Assembly: GCA_017437905.1 (NCBI GenBank)
Contig: JAFRWY010000055.1
Coordinates: 1 to 55,671 of the forward strand
Length of the DNA: 55,671 nucleotides
DNA from: Eubacterium sp.
GTDB lineage: Bacteria > Bacillota > Clostridia > Lachnospirales > Lachnospiraceae
Direction of reading: 5' to 3'
Shown here: piece after piece, positions 1-55,671 of the stretch
Layout of the letters: each line of letters opens with the position of its first letter
How positions within the stretch are numbered: the stretch's first letter is position 1
Position numbers and translations under genes: made by a program
Notes under the pieces: model-generated
What the model was told of the DNA's origin: nothing
Databases searched by the model: none
The model's input: only the letters and a program-made list of their open reading frames with translations

Positions 1-36
1 ACCGAGTTGTTGTAGGTTCGAGCCCTACTCGGGGAG
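1..36 (+). tRNA. tRNA-Asn, 3' part (probable)
   Basis: The window opens inside a tRNA. A T-arm is clear: stem GTAGG at 12-16, loop TTCGAGC at 17-23, stem CCTAC at 24-28. It is followed by a 7-nt acceptor strand TCGGGGA and discriminator G at 36; CCA is not encoded. The variable-loop and T-arm wording resembles clostridial tRNA-Asn, and an acceptor starting TCCCCGA would fit, but the anticodon lies outside the window, so the identity is an inference. Confidence 0.7.
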
Positions 37-39
37 CTA

Positions 40-66
40 GCGTTATTTTGCTTCGCAAAATAACGC
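40..66. repeat. Palindromic hairpin, copy 1
   Basis: A perfect 11-bp inverted repeat (40-50 with 56-66) closes a CTTCG loop directly after the first tRNA. A near-identical 27-nt copy lies at 164-190. It has no T-run, so it is not a standard terminator. It may be a processing signal or a small mobile palindrome. Confidence 0.75.
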
Positions 67-130
67 CCAGTGTACGCATCGTTCCGCCTTCCGCTTCGCT
101 TCGCGAAGCTGCAGCCGTAACGAATGCGAC

Positions 131-153
131 TGCACGAACCTGCGGTTCGTGCA
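131..153. repeat. Palindromic hairpin between tRNAs
   Basis: TGCACGAACC at 131-140 and GGTTCGTGCA at 144-153 form a perfect 10-bp stem with a 3-nt loop. It sits between the two tRNA genes together with the 40-66 and 164-190 palindromes. Confidence 0.7.
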
Positions 154-163
154 CATAATAATC

Positions 164-190
164 GCGTGATTTTGCTTCGCAAAATAACGC
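164..190. repeat. Palindromic hairpin, copy 2
   Basis: Second copy of the element at 40-66, differing at one base (G at 168), which breaks one pair of the stem. It ends 5 nt before tRNA-Cys, so in a co-transcript it would be a natural processing point. Confidence 0.7.
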
Positions 191-195
191 TGTAT

Positions 196-266
196 GGTGC
201 TGTAGCCAAGTGGTAAGGCGTGGGACTGCAACTCCCTGATCATCGGTTCAAATCCGTTCAGCACCT
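196..266 (+). tRNA. tRNA-Cys (GCA)
   Basis: A complete cloverleaf. The acceptor GGTGCTG pairs with CAGCACC, the anticodon loop CTGCAAC carries GCA, and the T-loop is TTCAAAT. The discriminator base is U (266), the known identity base for tRNA-Cys. CCA is not encoded. Confidence 0.96.
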
Positions 267-268
267 CG

Positions 269-299
269 AAACCTTCCGGCGTAAGTCGGGAGGTTTTTT
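269..299 (+). terminator. Rho-independent terminator after tRNA-Cys
   Basis: An 11-bp stem (270-280 with 285-295, with G-T pairs) closes a GTAA loop and runs into a T-tract. It ends the tRNA transcript. Confidence 0.9.
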
Positions 300-300
300 A

Positions 301-713
301 TTTGCGCGATTACAAAAGCTTTAGTATGTCAGAAAGAATACCAGTAATGCTATTTTTCGGGAGCTGATTCGATAATATGAACGAAGGATGTATGTCCGAA
401 CCGAATGCAAATGTTGGAAGTAACACATTGGAGAATAGTGTTTCTGAAGAAAAGAATTTTAGAAAGAGATTCCTTAAACTTGGTAGGAAATCAAGATTTG
501 AAGAATCTTCACAGAGTTAAGAAACATGCGGGGGGCTTGGTTGGAAGTGATTAATTTGAGAAAATAGCAGACAAAGGAACAGTGCACTTAACACAATAAT
601 GAAGCATTTCTAGTATTTGATGAATAATAATTGAAATGTTTCATTTTTTTGTGTGTAACAATCAATGAAAAGCACCGACACGGCGACTTGGACAGATTAC
701 GTAGTTGGATGGA
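301..713. other. AT-rich region without a supportable gene
   Basis: About 410 bases of AT-rich DNA with frequent stops in all frames. No start with a ribosome site followed by a long frame is visible. It may hold decayed coding sequence, but I could not recognise a family. It lies downstream of the minus-strand XRE gene. Confidence 0.5.
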
Positions 714-986
714 TTAAGGTTTTGAAGAATCATTTTCTGGAATCAATGTTGAGGCAAGTAGCTTAGAAGGGTTGACGTTCAAAGCATCGGAAATATTAAA
801 GAAAATATCAAGAGAAAATGCACGGACCGTATTTGGATTTTCAATCATACTGAGAAATGATCGGCTGATACCAGCCTTTTCAGCAAGTTGCTCCTGAGAC
901 AATCCTTGATATTTTCGTAGTGCTGCTATGGAAAGACCTATCTGAATTAAACGGTCTCGATTATTAAACGATTCTGAATTACGCAT
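714..986 (-). CDS. XRE-family HTH transcriptional regulator
   Basis: A 90-residue protein that is almost entirely a Cro/C1-type helix-turn-helix domain. It has the typical order: LRKYQGLSQEQLAEKAGIS, then SRSFLSMIENPNTVRAFSLD, then a hydrophobic helix ending in LNVNPSKLL. The frame stays open further upstream, but the start at 986 is chosen because AGGAGAGGAG lies just before it and the family fold begins there. The gene is divergent from the collagen-like/cohesin gene at 1210, and a perfect inverted repeat overlaps that gene's -35 box. Control of the surface-protein locus is therefore plausible, by inference from position. Confidence 0.88.
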   Translation of the reverse strand: MRNSESFNNRDRLIQIGLSIAALRKYQGLSQEQLAEKAGISRSFLSMIENPNTVRAFSLDIFFNISDALNVNPSKLLASTLIPENDSSKP

Positions 987-1135
987 TTGCTCCTCTCCTG
1001 TGGAGTATGTGTGGTTTTGTGTATTAGATTTCCGAAAAAGATTCACTCTTGCGAGCCAAAGCCTGAATTTCCATGACACCTTTTAGGATATTATACGAAC
1101 CAGCGATTAATAAATCAGCATAATAAAATAAACAT

Positions 1136-1164
1136 TTGACTAAAATAGTAGTCAGTGATAGAAT
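1136..1164 (+). promoter_or_regulatory. Promoter of the collagen-like/cohesin gene
   Basis: TTGACT (1136-1141), a 17-nt spacer and TAGAAT (1159-1164) form a good sigma-A-type promoter about 45 nt upstream of the start at 1210. Confidence 0.75.
1137..1154. promoter_or_regulatory. Candidate operator: perfect inverted repeat over the -35 box
   Basis: TGACTA at 1137-1142 and TAGTCA at 1149-1154 form a perfect 6-bp inverted repeat with a 6-nt centre. It covers the -35 hexamer, the size and place expected for a dimeric XRE repressor, and the divergent gene at 986 encodes one. Binding itself is inferred. Confidence 0.55.
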
Positions 1165-1209
1165 GAAATATAATTATGATGAAAAAAATAAGCAAACGGA
1201 GGATATAGT

Positions 1210-3474
1210 ATGAAAAACAAATTGATAACTGCATTGATTGCCGTTTTGTTAGCTGGTGTAGCTGTTGGCGTTGCACTTCTAATAAAGGGTGACAAAGAAG
1301 GAAAAAATGGATCAGACGGAAAATCAGCATATGAAGTGGCAGTGGAAAATGGCTTTAATGGCACAGCGGAGGAATTCTTGGCTTCCCTTGTTGGAGAAAA
1401 GGGTGAGGCAGGAAAATCTGCATATGATATTGCTGTGGAACACGGTTATTCAGGCTCAGAAGATGAATGGGTTAATACGTTATTAGAGCGTTCGAGTGCT
1501 TCTATTGCGGGCATCAATGGCAAGGATGGAAAAGACGGTCAGGATGGAAAGAATGGTGTGAATGGAAAAGACGGCGCGAATGGAAAGAATGGCCAGAACG
1601 GAAAAGATGGTGTTGATGGAAAAGACGGCCAGAACGGAAAAGACGGTGTTGATGGAAAAGATGGTCTGAACGGAAAAGATGGTGTTGATGGAAAAGACGG
1701 CGTTAATGGAAAAAACGGGACAGATGGAAAATCCACATATGATCTCGCGATTGAAAATGGATTTCAGGGAACATTGGCTCAATGGCTTGATACTCTTGTA
1801 GGAGAAGACGGTGTTGATGGTAAAGCAGGCGAGAATGGAAAATCCGCTTATGAACTTGCAGTGGAAAATGGATTTAAGGGGACTTTAACAGAGTGGTTGT
1901 CTTCGCTTATCGGTGAGCAGGGAATCCCTGGAGTAGGTGGTGAAAATGGTAAGTCTGCTTATGAATTGGCTGTTGAAAATGGATATACAGGATCGTTGCA
2001 GGATTGGTTAGCAGCTATCGTAGATAAAACAGGGGCATCCGCTTATGAAATTGCGGTGCAAAAAGGCTTTAGTGGTACAGAAGAAGAATGGTTAGCATCT
2101 CTTGCTGGACGAACGGGAAAATCAGCATATGAGTTGGCGGTAGAAAATGGATATACAGGTAATATTACAGAGTGGCTTGCGTCTTTAGTTGGAGAAACAG
2201 GCGCAGATGGAAAATCTGCATATGAAATTGCTGTAGCAAATGGATATAAAGGGACAGAAAAAGCTTGGCTTGAATCATTGGTTGGAACGGGCGGTGTCGT
2301 TGGAAAGGATGGTAAAGACGGAAAATCTGCATATGATTTAGCAGTAGAAGCAGGTTATTCTGGAACATTAACAGAATGGTTGACTTCTCTAGTTGGCCCT
2401 CAAGGACCAAAAGGAAAGGATGGCGCATCGGCATATGACATTGCAGTACAGAACGGGTTTACAGGCTCCGTACAGGAATGGCTGGTGTCGTTAGTTGGTT
2501 CAAGTGGTTCTAATGGAAAGTCTGCTTATGATCTCGCAGTTGAGCATGGCTTCACTGGAAGCGTTCAGGATTGGTTATCGTCTCTGGTAGGCGCAAAGGG
2601 TGATAAGGGAGATCCTGGCGAAAAAGGTGCGAAAGGTGAAGTGGGAGAAAAGGGTGAATCAGGCGCAAAAGGTGAGACAGGAGAAAAGGGTGAGCCTGGC
2701 GCAAAAGGTGAAACAGGAGAAAAGGGTGAACGAGGAGCAACAGGAACAAGTGTAGTCAATGCTTATGTAAATGGAGAGAAGCATTTGATCCTTGTAATGA
2801 GCGACGGAAGTGAAATCGATTCTGGTTATGTAGGAGTGACGGACAGTCAAGGAGAAGAGAACCCCAAAACGAAATACACTGTGGTTTTCAAGGACTATGA
2901 TGATTCAGTGATAAAGTCAGAAACTGTGGAGGAAGGCAGTGACGCTACACCGCCCACAGATCCGACAAGAGATGGATACAGGTTTATCGGTTGGGAAGGA
3001 ATATATACTAACATTACAGCAAATGCTGTGATTACAGCGAAATATGAAGAGGAAACCAATACCTCACCAACCATGATTGTTGCCTCCGTTGAAGCAAATG
3101 CAGGTGAAAGTGGAATAGTGATTCCAATTACAATAAGTAATAATCCTGGTTTGCTTGGAATGACATTAACTGTATCGTTTGATGAATCTGCTTTGAAATT
3201 AAAGACCGCAACAAACGGTGATGCATTAAGTTCTTTGACGTTGACCAAAGCAAAAGTATTAAAGAGCGGATGTAATTTTGTTTGGGATGGTCAGGAACTG
3301 GAGGAAGAAGACATCAAGGATGGAACAGCATTGATATTAACATTTGACGTTTTAGATGGGGCAGCAGCAGGTACGTATCCAATTACAATTTCTTATTCGG
3401 ATGGAGATATTATTGACGGAGAATTAATGCCAGTAAGCATGAATTTAAAAAACGGAAAGGTTGTAGTTAAATAA
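1210..3474 (+). CDS. Exported collagen-like repeat protein with C-terminal cohesin domain
   Basis: 754 residues. An N-terminal hydrophobic segment (about 5-25) acts as signal or anchor. Next come about eleven copies of a roughly 30-residue repeat (core SAYE/D-hA-x-NG-x-G-T/S-x-x-EW) linked by GKDG/GKNG runs. A Gly-X-Y collagen-like block follows (about 460-515), then an InlB-type repeat ending in RFIGWEGIY, and a C-terminal cohesin-like domain (about 620-754). The cohesin matches the one in the next protein, including FVWDGQEL and EDIKDG. There is no sortase motif. The ribosome site is CGGAGGA and expression probably starts at the TTGACT/TAGAAT promoter. The next gene starts 54 nt downstream. 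The role is inferred: an extended fibrous surface stalk that presents a cohesin for dockerin proteins. Confidence 0.85.
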   Translation: MKNKLITALIAVLLAGVAVGVALLIKGDKEGKNGSDGKSAYEVAVENGFNGTAEEFLASLVGEKGEAGKSAYDIAVEHGYSGSEDEWVNTLLERSSASIAGINGKDGKDGQDGKNGVNGKDGANGKNGQNGKDGVDGKDGQNGKDGVDGKDGLNGKDGVDGKDGVNGKNGTDGKSTYDLAIENGFQGTLAQWLDTLVGEDGVDGKAGENGKSAYELAVENGFKGTLTEWLSSLIGEQGIPGVGGENGKSAYELAVENGYTGSLQDWLAAIVDKTGASAYEIAVQKGFSGTEEEWLASLAGRTGKSAYELAVENGYTGNITEWLASLVGETGADGKSAYEIAVANGYKGTEKAWLESLVGTGGVVGKDGKDGKSAYDLAVEAGYSGTLTEWLTSLVGPQGPKGKDGASAYDIAVQNGFTGSVQEWLVSLVGSSGSNGKSAYDLAVEHGFTGSVQDWLSSLVGAKGDKGDPGEKGAKGEVGEKGESGAKGETGEKGEPGAKGETGEKGERGATGTSVVNAYVNGEKHLILVMSDGSEIDSGYVGVTDSQGEENPKTKYTVVFKDYDDSVIKSETVEEGSDATPPTDPTRDGYRFIGWEGIYTNITANAVITAKYEEETNTSPTMIVASVEANAGESGIVIPITISNNPGLLGMTLTVSFDESALKLKTATNGDALSSLTLTKAKVLKSGCNFVWDGQELEEEDIKDGTALILTFDVLDGAAAGTYPITISYSDGDIIDGELMPVSMNLKNGKVVVK

Positions 3475-3528
3475 GGATTGTATAATAGTCGGTTGATTTT
3501 TGTAAGAAACAGAGAGAGGAGGAGCGCC

Positions 3529-6500
3529 ATGAAAAAACACAGGTTTATTGCACTTATTCTTGTGCTGATGCTGGTGTTAGGTTTTATGCCTGTAAGTGTT
3601 GCAAGAGCAGATAACAACATAACAAGTATTTCTGTGGAAAGTGTGTATGCAACGCCTGGTGACACAGTAAGTGTTAATGTTTACGTAAAGAATAATCCCG
3701 GAATTCTGGGAGCAACACTCAGATTTGATGTTGATGAAGGGTTGTCTATTGTTGATGCTACAAATGGAGAAGCCTTTGAAGCTCTTGAACTGACTAAGCC
3801 TGGAACATATGCGTCGTCTTGCCAGTTTGTATGGGATTGTCAGGAATTATCAGCTGAAGATGTAAAGGATGGAGTTATTCTTACATTGAGCATTAAGGCG
3901 GATGATAGTATTGAGCCTATTAAAGATCTTGGAATTAAAATAACGTATAAAAATGGGGATATTTTCGACACATCTATGAGCATTATTAAGCCGGAGTTAG
4001 CAGATGGTGGCGTAAAAGTGCTAAGCTATTATCCGGGAGATGTAAATGGTGACAAGAAAGTCAATACCACAGATGTAGTTTTAATTCGTCGGTTTATTGC
4101 CGGGGGTTATGGTGTAACAATCAATGAAGCTGCTGCTGATGTAAATGCAGACGGTAAGTATAATGCCATGGACGTGGTTCTTATTCGGCGTTATATTGCA
4201 GGAGGGTATGATGTAGTTCTCAAACCATCAACCGGAATCTGCGATCATTCAATGACGGCGGTGGCGTATAAAGCTCCTACCTGCACGGAGGATGGTAACA
4301 TTGCTTACTGGCACTGCACAAAGTGTGATAAGTATTTTACAGATGTTGAGGGTATTGCGGAAACCTCGTATGAAAATACTGTTATTATTGCACCCGGACA
4401 TACGCCGGTAATTGATGAAGCGGTCGAAGCGACCTATACTAATACAGGTTTGACAGAGGGTTCACATTGCTCAGTATGTAATAAAATCCTGAAGGCGCAG
4501 GAAACAATTCCAATGCTTCAGAAGGACCAGTACTCAGTTATTTATCATTTAGATAACAACGATAGTTACTTAAAGCAGATCACAATCGACAATCCGAATC
4601 CGAATTACTATTCGCCGGAAGATGGATTGGTGCTTAGTAATCTAAAGGTTGACGGGTATGAGTTTATTGGATGGTTTGATGGACAAAGTGAATCGGCCAC
4701 AATGATTAAGGAAATTCCAAAGGGGTCTACGGGAAAGAAGGAATTATATGCTCACTGGAATGAAATTGAATATACAATTCAATTTGATCCGGGATCAACA
4801 GCTTTAGTGGACGTACCTTCAAAAACGTATAAAGTTAGTCAGGGAACGACACTTCCGAATCCGAGCTGGTTTGGATATACCTTTGTTGGATGGACAGATG
4901 CAAATGGGCAATTAATCAGAAGTGTAAAGACAGGAACCACAGGAAATCTTACGCTGTATGCAAACTGGACCAGTAAGAGAAATCAGACTATTCCAGTAAA
5001 ATCCTTAGGATCTCCGTATATTATGGAGGACGAGGATAACGGAACAATCCTTTTTGCATATGAAATCGGAAGAATGGAGAATGTTCCGTTATATACGATA
5101 AAGGATTTGGGGAATCAGGCTGGAATTACAATCACGGAAACAATCACAACGAGTGGATCGATTACACAATCATCAGCCGAAACAATTGCGGAGGCGATTT
5201 CTGAAGCAACAACACATTCGTCTTCATGGTCGCTGTCGAAGGAATGGAATGATACGATTATTAATAGTGAAAGCCATGAAAGTGGAAGTGAGTCCGGATC
5301 GTCTTCCTCATCTACTGATTCGATCAATATCGGAGGAAAAGCAAATCAGAATTTAGGAGTTGGAGGCGCCTCATCTTATACGACAGAGGAAGGTATCTCT
5401 TCTAAGAACACAGTTGGAGCTTCTGTTGAGGCGGAAATGTCTGCTTCTGGATTCGGAGTAAAGGCAGGCGTAAAGAGCAAAGTAGAAGCAACTTCTGAGG
5501 AAGGGTATAATTATAAAGAGTCCGGAACGGATTCACAAAACTGGAATTCCTCTCGTGGATATGAAGCAAGTAAAGATGCAAGCCACAGCAGTAGTTATTC
5601 CAGCTCATTCAGCTCACATATAAGCGACCGATATGATCTTTCTACATCGCATTCTGTGGGTGGAGGTACGATTGAAACCAATGGTCTTGTGTCAGTAAAG
5701 AGTAAGGAAAATGAGTATTCATCAGCATTGTCTTATTCTAAAGCACAGACAGAAACCACAACAAAGCAGTATACAAATGCAAATGCGCCTGAAGGCTATT
5801 ATCGGATAGTTTGTGCAGGAACGGTTCATGTCTATGCAGTAGTAGGATACGATATTGCAACAAGATCTTATTTTGTATATACATACAATGTAATTGATGA
5901 TAAGACAACCGATTTTATTGATTATTCAAAGTCCACACCGAATTTTGATGATTATGAAAATGGTGTACTTCCGTTTGAAGTTCCATTTTATGTCAAGGAA
6001 TATGTGGACGGGCGTGTAGGAGCAACAGATGGCTTGATTCTTGATGTGAATTCTGGAAAGATTACAGGATACACAGGCACAGCCGAGAATGTTGTGATCC
6101 CGAGTTATATGTCGCTTGAAAACACGGATGGAACGTTTGAGGCCATCAAGATTAAAGGAATTGAGTCAGATGCATTTTCCGGTAACACATCATTAGTAAC
6201 AGTTAGTTTACCGGATTCCGTGACTGAAATTCCCGATAATGCATTTTCCGGTTGTACATCATTGACGGATGTTGCTTGTTCGGGGGTTGTAAAAATAGGG
6301 CGTAATGCCTTTAAGGATTGCACTCAGCTGAAGACGTTTACTGTGAATCCGCAGGTGACAAGCCTTGGCAATAACTCCTTCGACGGAGTAGATAAGGTTA
6401 TTGTAAATGCGGCAAATGCATCTGTTGCTGAATCGGCTGTATATTCAGGAGCCAAAAGCATAGTAATTAATACAGGAAACATGATTGATGCTCTTACAGG

Positions 6501-7599
6501 ACGGACGCTTCACGTTCCATCATCGACGGATTATTTTGAATTTAATGGTTCCGGAAAAACTTATGAAAATGTAAGACTTCTTTCCGATGCGAAGGAAACG
6601 GTTATTAACTCTGCAACTTTTGGTGGAACGACAGCAGTACTATTAAAGCTGTCCTCTTCGAAAGTAACGTTAAACCGAATAACTGTAAATGCAACGGGTT
6701 TTGGTTTGATATTGACGGCGGATTCGGCAGATGTGGCATTGTATGGAAACTCGACTGTAAATTCTGAAAAAGGAAATGCGGTATTAAGTAAATCGGTTGC
6801 GCTGTCCTGGGTAAACAGTAGTGTTTCAGGTAAACTTACTAATAATGGAAATATGATGGTTTGCGGTACGGTTTCCGGAGATAAGAATCTATCATTTGTT
6901 AATGGAAAGGTAGTATATATTAACGAAGATTCTTTTGAACAGATGATGAATGATTCAGTTGAGTGGATACTTGCCTCTGAAGCGCCGGCTGATGCAATAA
7001 TAATTGGAGAAAAGTGGACATACGATTATAAAACAACAATTGAATCCGATGTAAACGAAGTAGAGGGATATACGTTGTATGATACAACCTGGACATGGGG
7101 ACCGTGGGGTAATTGGTCTTCTTGGTCGAGAACGGCTGCTACAAAGAGTGATTCAAGGGATGTAGAGACACGTATTATTCCAGCAACTACAAAAACACAG
7201 TGGCAGTATTCTCGTTATTATGGTGTTGGATCGACGGGGTATTACTATTGCTATCCTCGTGCCACAGGTGTATGTCAGACCTATGAGAATACAAATTGGT
7301 TGGATTCACCGCTGCCCGATGAATGGGATGGAGAGTTTACCGGATATGGTAGAGGGTATGATGTAAACGGAAACTACGTAACCGGTCGAAACGGCTCAAG
7401 ATGGGATATGTGGTGGTACAATCCGAGTACAAGAACTGTTGAAGCAACTTCGGCATACACAGAGTACAGATATCGAGACAGGAGTCTGATTTATACATAT
7501 CATTTGTATAAGTTGGATCAGATGGAATCAAATGAAGAAGTAATAGCGTCGGATAGCATTAGCAATGTTCAAAAATGGGTTAAGTGCGTGGCAAACTAA
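3529..7599 (+). CDS. Large secreted protein: cohesin, dockerin, InlB-type repeats, beta-rich segment, LRR
   Basis: 1356 residues starting at ATG 3529 after GAGGAGG. Signal peptide 1-27 ends ARADNN. A cohesin-like domain (about 30-160) is followed by a dockerin (about 169-232) with two Ca-loop repeats, GDVNGDKKVNTTDVVLIRR and ADVNADGKYNAMDVVLIRR. A Cys-containing module follows (CDHSMT, CTKCDKYF, CSVCNK). Two InlB-type repeats (about 335-480) come next, with FIGWFDG and FVGWTDA. A long Ser/Thr/Gly-rich region of alternating polarity (about 490-800) precedes BspA-type leucine-rich repeats (about 880-985). The C-terminus is rich in Trp and Tyr (WGPWGNWSSWSR). It is probably co-transcribed with the preceding cohesin protein. 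The Ser/Thr-rich region resembles beta-pore-forming stems, but that is only a hypothesis. Confidence 0.85.
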   Translation: MKKHRFIALILVLMLVLGFMPVSVARADNNITSISVESVYATPGDTVSVNVYVKNNPGILGATLRFDVDEGLSIVDATNGEAFEALELTKPGTYASSCQFVWDCQELSAEDVKDGVILTLSIKADDSIEPIKDLGIKITYKNGDIFDTSMSIIKPELADGGVKVLSYYPGDVNGDKKVNTTDVVLIRRFIAGGYGVTINEAAADVNADGKYNAMDVVLIRRYIAGGYDVVLKPSTGICDHSMTAVAYKAPTCTEDGNIAYWHCTKCDKYFTDVEGIAETSYENTVIIAPGHTPVIDEAVEATYTNTGLTEGSHCSVCNKILKAQETIPMLQKDQYSVIYHLDNNDSYLKQITIDNPNPNYYSPEDGLVLSNLKVDGYEFIGWFDGQSESATMIKEIPKGSTGKKELYAHWNEIEYTIQFDPGSTALVDVPSKTYKVSQGTTLPNPSWFGYTFVGWTDANGQLIRSVKTGTTGNLTLYANWTSKRNQTIPVKSLGSPYIMEDEDNGTILFAYEIGRMENVPLYTIKDLGNQAGITITETITTSGSITQSSAETIAEAISEATTHSSSWSLSKEWNDTIINSESHESGSESGSSSSSTDSINIGGKANQNLGVGGASSYTTEEGISSKNTVGASVEAEMSASGFGVKAGVKSKVEATSEEGYNYKESGTDSQNWNSSRGYEASKDASHSSSYSSSFSSHISDRYDLSTSHSVGGGTIETNGLVSVKSKENEYSSALSYSKAQTETTTKQYTNANAPEGYYRIVCAGTVHVYAVVGYDIATRSYFVYTYNVIDDKTTDFIDYSKSTPNFDDYENGVLPFEVPFYVKEYVDGRVGATDGLILDVNSGKITGYTGTAENVVIPSYMSLENTDGTFEAIKIKGIESDAFSGNTSLVTVSLPDSVTEIPDNAFSGCTSLTDVACSGVVKIGRNAFKDCTQLKTFTVNPQVTSLGNNSFDGVDKVIVNAANASVAESAVYSGAKSIVINTGNMIDALTGRTLHVPSSTDYFEFNGSGKTYENVRLLSDAKETVINSATFGGTTAVLLKLSSSKVTLNRITVNATGFGLILTADSADVALYGNSTVNSEKGNAVLSKSVALSWVNSSVSGKLTNNGNMMVCGTVSGDKNLSFVNGKVVYINEDSFEQMMNDSVEWILASEAPADAIIIGEKWTYDYKTTIESDVNEVEGYTLYDTTWTWGPWGNWSSWSRTAATKSDSRDVETRIIPATTKTQWQYSRYYGVGSTGYYYCYPRATGVCQTYENTNWLDSPLPDEWDGEFTGYGRGYDVNGNYVTGRNGSRWDMWWYNPSTRTVEATSAYTEYRYRDRSLIYTYHLYKLDQMESNEEVIASDSISNVQKWVKCVAN

Positions 7600-7619
7600 T
7601 AATTCAAGAAATACCCGAT

Positions 7620-7662
7620 GGCAGGAGTCGAAAGGCTCCTGCCAATTATTAGTGTTTTTTCT
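7620..7662 (+). terminator. Terminator after the surface-protein pair
   Basis: GGCAGGAG (7620-7627) and CTCCTGCC (7636-7643) form a perfect stem, extended by flanking AT pairs and followed by TTTTTT from about 7655. It closes the two-gene unit. Confidence 0.85.
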
Positions 7663-7704
7663 TTCTGAGAATGACTCACTTACTAATGCTTTCCATATGT
7701 TTTT

Positions 7705-7815
7705 ACGATATGTTAGCCGGTGGACGGGATAAGACCCTGGAATTCCTTATAAAAAGCTAACGACAGGGGATGAGACCCCTAAGGGCTTTAGCCCGAAGGA
7801 GCCCATCCGGTTTAT
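7705..7815 (+). ncRNA. Candidate structured RNA
   Basis: The segment has nested pairing not expected in a plain spacer. GTTAGC (7712-7717) pairs with GCTAAC (7756-7761). GGG (7726-7728) pairs with CCC (7735-7737). AGGGG (7765-7769) pairs with CCCCT (7776-7780). GGGC-TTTA-GCCC lies at 7783-7794. A long-range CCGGTGG (7717-7723) can pair with CCA-T-CCGG (7803-7810). The terminator at 7620-7662 lies upstream and a separate promoter for the next gene lies downstream, so it may be a free-standing RNA. The family is not identified; the raiA class is one covariance model worth testing. Confidence 0.5.
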
Positions 7816-7853
7816 TGATTGATGAAAGTTGCAATCGACATTTTCGACGAATA

Positions 7854-7882
7854 TTGTAATCCCTTCGGGTTAATGATAGAAT
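7854..7882 (+). promoter_or_regulatory. Promoter with flanking inverted repeat
   Basis: TTGTAA (7854-7859), 17 nt and TAGAAT (7877-7882) form a promoter for the gene at 7909. TTCGGGT (7864-7870) and ACCCGAA (7886-7892) are an inverted repeat on either side of the -10 box and could be an operator. Confidence 0.55.
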
Positions 7883-7908
7883 AAGACCCGAATCGGAGGT
7901 AAGACAGC

Positions 7909-9009
7909 ATGCCGGAAATGGTTACGAAAAAAAAGAATCATATGAATCTCTGGCTCGTGCTCGGAAGCGGAGTCCTGGCGGTGCTTTCATACGTGATCGT
8001 CACCAAAGTTCTTAAGGTCTACCTTCTGAAACGGATCACGGATGACCTTACCACGGGAGGCAGGATCGGCTACTTCCTTCTTTGCGCGGGCCTGTACCTG
8101 GCAGAGCTCTGGCTGGTGGAGATCTTCTTCGGGGAAGGCATGAAGTGGCTGATGGACCGGGAATCCTACGTCGCGATCCGAAAGAGCTCTCTGGAGAATC
8201 CGCGGGCAGCTTTGTTTTATGAAGAATACCGGAAAAAGATGCGGAAGATCACCTTCTGGAACCAGATGATCATGAACGTGATCCTTGTGGGCCTTCTGAT
8301 GCTCTTCACCCTGAAGGGCGGTAGCGCCTCGGAGTTTCAGGCACTGGTCATCCTGGTCTGCATTATCGCGATCCTGAACCCCATCGACCGTAACGTTCGT
8401 AAGAAGGAAAATGAGAAGAGGACCCGGATCCTTTATTATGACTGCAATCCGGCGCTCTCCAATGATATTTACGAGCTCTTCCTGCAGGAGCCCATGTTCC
8501 GGCAGGAGAAGAACACGAACCTTCTGATGCAGGCGATCTCATGCTATTATCTCTGCGATTATCCGGAAATGCGGCGAAAGCTGGATGGAATGGAGAAGAT
8601 CCTGCTGCAGCATATACCGGTTCTGCAGGTCGGTATGAAGGGGCTGGCGGCCATTGACGAGAATCAGCCGGAGGTCTTTCAGCAGTGTGCGGATCGTTTG
8701 TCCGAGATGGAGCGTAATCTTAAAATGACGGCAGCCACCCGGCGGGTCTTCGAGGAGACCCGAAGAGACTGGCAGGGACGGATCGACCTGGCCAGCGAGG
8801 ATCCCTCCCGGGCGGAGGCCTATGTGGATTATTATATGGCCAAGGGAAAGCATCCCATCGAGTGGATGGACAGCACCTTCCAGAAGGCGTGGATCCAGCT
8901 CTCCCGCGGAGACCGGGAGCAGGCACGGGCGAATCTGCAGCTTGTGGCGGAACGTGCCGGAACCATGGCGATCCGGAAGAAAGCAGAGGATCTGCTCAGA
9001 ACATTTTAA
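7909..9009 (+). CDS. Membrane protein of unknown function with helical cytosolic tail
   Basis: 366 residues, start at 7909 after CGGAGG. Hydrophobic helices are seen at about 12-36, 45-68 and 118-160 (probably two passes). The remaining 200 residues are charged and helical, with short repeated helix pairs reminiscent of TPR-type folds (for example HIPVLQVGMKGLAAIDEN and ARANLQLVAERAGTMAI). I do not recognise a named family. It has its own promoter and is followed by a hairpin and the LtaS-like gene, so it appears monocistronic. A membrane-bound scaffold is possible but unproven. Confidence 0.75.
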   Translation: MPEMVTKKKNHMNLWLVLGSGVLAVLSYVIVTKVLKVYLLKRITDDLTTGGRIGYFLLCAGLYLAELWLVEIFFGEGMKWLMDRESYVAIRKSSLENPRAALFYEEYRKKMRKITFWNQMIMNVILVGLLMLFTLKGGSASEFQALVILVCIIAILNPIDRNVRKKENEKRTRILYYDCNPALSNDIYELFLQEPMFRQEKNTNLLMQAISCYYLCDYPEMRRKLDGMEKILLQHIPVLQVGMKGLAAIDENQPEVFQQCADRLSEMERNLKMTAATRRVFEETRRDWQGRIDLASEDPSRAEAYVDYYMAKGKHPIEWMDSTFQKAWIQLSRGDREQARANLQLVAERAGTMAIRKKAEDLLRTF

Positions 9010-9060
9010 ACCGGGTGCGACGCCGGCGTACCTTCCGGAATCCACGGTTCTCTTAAGGGA

Positions 9061-9083
9061 AAACCGGAGGATCATTCCGGTTT
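9061..9083 (+). terminator. Hairpin after the membrane protein, weak terminator
   Basis: AAACCGGA (9061-9068) pairs with TCCGGTTT (9076-9083) across a 7-nt loop. Only a poor T-tract follows, so termination may be partial. Confidence 0.5.
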
Positions 9084-9156
9084 ACCGTAAAAAATGACGG
9101 TCAATCCGTATATGTTTTTAGAAAGAAATAACAAAAACAGAAGCACTTTACATAAA

Positions 9157-9200
9157 ATTTTGTGGTTTGTCTTGCAAAACCACAAAATGTAGTGTACACT
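9157..9200 (+). promoter_or_regulatory. Promoter and long inverted repeat upstream of the LtaS-like gene
   Basis: TTGCAA (9172-9177), 17 nt and TACACT (9195-9200) make a plausible promoter. A perfect 12-bp inverted repeat, ATTTTGTGGTTT (9157-9168) with AAACCACAAAAT (9177-9188), overlaps the -35 and spacer. It is a strong candidate operator for a dimeric regulator. Confidence 0.6.
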
Positions 9201-9244
9201 GTATTAGTTAAAGTCTACCTATTATACAATACGGAGAGAATAAC

Positions 9245-12199
9245 ATGTCAAATGAAATGTTAGCAAGTTCCATGGCAGAGGAAGATCTCGACTTCATCCG
9301 CGAGCTGGAGGAAGAAGAGGAGGAGCTTCTGTCGGGCAAGAGAAGACCCGAACGAACCCTGTACGGTTATGGCGGGACTGCGGAACGTTACGGCGTAAGC
9401 CGGAACTATGCAGCAACCGGAACCGATGGGGCCGCCGGAGTCTACACAACTTCCGTGCAGCATCAGCCGTCGCGCGCTTCCGAGAAGACGAGGAGGGGCA
9501 GGGCAGTTGCAAAGCCGGAGACCAGAGGGATTCTGGACGAGACGGAGACGGGACGTACGGAACGCAGATCCCGCGATATCCGGATGACGTCCCCGGTTTC
9601 GGAACCGGCAGTCACGGTATCCGCAGCATCCGAAACATCCGCGGCACCTGCATCGGTGCAGTCTTCCGGAAGCGGCCTGAAGATGCCGCCGGCAGGACGT
9701 TCATATCAGCGGATCCATGCGGAAGCAGAGGGAGTACAGCCGCAGCGTCAGCCCTCCGGTACACCGCGTCCGCGGCCCGGTCAGTCCGCAGGAAGTCGTG
9801 CCGCAGCCGATCCGGAACGCAGAAGATCCGGTGGCGGCGGTGGCGGAGGCAACCGAGGAAACGGCGGCCGGAGCGGAGGAAAGAAATCCCTTCAGACGAA
9901 GTTCGAGAATGCATTCCAGGCAAGAAAGCAGCTCTTCTTCTTTATATCCAGAGCCATGATCCCGTTTGCGATCTTCTGGTATGAGCTGGTATTCAGTCTG
10001 GGAACCAAGAAGGAATTCTTCGGATGGCATACGGTATACATCCTGCTGTTCTCCATCGCGTACGGCATGATCGGTTCCGTGTTGTCCTCCATTTCCAGGA
10101 ACCGGACCGTGAACATGATCATAAAAGCCGTATTGATGTTCATTCCGGTGATCCTGTTCATCGTTGAATTCTTCGTATTCTTCCAGTTCGGCGTGTTCTA
10201 CGATCTGAATACGGTAACGGAAGGTGCGGGGGGTGTCGTTAAGCAGTTCATGGGCGATGTTATGGACATGGTATTCTCCTTCAAGGGTATCTTCCATATC
10301 ATAATGTTCCTGCTTCCGACGGCGGCCTTCCTCTTCTTCGAGCTGAAGATCGACAAGAAGCACCTGATGTCACTGAAGACCGGATGGCGCCGGAAGGTGA
10401 AAATGGGCATCGTGATCGTAGGTACCTGGGTTGCAGCACTTCTGCTCATCGCCATGGTAAAGACCTACCGCGAGACCTACTGGTCCAAGTACACATTTGA
10501 GCCGAATGTCGTAAACTTCGGTCTTCTGACCGGCGTTCGTCAGGAGGTTCAGCGAAAGATCACCAAGGCGGATAAGAACCGCGGCTTCGATATCGACACA
10601 TCCACAAGCAGCGGTGATGATAATACCGAGTATAGCGGAAAGAGCACCTCGACGAATCCGTCCACAGGTACGGATCCGGCTACGGAGCAGATCACAACGG
10701 AGAAACCGAAGGAGTACAAACCGGCGGTTTATGATGTGGATTACTCCAAGCTGGCAACTGAGGAAAGCAATGACACCTACGCGGATCTGGATACCTATGT
10801 GGGATCCATTACCCCGTACAAGACAAATGATTACACGGGAATCTTCAAGGGTAAGAACCTGATCTTCATTTCCGCGGAGGCATTCAGCGGCGATATCATC
10901 GATCCGCAGCTGACACCGACCCTGTACCGGATGGCTACCAAGGGTATCAACTTCACGGATTACTATCAGCCGGCAACGGCAGGTACCACGGGTGGTGAGT
11001 TCGAGAACCTGATGGGCTTCTTCCCCACCATGGGTGGTAAGTCCATGAAGCAGACCGCAAATTACAACAACTATTTCACCATGGGTAGTCAGCTGGATCG
11101 TCTCGGCTACTATGGTAAGATGTACCACAACAACGATTACACCTACTACAGCCGTGACATCACCCACGTGAACCTGGGTTACTGCGATGGTTTCGAGGGT
11201 GTCGGAAACGGTGCAGAGGCGTACATCAGCGGCGGCTGGCCGGAGAGTGACCTGGAAATGATGGAAGGTACTCTTCCGCAGTACATCAATAAGCAGCCGT
11301 TCAACATTTACTACATGTCCGTCAGCGGACACTCCTCCTACAGCTACAACTCCAATGCAATGTCCCGGAAGCACTGGGATAAGGTGGAGAACCTTCCGTA
11401 TTCGGAAGATGTAAAGGCTTACATCGCATGTAACCTGGAGCTGGAGGCAGCGCTGACATACCTGATCGATCAGCTGGAGAAGGCAGGTATTGCAGATGAT
11501 ACCGTAATCTGTATCTCGGCGGATCATTTCCCGTACGGTCTGGATGACGATGCGGCGCTGGGTGAGATACCGTTGCTGTCCGAGCTGTATGGCTACACAG
11601 TTACCAACTATCTGCAGCGTGACCACAACCGCCTGATCCTTTGGAGCGGTTGCCTGGAGAAGCAGGATCCGATCATCGTGGATGATCCGGTATGCTCCAT
11701 CGATATCCTGCCGACCCTGTCGAACCTCTTCGGAACCCAGTGGGATTGCCGGCTTCTGCCGGGACGTGATGTGTTCTCGGATTCCGAGCCCATCATGTTC
11801 AACCTGTGGTACAACTGGAAGACAGACAAGGGTACCTACATTGGCGGGGATTTCACACCCGCAAATGCGGCGGAGAAGATTCCGGATGATTATGTAGATA
11901 AGATCAACCGGATCGTAAGCAACAAGATCAACTACTGTTACGGAGTTCTTGAAACGGACTACTTCGGACATCTCTACAACAAGGGAGTCTTCCCGGAGAT
12001 TAAGAAGGAATACGATTATACGAAGAACATGGGCAAGCCCAACTACACGCCGACGCCGAGCAGCGGCGGAACGGACACCGGAACGGGAACGGGTACCGAC
12101 ACAGGTACAGGTACCGGAACGGATAACGGAACCGGCGGAAATGCAGGAACCGGAACAGACCCGAACGCAGCCGGAAACGGCAACGGAACAACGCCGTAG
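9245..12199 (+). CDS. LTA synthase family membrane sulfatase-fold enzyme
   Basis: 984 residues, start after CGGAGAG. A disordered N-terminus (1-225, rich in Arg, Ser, Gly and Pro) precedes five membrane helices (about 229-251, 261-283, 289-312, 350-370, 385-407). An extracellular alkaline-phosphatase-superfamily domain follows. Active-site motifs match LtaS: metal-ligand Glu in FISAEAFSGD, the nucleophile position Thr581 in AGTTGGEF, and the DH pair in SADHFPYG. Family members transfer glycerol phosphate from phosphatidylglycerol to lipoteichoic acid or related polymers. LtaS itself is about 650 residues; the extra length is the basic N-tail and a Gly/Thr/Asp repeat C-tail. Transcription is probably monocistronic, between its own promoter and a strong terminator. 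The exact polymer made is not known. Confidence 0.88.
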   Translation: MSNEMLASSMAEEDLDFIRELEEEEEELLSGKRRPERTLYGYGGTAERYGVSRNYAATGTDGAAGVYTTSVQHQPSRASEKTRRGRAVAKPETRGILDETETGRTERRSRDIRMTSPVSEPAVTVSAASETSAAPASVQSSGSGLKMPPAGRSYQRIHAEAEGVQPQRQPSGTPRPRPGQSAGSRAAADPERRRSGGGGGGGNRGNGGRSGGKKSLQTKFENAFQARKQLFFFISRAMIPFAIFWYELVFSLGTKKEFFGWHTVYILLFSIAYGMIGSVLSSISRNRTVNMIIKAVLMFIPVILFIVEFFVFFQFGVFYDLNTVTEGAGGVVKQFMGDVMDMVFSFKGIFHIIMFLLPTAAFLFFELKIDKKHLMSLKTGWRRKVKMGIVIVGTWVAALLLIAMVKTYRETYWSKYTFEPNVVNFGLLTGVRQEVQRKITKADKNRGFDIDTSTSSGDDNTEYSGKSTSTNPSTGTDPATEQITTEKPKEYKPAVYDVDYSKLATEESNDTYADLDTYVGSITPYKTNDYTGIFKGKNLIFISAEAFSGDIIDPQLTPTLYRMATKGINFTDYYQPATAGTTGGEFENLMGFFPTMGGKSMKQTANYNNYFTMGSQLDRLGYYGKMYHNNDYTYYSRDITHVNLGYCDGFEGVGNGAEAYISGGWPESDLEMMEGTLPQYINKQPFNIYYMSVSGHSSYSYNSNAMSRKHWDKVENLPYSEDVKAYIACNLELEAALTYLIDQLEKAGIADDTVICISADHFPYGLDDDAALGEIPLLSELYGYTVTNYLQRDHNRLILWSGCLEKQDPIIVDDPVCSIDILPTLSNLFGTQWDCRLLPGRDVFSDSEPIMFNLWYNWKTDKGTYIGGDFTPANAAEKIPDDYVDKINRIVSNKINYCYGVLETDYFGHLYNKGVFPEIKKEYDYTKNMGKPNYTPTPSSGGTDTGTGTGTDTGTGTGTDNGTGGNAGTGTDPNAAGNGNGTTP

Positions 12200-12230
12200 C
12201 AAGACTGTAACAAGACACAACACGCATAAA

Positions 12231-12273
12231 GAGACCGCCACATCCGTAAAAAGATGTGGCGGTCTTCTTTTGT
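12231..12273 (+). terminator. Strong terminator after the LtaS-like gene
   Basis: GAGACCGCCACATC (12231-12244) and GATGTGGCGGTCTTC form a long GC-rich stem followed by TTTT. It probably also limits read-through from the convergent minus-strand gene. Confidence 0.88.
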
Positions 12274-12331
12274 ATATATGTCCGTGAAATGTGGACGGGT
12301 TCCTCCAAACCGGTCCGTGGATCAACGGATA

Positions 12332-13441
12332 TTAGTTGGGTGTATAGGAGTCGGAATTGTAAGAATCGGAGGATGCGGAATCCGGTGTGTATGCATTGTA
12401 GGAGTTTTCGGCATCCGTGCCGTAGTTTGTGCCGTAGGGGTTGGAAGCGTCCGCACCGTAAGCGTTGCCAGCATTTGTACCGTAGGGGTTGGAAGCGTCC
12501 GCGCCATAGTTGGCACCCGCATTCGTTCCGTAGGGATTAGTAGCGTCTGCACTGTAGTTGGTACCTGCAGCAGCTCCGTAAGCCGCACCGGCTGCACCGT
12601 AGGCAGTACCTGCGGCGTTATCGGTTCCGGCACTCTGGGGATGATCCATGCTTGCCGCGTAGGGATTCGATGCATCGGTTCCTGCATTATACGGATTCAT
12701 GGAACCTGCTCCTCCGTTCAGGAACGGATTCAGGGAAGGATCCGATGCATTCTGCCGTCCGATCTCCTGAATGTCTTCCACTTCCTTCATTTTCTTCTTT
12801 GCACTGAGGGCTCCGATGATGCAGCCTGCGCCGATCAGCAGGAGCAGACCGGTGCAAAGGAACTTGCTGAACCGGGTTTCGGTTGCATCCAGTGTCAGTT
12901 CATAGATTTCTTTGAAATCGGAGGTTGTGATATTTGCACTGCTTAGCTGTTGCTTGTAGTAGCCGCGGATCTCCGAATCCATGGTCGAGATCCGTCCGGT
13001 GAGAGAGATGCCGGTGGGCCATTTCTCGGAAATACCGCTCAGCAGATCCCAGGTGGGGTTCACCATGGACTCCAATGCGTCGATGTCGCTGCTGCTCTTT
13101 ACAGTGAGGGACATGACATAGAGATTTCCCTCCTGATCGAAAAGAACCACTGCATAATGCTCATCGGTTCCGATCGGGATGATACCGTTGATCCTGTGCT
13201 TGGTCTCCGCATAGTTTCCGAGTACGAGATTTACATTTAATGTCACGTAATCACCCTTGTTCGGGTCCTTGCCCTCATAGATCTCTTCATTCAGATTGAC
13301 GGTTTTGTTCATGACCATGTAGTTCCAATGAGCTGCGGCGTAGATACCCGCGATGATCAGAAAAAACGCGGCGCAGATGAAACATACGCGCATGGACGTC
13401 CGATACTCATTTTTGGTCTTTTTCTTTTTTACCTGTGCCAT
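12332..13441 (-). CDS. Two-pass membrane protein with Asn/Tyr/Gly/Ala-rich repeat tail
   Basis: 369 residues; AAAGGGGAAC precedes the ATG at 13441. A basic N-terminus (KVKKKKTKNEYR-like) leads to a membrane helix at about 17-38. An extracytoplasmic domain (about 45-185) contains a transporter- or pilin-like mixed alpha/beta pattern I cannot assign. A second helix follows at about 195-213. The last 130 residues are tandem low-complexity repeats of the type ASNPYGTNAG-NYGAD. It is convergent with the LtaS-like gene and shares its terminator zone. A role at the cell envelope is inferred from topology only. Confidence 0.78.
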   Translation of the reverse strand: MAQVKKKKTKNEYRTSMRVCFICAAFFLIIAGIYAAAHWNYMVMNKTVNLNEEIYEGKDPNKGDYVTLNVNLVLGNYAETKHRINGIIPIGTDEHYAVVLFDQEGNLYVMSLTVKSSSDIDALESMVNPTWDLLSGISEKWPTGISLTGRISTMDSEIRGYYKQQLSSANITTSDFKEIYELTLDATETRFSKFLCTGLLLLIGAGCIIGALSAKKKMKEVEDIQEIGRQNASDPSLNPFLNGGAGSMNPYNAGTDASNPYAASMDHPQSAGTDNAAGTAYGAAGAAYGAAAGTNYSADATNPYGTNAGANYGADASNPYGTNAGNAYGADASNPYGTNYGTDAENSYNAYTPDSASSDSYNSDSYTPN

Positions 13442-13463
13442 AATGTTCCCCTTTCAGGCAAGT

Positions 13464-13482
13464 GTTCAAACGTGCTTTGAAC
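13464..13482. promoter_or_regulatory. Inverted repeat in the divergent promoter region
   Basis: GTTCAAA (13464-13470) and TTTGAAC (13476-13482) form a perfect 7-bp inverted repeat with a 5-nt centre, between two divergent genes and next to a TATAAT at about 13489. It is a candidate operator for either gene. Confidence 0.45.
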
Positions 13483-13591
13483 TATGATATAATGATATGG
13501 TCCGACGGCCGGAACTTCCGAATTCATAGGTTATCCGGGCGAAGACCCAAAGTGTATTATATAAAACAAGCATGGAAAAGGCAACGATAAT

Positions 13592-15667
13592 ATGAAGCGA
13601 TCGATCAGTCAAATGTTGGAAGCCTATACGGGACGGGCACTTTCGCCCTGGCATATGCCGGGACATAAGAGAAAAGCGCTACTTGGCGGAATGTGGGATG
13701 AAATGTTCCGGCTGGATGTGACAGAGGTTCCGGGCACGGATGATCTGCATCATGCTACAGGAGCGATCCTGGAATCCGAGAGGGCCGCTGCGGCAGCAGT
13801 TGGAGCTGCATACTGTCATTATCTGGTGGGCGGTTCCACGGCCGGGATCCTGGCGGCTGTATCCGCAGCCGCGAAGCTTTGGAGAGAGCGGATCTCCGGG
13901 GCATCCGCAAATATCCCGGTATGGGCCGAGGGGAAGACGGATCTTGCCAAAGAAGAGGAACTGCGCCCCATATTCCTGGTGGCGGCGAACTGTCATAAAT
14001 CCGTCTGGAACGGACTCCGGCTGGTGGGAGCAAGGATCATTTCCCTGGAACCGGAGGGGGATCCGGTGTATGGGCCGGTGTCCTCGGAGACGCTTCTTCG
14101 GACTCTCTCGGAGGAAGTGGAAGATTCGGAGCAGGTCGCAGGCTGTATCATCACGTCACCGACATATGGCGGTAGTTTTTCTCCTCTGGGGGAGCTGCAT
14201 GCCGTGCTGCAGGTTTACGGGATCCCGCTGATCGTGGATGAAGCGCATGGTGCACATTTGCCCTTCTGCGAGGAAATGGCGTGGCACAGCGGTGTGGGCT
14301 GTGGTGCGGAATATGTGATCGCCAGCCTGCATAAAACCCTTCCGGCGTTGACCCAGATCGCCGTATTGTATGTGGGTAGTGACTCGTCATCGGAGGAATC
14401 CTCCGGATCAGTGACAGAGGAAATGACCGGTACCGAAGCCGTGAGCGGACAGGAATCCGGGACGGAGGAAATGACCGGTACCGAAGCCGTGAGCGGGCAG
14501 AAATCCGGGATGGAGGATATGGGCGCCGCATCGGACTATGCATCGGCCCCGGTTCCGGCACTGAACCGGGAACGTCTGGAGGCAGCAGTTGCCGAGCAGC
14601 TGGCGGTATTTCAGTCCAGCTCGCCCTCCTACATCCTCATGCTTTCCGCGGAGGAAGCCCTTGTCTGGGCGGATGAGAACCGGGAGAGTTTTGACCGGTA
14701 CATCCGCAGGATGGAGGATTTCCGGGAGGAGCTTTCGGAGGAACTGAATAACCTGAAACTGACGGAGCTTCCCGGGACCCAGGACCCCACACGGCTTCTC
14801 TTCCGGTGTTCCGACGGAGCAGAACGAGAAGAGACTTCATCCAAAGAATCATCCGTAGACGAACCGCTTTCCGGTGCGGTCATGACCGGCCCGGAAATGG
14901 CGGACTGGCTGGAAAGGTGCGAGGGGATCGTGGTGGAACTGGCCGGCAGCCGGGAGATCATCCTGATCTCAACGGTATGTGATGAGGAGGCGGATCTGCA
15001 GCGGCTGAAGGAAGCGCTTCTCCGGCTGGATGCGGAGATTGCCGGACGAAAGAAGCAGTCAGCAGGACAACAAACCGGTGGGAAGACGAATACGCAGGAA
15101 CCGTCAGAGCAGAGTGGGGAGTCCGAGCATATGGTGGCGGAGGAATCGCCGGAGCGGAGCGGGGAAGCCCTGCGTACGGTGGCGGAGGAACCGTCGGAGC
15201 AGAATGGGGAGTCCACGTCTTCGGTTTCGCAGAAATCCGTCGGTCAGAAGAAACGCCAGACGCGGCGCCGCAGGAAGGCTGCTTTATCCGAAACCATAGA
15301 GTTGTCGGATGAACCCGGGATTACGGAAGTGCCTGATGTGGAGCCGGAAGAACCCGGAACCACGGAGGTATTGGCCAGGAAGCCGGAAGAATCCGGAAGT
15401 ACGGAAGAGCCGGACGAGGAGCCGGAAGAGCCCGGAACCACCGAGGTATTGGTGAGAAAGCCGGAAGAACCGGCCTCGAAGAAGGCAGGGAAGAAGCGGG
15501 TGGACAGTTCTAAGCGGTTGCCCCGGGTCGGAGATTTTGTGCAGCGGGACATTTATGTATATCCGCCCGGCATACCGATCCTCCGGGCAGGAGAACGGGT
15601 GACGGAGGACGCACTCCGGAAGCTGCAGGAGGTGCAGACCGCAGGGCTCCGGATCTACGGATTATAA
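13592..15667 (+). CDS. Orn/Lys/Arg decarboxylase-family PLP enzyme with repeat insertions
   Basis: 691 residues of fold-type I PLP enzyme. It shows the family motifs WHMPGHKRK, DVTEVPGTDDLH, GGSTAGILA, DEAHGAHLPF and the PLP lysine Lys248 in SLHKT. The C-terminal decarboxylase domain motif is at the very end (YPPGIPILRAGERV). Family members decarboxylate lysine, ornithine or arginine to polyamines. In Clostridia this gene often sits upstream of tmk, as here. It is unusual in carrying an acidic low-complexity insert just after the PLP lysine (about 263-325, with a 48-bp tandem duplication) and a long Glu/Pro-rich repeat linker (about 490-640). The start at 13592 has only a weak ribosome site. 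Substrate is not determinable. Confidence 0.85.
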   Translation: MKRSISQMLEAYTGRALSPWHMPGHKRKALLGGMWDEMFRLDVTEVPGTDDLHHATGAILESERAAAAAVGAAYCHYLVGGSTAGILAAVSAAAKLWRERISGASANIPVWAEGKTDLAKEEELRPIFLVAANCHKSVWNGLRLVGARIISLEPEGDPVYGPVSSETLLRTLSEEVEDSEQVAGCIITSPTYGGSFSPLGELHAVLQVYGIPLIVDEAHGAHLPFCEEMAWHSGVGCGAEYVIASLHKTLPALTQIAVLYVGSDSSSEESSGSVTEEMTGTEAVSGQESGTEEMTGTEAVSGQKSGMEDMGAASDYASAPVPALNRERLEAAVAEQLAVFQSSSPSYILMLSAEEALVWADENRESFDRYIRRMEDFREELSEELNNLKLTELPGTQDPTRLLFRCSDGAEREETSSKESSVDEPLSGAVMTGPEMADWLERCEGIVVELAGSREIILISTVCDEEADLQRLKEALLRLDAEIAGRKKQSAGQQTGGKTNTQEPSEQSGESEHMVAEESPERSGEALRTVAEEPSEQNGESTSSVSQKSVGQKKRQTRRRRKAALSETIELSDEPGITEVPDVEPEEPGTTEVLARKPEESGSTEEPDEEPEEPGTTEVLVRKPEEPASKKAGKKRVDSSKRLPRVGDFVQRDIYVYPPGIPILRAGERVTEDALRKLQEVQTAGLRIYGL
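14417..14512 (+). repeat. 48-bp in-frame tandem duplication
   Basis: Two near-identical 48-bp units (14417-14464 and 14465-14512) encode EEMTGTEAVSGQ-x-SG twice. They lie inside the insertion of the decarboxylase-family enzyme and look recent, because only a few bases differ. Confidence 0.8.
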
Positions 15668-15803
15668 AGAAGTGAGCCCGTAAGAAGACGAAAGGCAGAT
15701 GGCCCGATTACTTCGGCTTCTGTATATTTAAATGTACCGAATCGGAACCGGTGACAGCTTAATGTGAACTAAAATATAGAAATAAAAATGAGAATCTATA
15801 ATC

Positions 15804-15843
15804 CGTCCGCGGGGCAGCCGTCATTGGCTTCGCGGGCGTTTTT
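15804..15843 (+). terminator. Terminator after the decarboxylase-family gene
   Basis: CCGCG (15807-15811) pairs with CGCGG (15831-15835), with an inner GCC/GGC, followed by TTTTT. The stem is interrupted, so strength is uncertain. Confidence 0.6.
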
Positions 15844-15855
15844 CTACGGTTTTTC

Positions 15856-15884
15856 TTGCATTTTCGGGTGAAAAAACGTAAGAT
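15856..15884 (+). promoter_or_regulatory. Promoter of the ispE-led gene group
   Basis: TTGCAT (15856-15861), a 17-nt spacer and TAAGAT (15879-15884) lie about 58 nt before the ispE start. Confidence 0.6.
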
Positions 15885-15941
15885 GGATACAAGAATACAA
15901 GCATACTGTATACAAAGCACATGATTGGGGAGAGATTCGCC

Positions 15942-16958
15942 ATGGGAGACAGGATCGAGAGAAGGGCATATGCGAAGGTGAACCTGGGGCTGGATATCAC
16001 AGGCCTCCGGGAGGACGGTTATCATCTGGTGCGGATGGTGATGCAGCAGATCGGACTTTATGATGTGCTGACGTTTGAGAAGCAGGCTGCCCCCGGGGTA
16101 CAGCTTCGGCTGACAGAGGACTGCACCATTCCGGACATTGCGGATATGCCGCTGGATGACAGGAATCTGATCGTCCGTGCGGCAAAGGCGGTACTTGAGA
16201 AATATCAGATCCGTTGCGGCGTGACCATTACACTGGAGAAGCATATCCCCATGGCAGCGGGCATGGCCGGAGGCAGTACGGATTGTGCTGCGGCACTGCA
16301 GGGGGTGGCGGAGCTCTTTGAGACCGGCGCCACACCGGAGGAGCTTGCGGAACTGGGGGTTCGTCTGGGTGCAGACGTGCCTTACTGTCTGATGGGCGGA
16401 ACCGCACTGGCCGAGGGAATCGGAGAGAAGCTGACACGGCTGCCGGATCTGCCGCCCTGTCAGTTCCTGATCATCAAACCTTCCTTCGGGGTTTCCACGA
16501 AGGAGGTATATACGTCATATGACAGCCAGGATCCGGCGGCTGTGGTCCATCCGGACATTGACGGCATGGTGGCTGCGCTGCAGGCGGGAGACCTGAGGGG
16601 AGTTACGGATCGTCTCGGAAATGTACTGGAGTCGGTTACGGTTTCGAACCATCCGGAAATCTCAAAGATTGAAGCATGCCTGAGGGAACTGGGAGTCATG
16701 TCAACCATTATGACCGGAAGCGGTCCCACCGTATTCGGGATTCTGCCGGCAGGTGCCGGAACGGAAGGAAGCGGAACCGAGGCTGCGTCTCCGGAAAGCG
16801 CAGTAGGTGAGGCGATTCAGGCCGGAGTAGCGGCTGCGTCTCCGGAAAACACAATGATCGATGATGAACCTGCTGTGGTTCCGGATATTCCGGCTCTGCA
16901 GGAGAAGCTGGCAGCAGAAGGGATTTCGGCGATGATCTTCCTGACATCGCAGGAGTGA
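15942..16958 (+). CDS. ispE: 4-diphosphocytidyl-2-C-methyl-D-erythritol kinase
   Basis: 338 residues from ATG 15942, preceded by GGGGAGAG; an in-frame ATG at 15921 is less likely. This GHMP kinase of the MEP isoprenoid pathway phosphorylates CDP-methylerythritol using ATP. Visible motifs are RAYAKVNLGLDI, the ATP loop PMAAGMAGGSTDCAAAL, GADVPYCLMGG and the C-terminal SGSGPTVFG. Most IspE proteins are about 285-300 residues. The extra length is a roughly 45-residue Ala/Glu/Ser-rich insert (about 270-315) between SGSGPTVFG and the final strand. ispD lies at 48850. Confidence 0.95.
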   Translation: MGDRIERRAYAKVNLGLDITGLREDGYHLVRMVMQQIGLYDVLTFEKQAAPGVQLRLTEDCTIPDIADMPLDDRNLIVRAAKAVLEKYQIRCGVTITLEKHIPMAAGMAGGSTDCAAALQGVAELFETGATPEELAELGVRLGADVPYCLMGGTALAEGIGEKLTRLPDLPPCQFLIIKPSFGVSTKEVYTSYDSQDPAAVVHPDIDGMVAALQAGDLRGVTDRLGNVLESVTVSNHPEISKIEACLRELGVMSTIMTGSGPTVFGILPAGAGTEGSGTEAASPESAVGEAIQAGVAAASPENTMIDDEPAVVPDIPALQEKLAAEGISAMIFLTSQE

Positions 16959-16959
16959 G

Positions 16960-16983
16960 ATCCTTCGCTTCGCTCAGGATGAC
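16960..16983. repeat. Dispersed palindromic element, copy A
   Basis: ATCCT...AGGAT ends with a GC-rich centre (16960-16980) followed by GAC, placed right after ispE. Related copies lie at 21691-21714 and, inverted, at 32760-32780. Such short palindromes are a repeat class in intergenic DNA. Confidence 0.7.
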
Positions 16984-17011
16984 TGGGACCAATCTGAAAA
17001 GGAGGTCACGT

Positions 17012-17695
17012 ATGAAACTGGAATTTGATCCGGCGGAATATCTGCCGCTACGTGAAGTCGTTTTTAAAACCTTACGAAATGCCATCATTCGCGGGGAAAT
17101 GAAGCCCGGAGAACGACTGATGGAAGAGAAGCTGGCGAAGAGCCTGGAGGTCAGCCGGACGCCGGTGCGGGAAGCCATCCGCATGCTGGAGCTGGAGGGC
17201 CTGGTTGTGATGCTTCCCCGGAAGGGCGCGGAGGTTGCCCGGATCACCGTGGATGATCTGCAGGAAGCCCTGGAGGTCCGTATGGCCATCGAGGACCTTG
17301 CGGTCCGTCTGGCAAGTCTCCGTATTGATGATGAGGGGAAGGCCAAGCTGCAGAAGGCGGCGGAGGCCTTTGATGCCGCGCTGGAGAAGAAGGACGTGGT
17401 AAAGATCGTGGAGAAGGATGAACGGTTCCACGATGTCATTTTCGAAGCCACCAAGAACCGCAGGCTGGTGAGCCTGGCTCACAGTCTCAGAGAACAGGTC
17501 TACCGTTACCGTTATGAATATGTAAAGGATTTCAGTTCCCACGACAAGCTGTCCCGTGAGCATGCCCGTATTATGGAAGCCATCCTGGAGGGCGACGTGG
17601 TCAAGGCGCAGCAGGCCATGAGAGGACACATTTCCGATCAGCTGCAGCGCGTAATCGAGATCATCATGCTGGAGACCGGCGGAGCCGTGACCTGA
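17012..17695 (+). CDS. GntR-family (FadR/FCD) transcriptional regulator
   Basis: 227 residues; the start at 17012 follows AAAAGGAGG. An N-terminal winged helix (about 8-75) contains LREVVFKTLRNAIIRGEMKP, RLMEEKLAKSLEVSRTPVREA and RMLELEGLVVMLPRKGAEV. An all-helical FCD ligand-binding domain follows (about 85-215), with the metal/ligand-site pattern of Asp, His and His residues (for example ERFHDVIFEA and REHARIMEA). It lies between ispE and tmk on the same strand, perhaps in one transcript. The effector and target genes are not known. Confidence 0.92.
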   Translation: MKLEFDPAEYLPLREVVFKTLRNAIIRGEMKPGERLMEEKLAKSLEVSRTPVREAIRMLELEGLVVMLPRKGAEVARITVDDLQEALEVRMAIEDLAVRLASLRIDDEGKAKLQKAAEAFDAALEKKDVVKIVEKDERFHDVIFEATKNRRLVSLAHSLREQVYRYRYEYVKDFSSHDKLSREHARIMEAILEGDVVKAQQAMRGHISDQLQRVIEIIMLETGGAVT

Positions 17696-17751
17696 GAAAG
17701 GCGCCCGGGAATTACGACTATAGAATCCGGAATGACAGAACGGAGAGGGAT

Positions 17752-18375
17752 ATGAGAGGAATATTTATCACCATGGAGGGCCCGGACGGAGCCGGGAAGA
17801 CGACGCAGATCGAGCGCCTGAAAGAGTATCTTACGGAGAAGGGCTACGATGTGCTGCTGACCAGGGAGCCCGGAGGCACCGTGATCAGTGAAGCGATCCG
17901 CGGACTGCTGCTGGACCCGGAGCATAAGGAAATGAAACCGTCCACGGAGCTTCTGCTCTATGCAGCTGCCCGTGCCCAGCTGGTGGGTGAGGTGATCGGA
18001 CCGGCGGTGGAAGCCGGAAAGGCCGTGATCAGCGACCGTTTCGTGGATTCCTCGGTGGTCTATCAGGGAATAGCCCGGGGCCTCGGGGTGGAGACGGTGT
18101 ATGCGGTGAACCGTCCCGCCATCGGAGAGTATATGCCGGACGTCACATTTCTGCTGGACCTGCCGGCGGAGGTGGGGATTGCCAGGAAGAAGAACCAGGC
18201 CGAGCTGGACCGGATGGAACAGGAATCCATCGATTTTCATAAGAAGGTGGCAGAGGGCTACCGCACACTGGCGGCCCGGGACCCGGAGAGGATCCTCACG
18301 GTAGATGCCACTTTACCGATCGATACCATTTGTGATATGATTAAGGGTAAGGTAAATGAGCTTCTCGCCGGATAG
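17752..18375 (+). CDS. tmk: Thymidylate kinase
   Basis: 207 residues, the usual family length, with CGGAGAGG before the start. It phosphorylates dTMP to dTDP. Motifs are the P-loop GPDGAGKTT at about 11, the DRX-type TREPGGT, the SDRFVDSSVVYQG segment, and the LID region ARKKNQAELDRME. It precedes holB and ricT in a gene order common in Clostridia and Bacilli (tmk, holB, ricT). Confidence 0.97.
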   Translation: MRGIFITMEGPDGAGKTTQIERLKEYLTEKGYDVLLTREPGGTVISEAIRGLLLDPEHKEMKPSTELLLYAAARAQLVGEVIGPAVEAGKAVISDRFVDSSVVYQGIARGLGVETVYAVNRPAIGEYMPDVTFLLDLPAEVGIARKKNQAELDRMEQESIDFHKKVAEGYRTLAARDPERILTVDATLPIDTICDMIKGKVNELLAG

Positions 18376-18486
18376 CGGCGGAAATCCACCGGCAGATCAA
18401 AGCGCCATCGCGCATACCGGCGCGAGAGGGGCAGATGCCGCCGGGCATTCCCGGGAAGGGAAAGCGGACAGAAAGGAGGGCCATGT

Positions 18487-19473
18487 ATGGACTTTCAGCA
18501 TATCATAGGGCATGAAGATATCATCCGTCATTTTAAGAGCAGCATTGAGCAGGATCGGGTCGGTCATGCATATATCATTTGCGGTGAGGACGAGAGCGGA
18601 CGCAGCTCGCTGGCATTCTCCTTTGCAAAGACGCTGCAGTGTGAGAAGGGGGAGGCGGATCCCTGTAACGAATGTCCGTCCTGTAAGAAGGCGGATTCCG
18701 GCAATCATCCGGACATCATCATGGTGCAGCATGAGAAGTCGAACCTGATCTCCGTGGATGAGGTGCGGGACCAGGTGGTGAACACCATGGACATCCGTCC
18801 CTACAGCGGCAAGTATAAGATCTATATTATAAATGATGCGCAGCTGATGAATCCCCAGGCGCAGAATGCGCTGCTGAAGACCATCGAGGAGCCGCCGGCA
18901 TACGGCATCGTGATCCTGATCACGAACTCCCTGGAGAAGCTGCTGCCCACCATCATTTCCAGATGCATCACCCTCAGCACGAAGCCCGTAAAGGAAAGGG
19001 ACGTGGAGGAGTATCTGAAGGAGCATTACCAGCTGGACGACGCGAAAGCCCGGTTCTGCATGGAATACGCCCAGGGCAACCTCGGCAAAGCCATCCTTCT
19101 TGCGACAAATGAGGACTACGAGGCGCTGGTGCGTTCCGTGATCCGTCTGGAGAAGCAGATCTACGACATGGACATGGAGGACATCGCCGACGCGATCGAG
19201 TCCTGTGTCAATTATAAAATGAACATCGGCGAGTATCTGGACCTGATGATGGTCTGGTATCGGGACATCCTGATGCTGAAGGTGACCGGAAAACCGGACA
19301 AGATCATTTTCCGCGAGGAATACAGCACGATCCGGGATCAGGCGAAGTACCTGTCCTACAACGAGCTGGAGGATAAGGCGAAGGCCATTGAAAATGCAAA
19401 GAAGCGGATCGAAGTCAATGCAAGGCTGGAAGATATCATGCGTCTTCTGATCCTGACGTTGAAGGAGATCTGA
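18487..19473 (+). CDS. holB: DNA polymerase III subunit delta prime
   Basis: 328 residues with AAAGGAGGG before the start. It is a clamp-loader subunit of the AAA+ fold. The N-terminal loop GEDESGRSS lacks the P-loop lysine, as is normal for delta prime. A zinc module with four cysteines (CEKGEADPCNECPSC) follows. Sensor-region motifs NALLKTIEEPP and a C-terminal helical collar domain are present. Next to tmk and ricT, as in related genomes. Confidence 0.95.
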   Translation: MDFQHIIGHEDIIRHFKSSIEQDRVGHAYIICGEDESGRSSLAFSFAKTLQCEKGEADPCNECPSCKKADSGNHPDIIMVQHEKSNLISVDEVRDQVVNTMDIRPYSGKYKIYIINDAQLMNPQAQNALLKTIEEPPAYGIVILITNSLEKLLPTIISRCITLSTKPVKERDVEEYLKEHYQLDDAKARFCMEYAQGNLGKAILLATNEDYEALVRSVIRLEKQIYDMDMEDIADAIESCVNYKMNIGEYLDLMMVWYRDILMLKVTGKPDKIIFREEYSTIRDQAKYLSYNELEDKAKAIENAKKRIEVNARLEDIMRLLILTLKEI

Positions 19474-19503
19474 GAAGAAAGAGTAGGAGAACAAAGAACT
19501 GTT

Positions 19504-20916
19504 ATGAAGGAAGTGATCGGCGTCCGTTTTCGTAAGAACGGACGAGTGTACTATTTTGATCCGAGGGACAATGCCGTTGAGCTGGGGACCAAGGTGATCG
19601 TGGAAACCTCCAAGGGTATTGAATACGGCTGGGTCGTGATGGCGCGCCGGGAGGTAGATGAGGAGCGTATCCAGGGCGGACTTCGCCCGATCCAGCGCCT
19701 TGCCACCGAACAGGACATCATACGATACGAGACGAATTTAGAGAAATCAAAGCGGGCATATGATATCTGCGTACAGAAGATCCGTGAGCACGATCTTGCG
19801 ATGAAGCTGGTTTCCGCGGAGTATGCATTTGATAACAATAAAGTCATGTTCTATTTTACGGCGGATAACCGTGTGGATTTCCGCGAACTCGTAAAGGATC
19901 TGGCGTCCGTGTTCCGCACCAGGATCGAACTTCGGCAGATCGGTGTCCGGGATGAGGCGAGAATGTGCGGCGGCATCGGCATTTGCGGAAGAGAGTTCTG
20001 CTGCCATTCGTATCTGTCGGATTTTATCCCGGTATCGATCAAGATGGCCAAGGAACAGAACCTGTCCCTGAACCCGACGAAGATCTCCGGAGCCTGCGGC
20101 AGACTCATGTGCTGCCTCAAGCATGAGCAGGATACTTACGAATATCTGAACTCCAAGCTCCCGAATGTGGGTGATCGGGTGACAGCCTACGACGGCGTGA
20201 CCGGAGAGGTTGCTTCCCTGAATGTGCTCCGTCAGAAGGTGAAGATCTATGTGACGGATGAAGAAGGTAATAAGGAGCTGGTGGAATACCGCGTGGAGGA
20301 GCTGGTTTCCGGTCCCCGCGGAAGACGTTTTGAAACGGATGAATCCCTTCTGGATCCCGAGCTGTCCCAGCTGGAGGACGACGGAGAACCCGGTGAAGAG
20401 GGAAGATCCGCAGGCGGAAGACACCGCAGGAACCGTCCGGAAAATGCAGACGGCGGACAGGGACGCGGCGCAAGGGAGCGTTCCGGCCGTGAGCACGGCG
20501 GACGTGACCGGAAGGAAGGCGGTGCAAAGGATCGCACGGAGCAAAGACCGGAGCGGGACGGCGAGAAGAAAGAACGGAACCGGAACAACCGGGATCATTC
20601 GGATCGTAACCGGAACCGGGACGGAGGAAGACGCGAGGGCGGTCGTGACGGAAACCGCGACATGAACCGTGAGGGAGGCCGTGACGGAAACCGCGACATG
20701 AACCGTGAGGGAGGCCGCGACGGAAACCGTGACATGAACCGTGAGGGAGGCCGCGACGGAAATCGTGACATGAATCGCGAAGGCAGCCGGAGAGGCGGTG
20801 ACCAGAACCAGGCCCAGAATCAGCAGGGCCAGTCCAAAGAGCAGGGCGGCGGTCAGCGCTCCCGCAGAAGACACAACCGGCCGAACCGTAAGCCGGAGGA
20901 TAAATCACAACAGTAA
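19504..20916 (+). CDS. ricT: RicT/PSP1-domain protein with Arg/Gly/Asp/Asn repeat tail
   Basis: 470 residues. The first 270 are the PSP1 domain of RicT (YaaT), which in Bacillus works with RicA and RicF in RNA processing and sporulation control. Conserved cysteine motifs that bind Fe-S clusters in that complex are present: CGGIGICGREFCCH and GACGRLMCCLKHE. Bacillus RicT is about 275 residues; here a disordered tail of about 190 residues follows, with near-identical 12-residue repeats (GGRDGNRDMNRE) at about 20635-20780. The start at 19504 is supported by the family N-terminus (KEVIGVRFRKNGRVYYFDP), though its ribosome site is weak. Confidence 0.93.
   Translation: MKEVIGVRFRKNGRVYYFDPRDNAVELGTKVIVETSKGIEYGWVVMARREVDEERIQGGLRPIQRLATEQDIIRYETNLEKSKRAYDICVQKIREHDLAMKLVSAEYAFDNNKVMFYFTADNRVDFRELVKDLASVFRTRIELRQIGVRDEARMCGGIGICGREFCCHSYLSDFIPVSIKMAKEQNLSLNPTKISGACGRLMCCLKHEQDTYEYLNSKLPNVGDRVTAYDGVTGEVASLNVLRQKVKIYVTDEEGNKELVEYRVEELVSGPRGRRFETDESLLDPELSQLEDDGEPGEEGRSAGGRHRRNRPENADGGQGRGARERSGREHGGRDRKEGGAKDRTEQRPERDGEKKERNRNNRDHSDRNRNRDGGRREGGRDGNRDMNREGGRDGNRDMNREGGRDGNRDMNREGGRDGNRDMNREGSRRGGDQNQAQNQQGQSKEQGGGQRSRRRHNRPNRKPEDKSQQ
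20635..20780 (+). repeat. 36-bp in-frame tandem repeats in ricT
   Basis: Four near-identical 36-bp units encode REGGRDGNRDMN. They extend the RNA-binding-like basic/acidic tail of RicT and are likely length-variable. Confidence 0.85.
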
Positions 20917-20918
20917 TT

Positions 20919-21689
20919 ATGAAAGAGACAGACTTTCTCCGCGAGGGAGAACGAATTGACGATTTAGAGGTAAATGGGTTCCGGATCATCCAGAACCCAT
21001 CCTTTTTCTGTTTCGGAATGGACGCGGTGCTGCTGGCCAACTTCGCCAGGACCCGTCGGAAGGACCGGGTCATGGACCTGGGGACCGGAACCGGGATCAT
21101 TCCGCTGCTTCTCACTGCCAAGGGAAAATGTGCATCCTGCGACGGTCTGGAGCTGCAGGCTTCCGTTGCGGACATGGCTTCCCGCAGTGTGCAGCTGAAC
21201 CGGGCATGCTCCGCCGGAGGTCCGGAAGCTACGGAGAACCTCCGGATCCTTCAGGGGGATATCCGGGAGGTCCCGCAGAATTTCCCGAAGGCGGTCTATG
21301 ATGCGGTAATCTGCAATCCGCCCTATATCAAGGGAACCGGCGGGTTACACAATGACGAGACGGCCTACAATCTGGCAAGGCATGAGATCGCGGTCTCCTG
21401 GGAGGAGATCGTACAGGCGGCGGCACATTTGCTGAAGCCCGGGGGCACATTTACCATCGTGCATAAACCCTTCCGTCTGCCGGAACTGATGCAGACCCTG
21501 CAGAAATACAGGCTGGAACCGAAGCGGATGCAGCTGGTACAGCCCTACGCGGATAAGGAACCGAATATGGTGCTGCTGGAATCGGTGCAGGGCGGCGGCC
21601 CGCAGCTGACGGTGCTTCCGGCGCTGGTGGTCTACAATCCGGACGGAAGCTACACACGGCAGGTTCTTGATATGTACGGAAAACCATGA
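20919..21689 (+). CDS. trmN6: tRNA1(Val) adenine-N6 methyltransferase family
   Basis: 256 residues starting 2 nt after the ricT stop, so translationally coupled. This is a class I SAM-dependent N6-adenine methyltransferase: motif I LDLGTGTGIIPLLL (about 48-61), the acidic GLELQASVADMA, and the catalytic NPPYIKGTGG (about 130). The family methylates A37 of tRNA1(Val); the exact substrate here is inferred. It sits before rsmI, a typical neighbourhood in Firmicutes. Confidence 0.92.
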   Translation: MKETDFLREGERIDDLEVNGFRIIQNPSFFCFGMDAVLLANFARTRRKDRVMDLGTGTGIIPLLLTAKGKCASCDGLELQASVADMASRSVQLNRACSAGGPEATENLRILQGDIREVPQNFPKAVYDAVICNPPYIKGTGGLHNDETAYNLARHEIAVSWEEIVQAAAHLLKPGGTFTIVHKPFRLPELMQTLQKYRLEPKRMQLVQPYADKEPNMVLLESVQGGGPQLTVLPALVVYNPDGSYTRQVLDMYGKP

Positions 21690-21690
21690 G

Positions 21691-21850
21691 ATCCTTCGCT
21701 GCGCTCGGGATGACATCGAAGCATCGGGCTGCAACAGCATGTCATTCGGAGCATAAAGCATCGCGTTCCGGTGTAGATCCGGCATCGCCGGATCGAGCAG
21801 GAACGCTGCGCTTTGTGCGAAGAATCCCCACGTAATGGGATCCCTCGCAC
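21691..21850. repeat. Composite palindromic element between trmN6 and rsmI
   Basis: Copy B of the dispersed palindrome (21691-21714) is followed by a nested stem. AAAGC...GCGTTCC (21755-21769) pairs with GGAACGC...GCTTT (21800-21814) around a perfect inner hairpin, GATCCGGC-ATC-GCCGGATC (21776-21794). A further ATCCCCA/TGGGAT hairpin (about 21824-21842) precedes rsmI. It is not coding. Confidence 0.65.
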
Positions 21851-21877
21851 TGCAAAAAAAAAGAAAAAGGAGTTATC

Positions 21878-22747
21878 ATGAGCGGAATACTTTACCTGGT
21901 GGCGACCCCCATCGGGAATCTGGAAGACATGACCTACCGCGCGGTACGGATCCTCTCCGAGGCAGACGAGATCGCCGCGGAGGACACGCGGAACAGCCGG
22001 AAGCTGCTGACCCATTTTGACATCCATACCCCGATGACGAGCTATCATGAATTCAATAAATACGAGAAGGCGGAGGTCCTGATCGGACACCTGCTGGAGG
22101 GGCGGAGCATCGCCCTTATCACGGACGCCGGAACCCCCGGCATCTCCGATCCGGGGGAGGTGCTGGTAAGCCGCTGTTACGAGGCGGGGATCCCCGTGGT
22201 ACCGGTTCCGGGCGCCTGTGCGGCGGTAAATGCGCTGATCGCCTCCGGACAGCCCACCCGGCGGTTTGCCTTCGAAGCCTTTCTCCCCCAGGAGAAGCAG
22301 GATAAGAAGGAACGCCGGCGGATCCTGGAAGAACTTGACCGGGAGACACGTACCATCGTGATCTACGAAGCGCCGCACCATCTGGTACGGACCCTGGAGG
22401 ATCTGGCAGCAACCCTGGGAGACCGTTCCGTTACGGTCTGCAAGGAGCTGACGAAGAAACATGAGACATTCCTGAAAACCACGCTGGAAGGCGCACTGTC
22501 ACATTTCCGGGAGGAGGAACCCCGGGGAGAGTACGTGCTGGTGATCGCCGGAAAGTCCGAAGAGGAGCAGCGTACGGAGGCCGAAGCCCGGTGGTCGGAG
22601 CTCTCCCTTGAGGAACATATGCGACAGTATCTTGCGCAGGGAATGCCCGAAAAGGATGCCATGAAAGCTGTTGCCGCAGAGCGGGGAATACCGAAGCGGG
22701 AGGTCTATCAGGCCTGGCTCGAAGTAAAGGAAAGGGACGGAGAGTGA
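21878..22747 (+). CDS. rsmI: 16S rRNA (cytidine1402-2'-O)-methyltransferase
   Basis: 289 residues, normal for the family, with AAGGAG before the start. It methylates C1402 of 16S rRNA. The tetrapyrrole-methylase fold motifs are clear: LYLVATPIGNLEDMT, DEIAAEDTRNSRKLL, LITDAGTPGISDPGE, VPVPGACAAVNALIASG, FLPQEKQDKKERR and PHHLVRTLEDL. The gene ends before a strong terminator. Confidence 0.97.
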   Translation: MSGILYLVATPIGNLEDMTYRAVRILSEADEIAAEDTRNSRKLLTHFDIHTPMTSYHEFNKYEKAEVLIGHLLEGRSIALITDAGTPGISDPGEVLVSRCYEAGIPVVPVPGACAAVNALIASGQPTRRFAFEAFLPQEKQDKKERRRILEELDRETRTIVIYEAPHHLVRTLEDLAATLGDRSVTVCKELTKKHETFLKTTLEGALSHFREEEPRGEYVLVIAGKSEEEQRTEAEARWSELSLEEHMRQYLAQGMPEKDAMKAVAAERGIPKREVYQAWLEVKERDGE

Positions 22748-22792
22748 CGGGAGCATTATAAAGAATTCTTAATATTTCCGGAAAAGCCTTAT

Positions 22793-22840
22793 AAATCAAG
22801 GGATTTGCGCCACACGGGTGCGCGTTTCCCTTGATTTTTT
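22793..22840 (+). terminator. Terminator after rsmI
   Basis: AAATCAAGGGA at 22793-22803 pairs with TCCCTTGATTT, with an inner GCGC stem, followed by TTTTTT. It closes the ispE-to-rsmI gene group. Confidence 0.9.
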
Positions 22841-22866
22841 GCTGGATTTTCGGCCTGTCCTATGAT
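22839..22866 (+). promoter_or_regulatory. Possible promoter for the gene at 22950
   Basis: TTGCTG (22839-22844), 16 nt and TATGAT (22861-22866). The -35 lies inside the T-run of the preceding terminator. Confidence 0.4.
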
Positions 22867-22949
22867 AACATATGCTGGAATTGTTATAGGTATTAACATT
22901 CTTTCGCGGGTTATTCCGCGGCAGGTGCTGATTCCCGGGGAGGTACAAT

Positions 22950-23477
22950 ATGGGCAGAAAAGCATCCAAAGCAACTGAAAATATCTATTATATCGCACGG
23001 ATCCGCGCAGCAGAGAAGAACGGAACCTTCTCCAGCCGTGAGAAGGCGGCGCTTCAGCTGGGTATTGAGCGGAGCCGGCTGGCCAGGATCGAGCTGGACA
23101 AGATCGAACCCTATGCGGAAGAGGTCCTGATCATGTCCAGAGAGTATAATGCGCCGTATCTTTGCGAAGATTTCTGCAGAAATGTCTGTCCCATCGGAAA
23201 TGAACGTGTGCTGGGCAAACACAGGAAGGCCGTTCAGGTGGATTCCCTGGAGCGCCTGTCCCTGCAGTTCCTCAGCAGTGCGCAGTCCATCGAAGACATT
23301 TCCAGGATCCTGATCAACATTTCCAAGGACGGCAAGATCACCGAGGAAGAGTATGAAAGCTTCCACAACGTGCTTCGCGCCATGGACGAGATATCCGACA
23401 ATATCCGGAGTATTAAAGCATATATTGATTCCAATCCCAACCTTCGTGCCAGATTTGACACGGATCTCCGGATCTGA
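22950..23477 (+). CDS. HTH-domain protein with short cysteine motif
   Basis: 175 residues; GGGGAGG precedes the start. The N-terminal 80 residues look like an XRE-type helix-turn-helix (SREKAALQLGIERSRLARIELDKIEPYAEEVLIMSRE, split as two helices). Next comes a three-cysteine motif, CEDFCRNVC at about 72-80, which could bind metal or sense redox state. The C-terminal half is helical, probably for dimerisation. A palindrome CGCGG-GTTATT-CCGCG sits just upstream (22907-22923), possibly an autoregulatory site. Function is not known. Confidence 0.75.
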   Translation: MGRKASKATENIYYIARIRAAEKNGTFSSREKAALQLGIERSRLARIELDKIEPYAEEVLIMSREYNAPYLCEDFCRNVCPIGNERVLGKHRKAVQVDSLERLSLQFLSSAQSIEDISRILINISKDGKITEEEYESFHNVLRAMDEISDNIRSIKAYIDSNPNLRARFDTDLRI

Positions 23478-23519
23478 TGCGATATCCTGTGATAACTTCG
23501 TGATGTTTTACAAATATAC

Positions 23520-23548
23520 TTGTGAAAACTGACAAGATGGTGTAAAAT
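23520..23548 (+). promoter_or_regulatory. Promoter of the ferredoxin gene
   Basis: TTGTGA (23520-23525), 17 nt and TAAAAT (23543-23548), about 44 nt before the ferredoxin start. Confidence 0.65.
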
Positions 23549-23591
23549 ACATTCACAATCGTTATATCATTTCATGAAGGAGGGATAGACT

Positions 23592-23762
23592 ATGGCATAT
23601 GTAATTGGCGATGCTTGCATCGGATGTGGTGCATGCGCAGGAACCTGCCCGGTAGGTGCGATCTCTGATAACGGCGGACAGTTCGTAATCGATGAGAATT
23701 CTTGCATCAGCTGCGGTGCTTGTGCAGGTGGCTGCCCGGTAGGAGCTATCTCCGAAGGCTAA
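23592..23762 (+). CDS. Clostridial-type 2[4Fe-4S] ferredoxin
   Basis: A 56-residue protein read directly from the sequence, beginning MAYVIGDACIGCG after GAAGGAGGG and ending at TAA 23760-23762. Two cysteine clusters, CIGCGACAGTCP and CISCGACAGGCP, are the classic ligands for two [4Fe-4S] clusters in the small electron carrier of anaerobes. It has its own promoter and terminator, so it is a single-gene unit, probably highly expressed. It would carry electrons for pyruvate:ferredoxin oxidoreductase, hydrogenase or Rnf, none of which is in the window. Confidence 0.97.
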   Translation: MAYVIGDACIGCGACAGTCPVGAISDNGGQFVIDENSCISCGACAGGCPVGAISEG

Positions 23763-23776
23763 CCACAGTCTGCCGG

Positions 23777-23822
23777 AAGAGAAATGGGGCATACTCCTAG
23801 GAGCATGTCCCATCTCTTGCTT
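23777..23822 (+). terminator. Terminator after ferredoxin
   Basis: A long stem from AAGAGA (23777) to TCTCTT (23818), with an apical CTCCTAGGAG palindrome, followed by a weak T-rich stretch. Confidence 0.8.
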
Positions 23823-23838
23823 TATACAGAGTGTCACA

Positions 23839-24138
23839 GATTATCTGTAACGAATGAAATGATCCTCCTTTCTATCCGTGGTACAAGGAGGTAAGCGTTG
23901 TGATAGTTGACCGTTGTACCATGAATGTAATATGGTATCAAAGCAGTCGGGAATATGCCGGAACAGGGCATTCCGCGAAGTCATTTCCGGAATGACGGGA
24001 AGCCCATGGCAGAACTTTGATGTTGGGATGTTCGTATCTATCATATATCCGGAACATGGGATTTGCAAGAAATAAATTGTGCAGAAATGTTGCATGCAAA
24101 GGCTGTAAGCAGATTCCGCCGGGGAGAGAGGCAAACAT
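23839..24138 (+). other. Structured leader region upstream of mecA
   Basis: About 300 nt with no convincing gene. GGTACAA (about 23880) pairs with TTGTACC (about 23914) around a purine-rich loop containing AAGGAGG. CGGGAAT...GCC (from about 23949) pairs with GGC-ATTCCG (about 23973). A TCATTTCCGGAATGA palindrome follows. The mecA ribosome site GGGGAGAG is at about 24121. It may be a regulated 5' leader; no known riboswitch was recognised. Confidence 0.4.
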
Positions 24139-25167
24139 ATGAAGACTGAACGAATCAATGAGAATAAGGTGCGTTTCATCCTGGATCGGTCCGATCTGGA
24201 GGAACGGGATATAGAGATCTCCGAGCTGGCCTACGGTTCCGATAAGGCGAAGGCTCTTTTTGATGACCTGATGGAGCTTGCGCGGGAAGAGCTGGGTGTG
24301 GAAGACGGACCGCAGCCTTTTATGGTGGAAGCGATCCCCATGTCCGAGTACGGGCTGGTGGTGAATATCAGCCGTGTTGAGAACCCGGATGAGCTGGACA
24401 CGAGATTTTCTCATTTTACAAATGGAATCGAATACGATCATCCTTCCGGAGACCCGGAAACGGATGAGGAAGGCGGACCGGGCTTTGATCGTCCGGAGGG
24501 ACCGCAGTTCGACGGACCGGGAGGCCCCGGTTTTGAGGGACAGGAATATGACGGACCCGGCGGACATATTTACGACGAAACGGAAGGGCCGGACAGTCCG
24601 GAGAATGATCCGGATCTGAAGCAGGGACCGGACGGCATTCAGATCCAGCAGGGTCCCGAGATCCGTGCAGAGTTCAGTATTCCCAGGTCGTCCCAGATCG
24701 ATCCGAAGGATATCATGAGCATGATCGATAATATCGTATCCGGCCTCGCCGGGAAGATGGGCGCCGAGGTACGGAAGATGTCCGGCGGAGACGTGCCGGG
24801 AGTTCCGGGCAATCCGGAAACCGCCATCCCGGGAGGAAAGCCGGTACCGAAGAAGCCGAAGCCCTCGGATCCGGATCCCTTTGCATTGTATGAATTCAAG
24901 GATCTGCAGAGTGTGATCCACGCATCGAAGCTGCTCAGTATGCACTACGACAGCGAGAACATTCTTTACAAGAATCCGCTGAACCAGAGATATTATCTGT
25001 ATCTCGGACGGGAGAGAAACTCCGTGGATGAGTTTGCAAAGCTCTGCACCACGCTGAACGAGTTCGGCAGCCGTTGCCGCATCTCCTACGCGTCCAAGGA
25101 ATATTTTGAAGAGCACATGACCGTGGTACTCCGGGATGCACTGATCCAGCTGGAAGAACTGGCATAA
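24139..25167 (+). CDS. mecA: MecA-type ClpC adaptor with expanded linker
   Basis: 342 residues. The N-terminal substrate-binding domain (MKTERINENKVRFILDRSDL..., about 1-90) and the C-terminal ClpC-binding domain (FALYEFKDLQSVIHASKLL to the end, about 250-342) match MecA, an adaptor that delivers proteins to ClpCP. Bacillus MecA is about 218 residues. The central linker is expanded to roughly 150 residues rich in Gly, Pro, Asp and Glu, with DGPGG-like repeats. The gene stands alone after a structured leader and before a strong terminator. Its clients here are not known. Confidence 0.9.
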   Translation: MKTERINENKVRFILDRSDLEERDIEISELAYGSDKAKALFDDLMELAREELGVEDGPQPFMVEAIPMSEYGLVVNISRVENPDELDTRFSHFTNGIEYDHPSGDPETDEEGGPGFDRPEGPQFDGPGGPGFEGQEYDGPGGHIYDETEGPDSPENDPDLKQGPDGIQIQQGPEIRAEFSIPRSSQIDPKDIMSMIDNIVSGLAGKMGAEVRKMSGGDVPGVPGNPETAIPGGKPVPKKPKPSDPDPFALYEFKDLQSVIHASKLLSMHYDSENILYKNPLNQRYYLYLGRERNSVDEFAKLCTTLNEFGSRCRISYASKEYFEEHMTVVLRDALIQLEELA

Positions 25168-25184
25168 TAAAATCGTTAACAGCG

Positions 25185-25220
25185 AATGTCCTGCCGATAT
25201 CATGCGGCAGGACATTTTTA
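25185..25220 (+). terminator. Terminator after mecA
   Basis: AATGTCCTGCCG (25185-25196) pairs with CGGCAGGACATT, followed by a T-run. Confidence 0.9.
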
Positions 25221-25233
25221 TCTCTTATATCCT

Positions 25234-25275
25234 GATCCACGGCAGTCGGCAGCGGATCCACGGCAGTCGGCAGCG
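25234..25275. repeat. 21-bp perfect tandem duplication
   Basis: Two identical 21-bp units (25234-25254 and 25255-25275), each containing two CGGCAG motifs. They lie in the spacer between the convergent mecA and transketolase genes and do not code. Confidence 0.85.
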
Positions 25276-25324
25276 CCGACAGCACGCAACAGATGTTCCC
25301 CGGCAGCATATAGTATATAACATA

Positions 25325-25391
25325 TAACAAAATACCTGACGGTTCCTGTGCACGAACGGTGTCGTGCGGAACCTGTCAGGTACTTTGTTGT
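25325..25391. terminator. Bidirectional terminator between mecA and tkt
   Basis: A long interrupted stem: CCTGAC with GTCAGG, GGTTCC with GGAACC, and GCACGA with TCGTGC. It has A-rich and T-rich ends on both sides. It mainly ends the minus-strand transketolase transcript. Confidence 0.85.
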
Positions 25392-25414
25392 TTATAGCTC
25401 TTTATATACTTTCT

Positions 25415-27403
25415 TTAGAACTGTGCCTTCACTGCGTCGATCACGGCCTCGGTGGTGATTCCGAACTTCGGGAAGAGAAGGCCTGCCGGTGCGGACGCGC
25501 CGAATGTGGTCATGCCCACAACCTTACCGGTAAGTCCCACATATCTCTCCCATCCGAAGGTGGTGAGTGCTTCCACAGCCACACGCTTTGTTACGGCTGA
25601 CGGAAGAACCGCCTCCTTATACTCTGCGGACTGATCGTTGAAGAGATCCATACAGGGCATGCTGACAACCCGGGCATCGATACCCTCAGCCAGCAGCTTC
25701 TCGCGTGCTTCTACGGCCAGCTGCACCTCGGAACCGGTGGCGATAAGGATCGCATCCGGAGTCTCCTTCGTGCTGTTCTCCAGGATGTAACCGCCCTTCA
25801 GGGCTTCCTTGGAGGAGCCGGAAAGCTGCGGCAGATTCTGACGGGTAAGTACAAGAGCACACGGAGTGGTCTTGCTGGTTACGGCGTAGTACCATGCGGC
25901 AGCGGTCTCGGTCGCGTCTGCCGGACGGAATGCGTAGAAGTTCGGCATGGCACGGAACATCGCCAGCTGCTCGATAGGCTCGTGGGTCGGGCCGTCCTCG
26001 CCGACACCGATACTGTCGTGTGTCAGAACGTAGGTGAGGGGCACCTGCATCAGAGCGGACAGACGGGCCATGGGTTTTACATAGTCACTGAATACGAAGA
26101 AGGTGGATACGAAGGGGCGAAGACCACCGTGGAGCCAGATACCGTTTCCGATGGCTGCCATGGCCAGCTCACGTACACCGAAGTGCAGGTTGCTTCCTTC
26201 CGGAGTCTCCTTCGAGAAGTCGCCCAGATCCTTCATGTAGGTCTTGGTGGAAGGAGCCAGATCCGCAGCACCGCCGAAGAAGTTCGGGAGCTTATCCTTC
26301 ATGTAATTGATCAGCTTACCGGAGAGATTTCTGGTTGCTTCCGGAGCATCTGCCATGTTCCAGAAGGCCTCGTCATCATAGAGAACCTTTGCGCTGTCCT
26401 CGTCATGATACTGTGCCCAAAGCTCTGCCATTTCCGGGAAAGCCTTCTTATAGTCTTCGAAGAGTGCATTCCATGCATCCTCAACCTTTGCCTTTTCGGC
26501 AACGATCCCCGCGATATGATCGTAGATATCCTGCGGAACCGCGAAGGGAGTGGAATCCTCCCAGCCCAGGTTCTCGCGGAGGGCAGCCACATTGTCCACA
26601 CCCAGAGGCTCGCCGTGTGCGGAAGCCTTGCCTTCCTTGGCCGGGCAGCCTGCACCGATCTTCGTCTTGATCTCGATCATGGACGGACGGGTGGTGTCTG
26701 CCTTTGCCTCTTCGATCGCCGCCAGGATCGCATCCGGATCATTTCCGTCCTCTACACGCAGGGTCTGGAAGCCGAAGGATTCGAAACGCTTCTGTACATT
26801 CTCGCGGAATGCGATGTTGGTACCGCCCTCGATGGAAATGTCGTTGGAATCGTACAGCACAATCAGCTTGGAAAGACCGAGGGTTCCTGCCAGTGAGAAT
26901 GCCTCATAGGAGATGCCCTCCATCATGCAGCCGTCGCCGCCCAGAACGTAGGTGTAGTGATCCACTACCGGGTAGTTCTCTTTATTGAATACGGAAGCCA
27001 GGTGCTTCTCTGCCATAGCCATGCCCACAGCCATCGCCATACCCGCACCGAGAGGTCCGGTGGTTGCTTCAACGCCGACGGTGTGACGGTACTCCGGATG
27101 TCCCGGGGTGAGAGAGTCCAGCTGACGGAAATTCGCCAGATCCTCTGCGGTGAGTCCGTAGCCGAAGAGATGAAGCAGGGAGTACAGCAGCATGGAGCCG
27201 TGTCCTCCGGACAGGATGAACCGGTCACGGTTCTCCCATTTCGGATCCTTCGGATTGTGGTTCATCACCTTGCTCCAGAGCGTATAAGCTGTGGGAGCTG
27301 CGCCGAGCGGCAGGCCCGGATGTCCGGAATTTGCCTTCTGGATCGCATCTGCGGAGAGGATCCGGATCGCATTGATGGAACGGGTATCGATTGTGTTTGA
27401 CAT
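25415..27403 (-). CDS. tkt: Transketolase
   Basis: 662 residues, full length, with AAAGGA before the start. It transfers two-carbon units in the non-oxidative pentose phosphate pathway using thiamine diphosphate. Motifs include [15 protein letters not shown], the TPP-binding [13 protein letters not shown] plus [11 protein letters not shown], the pyrimidine-domain [14 protein letters not shown], and [16 protein letters not shown]. It is transcribed alone, divergent from the transglutaminase-like gene. A TATACT -10 box lies at 27513-27518 on this strand. Confidence 0.98.
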
Positions 27404-27655
27404 GGCAGTATCCTTTCTGAATTCTGGATTATGGAACGGTTTTTGCCGGATCCGCCGCCTTCTTTGCGGCAGTTTTCCGAAACCGGTCCGGATGAGAGTG
27501 TCTCAGATAAACAGTATAGCATAAAGAAGCCGGCAAAAAAAGGGATAGTCTCATGTTTTTGGTGGTTTTTCTTCGAAAAAAAGGTTATAATGAAAGTTGC
27601 GGCTCTGATGCATTTCTATTCATGCGTTTCTATGGAAGGACCTGTCACAGATCAG

Positions 27656-28951
27656 ATGAAAACCGGGAAAAAGAAAAACAGAATACTCTTTACGGTTATC
27701 CTGTCCCTTCTGGCGCTTCTGCTGGGAGGTTTGATCACGGGAGGGATCCTTATGCTCCGGTTTGACGGAAATGTACGGTCCCAGGTGACCATCGAGACCG
27801 GCGGTTCGCTGCCGGGACTGTCGGATTTCCTGGAAGAGGACAGCAGTCTGGCCCGGCTGGAGACGGACCTTGGTACGATCGATACCCAAAGGCCCGGCGT
27901 ATATCCGGTGGAGATCGGCTGGGGACCCTTTACCAAGACCGCGACCCTCGCTGTCCGCGATACGGTCGCTCCCACGGGAGAGGCCGGGAATATAGACGGG
28001 AAGACGGGAGAGATCCGTACGGCGGAGGACTTTATCGTATGGTCGGAGGATGTGACCGAGGTGACGCCGCATTTTGTTGCAACTCCCGATTTTGAAACGG
28101 AAGGAACCAGGGAGGTGGAGCTCTTCCTGGAGGATGAGGGAGGAAACCGCACCTATCTTTCCGCGGAAATGACCCTCTACGACCCGGATATCCGGCCAAA
28201 GCTCTGCGGACTTGAGGATAAGACGATCTATACCGGTGAAAGTGTTGCATACCGCCCGGGCGTTACGGTTGAGGATGTCATGGATCCGGATGTGCAGTTT
28301 ACGATCGACAATTCCCGGGTGAACCTGGACCAGCCCGGAGATTATACGGTAATTTATACGGCCACCGACCGGTACGGCCGGACCGGCAGCGATACGATTC
28401 AGGTGCATGTAGTGGAACCCCCCGAGAACTATGCGGACATGCTGCAGGTGGAAGCACTGGCGGACCAGGTGCTTTCGGAGCTTTTGTATGACGGAATGAC
28501 GGATATCGAGAAGGCCTTCGCCATCTATGTCTGGGTAAGGAAGAATGTGCCCTGGAACGGTGCAAGGACCGTGCGTGACGAGGTGGAGGAAGCTTTGGAG
28601 GGTCTGCAGGGACATTCCGGTGACTGCTATACCCATATGGTTACCTGCAAGAAGCTTCTGGACAAGGCAGGCATCGAGAATATACAGATCGAGCGCTGGC
28701 CCGGACCCGGAAAGCATTACTGGCTGATGGTGAAGATCGATGGTGAATGGTACCACATGGATCCTTCTCCGATCTATACCCACCAGCATATCGGGTTCCT
28801 GGAAACGGACATCGAGGTGGAGCGGTTCTCCCTGACGGTCCGTCCGAATTATTATGCATATGATCACGATAAATACCCCGCGACCCCGCTCCAGAGCCCC
28901 GCAAGGGCTACTTATAAGAACGGGAACTACCTGTTGGAATATACGGAGTAG
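27656..28951 (+). CDS. Membrane-anchored transglutaminase-like protein
   Basis: 431 residues from ATG 27656. The frame is open further upstream, but TATAAT at 27584-27589 suggests transcription begins after the earlier ATGs. A basic N-terminus and one membrane helix (about 9-34) precede two or three Ig-like beta domains (about 50-250, including a bacterial Ig-like stretch RPGVTVEDVMDPDVQFTID). A C-terminal transglutaminase-core domain follows, with the expected triad: Cys in HSGDCYTHMV, His in GKHYWLMVK and Asp in WYHMDPSP. A cell-surface protease or crosslinker is inferred. Confidence 0.85.
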   Translation: MKTGKKKNRILFTVILSLLALLLGGLITGGILMLRFDGNVRSQVTIETGGSLPGLSDFLEEDSSLARLETDLGTIDTQRPGVYPVEIGWGPFTKTATLAVRDTVAPTGEAGNIDGKTGEIRTAEDFIVWSEDVTEVTPHFVATPDFETEGTREVELFLEDEGGNRTYLSAEMTLYDPDIRPKLCGLEDKTIYTGESVAYRPGVTVEDVMDPDVQFTIDNSRVNLDQPGDYTVIYTATDRYGRTGSDTIQVHVVEPPENYADMLQVEALADQVLSELLYDGMTDIEKAFAIYVWVRKNVPWNGARTVRDEVEEALEGLQGHSGDCYTHMVTCKKLLDKAGIENIQIERWPGPGKHYWLMVKIDGEWYHMDPSPIYTHQHIGFLETDIEVERFSLTVRPNYYAYDHDKYPATPLQSPARATYKNGNYLLEYTE

Positions 28952-28997
28952 GATCCCTCTTGCTCCGGCACGATGGAACTGAAGGCAGGAGTTTGCC

Positions 28998-30779
28998 ATG
29001 GCAGAGAAGAAGGAACAACTGAATAAAGAGAAAAAATCCTTCCGGATCAGTCTTGCGGCGCAGGTTGCCTTCTTCTTCCTCTTTGCGACCCTGGTCACGG
29101 GAATCACATCCTATTTTGCGCTGCGGTACATCACGGATCAGTCATTCCGTCAGGAGAAGCAGAAATACTCCCAGCAGATCGCGAATGATCTTTCCATGGA
29201 CCTGATGATGTATCCGTCCCTGAGTTATCTCTGGGATTACTGGATCGAAAATGCGGATCAGCTGGATGTGGAATACGATTTCACGGAAAAGACCATGGTG
29301 AAGGAGATGGAGCTGGGGATTCGTTATCCGGGATTTGTCTGTTCCGAAGCAACCGAGGCGGATATTGCCAAACTGTCGGATGCGGACAAGAAGGTCTTCG
29401 CGGAGGTTATGTACACCACTGTGATCGATGAATTCAATTCGCTGGCCATGATCCACGACGTGGATTATGTCTATGCCGTCGGAACAACGAAGGACTTCAG
29501 TGAGTGTGTTTTCATATTCAGCGGTGCGGATTCGTTCACGCCGAGAAGCAGTACTTACGGAGATGCTTATACCCTCGGGACCCGGCAGTCCATTCGGCCG
29601 GACCAGGCGAAAGCACTGGGGCAGGCACTGAAAGAGGAGAAAGCGCTTCTGGTCGATGACCAGTCTCTGGACAGCTACATTTATCAGGGCCCTTCGGGCG
29701 ACTGGTATTGCTATATCGGCGTAACATACCGGCTGGAAAAGCATCTGGAGGATGTAAAAAGTACCACGAGGGAAGGCGTCATCAACTTCATCATGATGCA
29801 GATCGCGCTTTCGGTGATCTGCCTGGTCCTCCTGTTCTTCTTTACGATCCGTCCGGTCCGGCGGATCCAGAAGCGGGTACGTGCCTATAAGATGACCAAG
29901 GAAAGTGATGTGATCCTCCGGCACCTGATCCGGATCCATTCCGGAAATGAGCTGGGTGAGCTGAAGGACGACATCTGCGAATGCGTGATGGAGATCGAGG
30001 ATTATATCAAAGAGATCCACGATATCACGACGGAACAGGAGAGGATCCGAACGGAGCTCTCCGTGGCTGCGAAGATCCAGTCGGATATGCTGCCGAAGAA
30101 CTTCCCGGACCGGAAGGAATTCGACCTTTATGCCACCATGACGCCGGCGAAGGAGGTAGGCGGAGACTTCTACGATTTCTTCCTTGTGGACGAAGATCAT
30201 CTGGCTCTTGTGATCGCCGATGTGTCCGGCAAGGGAGTTCCCGCGGCGTTGTTCATGGTGATCGCAAAAACCCTGATCCGGAACCGTACCATGATGGGCG
30301 GCGGACCGGCGGAGATCCTGGGAAGCGTGAACGATCAGCTCTGTGAGGGAAATGAGACCGGACTTTTCGTCACTGTATGGATGGGGATCCTGGAGATCTC
30401 CACCGGCAGGGGCGTTGCGGCAAATGCAGGGCATGAGCATCCGGTACTCCGGAGAAAGGGAGGAGCCTTTGAGATGGTGAAGTACCGTCATTCACCGGCG
30501 GTAGCCACCATGGAAGGGCTTAAGTTCCGGGAGCATGACTTTCAGCTGGAGCCGGGAGACCGCCTGTATGTATATACCGACGGGGTTCCGGAGGCAACGA
30601 ACCGGAACGAGGAGCTCTTCGGCGAGGAGCGAACACTGGCAGCGCTGAACAAAGCGCCGGAAGCCCCGCTGCCGGAGCTGCTGGCGGGTGTGAAGCAGGA
30701 GATCGACGGTTTTGCCGGCGATGCGGAGCAGTTTGACGATATCACCATGCTTGCATTGGATTATTACGGAAAGGAATAG
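28998..30779 (+). CDS. Membrane sensor SpoIIE-type protein phosphatase, first of two
   Basis: 593 residues. A membrane helix (about 20-42), an extracytoplasmic sensor region (about 45-260), a second helix (about 265-287) and a HAMP-like linker lead to a PP2C/SpoIIE phosphatase domain (about 350-593). Phosphatase motifs include AKEVGGDFYDFF and DVSGKGVPAALFM, and the late metal-binding aspartate is in FDDITML. Such proteins dephosphorylate anti-sigma-factor antagonists (partner-switching), but no such antagonist gene is nearby. It is followed 43 nt downstream by a paralogue, probably one transcript with the transglutaminase-like gene. Confidence 0.93.
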   Translation: MAEKKEQLNKEKKSFRISLAAQVAFFFLFATLVTGITSYFALRYITDQSFRQEKQKYSQQIANDLSMDLMMYPSLSYLWDYWIENADQLDVEYDFTEKTMVKEMELGIRYPGFVCSEATEADIAKLSDADKKVFAEVMYTTVIDEFNSLAMIHDVDYVYAVGTTKDFSECVFIFSGADSFTPRSSTYGDAYTLGTRQSIRPDQAKALGQALKEEKALLVDDQSLDSYIYQGPSGDWYCYIGVTYRLEKHLEDVKSTTREGVINFIMMQIALSVICLVLLFFFTIRPVRRIQKRVRAYKMTKESDVILRHLIRIHSGNELGELKDDICECVMEIEDYIKEIHDITTEQERIRTELSVAAKIQSDMLPKNFPDRKEFDLYATMTPAKEVGGDFYDFFLVDEDHLALVIADVSGKGVPAALFMVIAKTLIRNRTMMGGGPAEILGSVNDQLCEGNETGLFVTVWMGILEISTGRGVAANAGHEHPVLRRKGGAFEMVKYRHSPAVATMEGLKFREHDFQLEPGDRLYVYTDGVPEATNRNEELFGEERTLAALNKAPEAPLPELLAGVKQEIDGFAGDAEQFDDITMLALDYYGKE

Positions 30780-30821
30780 CGGGAAGCCTGCACCTTTTCG
30801 ATACCATTTTCAGGAGAATCT

Positions 30822-32690
30822 ATGGCGGAGACAACACAAAACAGAAGACTTATACCCCGGATTCCCCGGGTCAGTCTGATCACCCAGGTAGCGATCTTCT
30901 TCCTGGCAGGTCTCATGATCACGGGGTGGATCTCCTATGCCATTTTGAAACGTCAGTACAGGGAAACCGTAAGGGAACAGCAGGAGAAGCAGGCGGTCTA
31001 TGTCCTTACGGACGTGATCATGGATATTACCAGGCTGGATGCCTTTGACTGGCTGGTTCCGTATTGGTGGAAGCACTGCCATGAACTGGATGTGGACTAT
31101 ATTCCGAATTTTGTCAATGAGAATAATCCGACGAAGAAGAAGGCACAGGAACTGGGTGCAGACTATGCGGACGTCCGGCTGGAGCGGGTGAATGCCGACA
31201 CACTGGAGAAAATCTTCAATGAAGCGGACCAGAAGAAATTCGCGGAGATCTTCTATAACAGGATCAGCGTGAGCTTCGATAATGTGGTGCTGAATTACAA
31301 GATGAAGGATCTGACCATGATCGTAGTGGATCCGGAATACCGGGAAGCCACGGTCCTGTTCAGTGCAGACGATTATATAGAGGATCTGGGACAGGATCCG
31401 TCCACATGGACCCGCGCCCGCTATCTCGGAGATGTCTACACCGTGACGGAGGAGATGGGGGAGGTCATGGCAGCTTCCGTAGAGAGGGCCGAGCGGATGT
31501 CGTACGATGAAGATGCCGAATCAAACGATTATCTTCACATGGAGATGTCGGACGGCTGCGTATATTACTACGTACCGATCTTTGAGCTGGAAGGCGGATA
31601 CACAGCCTTTATTTATGAATCCTTTGATCAGGAATCCTATCTGGCGGAGATCCGGACGGATACCTGGCGGGGGGTCAGATTCCTGCTTCTGTTCCAGGTC
31701 ATTCTGACGGCGATCTGCCTGGTGCTGCTGATCATTTTCGTCCTCCGGCCGATCCGGAAGACCAGGATCGCGGTCCGGCAGTACACATCGGATAAGGAAT
31801 GCGAGACGGTTCTTGCCCAGCTGAAGAAGATCCGCACGCGAAATGAGATCGGTGAACTGAGGGATGACCTATCCGACATGTTCTCCGAAATGGATCATTA
31901 CATGAAGGAGATCCGGGAGAAGACGGCGGAGAAGGAGAGGATCAGCACGGAGCTTTCCGTAGCCACGAAGATCCAGGCGGATATGCTTCCGAAGAAATTC
32001 CCGGCCTTCCCGGACCGGAAGGAATTCGATGTATATGCCACCATGACGCCTGCGAAGGAAGTGGGCGGCGACTTCTATGATTTCTTCCTGATCGATGAGG
32101 ATCATCTGGCGCTGGTGATCGCGGACGTCTCCGGCAAGGGAGTGCCCGCAGCGCTGTTCATGGTCATCTCCCGGACACTGCTCCGGAACCGGGCCATGAT
32201 GGGCGGAACGCCTTCGGAGATCCTGGCGGATGTGAACCATCTGCTCAGTGAGGGAAATGCCACCGGTTACTTCGTTACGGTATGGATCGCCATCCTGGAG
32301 ATATCCACGGGAAAGGGCCTGGCGGCAAATGCGGGCCATGAGCATCCGGCCCTCCGAAAGAAGGACGGCAGCTTCGAGATGGTCAAATACCGGCATTCGC
32401 CGGCGGTTGCCACCATGGACGGGATCCCCTTCCGGGAACATGAATTCCGGCTGGAGCCGGGAGACCGGATCTATGTATACACCGACGGAGTCACGGAAGC
32501 CATAAATGAGAAGGAAGAGCTCTTCGGAGAGGACCGTCTGCTGGAGGCCCTGAACCGGAAGCCGGAATGTACCCCGGAGGAGCTGCTGCGGGGAGTCAAG
32601 GGAGGGATCGATTCCTTCGCGGGAGAAGCGGTCCAGTTCGATGATATCACTATGCTTGCCTTGGATTACACGGGGCCGGAGCGCCCTTGA
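30822..32690 (+). CDS. Membrane sensor SpoIIE-type protein phosphatase, second of two
   Basis: 622 residues, paralogue of the preceding gene. Its layout is the same: helix at about 22-43, sensor region (about 45-285), second helix (about 288-308), HAMP-like linker, SpoIIE domain from about 375. The phosphatase domains are very similar over about 220 residues, while the sensor regions have diverged. The pair probably reads two different signals. The stop overlaps the promoter of the next operon. Confidence 0.93.
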   Translation: MAETTQNRRLIPRIPRVSLITQVAIFFLAGLMITGWISYAILKRQYRETVREQQEKQAVYVLTDVIMDITRLDAFDWLVPYWWKHCHELDVDYIPNFVNENNPTKKKAQELGADYADVRLERVNADTLEKIFNEADQKKFAEIFYNRISVSFDNVVLNYKMKDLTMIVVDPEYREATVLFSADDYIEDLGQDPSTWTRARYLGDVYTVTEEMGEVMAASVERAERMSYDEDAESNDYLHMEMSDGCVYYYVPIFELEGGYTAFIYESFDQESYLAEIRTDTWRGVRFLLLFQVILTAICLVLLIIFVLRPIRKTRIAVRQYTSDKECETVLAQLKKIRTRNEIGELRDDLSDMFSEMDHYMKEIREKTAEKERISTELSVATKIQADMLPKKFPAFPDRKEFDVYATMTPAKEVGGDFYDFFLIDEDHLALVIADVSGKGVPAALFMVISRTLLRNRAMMGGTPSEILADVNHLLSEGNATGYFVTVWIAILEISTGKGLAANAGHEHPALRKKDGSFEMVKYRHSPAVATMDGIPFREHEFRLEPGDRIYVYTDGVTEAINEKEELFGEDRLLEALNRKPECTPEELLRGVKGGIDSFAGEAVQFDDITMLALDYTGPERP

Positions 32691-32715
32691 CAAGCAGGGC
32701 GTTTCAGCATAGAAT
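32687..32715 (+). promoter_or_regulatory. Promoter of the surface-glycan cluster
   Basis: A consensus TTGACA (32687-32692), a 17-nt spacer and TAGAAT (32710-32715), overlapping the stop codon of the phosphatase gene and 87 nt before neuB. Confidence 0.8.
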
Positions 32716-32759
32716 ATGTAGAAGGATTACGCACCGGGGGAGTACGGGAAGCGAATGTT

Positions 32760-32780
32760 ATTCTGAGCGAAGCGAAGAAT
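32760..32780. repeat. Dispersed palindromic element, inverted copy C
   Basis: ATTCT...AGAAT with the same GAGCGAAGCGAA core as copies A (16960) and B (21691), here in the 5' leader of the glycan cluster. Confidence 0.7.
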
Positions 32781-32801
32781 CTTAATTCAGGAGGAAATAT
32801 C

Positions 32802-33677
32802 ATGACAGAATACAAGAAGCCTTTTGTCATCGCCGAAGCAGGTTGCAATCACATGGGTCAGATGGAGATCGCAAAGGATCTGATCGAGACCGCAGCACAT
32901 TTCTGTAAGGCAGATGCGATCAAGTTCCAGAAGCGTTGCCCGAAGGAACTTCTGACACCGGAGCAATACAATGCACCGCATCCGAATCCTGCAAACTCCT
33001 ACGGTGATACATATGGTGCACACCGGGAATTCCTGGAATTCGACGTGGACCAGCACGCACAGCTGAAGAAATGGTGCGAGGACGCCGGCATCATCTATTC
33101 CACCTCCGTGTGGGATCTGACCAGTGCAAAGGAGATCACATCCCTGCATCCGAAGTTCATCAAGATCCCTTCGGCCTGCAATACGCACTTTGAGATGCTG
33201 CAGTGGCTCTGCGACAACTATGAAGGCGAGATCCAGCTGTCCTTCGGTATGACCACGAAGGAAGAAGAGGAAGAGGTGGTTCAGCTCTTTGAGAAGAACC
33301 AGAGAGCAAAGGATCTGATCCTTTACAACTGCACCTCCGGATATCCGGTACCCTTCAAGGACATCTGTCTGCTGGAGCTCAGCCGGATGAAGGAGCAGTA
33401 CGAGGGACGGGTGAAGGCCATCGGTTTCTCCGGACATCATCTGGGGATCGCGGTGGATGTGGCGGCCTACACACTGGGCGCCGAGTATATCGAGCGGCAC
33501 TACACACTGGACCGCACCTGGAAGGGAACCGATCATGCGGCATCCCTGGAACCGGACGGCATCCGGAAGCTGGTAAGAAATCTGAACGCCGTACACGAGG
33601 CACTGACCTACAAGTCGGAGGAGATCCTTCCGATCGAGCAGGTACAGAGAGACAAACTGAAATACAGGAAACACTGA
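32802..33677 (+). CDS. NeuB-family nonulosonate synthase lacking the SAF domain
   Basis: 291 residues with AGGAGG before the start. The TIM-barrel N-acetylneuraminate synthase domain is clear: VIAEAGCNHMG, DAIKFQK, STSVWDL, KIPSAC, GFSGHHLG and the HYTLDRTWKGTDHAASLEP segment. Family members condense phosphoenolpyruvate with a six-carbon sugar to make a nine-carbon acid. Canonical NeuB is about 340-350 residues with a C-terminal antifreeze-like SAF domain; the protein ends before it. With the fused NeuA-phosphatase downstream, a phosphorylated substrate (KDN-9-P or Neu5Ac-9-P route) is possible. The exact sugar is unknown. Confidence 0.88.
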   Translation: MTEYKKPFVIAEAGCNHMGQMEIAKDLIETAAHFCKADAIKFQKRCPKELLTPEQYNAPHPNPANSYGDTYGAHREFLEFDVDQHAQLKKWCEDAGIIYSTSVWDLTSAKEITSLHPKFIKIPSACNTHFEMLQWLCDNYEGEIQLSFGMTTKEEEEEVVQLFEKNQRAKDLILYNCTSGYPVPFKDICLLELSRMKEQYEGRVKAIGFSGHHLGIAVDVAAYTLGAEYIERHYTLDRTWKGTDHAASLEPDGIRKLVRNLNAVHEALTYKSEEILPIEQVQRDKLKYRKH

Positions 33678-33693
33678 GAATCGAATCGGATGT

Positions 33694-33728
33694 TGCCGGG
33701 GGATACCTTGCACAGGGATCTCCCGGCA
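33694..33728 (+). terminator. Hairpin after neuB, possible attenuator
   Basis: TGCCGGG (33694-33700) pairs with CCCGGCA (33722-33728), followed by a short T-run about 4 nt later. It may lower expression of the distal genes relative to neuB. Confidence 0.4.
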
Positions 33729-33794
33729 CCGTTTTAGTTATCGTACACCGCAGTATCCGCGGGAAATGTGCAGCAACATGGGAGGACCCGTGCT

Positions 33795-35282
33795 ATGGGG
33801 AAGTTGAAGAAGGCTGTCCGAAGAGTTGAGAAGTCCGTAAAAAGAAGGAGAGAGAACCATCTGATCCGGAAGGAGAAGGGACGGAAGGCGGAGGTAGCCA
33901 TCGCCGATCTTCTCTCCTGCAATTCGAAGAACGCGACCTTCCGCTATGATATCGTGGTGCGGTATCTGGCGGTATCCGAATATCAGAAGGGCTCGGACCG
34001 GGGCTTCGTGCTGTACCGGAAGATGCAGGACCGCCGTATGGGCGACGGCTTCTCGAAGGGCGCGGAGAAGCGGTTCAAGGCGCTGATCCGTTCCTACGAC
34101 GAGAAGGGCTATGACCGGGATTCCTACATCCTGGTGGACCGGAATCTGGGACTGATCGACGGCTCCCACCGGATGGCCATGGCGCTTTACTACGGATATA
34201 AGAACATCAACGTCCTGATCGTGGATTCGGACCATCCGGTGGAATATTCCATCGACTGGTTTATCGAGAACGGATTTACGGAGGACGAATGCAAATGGAT
34301 CGTGGAAACCGGCGAAACGCTGCTGCGGCAGGTGCAGGTTCCCTTCTCCTGTGTGATCTGGGCACCGGCGGCAGGTATGGCGGACCGGATCGTAAAGGAT
34401 CTTGGATTCTTCGGTACGGTCTCCAACGTGAAACGTTTCAGCTATCGTCCGGGTGAGTACCAGAATGTGGTACGGGCCATTTACGCGATCGATGATATCG
34501 AGCGCTGGAAGATCGAGAAGAAGCTGTCCTACATGAAGAATTACAAGCCCGAACTGGTGTCGGTGGATCTGACCATTCCGGATCCGGCCTACCGGATCAA
34601 GGGGGCTACGGGACTTCCGCTTTCCACTGTGGGAGAGAGGATCAAACGTGCGATCCGATCGAAATACAAAGCTGAGATCAAGGATTATTTCTTCGATATC
34701 ATCCTTCATATCGGAGACAACATGTACCAGAGTGAATACATGCGGGATGTTTTCGAGAACCGGATCGACATGGCCGGGATCACGGATATCCTGAACCGGT
34801 ACACCTATGCCTTTGTGAAGACCGAGGTTCCCTATATGCCGGAGGATTTCCCGAAGCATATCCCCGTGGGTAAGGATGCGGACATCCTCTGCCGGAAGGA
34901 AGATGCGGAGGCCATGATCCGGGAGGTGGAAGCGGTCTGCAGAAGCTATAAGGACTACACACTGGTGAAGATCCCCGAAGAGGCCGGTACACGGATCCGC
35001 ATGCAGTGGGGCAGGGTGCTGGTGTATCAGGTGGATATCTCCTATGGGGCAGAAGGCCTGGCGGACGCCTTTGTTCCGGATGCGCTGGCAGCCCGGAAGG
35101 ATGCGGGCGGATACTATATCCTGGATCCGAAGTATGAATATATCTACCGGATGCAGGCCTACAGAAAAAAGAAGACAAAACAGCACCATAAGGTGTATCT
35201 GAAGGAACATAAGAAGGATTATGATGCGGAGCTTGCAGGGCGTTACATCGACTGTACGCCGGAGCAGCTGCTGGAGTCGTGA
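33795..35282 (+). CDS. Unknown protein with ParB-like N-domain and nucleotidyltransferase-like C-domain
   Basis: 495 residues from ATG 33795 after GGGAGGA. The N-terminal basic coil is followed by a ParB-type core, ILVDRNLGLIDGSHRMAMAL, known from ParB and from NTP-dependent enzymes such as SerK-type kinases. The middle (about 265-340) has LHIGDNMYQSEYMRDVF. The C-terminal part (about 345-450) has GKDADILCRKEDAEAMIREV, reminiscent of nucleotidyltransferase folds. It lies between neuB and the flippase. I do not recognise a named family. A role in attaching or activating the glycan is suggested only by position. Confidence 0.7.
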   Translation: MGKLKKAVRRVEKSVKRRRENHLIRKEKGRKAEVAIADLLSCNSKNATFRYDIVVRYLAVSEYQKGSDRGFVLYRKMQDRRMGDGFSKGAEKRFKALIRSYDEKGYDRDSYILVDRNLGLIDGSHRMAMALYYGYKNINVLIVDSDHPVEYSIDWFIENGFTEDECKWIVETGETLLRQVQVPFSCVIWAPAAGMADRIVKDLGFFGTVSNVKRFSYRPGEYQNVVRAIYAIDDIERWKIEKKLSYMKNYKPELVSVDLTIPDPAYRIKGATGLPLSTVGERIKRAIRSKYKAEIKDYFFDIILHIGDNMYQSEYMRDVFENRIDMAGITDILNRYTYAFVKTEVPYMPEDFPKHIPVGKDADILCRKEDAEAMIREVEAVCRSYKDYTLVKIPEEAGTRIRMQWGRVLVYQVDISYGAEGLADAFVPDALAARKDAGGYYILDPKYEYIYRMQAYRKKKTKQHHKVYLKEHKKDYDAELAGRYIDCTPEQLLES

Positions 35283-35318
35283 CGGGAATTTGCGTCATGG
35301 ATCGAGGGAGGAATCTGC

Positions 35319-36740
35319 GTGGACGATAAGGAAAGGGGAAAATTAGCTGCGAGGGCCGGAAGCTGGTTCGTTGTGTCTTCCATCGTGGTGAAGCTGGCGG
35401 CGCTGATCACAACGCCGATCTTCACGCGGATCTTAACGAAGACGGAATACGGAAATGTAGCAACATTTATCTCCTGGTCCTCGCTTCTCTATGCCTTCTG
35501 TATCCTGGATCTGCCCTCCAGTACCGGACGGGCGAAGCTGGATTATCCGGGAAAACTCCGGGAGTATATCGGTTCGGTTCAGCTGCTGGCTGCCATGATC
35601 ACCGGCGTGATCGTTGTAACGGCATCCTTCTTCCTCTCGAAACTGACCGGTTTCATGGAACTGGATGTAACGGAACTGCTCCTGCTGGGAGCGTATATGT
35701 TCTTCTCGCCGGCCATCACCTTCCGGCAGCTGTCATACAGATACCAGTATCAGTATAAACAGAACATCGCCATCGCGTTATATACCACCTTCAGTTCGCT
35801 GCTGCTGTCATTATTCCTGATCCTCTGTCTGGACGGGAACCGGGAGCACTTCCGGATCCTCGGCATCGTGCTGCCGTCGGTGGTCCTCTCCCTGGTATTC
35901 TGGATCCAGGACCTGATGAAGGGCAGGGTGCGGGTGAATACGCAGTACTGGAAATACGGTCTGGCGATCTCAGTTCCGCTGGTGCTTCATAAGGTGGCTG
36001 CCAGCGTGCTTACCCAGTCGGACCGGCTCTTTATCACGAAATATCAGGGCTCGGAATATACGGCGCTTTACACGCTGGTCTACAGCTATTCCATACTGAT
36101 CACCACCATCACGACAGCCATCAACGACGGCTGGCTGCCCTGGTTCCATGACACATTTTTCGAGAAGAAATACGATCAGATCCGGAAAAATGTGAAGCCG
36201 CTCCTTATCCTGGGAGCCTATATCGGCCTGGCGTGCGTGGCGCTGGCGCCGGAGGCGATCCTGGTACTGGGCGGTAAGGATTATATGGATGCCATCGGGT
36301 GCGTGGCCCCGATCGTGATCGGCGTCATATGCCAGTATGTTTATACCCACTATGTTAATATTGAGATCCATCTGAAGAAGACCTACTACGTGTCCCTGGG
36401 AACGACCATAGCGGCAGTCACGAATATCGTTCTCAACTGGATCTTCGTTCCGCAGTTCGGATTTGTTGCGGCAGCGTACACCACGCTGGTCAGCTATTTT
36501 GTTCTGATGATCGTTCATTCCCTGATCGCGAAGAAGATCCTGCATGTAAATATCTATGACGAGAGGCTGATGTTCGGGGTTGTTCTTGTCGTGGCGGCAG
36601 GAGCGATCGGGCTTCAGTGGACCTATGATCATCCGGTGATCCGTTATTCCATAACGGCGGTGGGATTCCTGTCATTCCTGTATTATTTCCGGGGTTATAT
36701 CCGGGGAATCCTGAAGAAGAAGCGAAGAAAGGGAGCATGA
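35319..36740 (+). CDS. Polysaccharide flippase, MATE/PST type
   Basis: 473 residues starting with GTG at 35319 after GAGGGAGG. About 12-14 hydrophobic helices span the length, and the start carries the family signature (SWFVVSSIVVKLAALITTPIFTRILTKTEYGNVA). Wzx-type flippases move lipid-linked oligosaccharide across the membrane. It overlaps the 3' end of the unknown protein's region by only a short spacer and its stop lies 3 nt before the next start. No polymerase (Wzy) or glycosyltransferase is seen nearby. Confidence 0.9.
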   Translation: MDDKERGKLAARAGSWFVVSSIVVKLAALITTPIFTRILTKTEYGNVATFISWSSLLYAFCILDLPSSTGRAKLDYPGKLREYIGSVQLLAAMITGVIVVTASFFLSKLTGFMELDVTELLLLGAYMFFSPAITFRQLSYRYQYQYKQNIAIALYTTFSSLLLSLFLILCLDGNREHFRILGIVLPSVVLSLVFWIQDLMKGRVRVNTQYWKYGLAISVPLVLHKVAASVLTQSDRLFITKYQGSEYTALYTLVYSYSILITTITTAINDGWLPWFHDTFFEKKYDQIRKNVKPLLILGAYIGLACVALAPEAILVLGGKDYMDAIGCVAPIVIGVICQYVYTHYVNIEIHLKKTYYVSLGTTIAAVTNIVLNWIFVPQFGFVAAAYTTLVSYFVLMIVHSLIAKKILHVNIYDERLMFGVVLVVAAGAIGLQWTYDHPVIRYSITAVGFLSFLYYFRGYIRGILKKKRRKGA

Positions 36741-36742
36741 GC

Positions 36743-37954
36743 ATGAATGTAGCATTTATACCGGTCCGGGGAGGAAGCAAATCCATCCCTCTGAAGAATA
36801 TAAAACCCATCAGCGGACGCCCGCTGGTTTACTGGACCGTACGCGCGGCCTGCGGCTGCAGGGCGATCGACCGTGTTTACGTGGCGACGGACAGTGATAA
36901 GATCCGGGAGACGGTGGAAGCCTTCAAAAAAGGGGTGGAAGCAGAGCTCTTCTCGAAGGTTACGGTGATCGGACGTTCCGCGGAATCGGCCTGTGACACC
37001 GCATCTACCGAGTCTGCCATGCTGGAATTCGCAGAAGCATATGACTTTGACAATATCGTACTCATTCAGGCCACCTCTCCCCTGCTGCAGGCAGAGGATC
37101 TGGACCGCGGCTTTGAGGCCTATGCAAAGGAGGACACCGACAGCGTGCTCTCGGTGGTCCGGCAGAAGCGGTTCCACTGGGCGGAGGATGCCGAAGGGAT
37201 CGCAAGTCCCACGAATTACGATGTGTACAACCGTCCGCGCCGACAGGAATTTGACGGATATCTGGTGGAGAACGGCGCCTTCTATATCTGCTCGAAGGAG
37301 GATCTGCTCCGGTCGAAGAATCGTGTCTCCGGGAAAATCCGTGCAGTGGAAATGAATGAGGACACATTTTTCGAGATCGATGAGCCCAGTGACTGGGTAA
37401 TCATCGAAGCGTTGATGAAGAAGAACGGCATCGCGGCGCCTGAGGATGTGGCGGTGTTAACAGAGCCTGCTGCGGCATCGTCGGAGCTTCCGGAGATCCG
37501 TATGTTCCTTACGGATTGTGACGGATGCCTTACGGACGGCGGCATGTATTATTCCGAGTTCGGGGATGAACTGAAGAAATTCAATACCCGGGACGGCATG
37601 GGCTTCGCGCTTCTTCGGGAGCGGGGGATCGTGACCGGCATAGTGACCAGTGAATCGGTGGACCTGAACCGCAGGCGCGCAGAGAAGCTGAAGCTGGACA
37701 TCCTGGAAGCCGGCTGCAAGGATAAGCCGGCGGCGATCCGTAGGCTGGCTGAGGAGCGGGGCATCCCGCTTTCGGAGGTCTGCTACGTGGGAGATGATAT
37801 CAATGACGTGGAAGCGCTCCGCATGGTCGGTTACGGCTGTGCACCGGCAGATGCCATGCCGGCAGCAAGGGAAGCAGCGAAATACGTAACGAAAACCAAG
37901 GGCGGTGAGAGCGTGATCCGCGAGGTGGCGGACCGGATTCTTGCGGCAAAGTGA
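36743..37954 (+). CDS. CMP-sialate synthetase fused to KdsC-type HAD phosphatase
   Basis: 403 residues. The N-terminal cytidylyltransferase (1-230) has FIPVRGGSKSIPLKN and QATSPLLQAEDLD, and activates a nonulosonate with CTP. The C-terminal domain (from about 252) is a KdsC/YrbI-type HAD phosphatase: FLTDCDGCLTDGG and GDDINDVEAL. Bacterial NeuA is usually free of this second domain; the fusion is like vertebrate CMAS. An alternative ATG at 36737 lies too close to the ribosome site. The stop codon of the flippase is just upstream, so translation is probably coupled. The phosphatase could remove a phosphate from the C9 position before activation. Confidence 0.88.
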   Translation: MNVAFIPVRGGSKSIPLKNIKPISGRPLVYWTVRAACGCRAIDRVYVATDSDKIRETVEAFKKGVEAELFSKVTVIGRSAESACDTASTESAMLEFAEAYDFDNIVLIQATSPLLQAEDLDRGFEAYAKEDTDSVLSVVRQKRFHWAEDAEGIASPTNYDVYNRPRRQEFDGYLVENGAFYICSKEDLLRSKNRVSGKIRAVEMNEDTFFEIDEPSDWVIIEALMKKNGIAAPEDVAVLTEPAAASSELPEIRMFLTDCDGCLTDGGMYYSEFGDELKKFNTRDGMGFALLRERGIVTGIVTSESVDLNRRRAEKLKLDILEAGCKDKPAAIRRLAEERGIPLSEVCYVGDDINDVEALRMVGYGCAPADAMPAAREAAKYVTKTKGGESVIREVADRILAAK

Positions 37955-38005
37955 TTGTCTGAAGCCGACAGGCCGAAGGATCTTATCAAAAAGGAGAGAA
38001 TAAGA

Positions 38006-38719
38006 ATGGGTAATATCGCTCTGATCATAGCAGGCGGTTCGGGAAACCGCATGCATCAGGACATTCCGAAGCAGTTTCTGACCGTAAATGAGAAGCCGGT
38101 CATCGTCTATACGCTGGAGGCCTTTCAGGAGCATCCGGAGATCGATGCTATCGCCGTGGTCTGCATCTCCGGCTGGGAGCAGGTGCTGCGGGCCTACGCA
38201 AAGCAGTTCAATATCACCAAACTGCAGCATGTGATCCCCGGCGGTGAGAACGGACAGGGTTCCATCCGGAACGGCGTTTATGAACTGGAGAAGCATTATG
38301 ATCCGAAGGATCTGGTGCTGATCCATGATGCGATCCGTCCCATGGTGTCGGCGGAGATCATTTCCGACAATATCCGTGTGGCACTGGAACACGGAAATGC
38401 CATCACGGTCATCCCCTGTGCGGAAGCCATGATGCAGACCGAGGACGGACTTGTTTCGGCGGGAAGCTATCCCAGAGACCGGCTGAAGAGAACCCAGACA
38501 CCGCAGGCCTTCCATATCGGGGATATCGCAGAGCTGCACCGGCAGGCGCTGGAAGCCGGGATCACAAACTCTGTGGCGTCCTGTACGCTGATGATCGAGA
38601 TGGGGAAGCAGGTGTACTTCTCTGCAGGGTCGGAGAAGAATATCAAATTAACGACCGTAGAGGATCTGGATATTTTCAAGGCCCTTCTTGCGGCGAAAAG
38701 AGCAGACTGGTTGAAGTGA
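38006..38719 (+). CDS. IspD/TarI-like cytidylyltransferase
   Basis: 237 residues from ATG 38006, preceded by AAAGGAGAG. It has the family core AGGSGNRMHQDIPKQF, LIHDAIRPMVS, QTPQAF and KNIKLTTVEDLD. It lacks the DTIK motif seen in the IspD at 48850 and is diverged in the middle, so it is more like ribitol-5-phosphate cytidylyltransferase (TarI) or another CDP-sugar alcohol synthase. It lies beside the SDR epimerase, a pairing seen for TarI/TarJ and related routes. The donor made is probably a CDP-polyol or sugar, by inference. Confidence 0.82.
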   Translation: MGNIALIIAGGSGNRMHQDIPKQFLTVNEKPVIVYTLEAFQEHPEIDAIAVVCISGWEQVLRAYAKQFNITKLQHVIPGGENGQGSIRNGVYELEKHYDPKDLVLIHDAIRPMVSAEIISDNIRVALEHGNAITVIPCAEAMMQTEDGLVSAGSYPRDRLKRTQTPQAFHIGDIAELHRQALEAGITNSVASCTLMIEMGKQVYFSAGSEKNIKLTTVEDLDIFKALLAAKRADWLK

Positions 38720-38882
38720 AGTAAGCTTCGAAGAACATAGAGAGACCAGCTTGCCGGGCATCCGGTGTTCGAGCGAAGCAGAACAGTCCTGAGGAGGAGC
38801 TTCATGCGAAGCATGGAGTGGGAGCCGAGGGATTGTAGGATTGCGGGAGTGGCGAAGCCACGGAGCAATCCGTACTTCACTT
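38714..38882 (+). other. Palindrome-bracketed spacer upstream of the epimerase gene
   Basis: AAGTGAAGTA (38714-38723) and TACTTCACTT (38873-38882) are a perfect 10-bp inverted repeat enclosing about 150 nt. Inside are CTTCATGC-GAA-GCATGGAG (one mismatch pair, near 38800-38818) and a nested GGATTGC...GTGGC-GAA-GCCAC...GCAATCC (about 38837-38871). It resembles a mobile palindromic unit or a structured leader. The next gene starts 28 nt later. Confidence 0.5.
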
Positions 38883-38909
38883 AATAGGTAGTAGAGAGGA
38901 ATAATACCC

Positions 38910-39977
38910 ATGATCTATGATAGCAATCGTTGGTTCGAGGATATCGACCGCGTAACGGCGGAAGCCCTTCCGTTCCTCGGAGAGCTGGCAGGGAAGTCGG
39001 TGATGATCACCGGGGCCGCAGGCCTGGTGCTTTCCCCGGTGGTGGACATCCTGATCCGATACAATGAGACGCACGAAACCCCGATCCGTATCCTGGCTGC
39101 CGGACGCTGGCTGAAGGAAATGACGGACCGATTCGGAGCGTACTGTGACAAGCCGTACTTTACATTTGTGATCTACGACGCATCCCGCATAGACAACTGC
39201 ATCACCGAGAAGGCGGACTATATCATCCACGGGGCCAGCAACGCTTCCCCGGATATGGTCGTAAAGGAACCCGTGGAGACCATGATGAGCAACTTCACGG
39301 GCATGAAATATCTGCTGGATGTGGCAAAGGAGCTGGGAACAAAGCGGCTTCTTTACATCAGCTCCAGCGAGGTGTACGGGAAGAAGGAAGGCGACCAGCC
39401 GTACCGCGAGGGAGAATACGGCTATATCGACCTTCTGTCTGCACGGAATTCCTACTCGGTCGGAAAGCGTGCCGCAGAGACCCTCTGTGCATCCTATGCG
39501 GATGAGTACGGTGTGGATTCCGTGATCGTTCGTCCCGGACACATCTACGGACCGACTGCATCCCCCATGGACCGGCGGGTTTCATCCGCCTGGGCCTACG
39601 CTGCGGCAAGAGGCGAGGATATCGTGATGAAGAGCGACGGAGCCCAGCTCCGCAGCTACTGTCACTGCCTGGACTGCGCTTCGGCGATCCTGACGGTACT
39701 TCTTCGCGGAGAGTCCGTGCATGCCTATAACATCTCCAATCCGAATGCTATCGTAAGCATCCGAGAGATGGCCGAGCTACTGGCCGGATCTGCCGGCGTA
39801 CAGCTTCGGATGGAGCTTCCGACGGAAGAAGAGAAGAAGGGCTTCAACCCCATGAGTAACTCATCCCTGGACAGCGCTGTCCTGGAATCCCTGGGCTGGA
39901 AGGGAATCTTCGATGCCCCGTCCGGATTTGCGGAGACGGTGGAGGTACTGCGGGAGATGTCCCGCTGTGTTGCCTGA
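38910..39977 (+). CDS. NAD-dependent epimerase/dehydratase of the SDR family
   Basis: 355 residues, ribosome site GAGAGGA. Extended SDR fold: GAAGLVLS dinucleotide site (about 31-38), the catalytic SSSEVYG and YSVGKRAAET, and a C-terminal substrate-binding part including RPGHIYGPTASPMDR. Members interconvert nucleotide sugars (UDP, CDP or dTDP). In this cluster a CDP-sugar made by the preceding enzyme is a plausible substrate. The gene ends the cluster before a terminator. Confidence 0.88.
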   Translation: MIYDSNRWFEDIDRVTAEALPFLGELAGKSVMITGAAGLVLSPVVDILIRYNETHETPIRILAAGRWLKEMTDRFGAYCDKPYFTFVIYDASRIDNCITEKADYIIHGASNASPDMVVKEPVETMMSNFTGMKYLLDVAKELGTKRLLYISSSEVYGKKEGDQPYREGEYGYIDLLSARNSYSVGKRAAETLCASYADEYGVDSVIVRPGHIYGPTASPMDRRVSSAWAYAAARGEDIVMKSDGAQLRSYCHCLDCASAILTVLLRGESVHAYNISNPNAIVSIREMAELLAGSAGVQLRMELPTEEEKKGFNPMSNSSLDSAVLESLGWKGIFDAPSGFAETVEVLREMSRCVA

Positions 39978-39992
39978 AGAACTAAATATAGA

Positions 39993-40047
39993 AAAGGCCG
40001 GAGACGGTTTGCGGTACATATCAAATGCACCACATTCCGTCTCCGGT
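39993..40047 (+). terminator. Terminator after the epimerase gene, copy 1 of a 55-bp repeat
   Basis: CCGGAGACGG and CCGTCTCCGG form a perfect stem around a 29-nt loop, followed by TTTTTT. The 55-bp sequence is repeated identically at 41539-41593 in the same orientation. Confidence 0.9.
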
Positions 40048-40074
40048 TTTTTGATTTTTCATTGGCGATAAGAA

Positions 40075-40146
40075 TTTTGACAATTTCGTCATATTTCCTA
40101 TTGTATTTTTGACATTTTGACGTCGTTTTCGGTTGTATTTTTGACA
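40075..40146 (+). repeat. Three TTTTGACA boxes at 32-bp spacing
   Basis: TTTTGACA occurs at 40075, 40107 and 40139, exactly 32 bp apart (three helical turns). The last two are extended to a 14-bp repeat, TTGTATTTTTGACA (40101-40114 and 40133-40146). They lie in the promoter region of the AAA_14 gene and could be an operator array. A TTGTAT (40133) / TAGAAT (40156) promoter with 17-nt spacing is possible. Confidence 0.6.
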
Positions 40147-40182
40147 ATAATGATATAGAATCAGGTTGGAGGTGATAATCCG

Positions 40183-41529
40183 ATGCAACTTGACAGGAAG
40201 ATTGAGAAAAAAATAGAGAAATGGATAAATGAAAGTGAAAAAGCTTTACTTGTCAGGGGGGCGAGGCAGGTTGGTAAAACACATATTATCCGTTCAACAT
40301 TGAAAAGGATGGGATGCAGATATGTGGAGCTTAATCTGATAGAACAACCGTCCGCAGTAGATATTCTAAGGGAAAGCCATACGATTAATGAAATTATCAT
40401 GGGCATTTCAACGTTGACGGATGAACCATTGGTTAAAGGAGAGACGATTATCTTTATTGACGAGGTTCAGAAGTATAAAGAAATGGTCTCAAAGATTAAA
40501 TTTCTTGTTGATGAGGGAAGCTTCCGATACATCCTAAGCGGATCCCTGCTGGGTGTGGAACTGACAAATCTCACATCAGCACCGGTTGGATATCTTACGA
40601 TACTTGATATGTTTCCTTTGGATTTCGATGAGTTCCTCCAGATCACCAATATTACATCAGATGTAAGGAATCATTTGAAACAATGCTTTAAGGATCGAAC
40701 CCCGGTAATGAATACGGTAAACGAAAAACTGCTATCATTATTCAGGCAATACCTCGTGGTTGGAGGTATGCCTGAAGCAGTAAGCAAATTTGCGGAATCC
40801 TATAGCCTGCAGGATGTACAGACGATCCACGAGGACATCATGAGATTGTACAAAATGGATTTCACACAGTATGAGGCAGAGAACAGGCGTCTGATCCTGG
40901 CGCAGATTTACGATTTAATTCCTGCAGAACTGCTGAAACAGAACAAAAGATTCATCGTGACTGATTTGAAAAAAGGGCTTCATTTTGAACGTGTAGAGGA
41001 TTCTTTTTTATGGCTCAGGAACGCCGGCGTGGCTATATCCGTTTTTAATGCGTCTGAAACCAGGATTCCACTTAAACTAAGCGAAAAACAGAGCCTTTTT
41101 AAGCTTTATATGTCAGATGTCGGTATGCTTACAAGCGTATATGGAATGACAACAAAATCAAGAATTCTTACCAGAGACCCAAACCTGAACTGTGGTGGCA
41201 TCTATGAAAACGTGGTTGCAACCGAACTGGCCAGCAAGGGATATCATGTATACTATTATAATTCGAAGAAAAAGGGAGAACTTGATTTTGTGTTGGAATA
41301 TCGAGGACAGATACTCCCTGTTGAAGTGAAAAGCGGAAAGGATTATTCTGTTCATTCAGCGTTAACGGCTTGTGTAAATAATCCGGAATATGAGATCCCG
41401 GAAGCGTTCGTATTTGCAGAGTGCAATATTGAACGGCGGGATAAGGCGACATATCTTCCAGCCTATATGGTTGGATTTATGGATGATCTGCCGGAGGAAA
41501 CTATGACGATAGAACCAATCCGGTTTTGA
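40183..41529 (+). CDS. AAA_14/DUF4143 ATPase
   Basis: 448 residues, ribosome site TTGGAGG. The N-terminal AAA_14 domain has Walker A RGARQVGKTH (about 25-34) and Walker B IIFIDEVQ (about 88-95), and SGSLLGVEL as sensor. The C-terminal DUF4143 domain (about 200-400) contains the LDFVLEYRGQILPVEVKSG motif, a nuclease-like fold in this family. Function is not well established. The gene is richer in A+T than neighbours, preceded by the three-box repeat and bracketed by two identical terminators, which suggests insertion or duplication. Confidence 0.9.
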   Translation: MQLDRKIEKKIEKWINESEKALLVRGARQVGKTHIIRSTLKRMGCRYVELNLIEQPSAVDILRESHTINEIIMGISTLTDEPLVKGETIIFIDEVQKYKEMVSKIKFLVDEGSFRYILSGSLLGVELTNLTSAPVGYLTILDMFPLDFDEFLQITNITSDVRNHLKQCFKDRTPVMNTVNEKLLSLFRQYLVVGGMPEAVSKFAESYSLQDVQTIHEDIMRLYKMDFTQYEAENRRLILAQIYDLIPAELLKQNKRFIVTDLKKGLHFERVEDSFLWLRNAGVAISVFNASETRIPLKLSEKQSLFKLYMSDVGMLTSVYGMTTKSRILTRDPNLNCGGIYENVVATELASKGYHVYYYNSKKKGELDFVLEYRGQILPVEVKSGKDYSVHSALTACVNNPEYEIPEAFVFAECNIERRDKATYLPAYMVGFMDDLPEETMTIEPIRF

Positions 41530-41538
41530 TCCTATCAG

Positions 41539-41593
41539 AAAGGCCGGAGACGGTTTGCGGTACATATCAAATGCACCACATTCCGTCTCCGGT
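41539..41593. terminator. Terminator, copy 2 of the 55-bp repeat, between convergent genes
   Basis: Identical to 39993-40047. It lies between the AAA_14 gene (plus) and the BCCT transporter gene (minus), which converge here, and can end both. Confidence 0.9.
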
Positions 41594-41613
41594 CTTTCTT
41601 TGTTATTTCGAAT

Positions 41614-43173
41614 CTATTCCGGCAGATGGATCTCGTTCGCGTACAGCTTCGCATCTTTGATGAAGCTTGCGATGATCAGGATGATCACCAGCGCGATGGG
41701 GAAGGCCGCGATAATGCTGACAGACTGCATGTTCGCCATGGTCCCTTCGCTGAAGATGAGGGCGATGGGCAGCAGGATCAGCAGCAGCGCCCAGAAGAGC
41801 CGCGCCTTCTTGCCGGGTTCCTCATCCCCCTGGAACTCCTTGTAGCTGTACTGGGATGCCACGAGGGTGATGCTGTCGAAGCTGGTGGAGTAGAATGCGA
41901 TCATGGAGATGATCAGAACAACTAATACAATCTGCGGGATCGGCAGGGTATGAATGATACCGATGACGGTCTGGTACAGGTCACCACAGGCCGTATATAT
42001 CCCGATGGCGTCGAACTGTCCGGTCAGCTGCTGCCCCATACCGAAGTTTCCGAGTACGATAAAGGATACCAGCGTACTGCAGAGTCCGAAGATATAGGTT
42101 CCCATAATGATCTGCTTTACGGTTCTGCCCTTGCTGATCTGGCCCATGAAGAACGGGGAAGCCACGCACCATACCATCCAGTACGCCCAGTAGAAGATGG
42201 TCCAGTTCTGCGGGAAGCTGTTCTCCCGCAGAGCATCCGTATAGGTGGAAAGTCCGATGAAGTTCTGGAACATGTTACCGAGAGAAGAAAGCCCTGTCTC
42301 AACGATATAGCGGGTCTGTCCGCCGAAGAGGAAGACATACGCCAGAAGGAAGATGAAGAGATACATGCAGATCTGCGCCGACATGGAGATCCCCTTCAGT
42401 CCCTTCATGACCGAGAAGGTGTAAAGACAGCAGGTAACAAGAAGGATCGTGATGGTGATGTACTTGGAGCTTTCGATCCCGAAGAGGTCTGAAAGTGCCT
42501 CGCCGAGAAGCGGTGTGGCGATCGAGAAGGTGGTCGCGGTTCCTGCGATCAGAGCGACCACGGCCAGAACATCGATGATCTTGCCGGGAGCCTTGTCGGT
42601 GTACTTCCCGAGGATCGGACGACAGGCCTCCGAATACTTCTGCTTCTTCTTGCCCCGGACATGGAGCATGAAGCCAAATGCGGCAGCAAGCACCGCATAG
42701 AACGCCCACGGGATCGGTCCCCAGTGGAACAGCGTGAAGGTCTGTGCCCAATCCTGTGTAGTCCCGAGGTCCTGCACATGGGATTCCTGAGAGTAGTAGA
42801 TCCATTCACAGAAGGAGTAGAACAGGATATCGGCAGCCAGACCACAGGTGAATACCATGGCACCCCAGGTCCAGAACTTGAACTTCGGCTTCGCATCCTG
42901 CCCGCCCAGACGGATCTTTCCGATCCGTGAGAAGGAGATCCAGAGAGATACGATCAGTACCCCGAGACCGATGATCAGATAGTAGGATCCGAAGGAATCC
43001 CCTAAAAACCCCCGGACCTTATCCAGTGCCTCCGTAGAAACCTCCGGCTTCGTCATAAAGAAGATGCAGAGTGCGGCGATGGCGATCAGCGGAACGATCG
43101 TCGTCCAGGGATCGATCCTTCGGAGACCTCCCTGCTTTATACTTAATTCTTTCCCCTTAGTTCCTTCACTCAT
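41614..43173 (-). CDS. BCCT-family (choline/betaine/carnitine) transporter
   Basis: 519 residues starting at 43173 after AAAGGGG; an upstream in-frame ATG at 43212 is not used because it lacks a ribosome site. About 12 membrane helices are seen. The BCCT core motif region is present: FHWGPIPWAFYAVLAAAFG and the YWAYWMVWCVASPFFMGQISKG Trp-rich segment (helix 8). Family members import choline, betaine or carnitine with Na+ or H+. It is downstream of the licA-like gene and probably in the same transcript, so choline is the most likely substrate. Confidence 0.9.
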   Translation of the reverse strand: MSEGTKGKELSIKQGGLRRIDPWTTIVPLIAIAALCIFFMTKPEVSTEALDKVRGFLGDSFGSYYLIIGLGVLIVSLWISFSRIGKIRLGGQDAKPKFKFWTWGAMVFTCGLAADILFYSFCEWIYYSQESHVQDLGTTQDWAQTFTLFHWGPIPWAFYAVLAAAFGFMLHVRGKKKQKYSEACRPILGKYTDKAPGKIIDVLAVVALIAGTATTFSIATPLLGEALSDLFGIESSKYITITILLVTCCLYTFSVMKGLKGISMSAQICMYLFIFLLAYVFLFGGQTRYIVETGLSSLGNMFQNFIGLSTYTDALRENSFPQNWTIFYWAYWMVWCVASPFFMGQISKGRTVKQIIMGTYIFGLCSTLVSFIVLGNFGMGQQLTGQFDAIGIYTACGDLYQTVIGIIHTLPIPQIVLVVLIISMIAFYSTSFDSITLVASQYSYKEFQGDEEPGKKARLFWALLLILLPIALIFSEGTMANMQSVSIIAAFPIALVIILIIASFIKDAKLYANEIHLPE

Positions 43174-43212
43174 GATTATCCCCTTTCCGCAAACGGCATC
43201 GCCGTATTCCAT

Positions 43213-44097
43213 CTATAGTCGTTCCTTTACATATCCGTAGAAATCTTTGGCGTACTGATACTGCCGGAGGATATAATCCCCGAAATCTTCGCCCACCTGC
43301 TGCTTGAACTCGCACCAGTTGCTCCAGAGCAGCCCTGAGATGGCCGTGTAGCAGTAGATCTTGGTCCGTACCGCTTCGGGACAGGCCCCTTCGAAGTACA
43401 GGTCAATCAGGTGATCCACCTCCTCCTTCGAGTAGAGGCTGTAGATCGCAAACATGGCGATATCCACATGGGGGTCCTGCATCCCGGCGTATTCCCAGTC
43501 CGTCAGCTGCAGCTTCTCCGACCCGTCCTGCATATAGAAGAGGAAGTTGTCCGGTACTGCGTCGATGTGTGTCAGGCTGTAATCCTTTGGCTGTGCATCG
43601 ATAATACTCTTCAGCTCAAAGACGTGGGCCTTCACCTCTTCATAATCCGGGAAGATGGAAGGGGTTCCGCACCGAAGACCTTCGTACAGATTGATCTGAC
43701 CGAAGAGCGGATACTCATTTCGCACCCGGATCTTCTTTTCATGAAACTGCCGGAGCAGCCGCATACACCGTATCAGATCCTCTTCTTTCTTCGGATCGCA
43801 GCTCCGCGCTCCCTCCAGAAACCGGGTGATCTTGATGCCTGTTCCCGGGTCGATATAGTAGGGATCATCGCAGAAGCCGTATCCGCTGATGGCCCGGAAG
43901 ATCTCTGCTTCCGCCCTCCGGTCGATCAGACGGTCCGTGCCCTCCCCTGGAATCCGGAGGATATACTTCTCTTCGCGCACACGAAACAGGAAGGAGCGGT
44001 TGGTCATGCCCTTCTTCATCACACGGACGTCTTTGATCTCTGTCTCACTGCAGTGAAAGACCTGTGTAATTAACTGGATCGCAAGCGATTTGTTCAT
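43213..44097 (-). CDS. LicA-like choline kinase
   Basis: 294 residues; AAAGGGAAAA lies before the ATG at 44097. The choline/ethanolamine kinase fold shows the Brenner motif THIDAVPDNFLF (catalytic Asp) and the metal-binding LTDWEYAGMQDPHVDIAMF. It would phosphorylate imported choline. In Haemophilus and Streptococcus, licA sits with a choline importer (LicB) and a cytidylyltransferase (LicC) for decoration of surface polymers with phosphocholine. Here the importer is a BCCT protein; LicC and LicD are not obvious in the window. Confidence 0.85.
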   Translation of the reverse strand: MNKSLAIQLITQVFHCSETEIKDVRVMKKGMTNRSFLFRVREEKYILRIPGEGTDRLIDRRAEAEIFRAISGYGFCDDPYYIDPGTGIKITRFLEGARSCDPKKEEDLIRCMRLLRQFHEKKIRVRNEYPLFGQINLYEGLRCGTPSIFPDYEEVKAHVFELKSIIDAQPKDYSLTHIDAVPDNFLFYMQDGSEKLQLTDWEYAGMQDPHVDIAMFAIYSLYSKEEVDHLIDLYFEGACPEAVRTKIYCYTAISGLLWSNWCEFKQQVGEDFGDYILRQYQYAKDFYGYVKERL

Positions 44098-44114
44098 GTG
44101 GATGCATTTTCCCT

Positions 44115-44161
44115 TTCTCGTGAACTAATGGTCATTGTAGCAGTGTTCACGAGAATGTCAA
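44115..44161 (-). promoter_or_regulatory. Promoter with operator of the choline uptake/kinase genes
   Basis: On the minus strand TTGACA (44161-44156), 16 nt and TACAAT (44139-44134) form a strong promoter. A perfect 11-bp inverted repeat, TTCTCGTGAAC (44115-44125) and GTTCACGAGAA (44145-44155), places one arm in the -35/-10 spacer and the other near +1. A further half-site GTGAAC follows at 44175-44180. This fits repression by a dimer or tetramer. Confidence 0.75.
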
Positions 44162-44311
44162 TATATAATTTTGGTGAACAAAGCGGTTATTTGGTAGAGT
44201 AGTTGCAAGACCGGGCCATTTGAAAGATAATGGGGAAGAATACTTAGTGTATTTTTACCATTAATGCGTCTAAAGGACAGATTAGTTTACGTGAGAGGAA
44301 AGGAGTCATCA

Positions 44312-44866
44312 ATGGATAACGGTGCAAGTAGCTACCGCCGTTTTCTGGATGGTGATGATCAGGGGATGGAGGAACTGATCCGTGATTATAAAGACGGACT
44401 GCTTCTCTATCTGAATAAATATATCCAAAGTATAAGCTGTGCGGAGGATTGTGTTCAGGAAGCCTTTATACGCCTTGCGATAAAGAAACCGAAGTTTCGC
44501 GGACACAGTTCCTTTAAAACCTGGTTATATGCCATCGGAAGAAACGAAGCAATTTCATTCCTGCGAAAGGATAAGTCGCGGTGCATCGTCAGTTTGGAGG
44601 ATGCTGAGGAGATCAGCTCGAAAACGGATCTGGAACGTGACTATCTGAAGGATGAACAAAAGCTCCAGCTGCATCAGGCCATCGGACAGTTGAAACCGGA
44701 GTATCAGCAGGTGCTCTGGCTTACGGTTTTCGAAGGCTTCCGGAATGAAGAGGCAGCAAAGATCATGCGAAAGTCAAAGAAACAGATCGAGAATCTTCTC
44801 TATAACGCAAAGAAAGCGTTGCGCACCGAGATGGAAAGCGAGGGGTATCAGTATGAAGGATTATAA
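44312..44866 (+). CDS. ECF-type sigma factor, choline-module locus
   Basis: 184 residues from ATG 44312, with GAAAGGAG before it. The sigma-2 region (about 10-80) has CAEDCVQEAFIRLAIKK, and sigma-4 (about 120-175) has a helix-turn-helix (NEEAAKIMRKSKKQIENLLYNAKKALR). The next gene begins inside its 3' end, the usual arrangement of sigma factor and membrane anti-sigma factor. It may drive the choline-binding protein gene downstream. Confidence 0.92.
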   Translation: MDNGASSYRRFLDGDDQGMEELIRDYKDGLLLYLNKYIQSISCAEDCVQEAFIRLAIKKPKFRGHSSFKTWLYAIGRNEAISFLRKDKSRCIVSLEDAEEISSKTDLERDYLKDEQKLQLHQAIGQLKPEYQQVLWLTVFEGFRNEEAAKIMRKSKKQIENLLYNAKKALRTEMESEGYQYEGL

Positions 44867-46046
44867 GGAGATGACGAAATGTGTCCTTGAGGCACGTGAC
44901 GCACATGAAGCGAAAAAAGGGAAAAAACTATCAAAAGCTTCGGGTGCCAATACAGCTTCAACGGGTGAGGTATACTCCGTAAAGAAAACCGATAAAAAGA
45001 AGGTTATGCTTGGCATTGCTCCGGTCTTTGGAGGCGTGTTGGTGGCTGTATTGATCGGGATCATTGTATCAGATTATTCTGTGGACCGGACGGAAGAAGT
45101 GTCTACGGAGATTATTACTGAATCAACAGAACAGGAAACAACGGAGGAACTCCGCCGGGAGATGGCAACTGTAGCTACAAAGGAAGAGCAGTCGAATCTG
45201 AATGAAAACAATGAGCCCGAGCCGGATAATCAGAGTATCGAAAATCATGAGAAGAAATATGGGATTGTAAAGAGATCGACAAATACAAACAATGAACAGT
45301 CAAAGGAGTCGGATGGTCCCGGGGCGGAGGAGAATGAACCGACAGTCGGACCCGGAGGAGATACTTCGAATGCTGAACCAAACGAAGAGAGTTCACCAAT
45401 TAAGCCGGAGGAAAAAGAACCGTCATTTGAGACGGATGATCCATCCCTGAATGAACCCATAGATGAAGATATTGAAGCGGAAGGGCCGGATGATCTGACA
45501 GAGGGAGGAAAATTCTTCCAATGGAAAGAGGTTCTTCCGGGAGAGGGTGACATTGTATATGTACTATGCTCTGGCAGCAACAAATTTAGTGGCAGCGAAT
45601 CAAACGCGTACGAAAAGCGTTATAAGGGGATGACAATAGCTGGCTACGTCTTTATCAATAGGGACGGATGTGTCAAATCGATGGATGAAAATGGCATCAC
45701 ATTGGAAATGCTTCAATCAACGGATTTTAGCAGCGTTAAAAAGAATCTGAATGAACTGGATGCCAAAATGATAGCAGAAGGTTATAATAGATGTAAATCC
45801 TCACCAAACGCCGGTACAGATCCGGTTATCAAAAAAAGTAATCAGGGGTCTTCGTTGGTTTATATTATAACTTATCAAAATGACAATGACTCCGGATTCA
45901 ATGAAAAATATGGATTCTCGGATTCGCTGAAAACAAGGAGAAAGGTAGAATATGACCTGATTACCGGAAGGCTTCTTTATGAATATCTGGCATCCATTGA
46001 TGAAAACGGAAATATCGTCGGAAATCCGGTGGAAATCGTGTATTAG
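44853..46046 (+). CDS. Putative membrane anti-sigma factor
   Basis: 397 residues; the start at 44853 overlaps the sigma factor stop by 14 nt. A cytosolic 50-residue N-terminus precedes one membrane helix (about 51-74), followed by an acidic Glu/Ser/Thr-rich disordered stretch and a small extracellular domain (about 225-397). It is not recognised by sequence as a named anti-sigma family. Translational coupling and topology support the call. Confidence 0.7.
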   Translation: MKDYKEMTKCVLEARDAHEAKKGKKLSKASGANTASTGEVYSVKKTDKKKVMLGIAPVFGGVLVAVLIGIIVSDYSVDRTEEVSTEIITESTEQETTEELRREMATVATKEEQSNLNENNEPEPDNQSIENHEKKYGIVKRSTNTNNEQSKESDGPGAEENEPTVGPGGDTSNAEPNEESSPIKPEEKEPSFETDDPSLNEPIDEDIEAEGPDDLTEGGKFFQWKEVLPGEGDIVYVLCSGSNKFSGSESNAYEKRYKGMTIAGYVFINRDGCVKSMDENGITLEMLQSTDFSSVKKNLNELDAKMIAEGYNRCKSSPNAGTDPVIKKSNQGSSLVYIITYQNDNDSGFNEKYGFSDSLKTRRKVEYDLITGRLLYEYLASIDENGNIVGNPVEIVY

Positions 46047-46093
46047 TAAGAGGTATACATTCGAAGGATTGGCAAATGAAGGGAGTGCTTCAC

Positions 46094-47608
46094 ATGAAGA
46101 AAGGTATAATCGAAAGAAGGATAAAAATTGCGTTGTTGGGGGTTGTCTCCTGTTTATCTATAGGATTTCCGGTTTGTGCCAAGGAGGATCCCCAGAATAC
46201 GGAAGGGATTGAAATTAGTAGCGAAAACTTCCCGGATGAACTTCTTCGCGAGTACGTGGAAGCGTTTGATACTGTCCAGGATGGCTTTCTTTCCACGGAA
46301 GAGATTGCAGAAGTTAAAACGATGCAATTGTATAATGGCTTTACTGACATTACCGGAATCAAGTATTTCACTGCTTTGGAGGAACTGCGCCTAAGTGGTG
46401 ATGAGATTAAGAGTCTGGACTTAAGCGGATGCACATCCCTAAAAAAGATGGTATTCTACGGGAATCCTTACTTTGAGGTGGACAGCCTGAGTCTGGAGGG
46501 CTGTACATCTCTTATAGAGTTGAACTGTACTTCAAATAACCTGTCGGAGCTTAATCTGAAGGGCTGTACATCTCTTACACAACTAAACTGTAGCGGAAGC
46601 AATCTATCGGAGCTTGATCTGAAGGATTGTACATCTTTAAAACGGTTGTATTGCAATCGAAATAATCTCTCATCTCTGGATGTAAGCAAATGTGTTTTGC
46701 TGGAGCGACTGTGGTGTGATCAAAACAACCTGAAAAAACTGGATGTAAGTGCCAACACAGCTCTGGTACAGATTTATTGCGCCGATAATGAGATTGAGTC
46801 ATTGGATGTTAGCTCCAATACTGCGCTTACAACACTTTTATGTGATCGAAATGGTTTATCAACGTTGGATGTGAGCGCCAACAAAGCGCTGACATTTCTG
46901 GATTGTTCCGGCAACAGCCTATCAAGGCTGGATCTTCGACAAAATAAGAATTTGAGAAGTCTGGATGCGAAAGGAAATGGAACGTTATTACTCCTTGTCG
47001 GGGAGAATTCCTGGCTTAACCAAACATTTAAAGAAGGAACAAGATATGAATCAAGTATGTTTGATCCGAATGGTGACGGACAAGATATCATAACTATAGT
47101 TTATAAAATGGATAATGAAAATGTATTAGACCTTGGTCAGGATGTTATTCTGGGAACTAAGGAACCATTCGTTGGATGGAAACAGGATTCCGGCCTGAGA
47201 TGGCGGTATTTCAATAAGAACGGTACACTTGCCATCGGATGGACAAAGATCAAAAACAAATGGTATTACTTTGACCGATCCGGGATTATGAAGACCGGCT
47301 GGAAGAAGTATGGCGGGAAATGGTATTATCTGAGCCCGGATTACGGATACATGATAACCGGGTGGAAGAAGTTTTCCTATAATTGGTACTACTTTAAGAC
47401 GGATGGCTCCATGGCTGAGAAGGAGTATTGCAGGGGATACTGGCTGGAATCAAATGGTGTATGCACACGCGAGATAGAAGCATCCTGGCACAAGACATCT
47501 AAGGGATGGTGGTACGGAGATGCCTCCGGCTGGTATGCAAAGGATCAGAAACTGAAAATCGACGGGATCATCTGTACGTTTGATAAAGAAGGATATCTGG
47601 TTGAATAA
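46094..47608 (+). CDS. Secreted LRR protein with choline-binding-type repeats
   Basis: 504 residues from ATG 46094 (GGGAG before it). Signal peptide 1-29. An EF-hand-like stretch near DGFLSTEEIAEV precedes about ten 21-residue leucine-rich repeats of the internalin-like LDLSxCTSLxxL form (about 95-290). The C-terminal third carries four or five choline-binding-type repeats: GWTKIKNKWYYFDRSG, GWKKYGGKWYYLSPD and GWKKFSYNWYYFKTDG. Such repeats bind phosphocholine on cell-wall polymers. It is the last gene of the sigma/anti-sigma unit, opposite the choline uptake/kinase genes. Confidence 0.92.
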   Translation: MKKGIIERRIKIALLGVVSCLSIGFPVCAKEDPQNTEGIEISSENFPDELLREYVEAFDTVQDGFLSTEEIAEVKTMQLYNGFTDITGIKYFTALEELRLSGDEIKSLDLSGCTSLKKMVFYGNPYFEVDSLSLEGCTSLIELNCTSNNLSELNLKGCTSLTQLNCSGSNLSELDLKDCTSLKRLYCNRNNLSSLDVSKCVLLERLWCDQNNLKKLDVSANTALVQIYCADNEIESLDVSSNTALTTLLCDRNGLSTLDVSANKALTFLDCSGNSLSRLDLRQNKNLRSLDAKGNGTLLLLVGENSWLNQTFKEGTRYESSMFDPNGDGQDIITIVYKMDNENVLDLGQDVILGTKEPFVGWKQDSGLRWRYFNKNGTLAIGWTKIKNKWYYFDRSGIMKTGWKKYGGKWYYLSPDYGYMITGWKKFSYNWYYFKTDGSMAEKEYCRGYWLESNGVCTREIEASWHKTSKGWWYGDASGWYAKDQKLKIDGIICTFDKEGYLVE

Positions 47609-47675
47609 TTGAGGCAAATCCTCTGACCGAAAGGCCGCCTATCAAGTACGATGAACTACGCAACGCGCTTAGCGG

Positions 47676-47758
47676 TTGACAGGCTTTGACAAAATGACGT
47701 AAAATGAATCTGCGGCGGTACAGTAGGGACGGTTTCGTATAACCTGCTGCACCGCCGT
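47676..47758 (+). promoter_or_regulatory. Promoter and leader hairpin of the DUF3592-like gene
   Basis: TTGACA (47676-47681), 18 nt and TAAAAT (47700-47705). Just after the expected start site, GCGGCGGT (47712-47719) with ACCGCCGT and an inner CAGTAGG/CCTGCTG stem form a long leader hairpin (47712-47758). Confidence 0.6.
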
Positions 47759-47781
47759 AAATCATTTAAGGTGGATCGTGT

Positions 47782-48186
47782 ATGAAGAGCATTGCTGCGG
47801 TAGTTGTAATACTGGTACTTCTGGTGGAACTGTATTTTATCACCGCCGGAAGCCAGCATAGGAAGAAGAAGCTGACGAAAGGCTGGAACCGGACGAAGGG
47901 TACGATCCGGAGTATCGAAAAGGTGCAGGATAATGTGGGCGCCAGCCGGAAGAGCTACATGGAGCTCACCATCGATGCAGAGAGCGGGCAGACCGTGTAC
48001 GGGCGTATCGGAATGCTTTGTATCTATGAGGTTGGCGAAGAAGTGGAGCTGATGGAGAAGGACGGGTATCATAAGTTTCTCGGAAATGATCGTGTGGATG
48101 CCCGCGGGAAGAAGGAGCTTCTTCTGGGAACAATTCCCATGCTGGTGCTGATCGCGGTGGTTGCATCGCTTAGTTTCTTCTTTTAG
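47782..48186 (+). CDS. DUF3592-like small membrane protein
   Basis: 134 residues, ribosome site AAGGTGG. A membrane helix at about 3-22, a small beta-rich domain (about 35-110) with TKGTIRSIEKVQ and VGEEVELMEKDG, and a C-terminal helix (about 114-133). This topology matches DUF3592-type proteins of unknown function. The downstream ybaK gene follows after 24 nt, probably co-transcribed. Confidence 0.75.
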   Translation: MKSIAAVVVILVLLVELYFITAGSQHRKKKLTKGWNRTKGTIRSIEKVQDNVGASRKSYMELTIDAESGQTVYGRIGMLCIYEVGEEVELMEKDGYHKFLGNDRVDARGKKELLLGTIPMLVLIAVVASLSFFF

Positions 48187-48210
48187 GATCAGACGGGACG
48201 GTCATATGAA

Positions 48211-48696
48211 ATGAGTGAGAAAGCGATTGAAAAAACAAATGTAATGCGCCTCCTGGATGCTGCGAAGGTGACCTATCAGAGTCATACCTATGAGCCGGAT
48301 GCAACTCTGTCCGGTGAGCAGATCGCAGGGATCCTGGGGGAAGAGGTGGAGAAGGTCTTCAAAACGCTTGTCACACAGGCGAAGTCCGGACAGTACTATG
48401 TCTTTGTGATCCCGGTGGCGACGGAGCTGGATCTGAAGAAGGCCGCGAAGGCCTGCGGAGAGAAGGCCATCAGCATGATCAGACAGAAGGAACTGCTTCC
48501 CCTGACGGGTTATGTGCATGGCGGCTGTTCACCCATCGGGATGAAGAAACCTTTTCCGACCTATATCGACTGGACCGCAGAGTATTATGATACGATATTT
48601 GTCAGTGCGGGACGTGTGGGCTGCCAGATCGAGCTGGCTCCGGCGGACCTGATCCGTGAAGCCGGTTGTGATATTGCGGAGCTTACCACGGAGTGA
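48211..48696 (+). CDS. ybaK: Cys-tRNA(Pro)/Ala-type deacylase YbaK/EbsC
   Basis: 161 residues, the usual family length. The YbaK/EbsC editing domain has KVFKTLVTQAKSGQYYVFVIP, LDLKKAAKACGEK and the GGCSPIGMKK motif. Family members hydrolyse cysteine from mischarged tRNA(Pro). Start ATG at 48211; ribosome site weak. Confidence 0.94.
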   Translation: MSEKAIEKTNVMRLLDAAKVTYQSHTYEPDATLSGEQIAGILGEEVEKVFKTLVTQAKSGQYYVFVIPVATELDLKKAAKACGEKAISMIRQKELLPLTGYVHGGCSPIGMKKPFPTYIDWTAEYYDTIFVSAGRVGCQIELAPADLIREAGCDIAELTTE

Positions 48697-48849
48697 TCCG
48701 GTTTTGATATATGGATGCGCCGGATGGAGAAGCCCGGATAGAAAGATATGAACAGAGAGCCACGGGCAGAGAATAGTGGATTTCGTACAGCGCAGAGGTC
48801 GGCCTGCCGGATCATATGAGGCGCGGCATACGGAAGATCAGGAGGGAAT

Positions 48850-49581
48850 ATGGTATCAGCAATCTTGCTGGCCGGCGGCAGCGGCAGCCGGATGCATTCG
48901 GAGAAGGCAATACAGTATATTGAGGTCGGCGGTGTTCCGCTGATCGTGCATGCCCTTCGCACCTTCCGGGAGAGTCCGGTGGATGCGATCATTCTTGTGG
49001 TACGCCCCGGAGACGAGGAGTATGTGCGGCAGGAGATCGTACGGCCGTATGGATCGGCCAAGGTTCGGGCCATTGTTCCGGGAGGAAAGGAGCGGTTTGA
49101 TTCGGTCTGGGAAGGCATCGAAGCCATACAGGCGTTTGGGTCAGGCCGGCAGGAAGCGGGGAATACCGCAGATTCGGCAGCTCCGGCGGAGGAGGATATT
49201 ATCCTCATCCATGACGGTGCACGTCCCTTTGTTTCCGTGGAAATGATCCGCGCGTCCATCGAAGCGGCGCGGCAGCACGGAGCTTGCACGGTTGCGGTTC
49301 CCGTGAAGGATACAATTAAGGTGGTGGATGCCTCCGGTTTCGGGATCGATACGCCGGACCGGTCCACACTGTATCAGGTGCAGACCCCGCAGACCTTCCG
49401 TTTATCCTGGATCCGGGAGGCCCACCGGCGGTTCCGCGCGGAGCCGAGACCCGGAATCACCGACGATACCATGCTGGTGGAGGAATATCTTGGGAAGAAA
49501 TGCTTTACCGTTCCGGGAGACTACCGGAATCTCAAAGTAACCACGCCGGAGGATATCATTCTGGCGGAAGCACTGCTTTAA
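48850..49581 (+). CDS. ispD: 2-C-methyl-D-erythritol 4-phosphate cytidylyltransferase, variant
   Basis: 243 residues, ribosome site AGGAGGG. Fold and motifs match IspD: LLAGGSGSRM, LIHDGARPFVS, AVPVKDTIKVVD, YQVQTPQTF, GITDDTMLVEE and GDYRNLKVTTPEDI. It should make CDP-methylerythritol for IspE (15942). The loop that normally reads PKQ (E. coli Lys27) reads EKAIQY here, with Ile21 in place of the catalytic lysine and Lys19 two residues earlier. There is also an insert of about 15 residues (EAGNTADSAAPAEE) before the GAR motif. Confidence 0.9.
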   Translation: MVSAILLAGGSGSRMHSEKAIQYIEVGGVPLIVHALRTFRESPVDAIILVVRPGDEEYVRQEIVRPYGSAKVRAIVPGGKERFDSVWEGIEAIQAFGSGRQEAGNTADSAAPAEEDIILIHDGARPFVSVEMIRASIEAARQHGACTVAVPVKDTIKVVDASGFGIDTPDRSTLYQVQTPQTFRLSWIREAHRRFRAEPRPGITDDTMLVEEYLGKKCFTVPGDYRNLKVTTPEDIILAEALL

Positions 49582-49592
49582 AGGACGAAGAG

Positions 49593-49634
49593 ACGGAGAC
49601 AGATACGGTTTGACTGTATCTGTCTCCGTTTTTA
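49593..49634 (+). terminator. Terminator after ispD
   Basis: ACGGAGACAGATAC (49593-49606) pairs perfectly with GTATCTGTCTCCGT (49616-49629), followed by T-rich DNA. Confidence 0.92.
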
Positions 49635-49644
49635 CAAGGTGATC

Positions 49645-49878
49645 ATGTCGGAACGGGCCATCAACCCGGCAGCGGCGGAGATCATGGTGAAGGAGACGCA
49701 GACCATGATCCATGCAACGAAAACCCTGTTCTACGCCCTGCAGGTGAAGGGGATCGCGGATTTTGCGGATGTGGATGCTGCCGCATTTTCCTTCGCCATG
49801 ACGGTGCATTCCATCATAGTTGCGCCTTCTTTTTATGTGCCGTACCGCTCCGTTCAAATCCGTCCCCGTTTTGCGTGA
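49645..49878 (+). CDS. Small ORF of uncertain reality
   Basis: 77 residues from ATG 49645 with AAGG just before it. It has no recognised domain. It begins 10 nt after a strong terminator and overlaps the promoter of the next gene at its end. It may be a gene remnant or chance frame. Confidence 0.25.
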   Translation: MSERAINPAAAEIMVKETQTMIHATKTLFYALQVKGIADFADVDAAAFSFAMTVHSIIVAPSFYVPYRSVQIRPRFA

Positions 49879-49898
49879 TGTGATATATGTGATATAAT
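49871..49898 (+). promoter_or_regulatory. Promoter of the methyltransferase gene
   Basis: TTGCGT (49871-49876), 16 nt and TATAAT (49893-49898), about 49 nt before the start at 49947. Confidence 0.65.
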
Positions 49899-49946
49899 AG
49901 CCGTGACATTACGCCGGTTGGCGATTAAGCAGGGAGGATTGATAAT

Positions 49947-50753
49947 ATGGAGATTAAAGACAGCAGGATTGATGCCGGCAAAGCCTTCGACTGGGGCCGG
50001 ACTTCAAAGGAGTATGCAAAGTACAGAGACATCTACCCGGAGATATTCTATCAGAAGATCGTGGATCGGGGGCTCTGTATCCACGGGCAGAAGGTGCTGG
50101 ATCTCGGTACGGGGACGGGCGTGCTTCCCCGGAATATGTATCGCTTCGGTGCGAAATGGATCGGCACGGACATTTCCCCGGAGCAGATCGAACAGGCGAA
50201 GCTTCTTGCGGCGGAAGGGGATATGGATATTGAATTTGATGCGGTTTCCACGGAACAGCTGGACTTCCCGGAGGAGAGCTTTGACGTGATCTCGGCCTGC
50301 CAGTGCTTCTGGTATTTTGATCATGCGAAGGTGATGCCGAAGCTGGCGAAGCTTCTGAAGCCGGACGGAAAGCTGCTGATCCTCTATATGGCATGGCTTC
50401 CCTTCGAGGATCCGATCGCGGGTCAGAGCGAGGAACTGGTTCTTTCCTACAATCCGGACTGGTCGGGCGGCGGGGAAGTAAGGCATCCGATCTGGGTTCC
50501 GGAGGTTGCGTACGAAACCTTCGAACCGGTGGAGCATGAGGAATATGATGTGAAGGTTCCCTTTACAAAGGAATCCTGGCATGGCCGGATGCTGGCCTGC
50601 AGGGGTGTGGGAGCATCCCTCCCGCCGGAAGAGCTGGCCCGCTGGGATGTGGAGCACCGGGCGCTTCTGGACCGGATCGCACCGAAGGAATTCGAGGTGC
50701 TGCATTATGCCGCGCTGACGGTACTTAAGAAGAAGGGAAGCGACGGGAAATAG
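49947..50753 (+). CDS. Class I SAM-dependent methyltransferase
   Basis: 268 residues, ribosome site GGGAGGA. Methyltransf_11/25-type core: motif I VLDLGTGTGVLPRNM (about 50-64), acidic WIGTDISPEQIEQA, and SFDVISACQCFWYFDHAKVMPKLA, typical of small-molecule methyltransferases. Substrate not determinable. Own promoter; followed by a repeat-containing spacer. Confidence 0.9.
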   Translation: MEIKDSRIDAGKAFDWGRTSKEYAKYRDIYPEIFYQKIVDRGLCIHGQKVLDLGTGTGVLPRNMYRFGAKWIGTDISPEQIEQAKLLAAEGDMDIEFDAVSTEQLDFPEESFDVISACQCFWYFDHAKVMPKLAKLLKPDGKLLILYMAWLPFEDPIAGQSEELVLSYNPDWSGGGEVRHPIWVPEVAYETFEPVEHEEYDVKVPFTKESWHGRMLACRGVGASLPPEELARWDVEHRALLDRIAPKEFEVLHYAALTVLKKKGSDGK

Positions 50754-50777
50754 GATATGGTAAGCAGCATTTTCAGA

Positions 50778-50812
50778 CCGGTTTCAAAAAAATGATCAAA
50801 AAAATGAACCGG
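50778..50812 (+). repeat. Duplicated A-rich motif inside a hairpin
   Basis: CCGGTT (50778-50783) and AACCGG (50807-50812) flank two adjacent copies of TCAAAAAAATGA. The arrangement is upstream of the second ECF sigma factor and could be a regulatory site. Confidence 0.4.
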
Positions 50813-50904
50813 AACATTTCCCATGACAATATATAAGTGAACGGCCACTTTCGTGCACGGAGGATGACGGTTGGGAGGAACGTGGTAAATCACGCGGAGA
50901 GGAT

Positions 50905-51423
50905 ATGGATCATACGGATCAGAAGAGGACGATCGGGCAGATCATAACTGAATACGGAAAACAGATCTATTCCTTCTGCGTCTATATCACGGGTGACAGG
51001 GATGCTGCGGATGATCTGTACCAGCAGACATTTCTGGTGGCGATAGAAAAAGAGGAGATCGATACGGATCGAAACCCGAAGTCCTATCTGCTGTCCATCG
51101 CCGTGAACCTTTGGAACAATCATAAGCGGAAGTATCTATGGCGGAGGAAAAGGGCGGATGTGGTCTACTTCGACGAAGGGGATGCAGAGCAGCTGCAGGA
51201 CGATTCCCTTTCGGTGGAGGAGGACGTGGAGCGACGGGAGGAGATCGAAAGGATCAGACAGACCGTACAGACGCTGCCGGATAAGCTGCGGGTGGTGATC
51301 CTCATGCATTTCATGGAGGAGCTGTCCGTGGAGGAGATCTCCGGAATCCTGGGGATCCCGGAGGGTACAGTGAAGAGCAGGATCCACAAAGCCAAAAAGG
51401 TTTTGAAAGAGAGGCTGATGTAA
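50905..51423 (+). CDS. ECF-type sigma-70 factor, second
   Basis: 172 residues, ribosome site GGAGAGG. Sigma-2 region with DRDAADDLYQQTFLVAIEK and NPKSYLLSIAVNLWNNHKR; sigma-4 region with LSVEEISGILGIPEGTVKSRIHKAKKVLKE. Its stop abuts the next gene's start (51424), so sigma and anti-sigma are coupled. Confidence 0.95.
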   Translation: MDHTDQKRTIGQIITEYGKQIYSFCVYITGDRDAADDLYQQTFLVAIEKEEIDTDRNPKSYLLSIAVNLWNNHKRKYLWRRKRADVVYFDEGDAEQLQDDSLSVEEDVERREEIERIRQTVQTLPDKLRVVILMHFMEELSVEEISGILGIPEGTVKSRIHKAKKVLKERLM

Positions 51424-52314
51424 ATGAGTCATATGGAAGATACAAATCCCGGGAAAGGAACTCCGGGAACCGCAAAACTGAATCAGACCCACGATCTGGA
51501 TCCGCTGCTTTCGGCGGCACTGAGGCCGGAGCTTACGCCTCCGGCGGAACTGAATGAACGGATCCTGTCCGGAAATGCTGCGCCGGACGAAACCCGTCAG
51601 CGACAGGGGATCAAAAAGTGGTACGTGCTTCCGCGGGTTGCGGTTGCGGCAGCGGCATTTGTGCTGATCGGATCGGTCGGCGTCTATGCGGCGACACAGC
51701 TCCTGAAGACCCCGGAGGTGACAGAGCATACGGTCTCCGTCGGAAATACGGAGTATGTGGACGATGACGCCATCATGGCCACGGAAGAGCCTGCTATGGT
51801 GGATATCATTTCCACGGAGGAGGGCGACGGCACGACGAAGTGGCTGACGAAGAAGGTGGAGACGGTGAACGGTTACACCAATACCTGGCTTACCTATGCA
51901 ACCTATGCGGATGCAGCAAAGGAGGCGGGGATGGAGCTGTGGATCGGCGAAGACTATCAGGTTTCGTCACCGGCGACCTATGTGGAGACGGAAGGAAAAG
52001 GCTACCACAACAGAGAGGTCAGTGCAGAGTACTCCGTAAATGAGGGGACCTTACGGCTGGCCCAGAGCGTGGCGCTGGAAGGGGTTGCGGATGACGCCGC
52101 CTACAGTATCCGGCTGGGTCATCCCACAAATGAGCGGACCTACACCGCCGGTTCCGGCCTTACGTTCAAACTGGTGGACGATGCGGCAGGAGAGGGACAG
52201 CCCCTTACAACCTACGTACTGATCGCCTATGACAAATACACCGGATATCTTGCCTTCACGGATCTGTCCGAGGAGGAGATCCACCGGGTGCTGGAGGCAG
52301 TGACCATCAACTGA
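51424..52314 (+). CDS. Putative anti-sigma factor with extracellular domain
   Basis: 296 residues starting directly after the sigma factor stop. The N-terminal cytosolic 68 residues contain LDPLLSAALRPELTPPAELNERIL, a pattern typical of anti-sigma/DUF4367-type leaders. One membrane helix (about 69-91) is followed by an extracellular domain of about 200 residues resembling DUF4367. Pairing with the sigma factor at 50905 is inferred from coupling. Confidence 0.82.
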   Translation: MSHMEDTNPGKGTPGTAKLNQTHDLDPLLSAALRPELTPPAELNERILSGNAAPDETRQRQGIKKWYVLPRVAVAAAAFVLIGSVGVYAATQLLKTPEVTEHTVSVGNTEYVDDDAIMATEEPAMVDIISTEEGDGTTKWLTKKVETVNGYTNTWLTYATYADAAKEAGMELWIGEDYQVSSPATYVETEGKGYHNREVSAEYSVNEGTLRLAQSVALEGVADDAAYSIRLGHPTNERTYTAGSGLTFKLVDDAAGEGQPLTTYVLIAYDKYTGYLAFTDLSEEEIHRVLEAVTIN

Positions 52315-52380
52315 TAACGGCCGGCTCCGGAATACCGGAAAACTTGTACATTTCACGGGAAGAATCGAGGATATCATCAA

Positions 52381-53505
52381 ATGAGAAGACAATACGGAAA
52401 GAAAGCAACCATCCTTGCCCTGGCACTTAGCCTCTGTCTTGCCACGGCCTGCGGCTCCGGGGAGCAGGAAACCACCGGTACGGAAGCGGAAACCGTGACA
52501 ACGAAGGCGACAACCGAGGCAGTGACCGAAGCACCGGCAACAACCGAAGCGGATACCGTACCGGCAACGGAGGAAATGACGGAAGAAGTCACCGAGGAGC
52601 AAAGACCCGTTCCGAACGAGCCGCAGCTTTCTCTCAGCGGAAAGCATGAGGACGTGACAGAGGTGAAGGAGACCTCCTACTACGAAGGAGACCGTTTCAT
52701 CCTTTATTTTGAAAAGGGCGCGAAGGTCCACGGAGACATTGCCGAGGTCATCGGAAAGGTCATAAAGGAAGAAGAGGAGGTCTACGGCCTCAGCTACGCG
52801 GACGCCGCCTATCTTCGGGCTAATCCGGAGTATCTCTGGGTGCTGGAGGAGTTCGGCTCCGACTTCAACGGTCTTAACAATGACTCGGAGAAGCTGAACA
52901 TCATGATCATGCATTATACGGATGACGGAGCCATCGAGTGGTCGGATCTGAATACCATTCTTCTCTTTGATGAAGATTTTGAGGCAGAGACCAACGGAAT
53001 GAAGACCGTTTATCATGAAATGGCCCATCTCCTCCGGCTGCGGCAGAGCTCGAACCTCGGAGATATCCTGGAGGAAGGGATCGCCATTTACGCAGAGGAT
53101 CAGCTTTGCAGAAAGAACGGCATCGCGAACTGGGATCTGGTCCAGTTCTATGATATCGACGGCTACCAGGCGAATTACGACGCTTCTGGCATACAGCAGG
53201 ATCCGGAGAAAATGTTCCGGGAGATCAACGGGGCCGAGCGGTCTGCAGATCAGCCGGCGTATGCCTACGGAATCCGTTTCCTGACTTTCCTTCATGAAAC
53301 CTACGGGGCGGATGTGGTAAAGAAGCTGACCGAAACCGCATCAAAGTATTCCTTTGAGTATGACAACACGGACATGATCATCAAGGTTTTGAAGGAAGCA
53401 ACCTCGGAGGACGTGTTCGAACGCTTCGGGAAATGGCTTCCGGAGGGCTGGAAGGCATGGTGCGAGGGCTATAAAGCGTACATGAAACCCTTCGGTTTCG
53501 AATAA
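52381..53505 (+). CDS. Lipoprotein zinc metallopeptidase-like
   Basis: 374 residues. Lipobox LATAC-G gives a lipid-modified Cys at about 24, followed by a Thr/Glu/Ala-rich linker (about 28-80). The catalytic domain has a zincin motif, HEMAH at His212-His216, with a downstream EEGIAIYAED that supplies the usual glutamate of the gluzincin or peptidase-MA-like group. It probably acts at the outer face of the membrane. It follows the second sigma/anti-sigma pair by 66 nt and may be under that sigma factor. The substrate is unknown. Confidence 0.88.
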   Translation: MRRQYGKKATILALALSLCLATACGSGEQETTGTEAETVTTKATTEAVTEAPATTEADTVPATEEMTEEVTEEQRPVPNEPQLSLSGKHEDVTEVKETSYYEGDRFILYFEKGAKVHGDIAEVIGKVIKEEEEVYGLSYADAAYLRANPEYLWVLEEFGSDFNGLNNDSEKLNIMIMHYTDDGAIEWSDLNTILLFDEDFEAETNGMKTVYHEMAHLLRLRQSSNLGDILEEGIAIYAEDQLCRKNGIANWDLVQFYDIDGYQANYDASGIQQDPEKMFREINGAERSADQPAYAYGIRFLTFLHETYGADVVKKLTETASKYSFEYDNTDMIIKVLKEATSEDVFERFGKWLPEGWKAWCEGYKAYMKPFGFE

Positions 53506-53522
53506 TATCAGAAGCTTTGCAG

Positions 53523-53559
53523 GAAAATGAGGCGGATCCACCGGCCTCATTTTCTTTTT
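53523..53559 (+). terminator. Terminator after the metallopeptidase gene
   Basis: GAAAATGAGGC (53523-53533) pairs with GCCTCATTTTC, followed by TTTTT. Confidence 0.9.
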
Positions 53560-53576
53560 ACAGACCGTTGCTTTAC

Positions 53577-53606
53577 TTGCAGAGAGGCGTGTTTCTATTG
53601 TATAAT
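53577..53606 (+). promoter_or_regulatory. Promoter of the Lys/Ser repeat protein
   Basis: TTGCAG (53577-53582), 18 nt and TATAAT (53601-53606), about 50 nt before the start at 53657. Confidence 0.65.
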
Positions 53607-53656
53607 ATTCTACGGTATTGCTATATTCTGATGTATTTCGGAGGTGGAGAAGGTAC

Positions 53657-54205
53657 ATGAGAAAACCGGCAGAGAAGAAGAAAACGAGGAATACGGCGAG
53701 AAGACCGGCAAATGCTAAGGAGAAGCGGGCTTTAAAGCGATCCGTGAAGAAGTCCGAGAAAGAATCCGAGAACGATTCTGAGAAAGAATCCGCAAAGGGG
53801 TCCGGGAAGAGATCTGCGAAGGAATCCGCAAAGGGAACCGGGAAGAGATCTGCGAAGGAATCTGTAAAAGGAACCGGGAAGAGATCTGCGAAGGAATCTG
53901 TAAAAGGATCCGGGAAGAGATCTGCGAAGGAATCTGTAAAAGGATCCGGGAAGGAATCCGTAAAAGAATCTACAAAACGGTCTGAAAAGGGGTTCGGGAA
54001 AAGATTCCTGAAGCCGGGGCAGAAAACCAAAGAGAAGGACGTAGAGAAAGTGGTTTCGGAAAGCGCGGAGAAGGTGGAGGAGGAGATCAGGGAGAGCAAG
54101 ATCCAGCCGATCGAACCGATCGAACCCCTGAATCCGCTGGAGCCCTTTGGCGGTATGTATCTCGGTGGTGAGGATGAAGTTGATATCAATACGGGATTTA
54201 TATGA
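53657..54205 (+). CDS. Lys/Ser/Gly-rich repeat protein, histone-H1-like
   Basis: 182 residues from ATG 53657 after GGAGGTGGAG. The middle (about 25-125) is a run of 12-residue repeats of the type GKRSAKESVKGS/T, encoded by near-identical 36-bp units. The C-terminal 40 residues are acidic and Pro-rich (QPIEPIEPLNPLEPFGGMYLG). The basic repeat resembles eukaryotic-like H1 tails of some bacteria, so nucleic-acid or polyphosphate binding is possible but unproven. It precedes the PHP gene by 45 nt. Confidence 0.7.
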   Translation: MRKPAEKKKTRNTARRPANAKEKRALKRSVKKSEKESENDSEKESAKGSGKRSAKESAKGTGKRSAKESVKGTGKRSAKESVKGSGKRSAKESVKGSGKESVKESTKRSEKGFGKRFLKPGQKTKEKDVEKVVSESAEKVEEEIRESKIQPIEPIEPLNPLEPFGGMYLGGEDEVDINTGFI

Positions 54206-54250
54206 CCGGCGCAGGAAACCGGAAATTCTAAGTATAAATGCAGGATCTAT

Positions 54251-55009
54251 ATGACCGGATATCTTTATGAAACACATCTGCATACGTCCGAGGCAAGTGC
54301 CTGCGGCCGGGTTTCAGGCTCCGACTACATCGATTTTATGATGAGTCGGGGCTTTTCCGGCATGTTCGTGACGGATCATTTCTTTAACGGAAATAGCTGC
54401 GTGCCGCAGCATTTCCCATGGGAGAAGAAGGTGGAGCGTTATGTGTCCGGGTATCGGAAAGCGCTGGAAGCAGCCCGGGGCAAGGATTTCGATGTCCTCT
54501 TCGGTGTGGAGTACAACTTCCACGGGGATGAGTACCTGATCTACGGTGTGGACGAAACCTGGCTTCTTCATAATGATGATATCATGCGCTGCTCCAAAGA
54601 GGAGGTGTACCGGCGGGTACATCAGGCGGGAGGCATCATGATCCAGGCACACCCGTATCGTGAGAGGAACTACCTGAAGGACATCCGGCTGACCCCGGCG
54701 ATCTGTGACGGGATCGAGGTCTTCAATTCCGCCAATCCGGACAACCAGAACGCACTGGCCTATCAGTATGCACTGGAGCTGAAGGTGCCCATGACGGCCG
54801 GGTCGGATATTCATTTCTTCCATGAAGATGCCATGGGAGGGATGCTCTTCCCGGAACGGATCCAGAGTCCTGCAGAGTATGTGGATGCGGTCCTGCATAG
54901 GGAGGGGGTTCCGGTGCGCGTGCATCGAGGAGAGTTCCGTGCGGTCGCAGATCTTCCGGAGCTTACCGAACCGAAAGAGGAGCCGACCCTGCCGGTGCTG
55001 CATTTCTGA
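54251..55009 (+). CDS. PHP-domain phosphoesterase
   Basis: 252 residues. PHP metal-binding motifs are clear: YETHLHTSEAS (HxH), FVTDHFF, GVEYNF, IQAHPYRE and AGSDIHF. The family includes histidinol phosphatase and trinucleotide or nucleotide phosphoesterases; the exact substrate is open. It follows the Lys/Ser repeat gene on the same strand and may share its transcript. Confidence 0.9.
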   Translation: MTGYLYETHLHTSEASACGRVSGSDYIDFMMSRGFSGMFVTDHFFNGNSCVPQHFPWEKKVERYVSGYRKALEAARGKDFDVLFGVEYNFHGDEYLIYGVDETWLLHNDDIMRCSKEEVYRRVHQAGGIMIQAHPYRERNYLKDIRLTPAICDGIEVFNSANPDNQNALAYQYALELKVPMTAGSDIHFFHEDAMGGMLFPERIQSPAEYVDAVLHREGVPVRVHRGEFRAVADLPELTEPKEEPTLPVLHF

Positions 55010-55024
55010 CAGGGAAGGAATATA

Positions 55025-55141
55025 GATCCGGAGCGTCGGTGTATGACTGCCGGGAGAACGGTACGGTTCCTGGTGGAAGGGTTATGGATCCGAGCGTCGG
55101 TGTATGGTTACCGGGAGATGGGTGCGGTTCCCGGCGGAAGG
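55025..55141. repeat. Two imperfect 55-bp direct repeats
   Basis: 55025-55080 and 55087-55141 align with about 80% identity (GATCCG...GCGTCGGTGTATG...CGGGAGA...GGTGCGGTT). They lie downstream of the PHP gene and do not appear to code for a protein, although an open frame crosses them. Confidence 0.6.
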
Positions 55142-55262
55142 ACCCCGGAAATGGTACGTTACGGAAGTCAGAAGGCAGATGACGGAGAAATCCGGCCTAG
55201 ATATAGACAGAAGTATGAAGTGACCGCAAGATATGGTAGAGCTGTCGCGGCCGCTAAAAAAT

Positions 55263-55295
55263 GCCCGAAACTACCGTATTTTCGGGCGTTTTTTC
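55263..55295 (+). terminator. Terminator before the tRNA-Ser pair
   Basis: GCCCGAAA (55263-55270) pairs with TTTCGGGC (55280-55287) and is followed by GTTTTTT. Confidence 0.88.
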
Positions 55296-55331
55296 ATGCA
55301 CTTTTACCCTGAAAAAACTTTAAAAAAGTTG

Positions 55332-55360
55332 TTGACATTGACATTCCATTTTGTTAATAT
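55332..55360 (+). promoter_or_regulatory. Promoter of the tRNA-Ser genes
   Basis: TTGACA (55332-55337), 17 nt and TAATAT (55355-55360). A strong box for a stable-RNA unit. Confidence 0.8.
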
Positions 55361-55430
55361 AGTCCTTGCCGCTGGCGACAGCGACAATTATTTTTGCGCT
55401 AAATTAACGGCGCCGAGCAAGTATGAACAT

Positions 55431-55516
55431 GGAGAGATATCGAAGTGGTCATAACGAGGCGGTCTTGAAAACCGTTTGTCCGCAAGGGCGCATGGGTTCG
55501 AATCCCATTCTCTCCG
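55431..55516 (+). tRNA. tRNA-Ser (UGA)
   Basis: Class II tRNA with GGAGAGA acceptor pairing TCTCTCC, anticodon loop TTGAAAA carrying TGA, a long variable arm and T-loop TTCGAAT. Discriminator G at 55516; CCA not encoded. Confidence 0.96.
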
Positions 55517-55561
55517 CTCGCCTAATTTCATAGGTAAGAGATCAAGCGTTTGGAGTTATGA

Positions 55562-55650
55562 GGAGAAGTACCCAAGTGGTTGAAGGGGCTCCCCTGGAAA
55601 GGGAGTAGGCCGTTAGTAGCGGTGCGAGGGTTCAAATCCCTCCTTCTCCG
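55562..55650 (+). tRNA. tRNA-Ser (GGA)
   Basis: Class II tRNA with GGAGAAG acceptor pairing CTTCTCC, anticodon loop CTGGAAA carrying GGA, long variable arm (TAGCGGTGCG region) and T-loop TTCAAAT. Discriminator G; CCA not encoded. Confidence 0.96.
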
Positions 55651-55671
55651 CTCTTCTTTCAAGGATCTATA

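Follow-up and report, generated by a model that had tools for sequence, protein, structure and literature searches.

Cohesins and dockerins outside cellulosomes are reported to be widespread in bacteria and archaea (PMC9012536). In Archaeoglobus fulgidus, the consecutive open reading frames ORF2375 and ORF2376 encode a dockerin in the one and a cohesin in the other, and the two are described as a non-cellulosomal pair with strong and specific binding (PMC9705933). A two-protein complex of Clostridium perfringens is also joined by cohesin and dockerin and is one non-cellulosomal case with a known use (PMC5429695). ANME archaea encode many non-cellulosomal dockerin and cohesin proteins, some of which contain both modules (PMC9012536), and the adaptor and anchoring scaffoldins of cellulosomes combine cohesin and dockerin in one chain and use S-layer anchors (PMC4959524, PMC9012536). 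The locus analysed here is part of a window of 55,671 nucleotides, the whole stretch of Eubacterium sp. DNA that was studied, and it shares with these systems the neighbouring genes, the use of the pair outside a cellulosome, a chain that holds both modules and, in relatives, the S-layer anchors. A. fulgidus ORF2375 additionally carries a cohesin, and the partners of the C. perfringens complex are soluble, secreted proteins. The archaeal pair is not known to include a stalk of collagen, an S-layer anchor, an adhesin with LRR/InlB repeats or a relative of the module S described below, nor is the C. perfringens complex known to have an anchored stalk or a protein that acts as chain link. The ANME proteins differ in their cargo, and the part of PMC9012536 covered describes no conserved anchor-adhesin operon. 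Scaffoldins carry enzymes and use their dockerin and cohesins for different partners, adaptor scaffoldins holding a cohesin and a dockerin of different specificity in one chain. In the present locus the modules carry an adhesin, and their co-variation, which resembles that of a single specificity, suggests that cohesins A and B are equal in this respect.

The two genes of this gut-type bacterium are neighbours on the forward strand, which also holds all their features given below. Gene A (1210..3474, assigned by Pfam and sequence) encodes a putatively membrane-rooted collagen-like stalk of 754 residues with a C-terminal cohesin, and gene B (3529..7599, Pfam) a predicted secreted cohesin-dockerin adhesin of 1356 residues. 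The original prediction had the coordinates of the locus right, to which we add that gene B truly starts at ATG 3529 with a GAGGAGG Shine-Dalgarno sequence immediately 5' of it; the TTG at 3478 was set aside as a start. A divergent XRE-type regulator found by Pfam (714..1079, reverse strand) is a possible controller. The promoter scan places a promoter-like site (10/12, extended -10) 5' of gene A at 1136..1164 on the forward strand, which is weak because the scan gives fewer sites than shuffled sequence (15 vs 21.2), and the sequence scan an intrinsic terminator-like hairpin 3' of gene B at 7619..7644 (forward strand). The AT content of the locus is higher than that of its surroundings, and therefore it was probably imported. 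No phase-variation repeats were found at 268-1400 of the window; recombinases and inverted repeats present in some relatives suggest phase switching there.

Protein A begins with a hydrophobic helix recognised by eye (1225..1284), a signal anchor that would serve as membrane root, and gene A of L063 has an N-terminus of the same type. Eleven SAYE/D-type repeats were counted by motif (1321..2592), in agreement with the predicted number, with collagen triplets in between. The collagen itself is confirmed (Pfam Collagen 6e-22), but what had been taken for a single block has two longest runs, one of 25 G-X-Y triplets (1510..1734) and one of 18 (2590..2751), both by Pfam and triplet count. An InlB/Flg_new repeat (2875..3012, Pfam 7e-8) precedes cohesin A (3070..3468), whose predicted C-terminal position holds and which matches Pfam Cohesin (PF00963) with 30.0 bits in the protein scan and 35.0 bits in the genome search (cut-off 24.1). 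Pfam matches to DUF2934 and Ank_2 were rejected as repeat artefacts, no single stretch passing. The best NCBIfam match of protein A is SclB of the streptococcal Scl family, which likewise has a surface collagen stalk, at 110 bits against a cut-off of 325. Unlike Scl proteins, protein A shows by eye no LPXTG-type or other C-terminal sorting signal, nor a lipobox, and its tip is a cohesin.

Protein B starts with a signal peptide seen by eye (3529..3609), followed by cohesin B (3628..4020), which was found by the genome profile search (PF00963, 29.5 bits, cut-off 24.1) and by BLASTP to cohesin A and is absent from the hmmscan list of the protein. The two cohesins had been called very similar; they are indeed related (BLASTP 3e-26), but the degree was overstated, the identity being 39% overall and 67% in a strand-5 patch that was hand-picked after viewing the alignment. 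Next comes a type I dockerin (4033..4197; Dockerin_1, PF00404, 55.7 bits, residues 169-223) with two canonical calcium loops. The D-x-N-x-D...D rule is the calcium-binding F-hand motif of type I dockerins, and by eye it is present in both loops, which look intact. All three families for which a profile check had been proposed, Cohesin, Dockerin_1 and Collagen, were matched. A region with two conserved CxxC motifs (4237..4548, alignment of relatives) leads to the InlB/Flg_new repeats, the best of two lying at 4771..4962 (Pfam 4e-12), to a Ser-rich module S with about 40% identity across the aligned relatives (4966..6123), to BspA-type leucine-rich repeats (6148..6390, Pfam LRR_5 1e-17), and to a Trp/Tyr-rich C-terminal region that is conserved in part (6931..7596, alignment), so that the predicted dockerin, InlB-type and leucine-rich repeats are all in place. 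Module S has no family of note in Pfam, where one of four members gave one chance-level match, and no relative among the PDB sequences. All four members weakly match the NCBIfam 'serine-rich protein' NF033849 (best 9e-6), the one of the window with 14.3 bits at a cut-off of 650, and an AlphaFold model with one relative in the alignment has a pLDDT of 28. Among the matches listed (10 of 12 plasmid and 7 of 7 phage records), plasmids and phages match gene B in its InlB and LRR parts only.

The whole genome (3.09 Mb in 133 contigs, rated 100% complete with a contamination of 4.12) contains, according to the profile search, two cohesins and one dockerin, all at this locus. Scaffoldins have several cohesins, and here A and B have one each with none found elsewhere in the genome; cellulosomes need dockerin-bearing plant-polysaccharide enzymes, and the only dockerin found is that of protein B, in which Pfam detects no enzyme domain. 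No dockerin-bearing glycoside hydrolase was found in the genome. Because the search finds just these two cohesins and one dockerin, there is no cellulosome. These data support the non-cellulolytic reading of the original prediction: the locus is a non-cellulosomal cohesin-dockerin surface system with partners that carry no cellulolytic cargo and that, judged from their sequences, may bind each other.

Gene B with cohesin-dockerin and module S is present in 12 genomes (the window, L063, L116, L118, L131, L132, L133, L156, L157, L159, L160, and L183), where E-values of the script profiles for the window and the first relatives are circular and no proof, the cohesin and dockerin profiles having been built from these same proteins. 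It can be aligned over its full length between the window, L063, L116, and L118 (36-40% to the window). At 11 of the 12 loci a cohesin-ending gene is encoded on the same strand, adjoining gene B in six (the window, L063, L116, L118, L159, L183) and one gene off in five (L131, L133, L156, L157, L160); L132 has no gene A beside gene B. Together with the module architecture this agrees well with a stalk plus adhesin. Across the loci the C-terminal cohesin of gene A is constant and the anchor varies: it consists of a membrane helix and collagen in the window and L063, and of S-layer domains in L118, L131, L133, L156, L157, L159, and L160, while no anchor was recognised in L116 and gene A of L183 is truncated by the contig edge. 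Four of the five searched genomes with SLH-type gene A have 90, 112, 118, and at least 150 SLH matches, the two collagen-type genomes 2 and 0. The fifth SLH-type genome, G339, is not SLH-rich, its 5 matches equalling in number those of its gene A (2) and the neighbour gene C (3) together. L183, a relative of the same genus, encodes a four-cohesin protein.

Strands 8-3-6-5 of cohesins are described as the dockerin-binding face (PMC8063739, PMC5934362), and we took the front/back split from these papers. Within genomes, the identity of cohesins A and B at this face is 0.473 compared to 0.361 after shuffling (reached by 1 of 20000 shuffles, 12 genomes), and at the back 0.271 compared to 0.256 (2556 of 20000). 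Left out of this test were L132, which lacks a gene A, L158, which lacks the cohesin-dockerin, and also gene C of L118 and gene K of L183, whereas L161 (different cargo) and L134 (divergent module S) were kept; with L183 added, the face gives 0 and the back 4709 of 20000. For this test and for the comparison strand by strand, the strand limits were set by hand after the sliding profile had been viewed, and partly from a low-confidence model. The excess similarity maps to strands 3 and 5, to the loop between strands 5 and 6 and to the 7-8 loop/strand 8, with none in strands 2, 4, 7, and 9; on the back, strand 1 also shows a lean (616/20000), and on the front, strand 6 gives a weak signal (1874/20000). 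The dockerin helices track the front face (r 0.89 for A, 0.84 for B, and 0.88 for A against B) and less so the back (0.45, 0.67, and 0.45). The signal is carried by about six dockerin classes. Family f35 taken alone shows no pairing signal (front 4762/20000), the five non-f35 genomes give 192/20000 for the front and 660/20000 for the back, which leans likewise, and the M cohesins pair weakly or not at all with A or B. The co-variation suggests that cohesins A and B share one dockerin specificity, and, with no other dockerin found, indirectly supports the proposed self-assembly of the second protein.

Based on the architecture, the conservation, the sole cohesins and dockerin found, and the co-variation of the binding faces, we infer binding, chain growth, adhesion, and trimerisation, and consider it somewhat probable that B docks on A and the cohesin of B takes the next B. 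The N-terminal helix of protein A would keep this protein rooted in the membrane, and its collagen/SAYE stalk, presumably trimeric because collagen implies a trimer, would bring the cohesins through the wall to the exterior. The calcium-binding dockerin of secreted B would clip onto the cohesin of A, and the InlB and leucine-rich repeats, the Ser-rich module and the Trp-rich end would thereby be displayed at the surface. The cohesin just before the dockerin of B apparently matches that of A in specificity, so that another B could clip onto it, and an anchored chain A-B-B-B would be the most likely product. The AlphaFold model of a linked chain of cohesin A, linker and cohesin-dockerin of B is of low confidence (mean pLDDT 56.2, pTM 0.31).

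It could also be that docking on A serves anchoring only and that the cohesin of B receives a foreign partner, either another strain protein or the dockerin of another species, so that no chain forms. Adaptor scaffoldins, in which the cohesins that accompany a dockerin take other partners, are a known case (PMC4959524), and in G211 and G715, with four dockerins each, the cohesin of B might serve others. However, in G339, as in the genome of the window, no dockerin except that of B was found, and the binding face is common to both cohesins within a genome, which makes anchoring alone unlikely. A dockerin that folds back on the cohesin of its own molecule and is freed only on A, as a latency device, is improbable: the cohesin directly adjoins the dockerin in 12 of 12 gene-B rows read by linker pattern (the 13th, L134, is unread), but only a handful of residues separate the last cohesin strand, in the back sheet, from the first calcium loop, and with such a short linker the opposite front sheet should be out of reach. 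The likeness of the cohesins might also stem from duplication or gene conversion within lineages, with the modules as non-binding structural spacers. Duplication does explain part of the co-variation because the signal is missing inside f35 and the A and B cohesins of L134 and L063 cluster by genome in the tree; the confinement of the excess to particular strands and loops and the apparently intact calcium loops leave little probability for the explanation as a whole. Finally, a remnant or piece of a cellulosome, although built from identical module families, is hardly credible and was rejected, given that the whole-genome search finds no cohesin or dockerin beyond the locus and that the dockerin carrier is adhesin-like and free of Pfam enzyme domains.

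Returning to the anchored chain, a wider reading, which we put forward tentatively as a possibility, is that the head-to-tail cohesin-dockerin polymer is a non-covalent pilus-like fibre of gut Clostridia, encoded by an island spread between families, in which anchor (membrane collagen stalk or S-layer domains), branching piece (two- or four-cohesin proteins) and cargo would be exchangeable and which would be turned on and off by DNA inversion in some lineages. Among the open-licence papers listed in literature searches, we found none that describes such a system, judged from titles and abstract openings. To our knowledge, a use is known for few cohesins and dockerins of this kind. Because the whole set consists of two conserved genes with an exchangeable anchor, the purpose of such modules can be tested with three small modules. 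Connectors best known from cellulose-digesting machines are here apparently used for surface structure. The chain, if true, would differ from sortase pili as a surface polymer that is held together non-covalently and depends on calcium, and it would offer a supply of mutually exclusive connector pairs.

The locus is made up of two genes on the forward strand that are separated by 54 bases: gene A (1210-3474), encoding a stalk-like protein, and gene B (3529-7599), which is preceded by a Shine-Dalgarno sequence, followed 3' by a terminator-like hairpin, and encodes an adhesin-like protein. Protein A has an N-terminal hydrophobic helix without a lipobox, eleven SAYE-type repeats, two collagen blocks (25 and 18 triplets) with four shorter runs, and one InlB repeat followed by a cohesin. 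Because this cohesin forms the very C-terminus, protein A lacks a sortase signal. Protein B consists, in this order, of a signal peptide, a cohesin, a type I dockerin, a region of CxxC pairs, InlB repeats, a Ser-rich module (module S), BspA-type leucine-rich repeats (LRR), and a Trp-rich end. The original prediction had described the locus well overall, except that B starts at another codon, that there are two collagen blocks, and that the cohesins, which it called very similar, are 39% identical. Cohesin B scored 29.5 bits in the genome search with the Pfam cohesin family, above the cut-off, and is missing from the hmmscan listing of protein B although the same family passes in the genome search. 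Among the matches listed (phage records H18-H27, 10 of 347 records), phage tail-fibre, tail-sheath, and other proteins share 44-56% identity with the SAYE/collagen portion of protein A, approximately residues 29-468.

The locus is no cellulosome. Searching the complete set of 133 contigs (3.09 Mb, completeness rated 100%) detected two cohesins and one dockerin, every one of them inside this locus. Thus, cohesins A and B are the only known partners of dockerin B within the organism.

In the complexes described in the literature (PMC8063739, PMC5934362), the dockerin is placed on cohesin strands 8-3-6-5, with strands 9-1-2-7 behind. We compared every cohesin A with every cohesin B of the genomes having both genes. 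The within-genome excess is found at strand 3, at strand 5 and the 5-6 loop, and at the 7-8 loop and strand 8; a lesser increase precedes strand 5. In 12 genomes, the identity of the dockerin-facing strands (front) is 0.473 within genomes versus 0.361 if shuffled, reached in 1 of 20000 shuffles, and that of the opposite sheet (back) is 0.271 versus 0.256 (2556/20000). The front signal holds when any single genome is left out (at most 3/5000 each time), and is found in a subset of seven genomes with two members of family f35 (front 9/20000, back 2654/20000), in 13 genomes with locus L183 added (0/20000 and 4709/20000), and with one genome per dockerin class (six genomes, 720 possible orders; 34/20000 and 2179/20000). 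The identity of the dockerin helices correlates with front identity at 0.89 for A, 0.84 for B, and 0.88 for A against B; the correlations with the back (0.45, 0.67, and 0.45, respectively) are lower, and also above most shuffles. These sequence comparisons demonstrate that the predicted binding faces of cohesins A and B change jointly. Strand 6 alone is weak (1874/20000), and strand 1 of the back shows a tendency like that of the front (616/20000). The f35 genomes alone give no front signal (4762/20000), which is expected if all f35 dockerins belong to one class, but also expected of no effect. The five non-f35 genomes give 192/20000 for the front and 660/20000 for the back, and the tree groups the A with the B cohesins of locus L134 and likewise of L063. 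Because of the f35 result, this lean of the back, and the A-B pairing in the tree, the independent contrasts are few.

The same gene pair is present at L063, from a goat-colon MAG, whose gene A encodes a membrane helix, collagen, and a C-terminal cohesin, with one strict SAYE motif compared to eleven in the window. Its gene B is colinear with that of the window along the entire length (40% end-to-end identity; L116 37%, L118 36%). A search of 397 genomes of the window's family with cohesin-dockerin yielded L116 and L118, part of its matches being examined for module S. With module S or the whole gene B as query, one of 392 genomes of the order matched, the window's own, and five of 391 of the class, namely the window's own, three strong, and one divergent. 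Most of gene B occurs in two of 61 genomes of the genus (the own and G1198), and module S in at least seven of 70 f35 genomes, six with and one without cohesin-dockerin; the raw tallies of 7/61 and 56/70 include many partial matches to LRR, InlB, CxxC, and bare cohesin or dockerin pieces. At L158 (3936-8069), the module S protein has neither a cohesin nor a dockerin. Altogether, cohesin-dockerin and module S are combined in 12 loci (window, L063, L116, L118, L131, L132, L133, L156, L157, L159, L160, and L183), and in 11 of these a cohesin-ending gene is found near B on the same strand, adjoining in six and one gene apart in five. The exception is L132, which has two cohesins within B and no adjoining gene A.

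Genes A and B have 41-43% GC and a GC3 of 29-33, compared to 53.1% GC downstream and a GC3 of 62.7-72.5 in eight of nine further genes, the remaining one (46076-47608) being at 46.2. A tRNA-Cys gene is located at 196-267 close to the contig end. The tree places the f35 cohesins closest, ahead of those from L116 and L118 of the window's own family. Because of the AT-rich genes, the nearby tRNA-Cys, the presence in only two genomes of the genus, and the f35 neighbours in the tree, the A-B locus is probably an imported island. A second AT-rich stretch (44001-48000, 44% GC) contains a protein with LRR and choline-binding repeats (46076-47608).

While the terminal cohesin of gene A is constant, the remainder is exchangeable. 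The membrane helix and collagen anchor is found in the window and L063, and SLH (S-layer homology) domains in L118, L131, L133, L156, L157, L159, and L160. In L116 no known anchor domain was recognised, and gene A of L183 is incomplete at the contig edge. The collagen type is found in genomes nearly without SLH domains. Among the genomes counted (all except those of L156, L159, L161, and L183), SLH matches number 118 (G816/L131), 112 (G923/L133), at least 150 (G1132/L157), 90 (G1118/L160), 48 (G942/L132), five (G339/L118), two (window), and none (L063 and G211/L116). G339 has an SLH-type gene A, yet its five matches equal the total held by its genes A and C. Adjoining the pair at L118 (183-4919) is an extra signal-peptide protein in which three SLH domains accompany YDG/Big_3 and a profile-detected cohesin. 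Each of the six f35 loci that combine cohesin-dockerin with module S contains a gene M, which encodes two cohesins and no dockerin, between A and B in five and after B in L159. At L183 (4346-8077; G1198, window's genus) a third gene beside B encodes four cohesins, Big_3 domains, and choline-binding repeats, a scaffoldin-like protein adjoining an adhesin. These cohesins were found with a profile made in this analysis (2e-40 to 7e-46), the Pfam cohesin model not being listed. Gene M and the four-cohesin protein look like branching pieces.

Upstream of the window's locus is a divergent XRE regulator, and no segment-flanking repeats were found there. Directly upstream of gene A, four of the 12 loci (L063, L131, L156, and L157) have a tyrosine recombinase; in L183 this side falls off the contig. 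The recombinases of L063 and L157 are 54% identical. Between recombinase and gene A, inverted repeats enclose 204 bp in L063 (5555-5591/5796-5832, 37 nt, 78% complementary) and 184 bp in L157 (10629-10654/10839-10864, 26 nt, 88% complementary), with a repeat score of 19 compared to a maximum of 13 and 12, respectively, in 100 resampled sequences each. These segments of about 200 bp are candidate invertible segments. Promoter sites within them are no more numerous than in shuffles, and a promoter is therefore not shown. Perfect inverted repeats surround the recombinase gene entirely or for the most part in L131 (9226-10587, 27 nt), L156 (7717-9056, 33 nt), and the other-cargo locus L169 (10332-11682, 27 nt), the enclosed tyrosine recombinases (356-456 aa) being directly upstream of cohesin-dockerin operons. 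No segment-flanking repeats were found upstream in L160, L133, L118, and L116, two of which have only a palindrome or hairpin. Judging from these arrangements, some relatives look like phase-variable systems.

The modules and their conservation are established, as is the joint change of the binding face; the likeliest mechanism, although unproved, would be a chain. Dockerin B would bind cohesin A for anchoring, and cohesin B, apparently of the same specificity, would take another dockerin B so that the chain grows. The collagen stalk of A may be trimeric and span the wall, and the C-terminal part of B may bind something outside the cell. In the 12 gene-B rows examined, a few residues link the cohesin to the dockerin, which argues against self-capping of B. 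A structure prediction of the linked chain modelled the cohesins poorly (pLDDT 56.2, pTM 0.31).

In G160 of the window's genus, a dockerin protein is adjacent to a cohesin-like protein (L123, 6553-10866), both with cadherin-like domains; this cohesin is above the cut-off only together with its neighbours. Other genomes of the window's family have dockerin and cohesin sites separated by a few hundred bases, and on contig C71 of G353 (24 kb) dockerin-like sites number at least six. The A-B operon recurs in L161 with an SLH-type gene A and other cargo, the C-terminal part of B being unrelated. In f35, cohesin-dockerin tandems also end other surface proteins, with LRR, lectin, amidase, or InlB domains, adjoining genes with one or two cohesins (L162-L164, L167-L169). 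In f35 the cohesin-dockerin connector seems to serve generally for display. Nearest in design to the window system is the Archaeoglobus ORF2375/2376 pair, and the locus is a new variant among the non-cellulosomal cohesin-dockerin surface systems.
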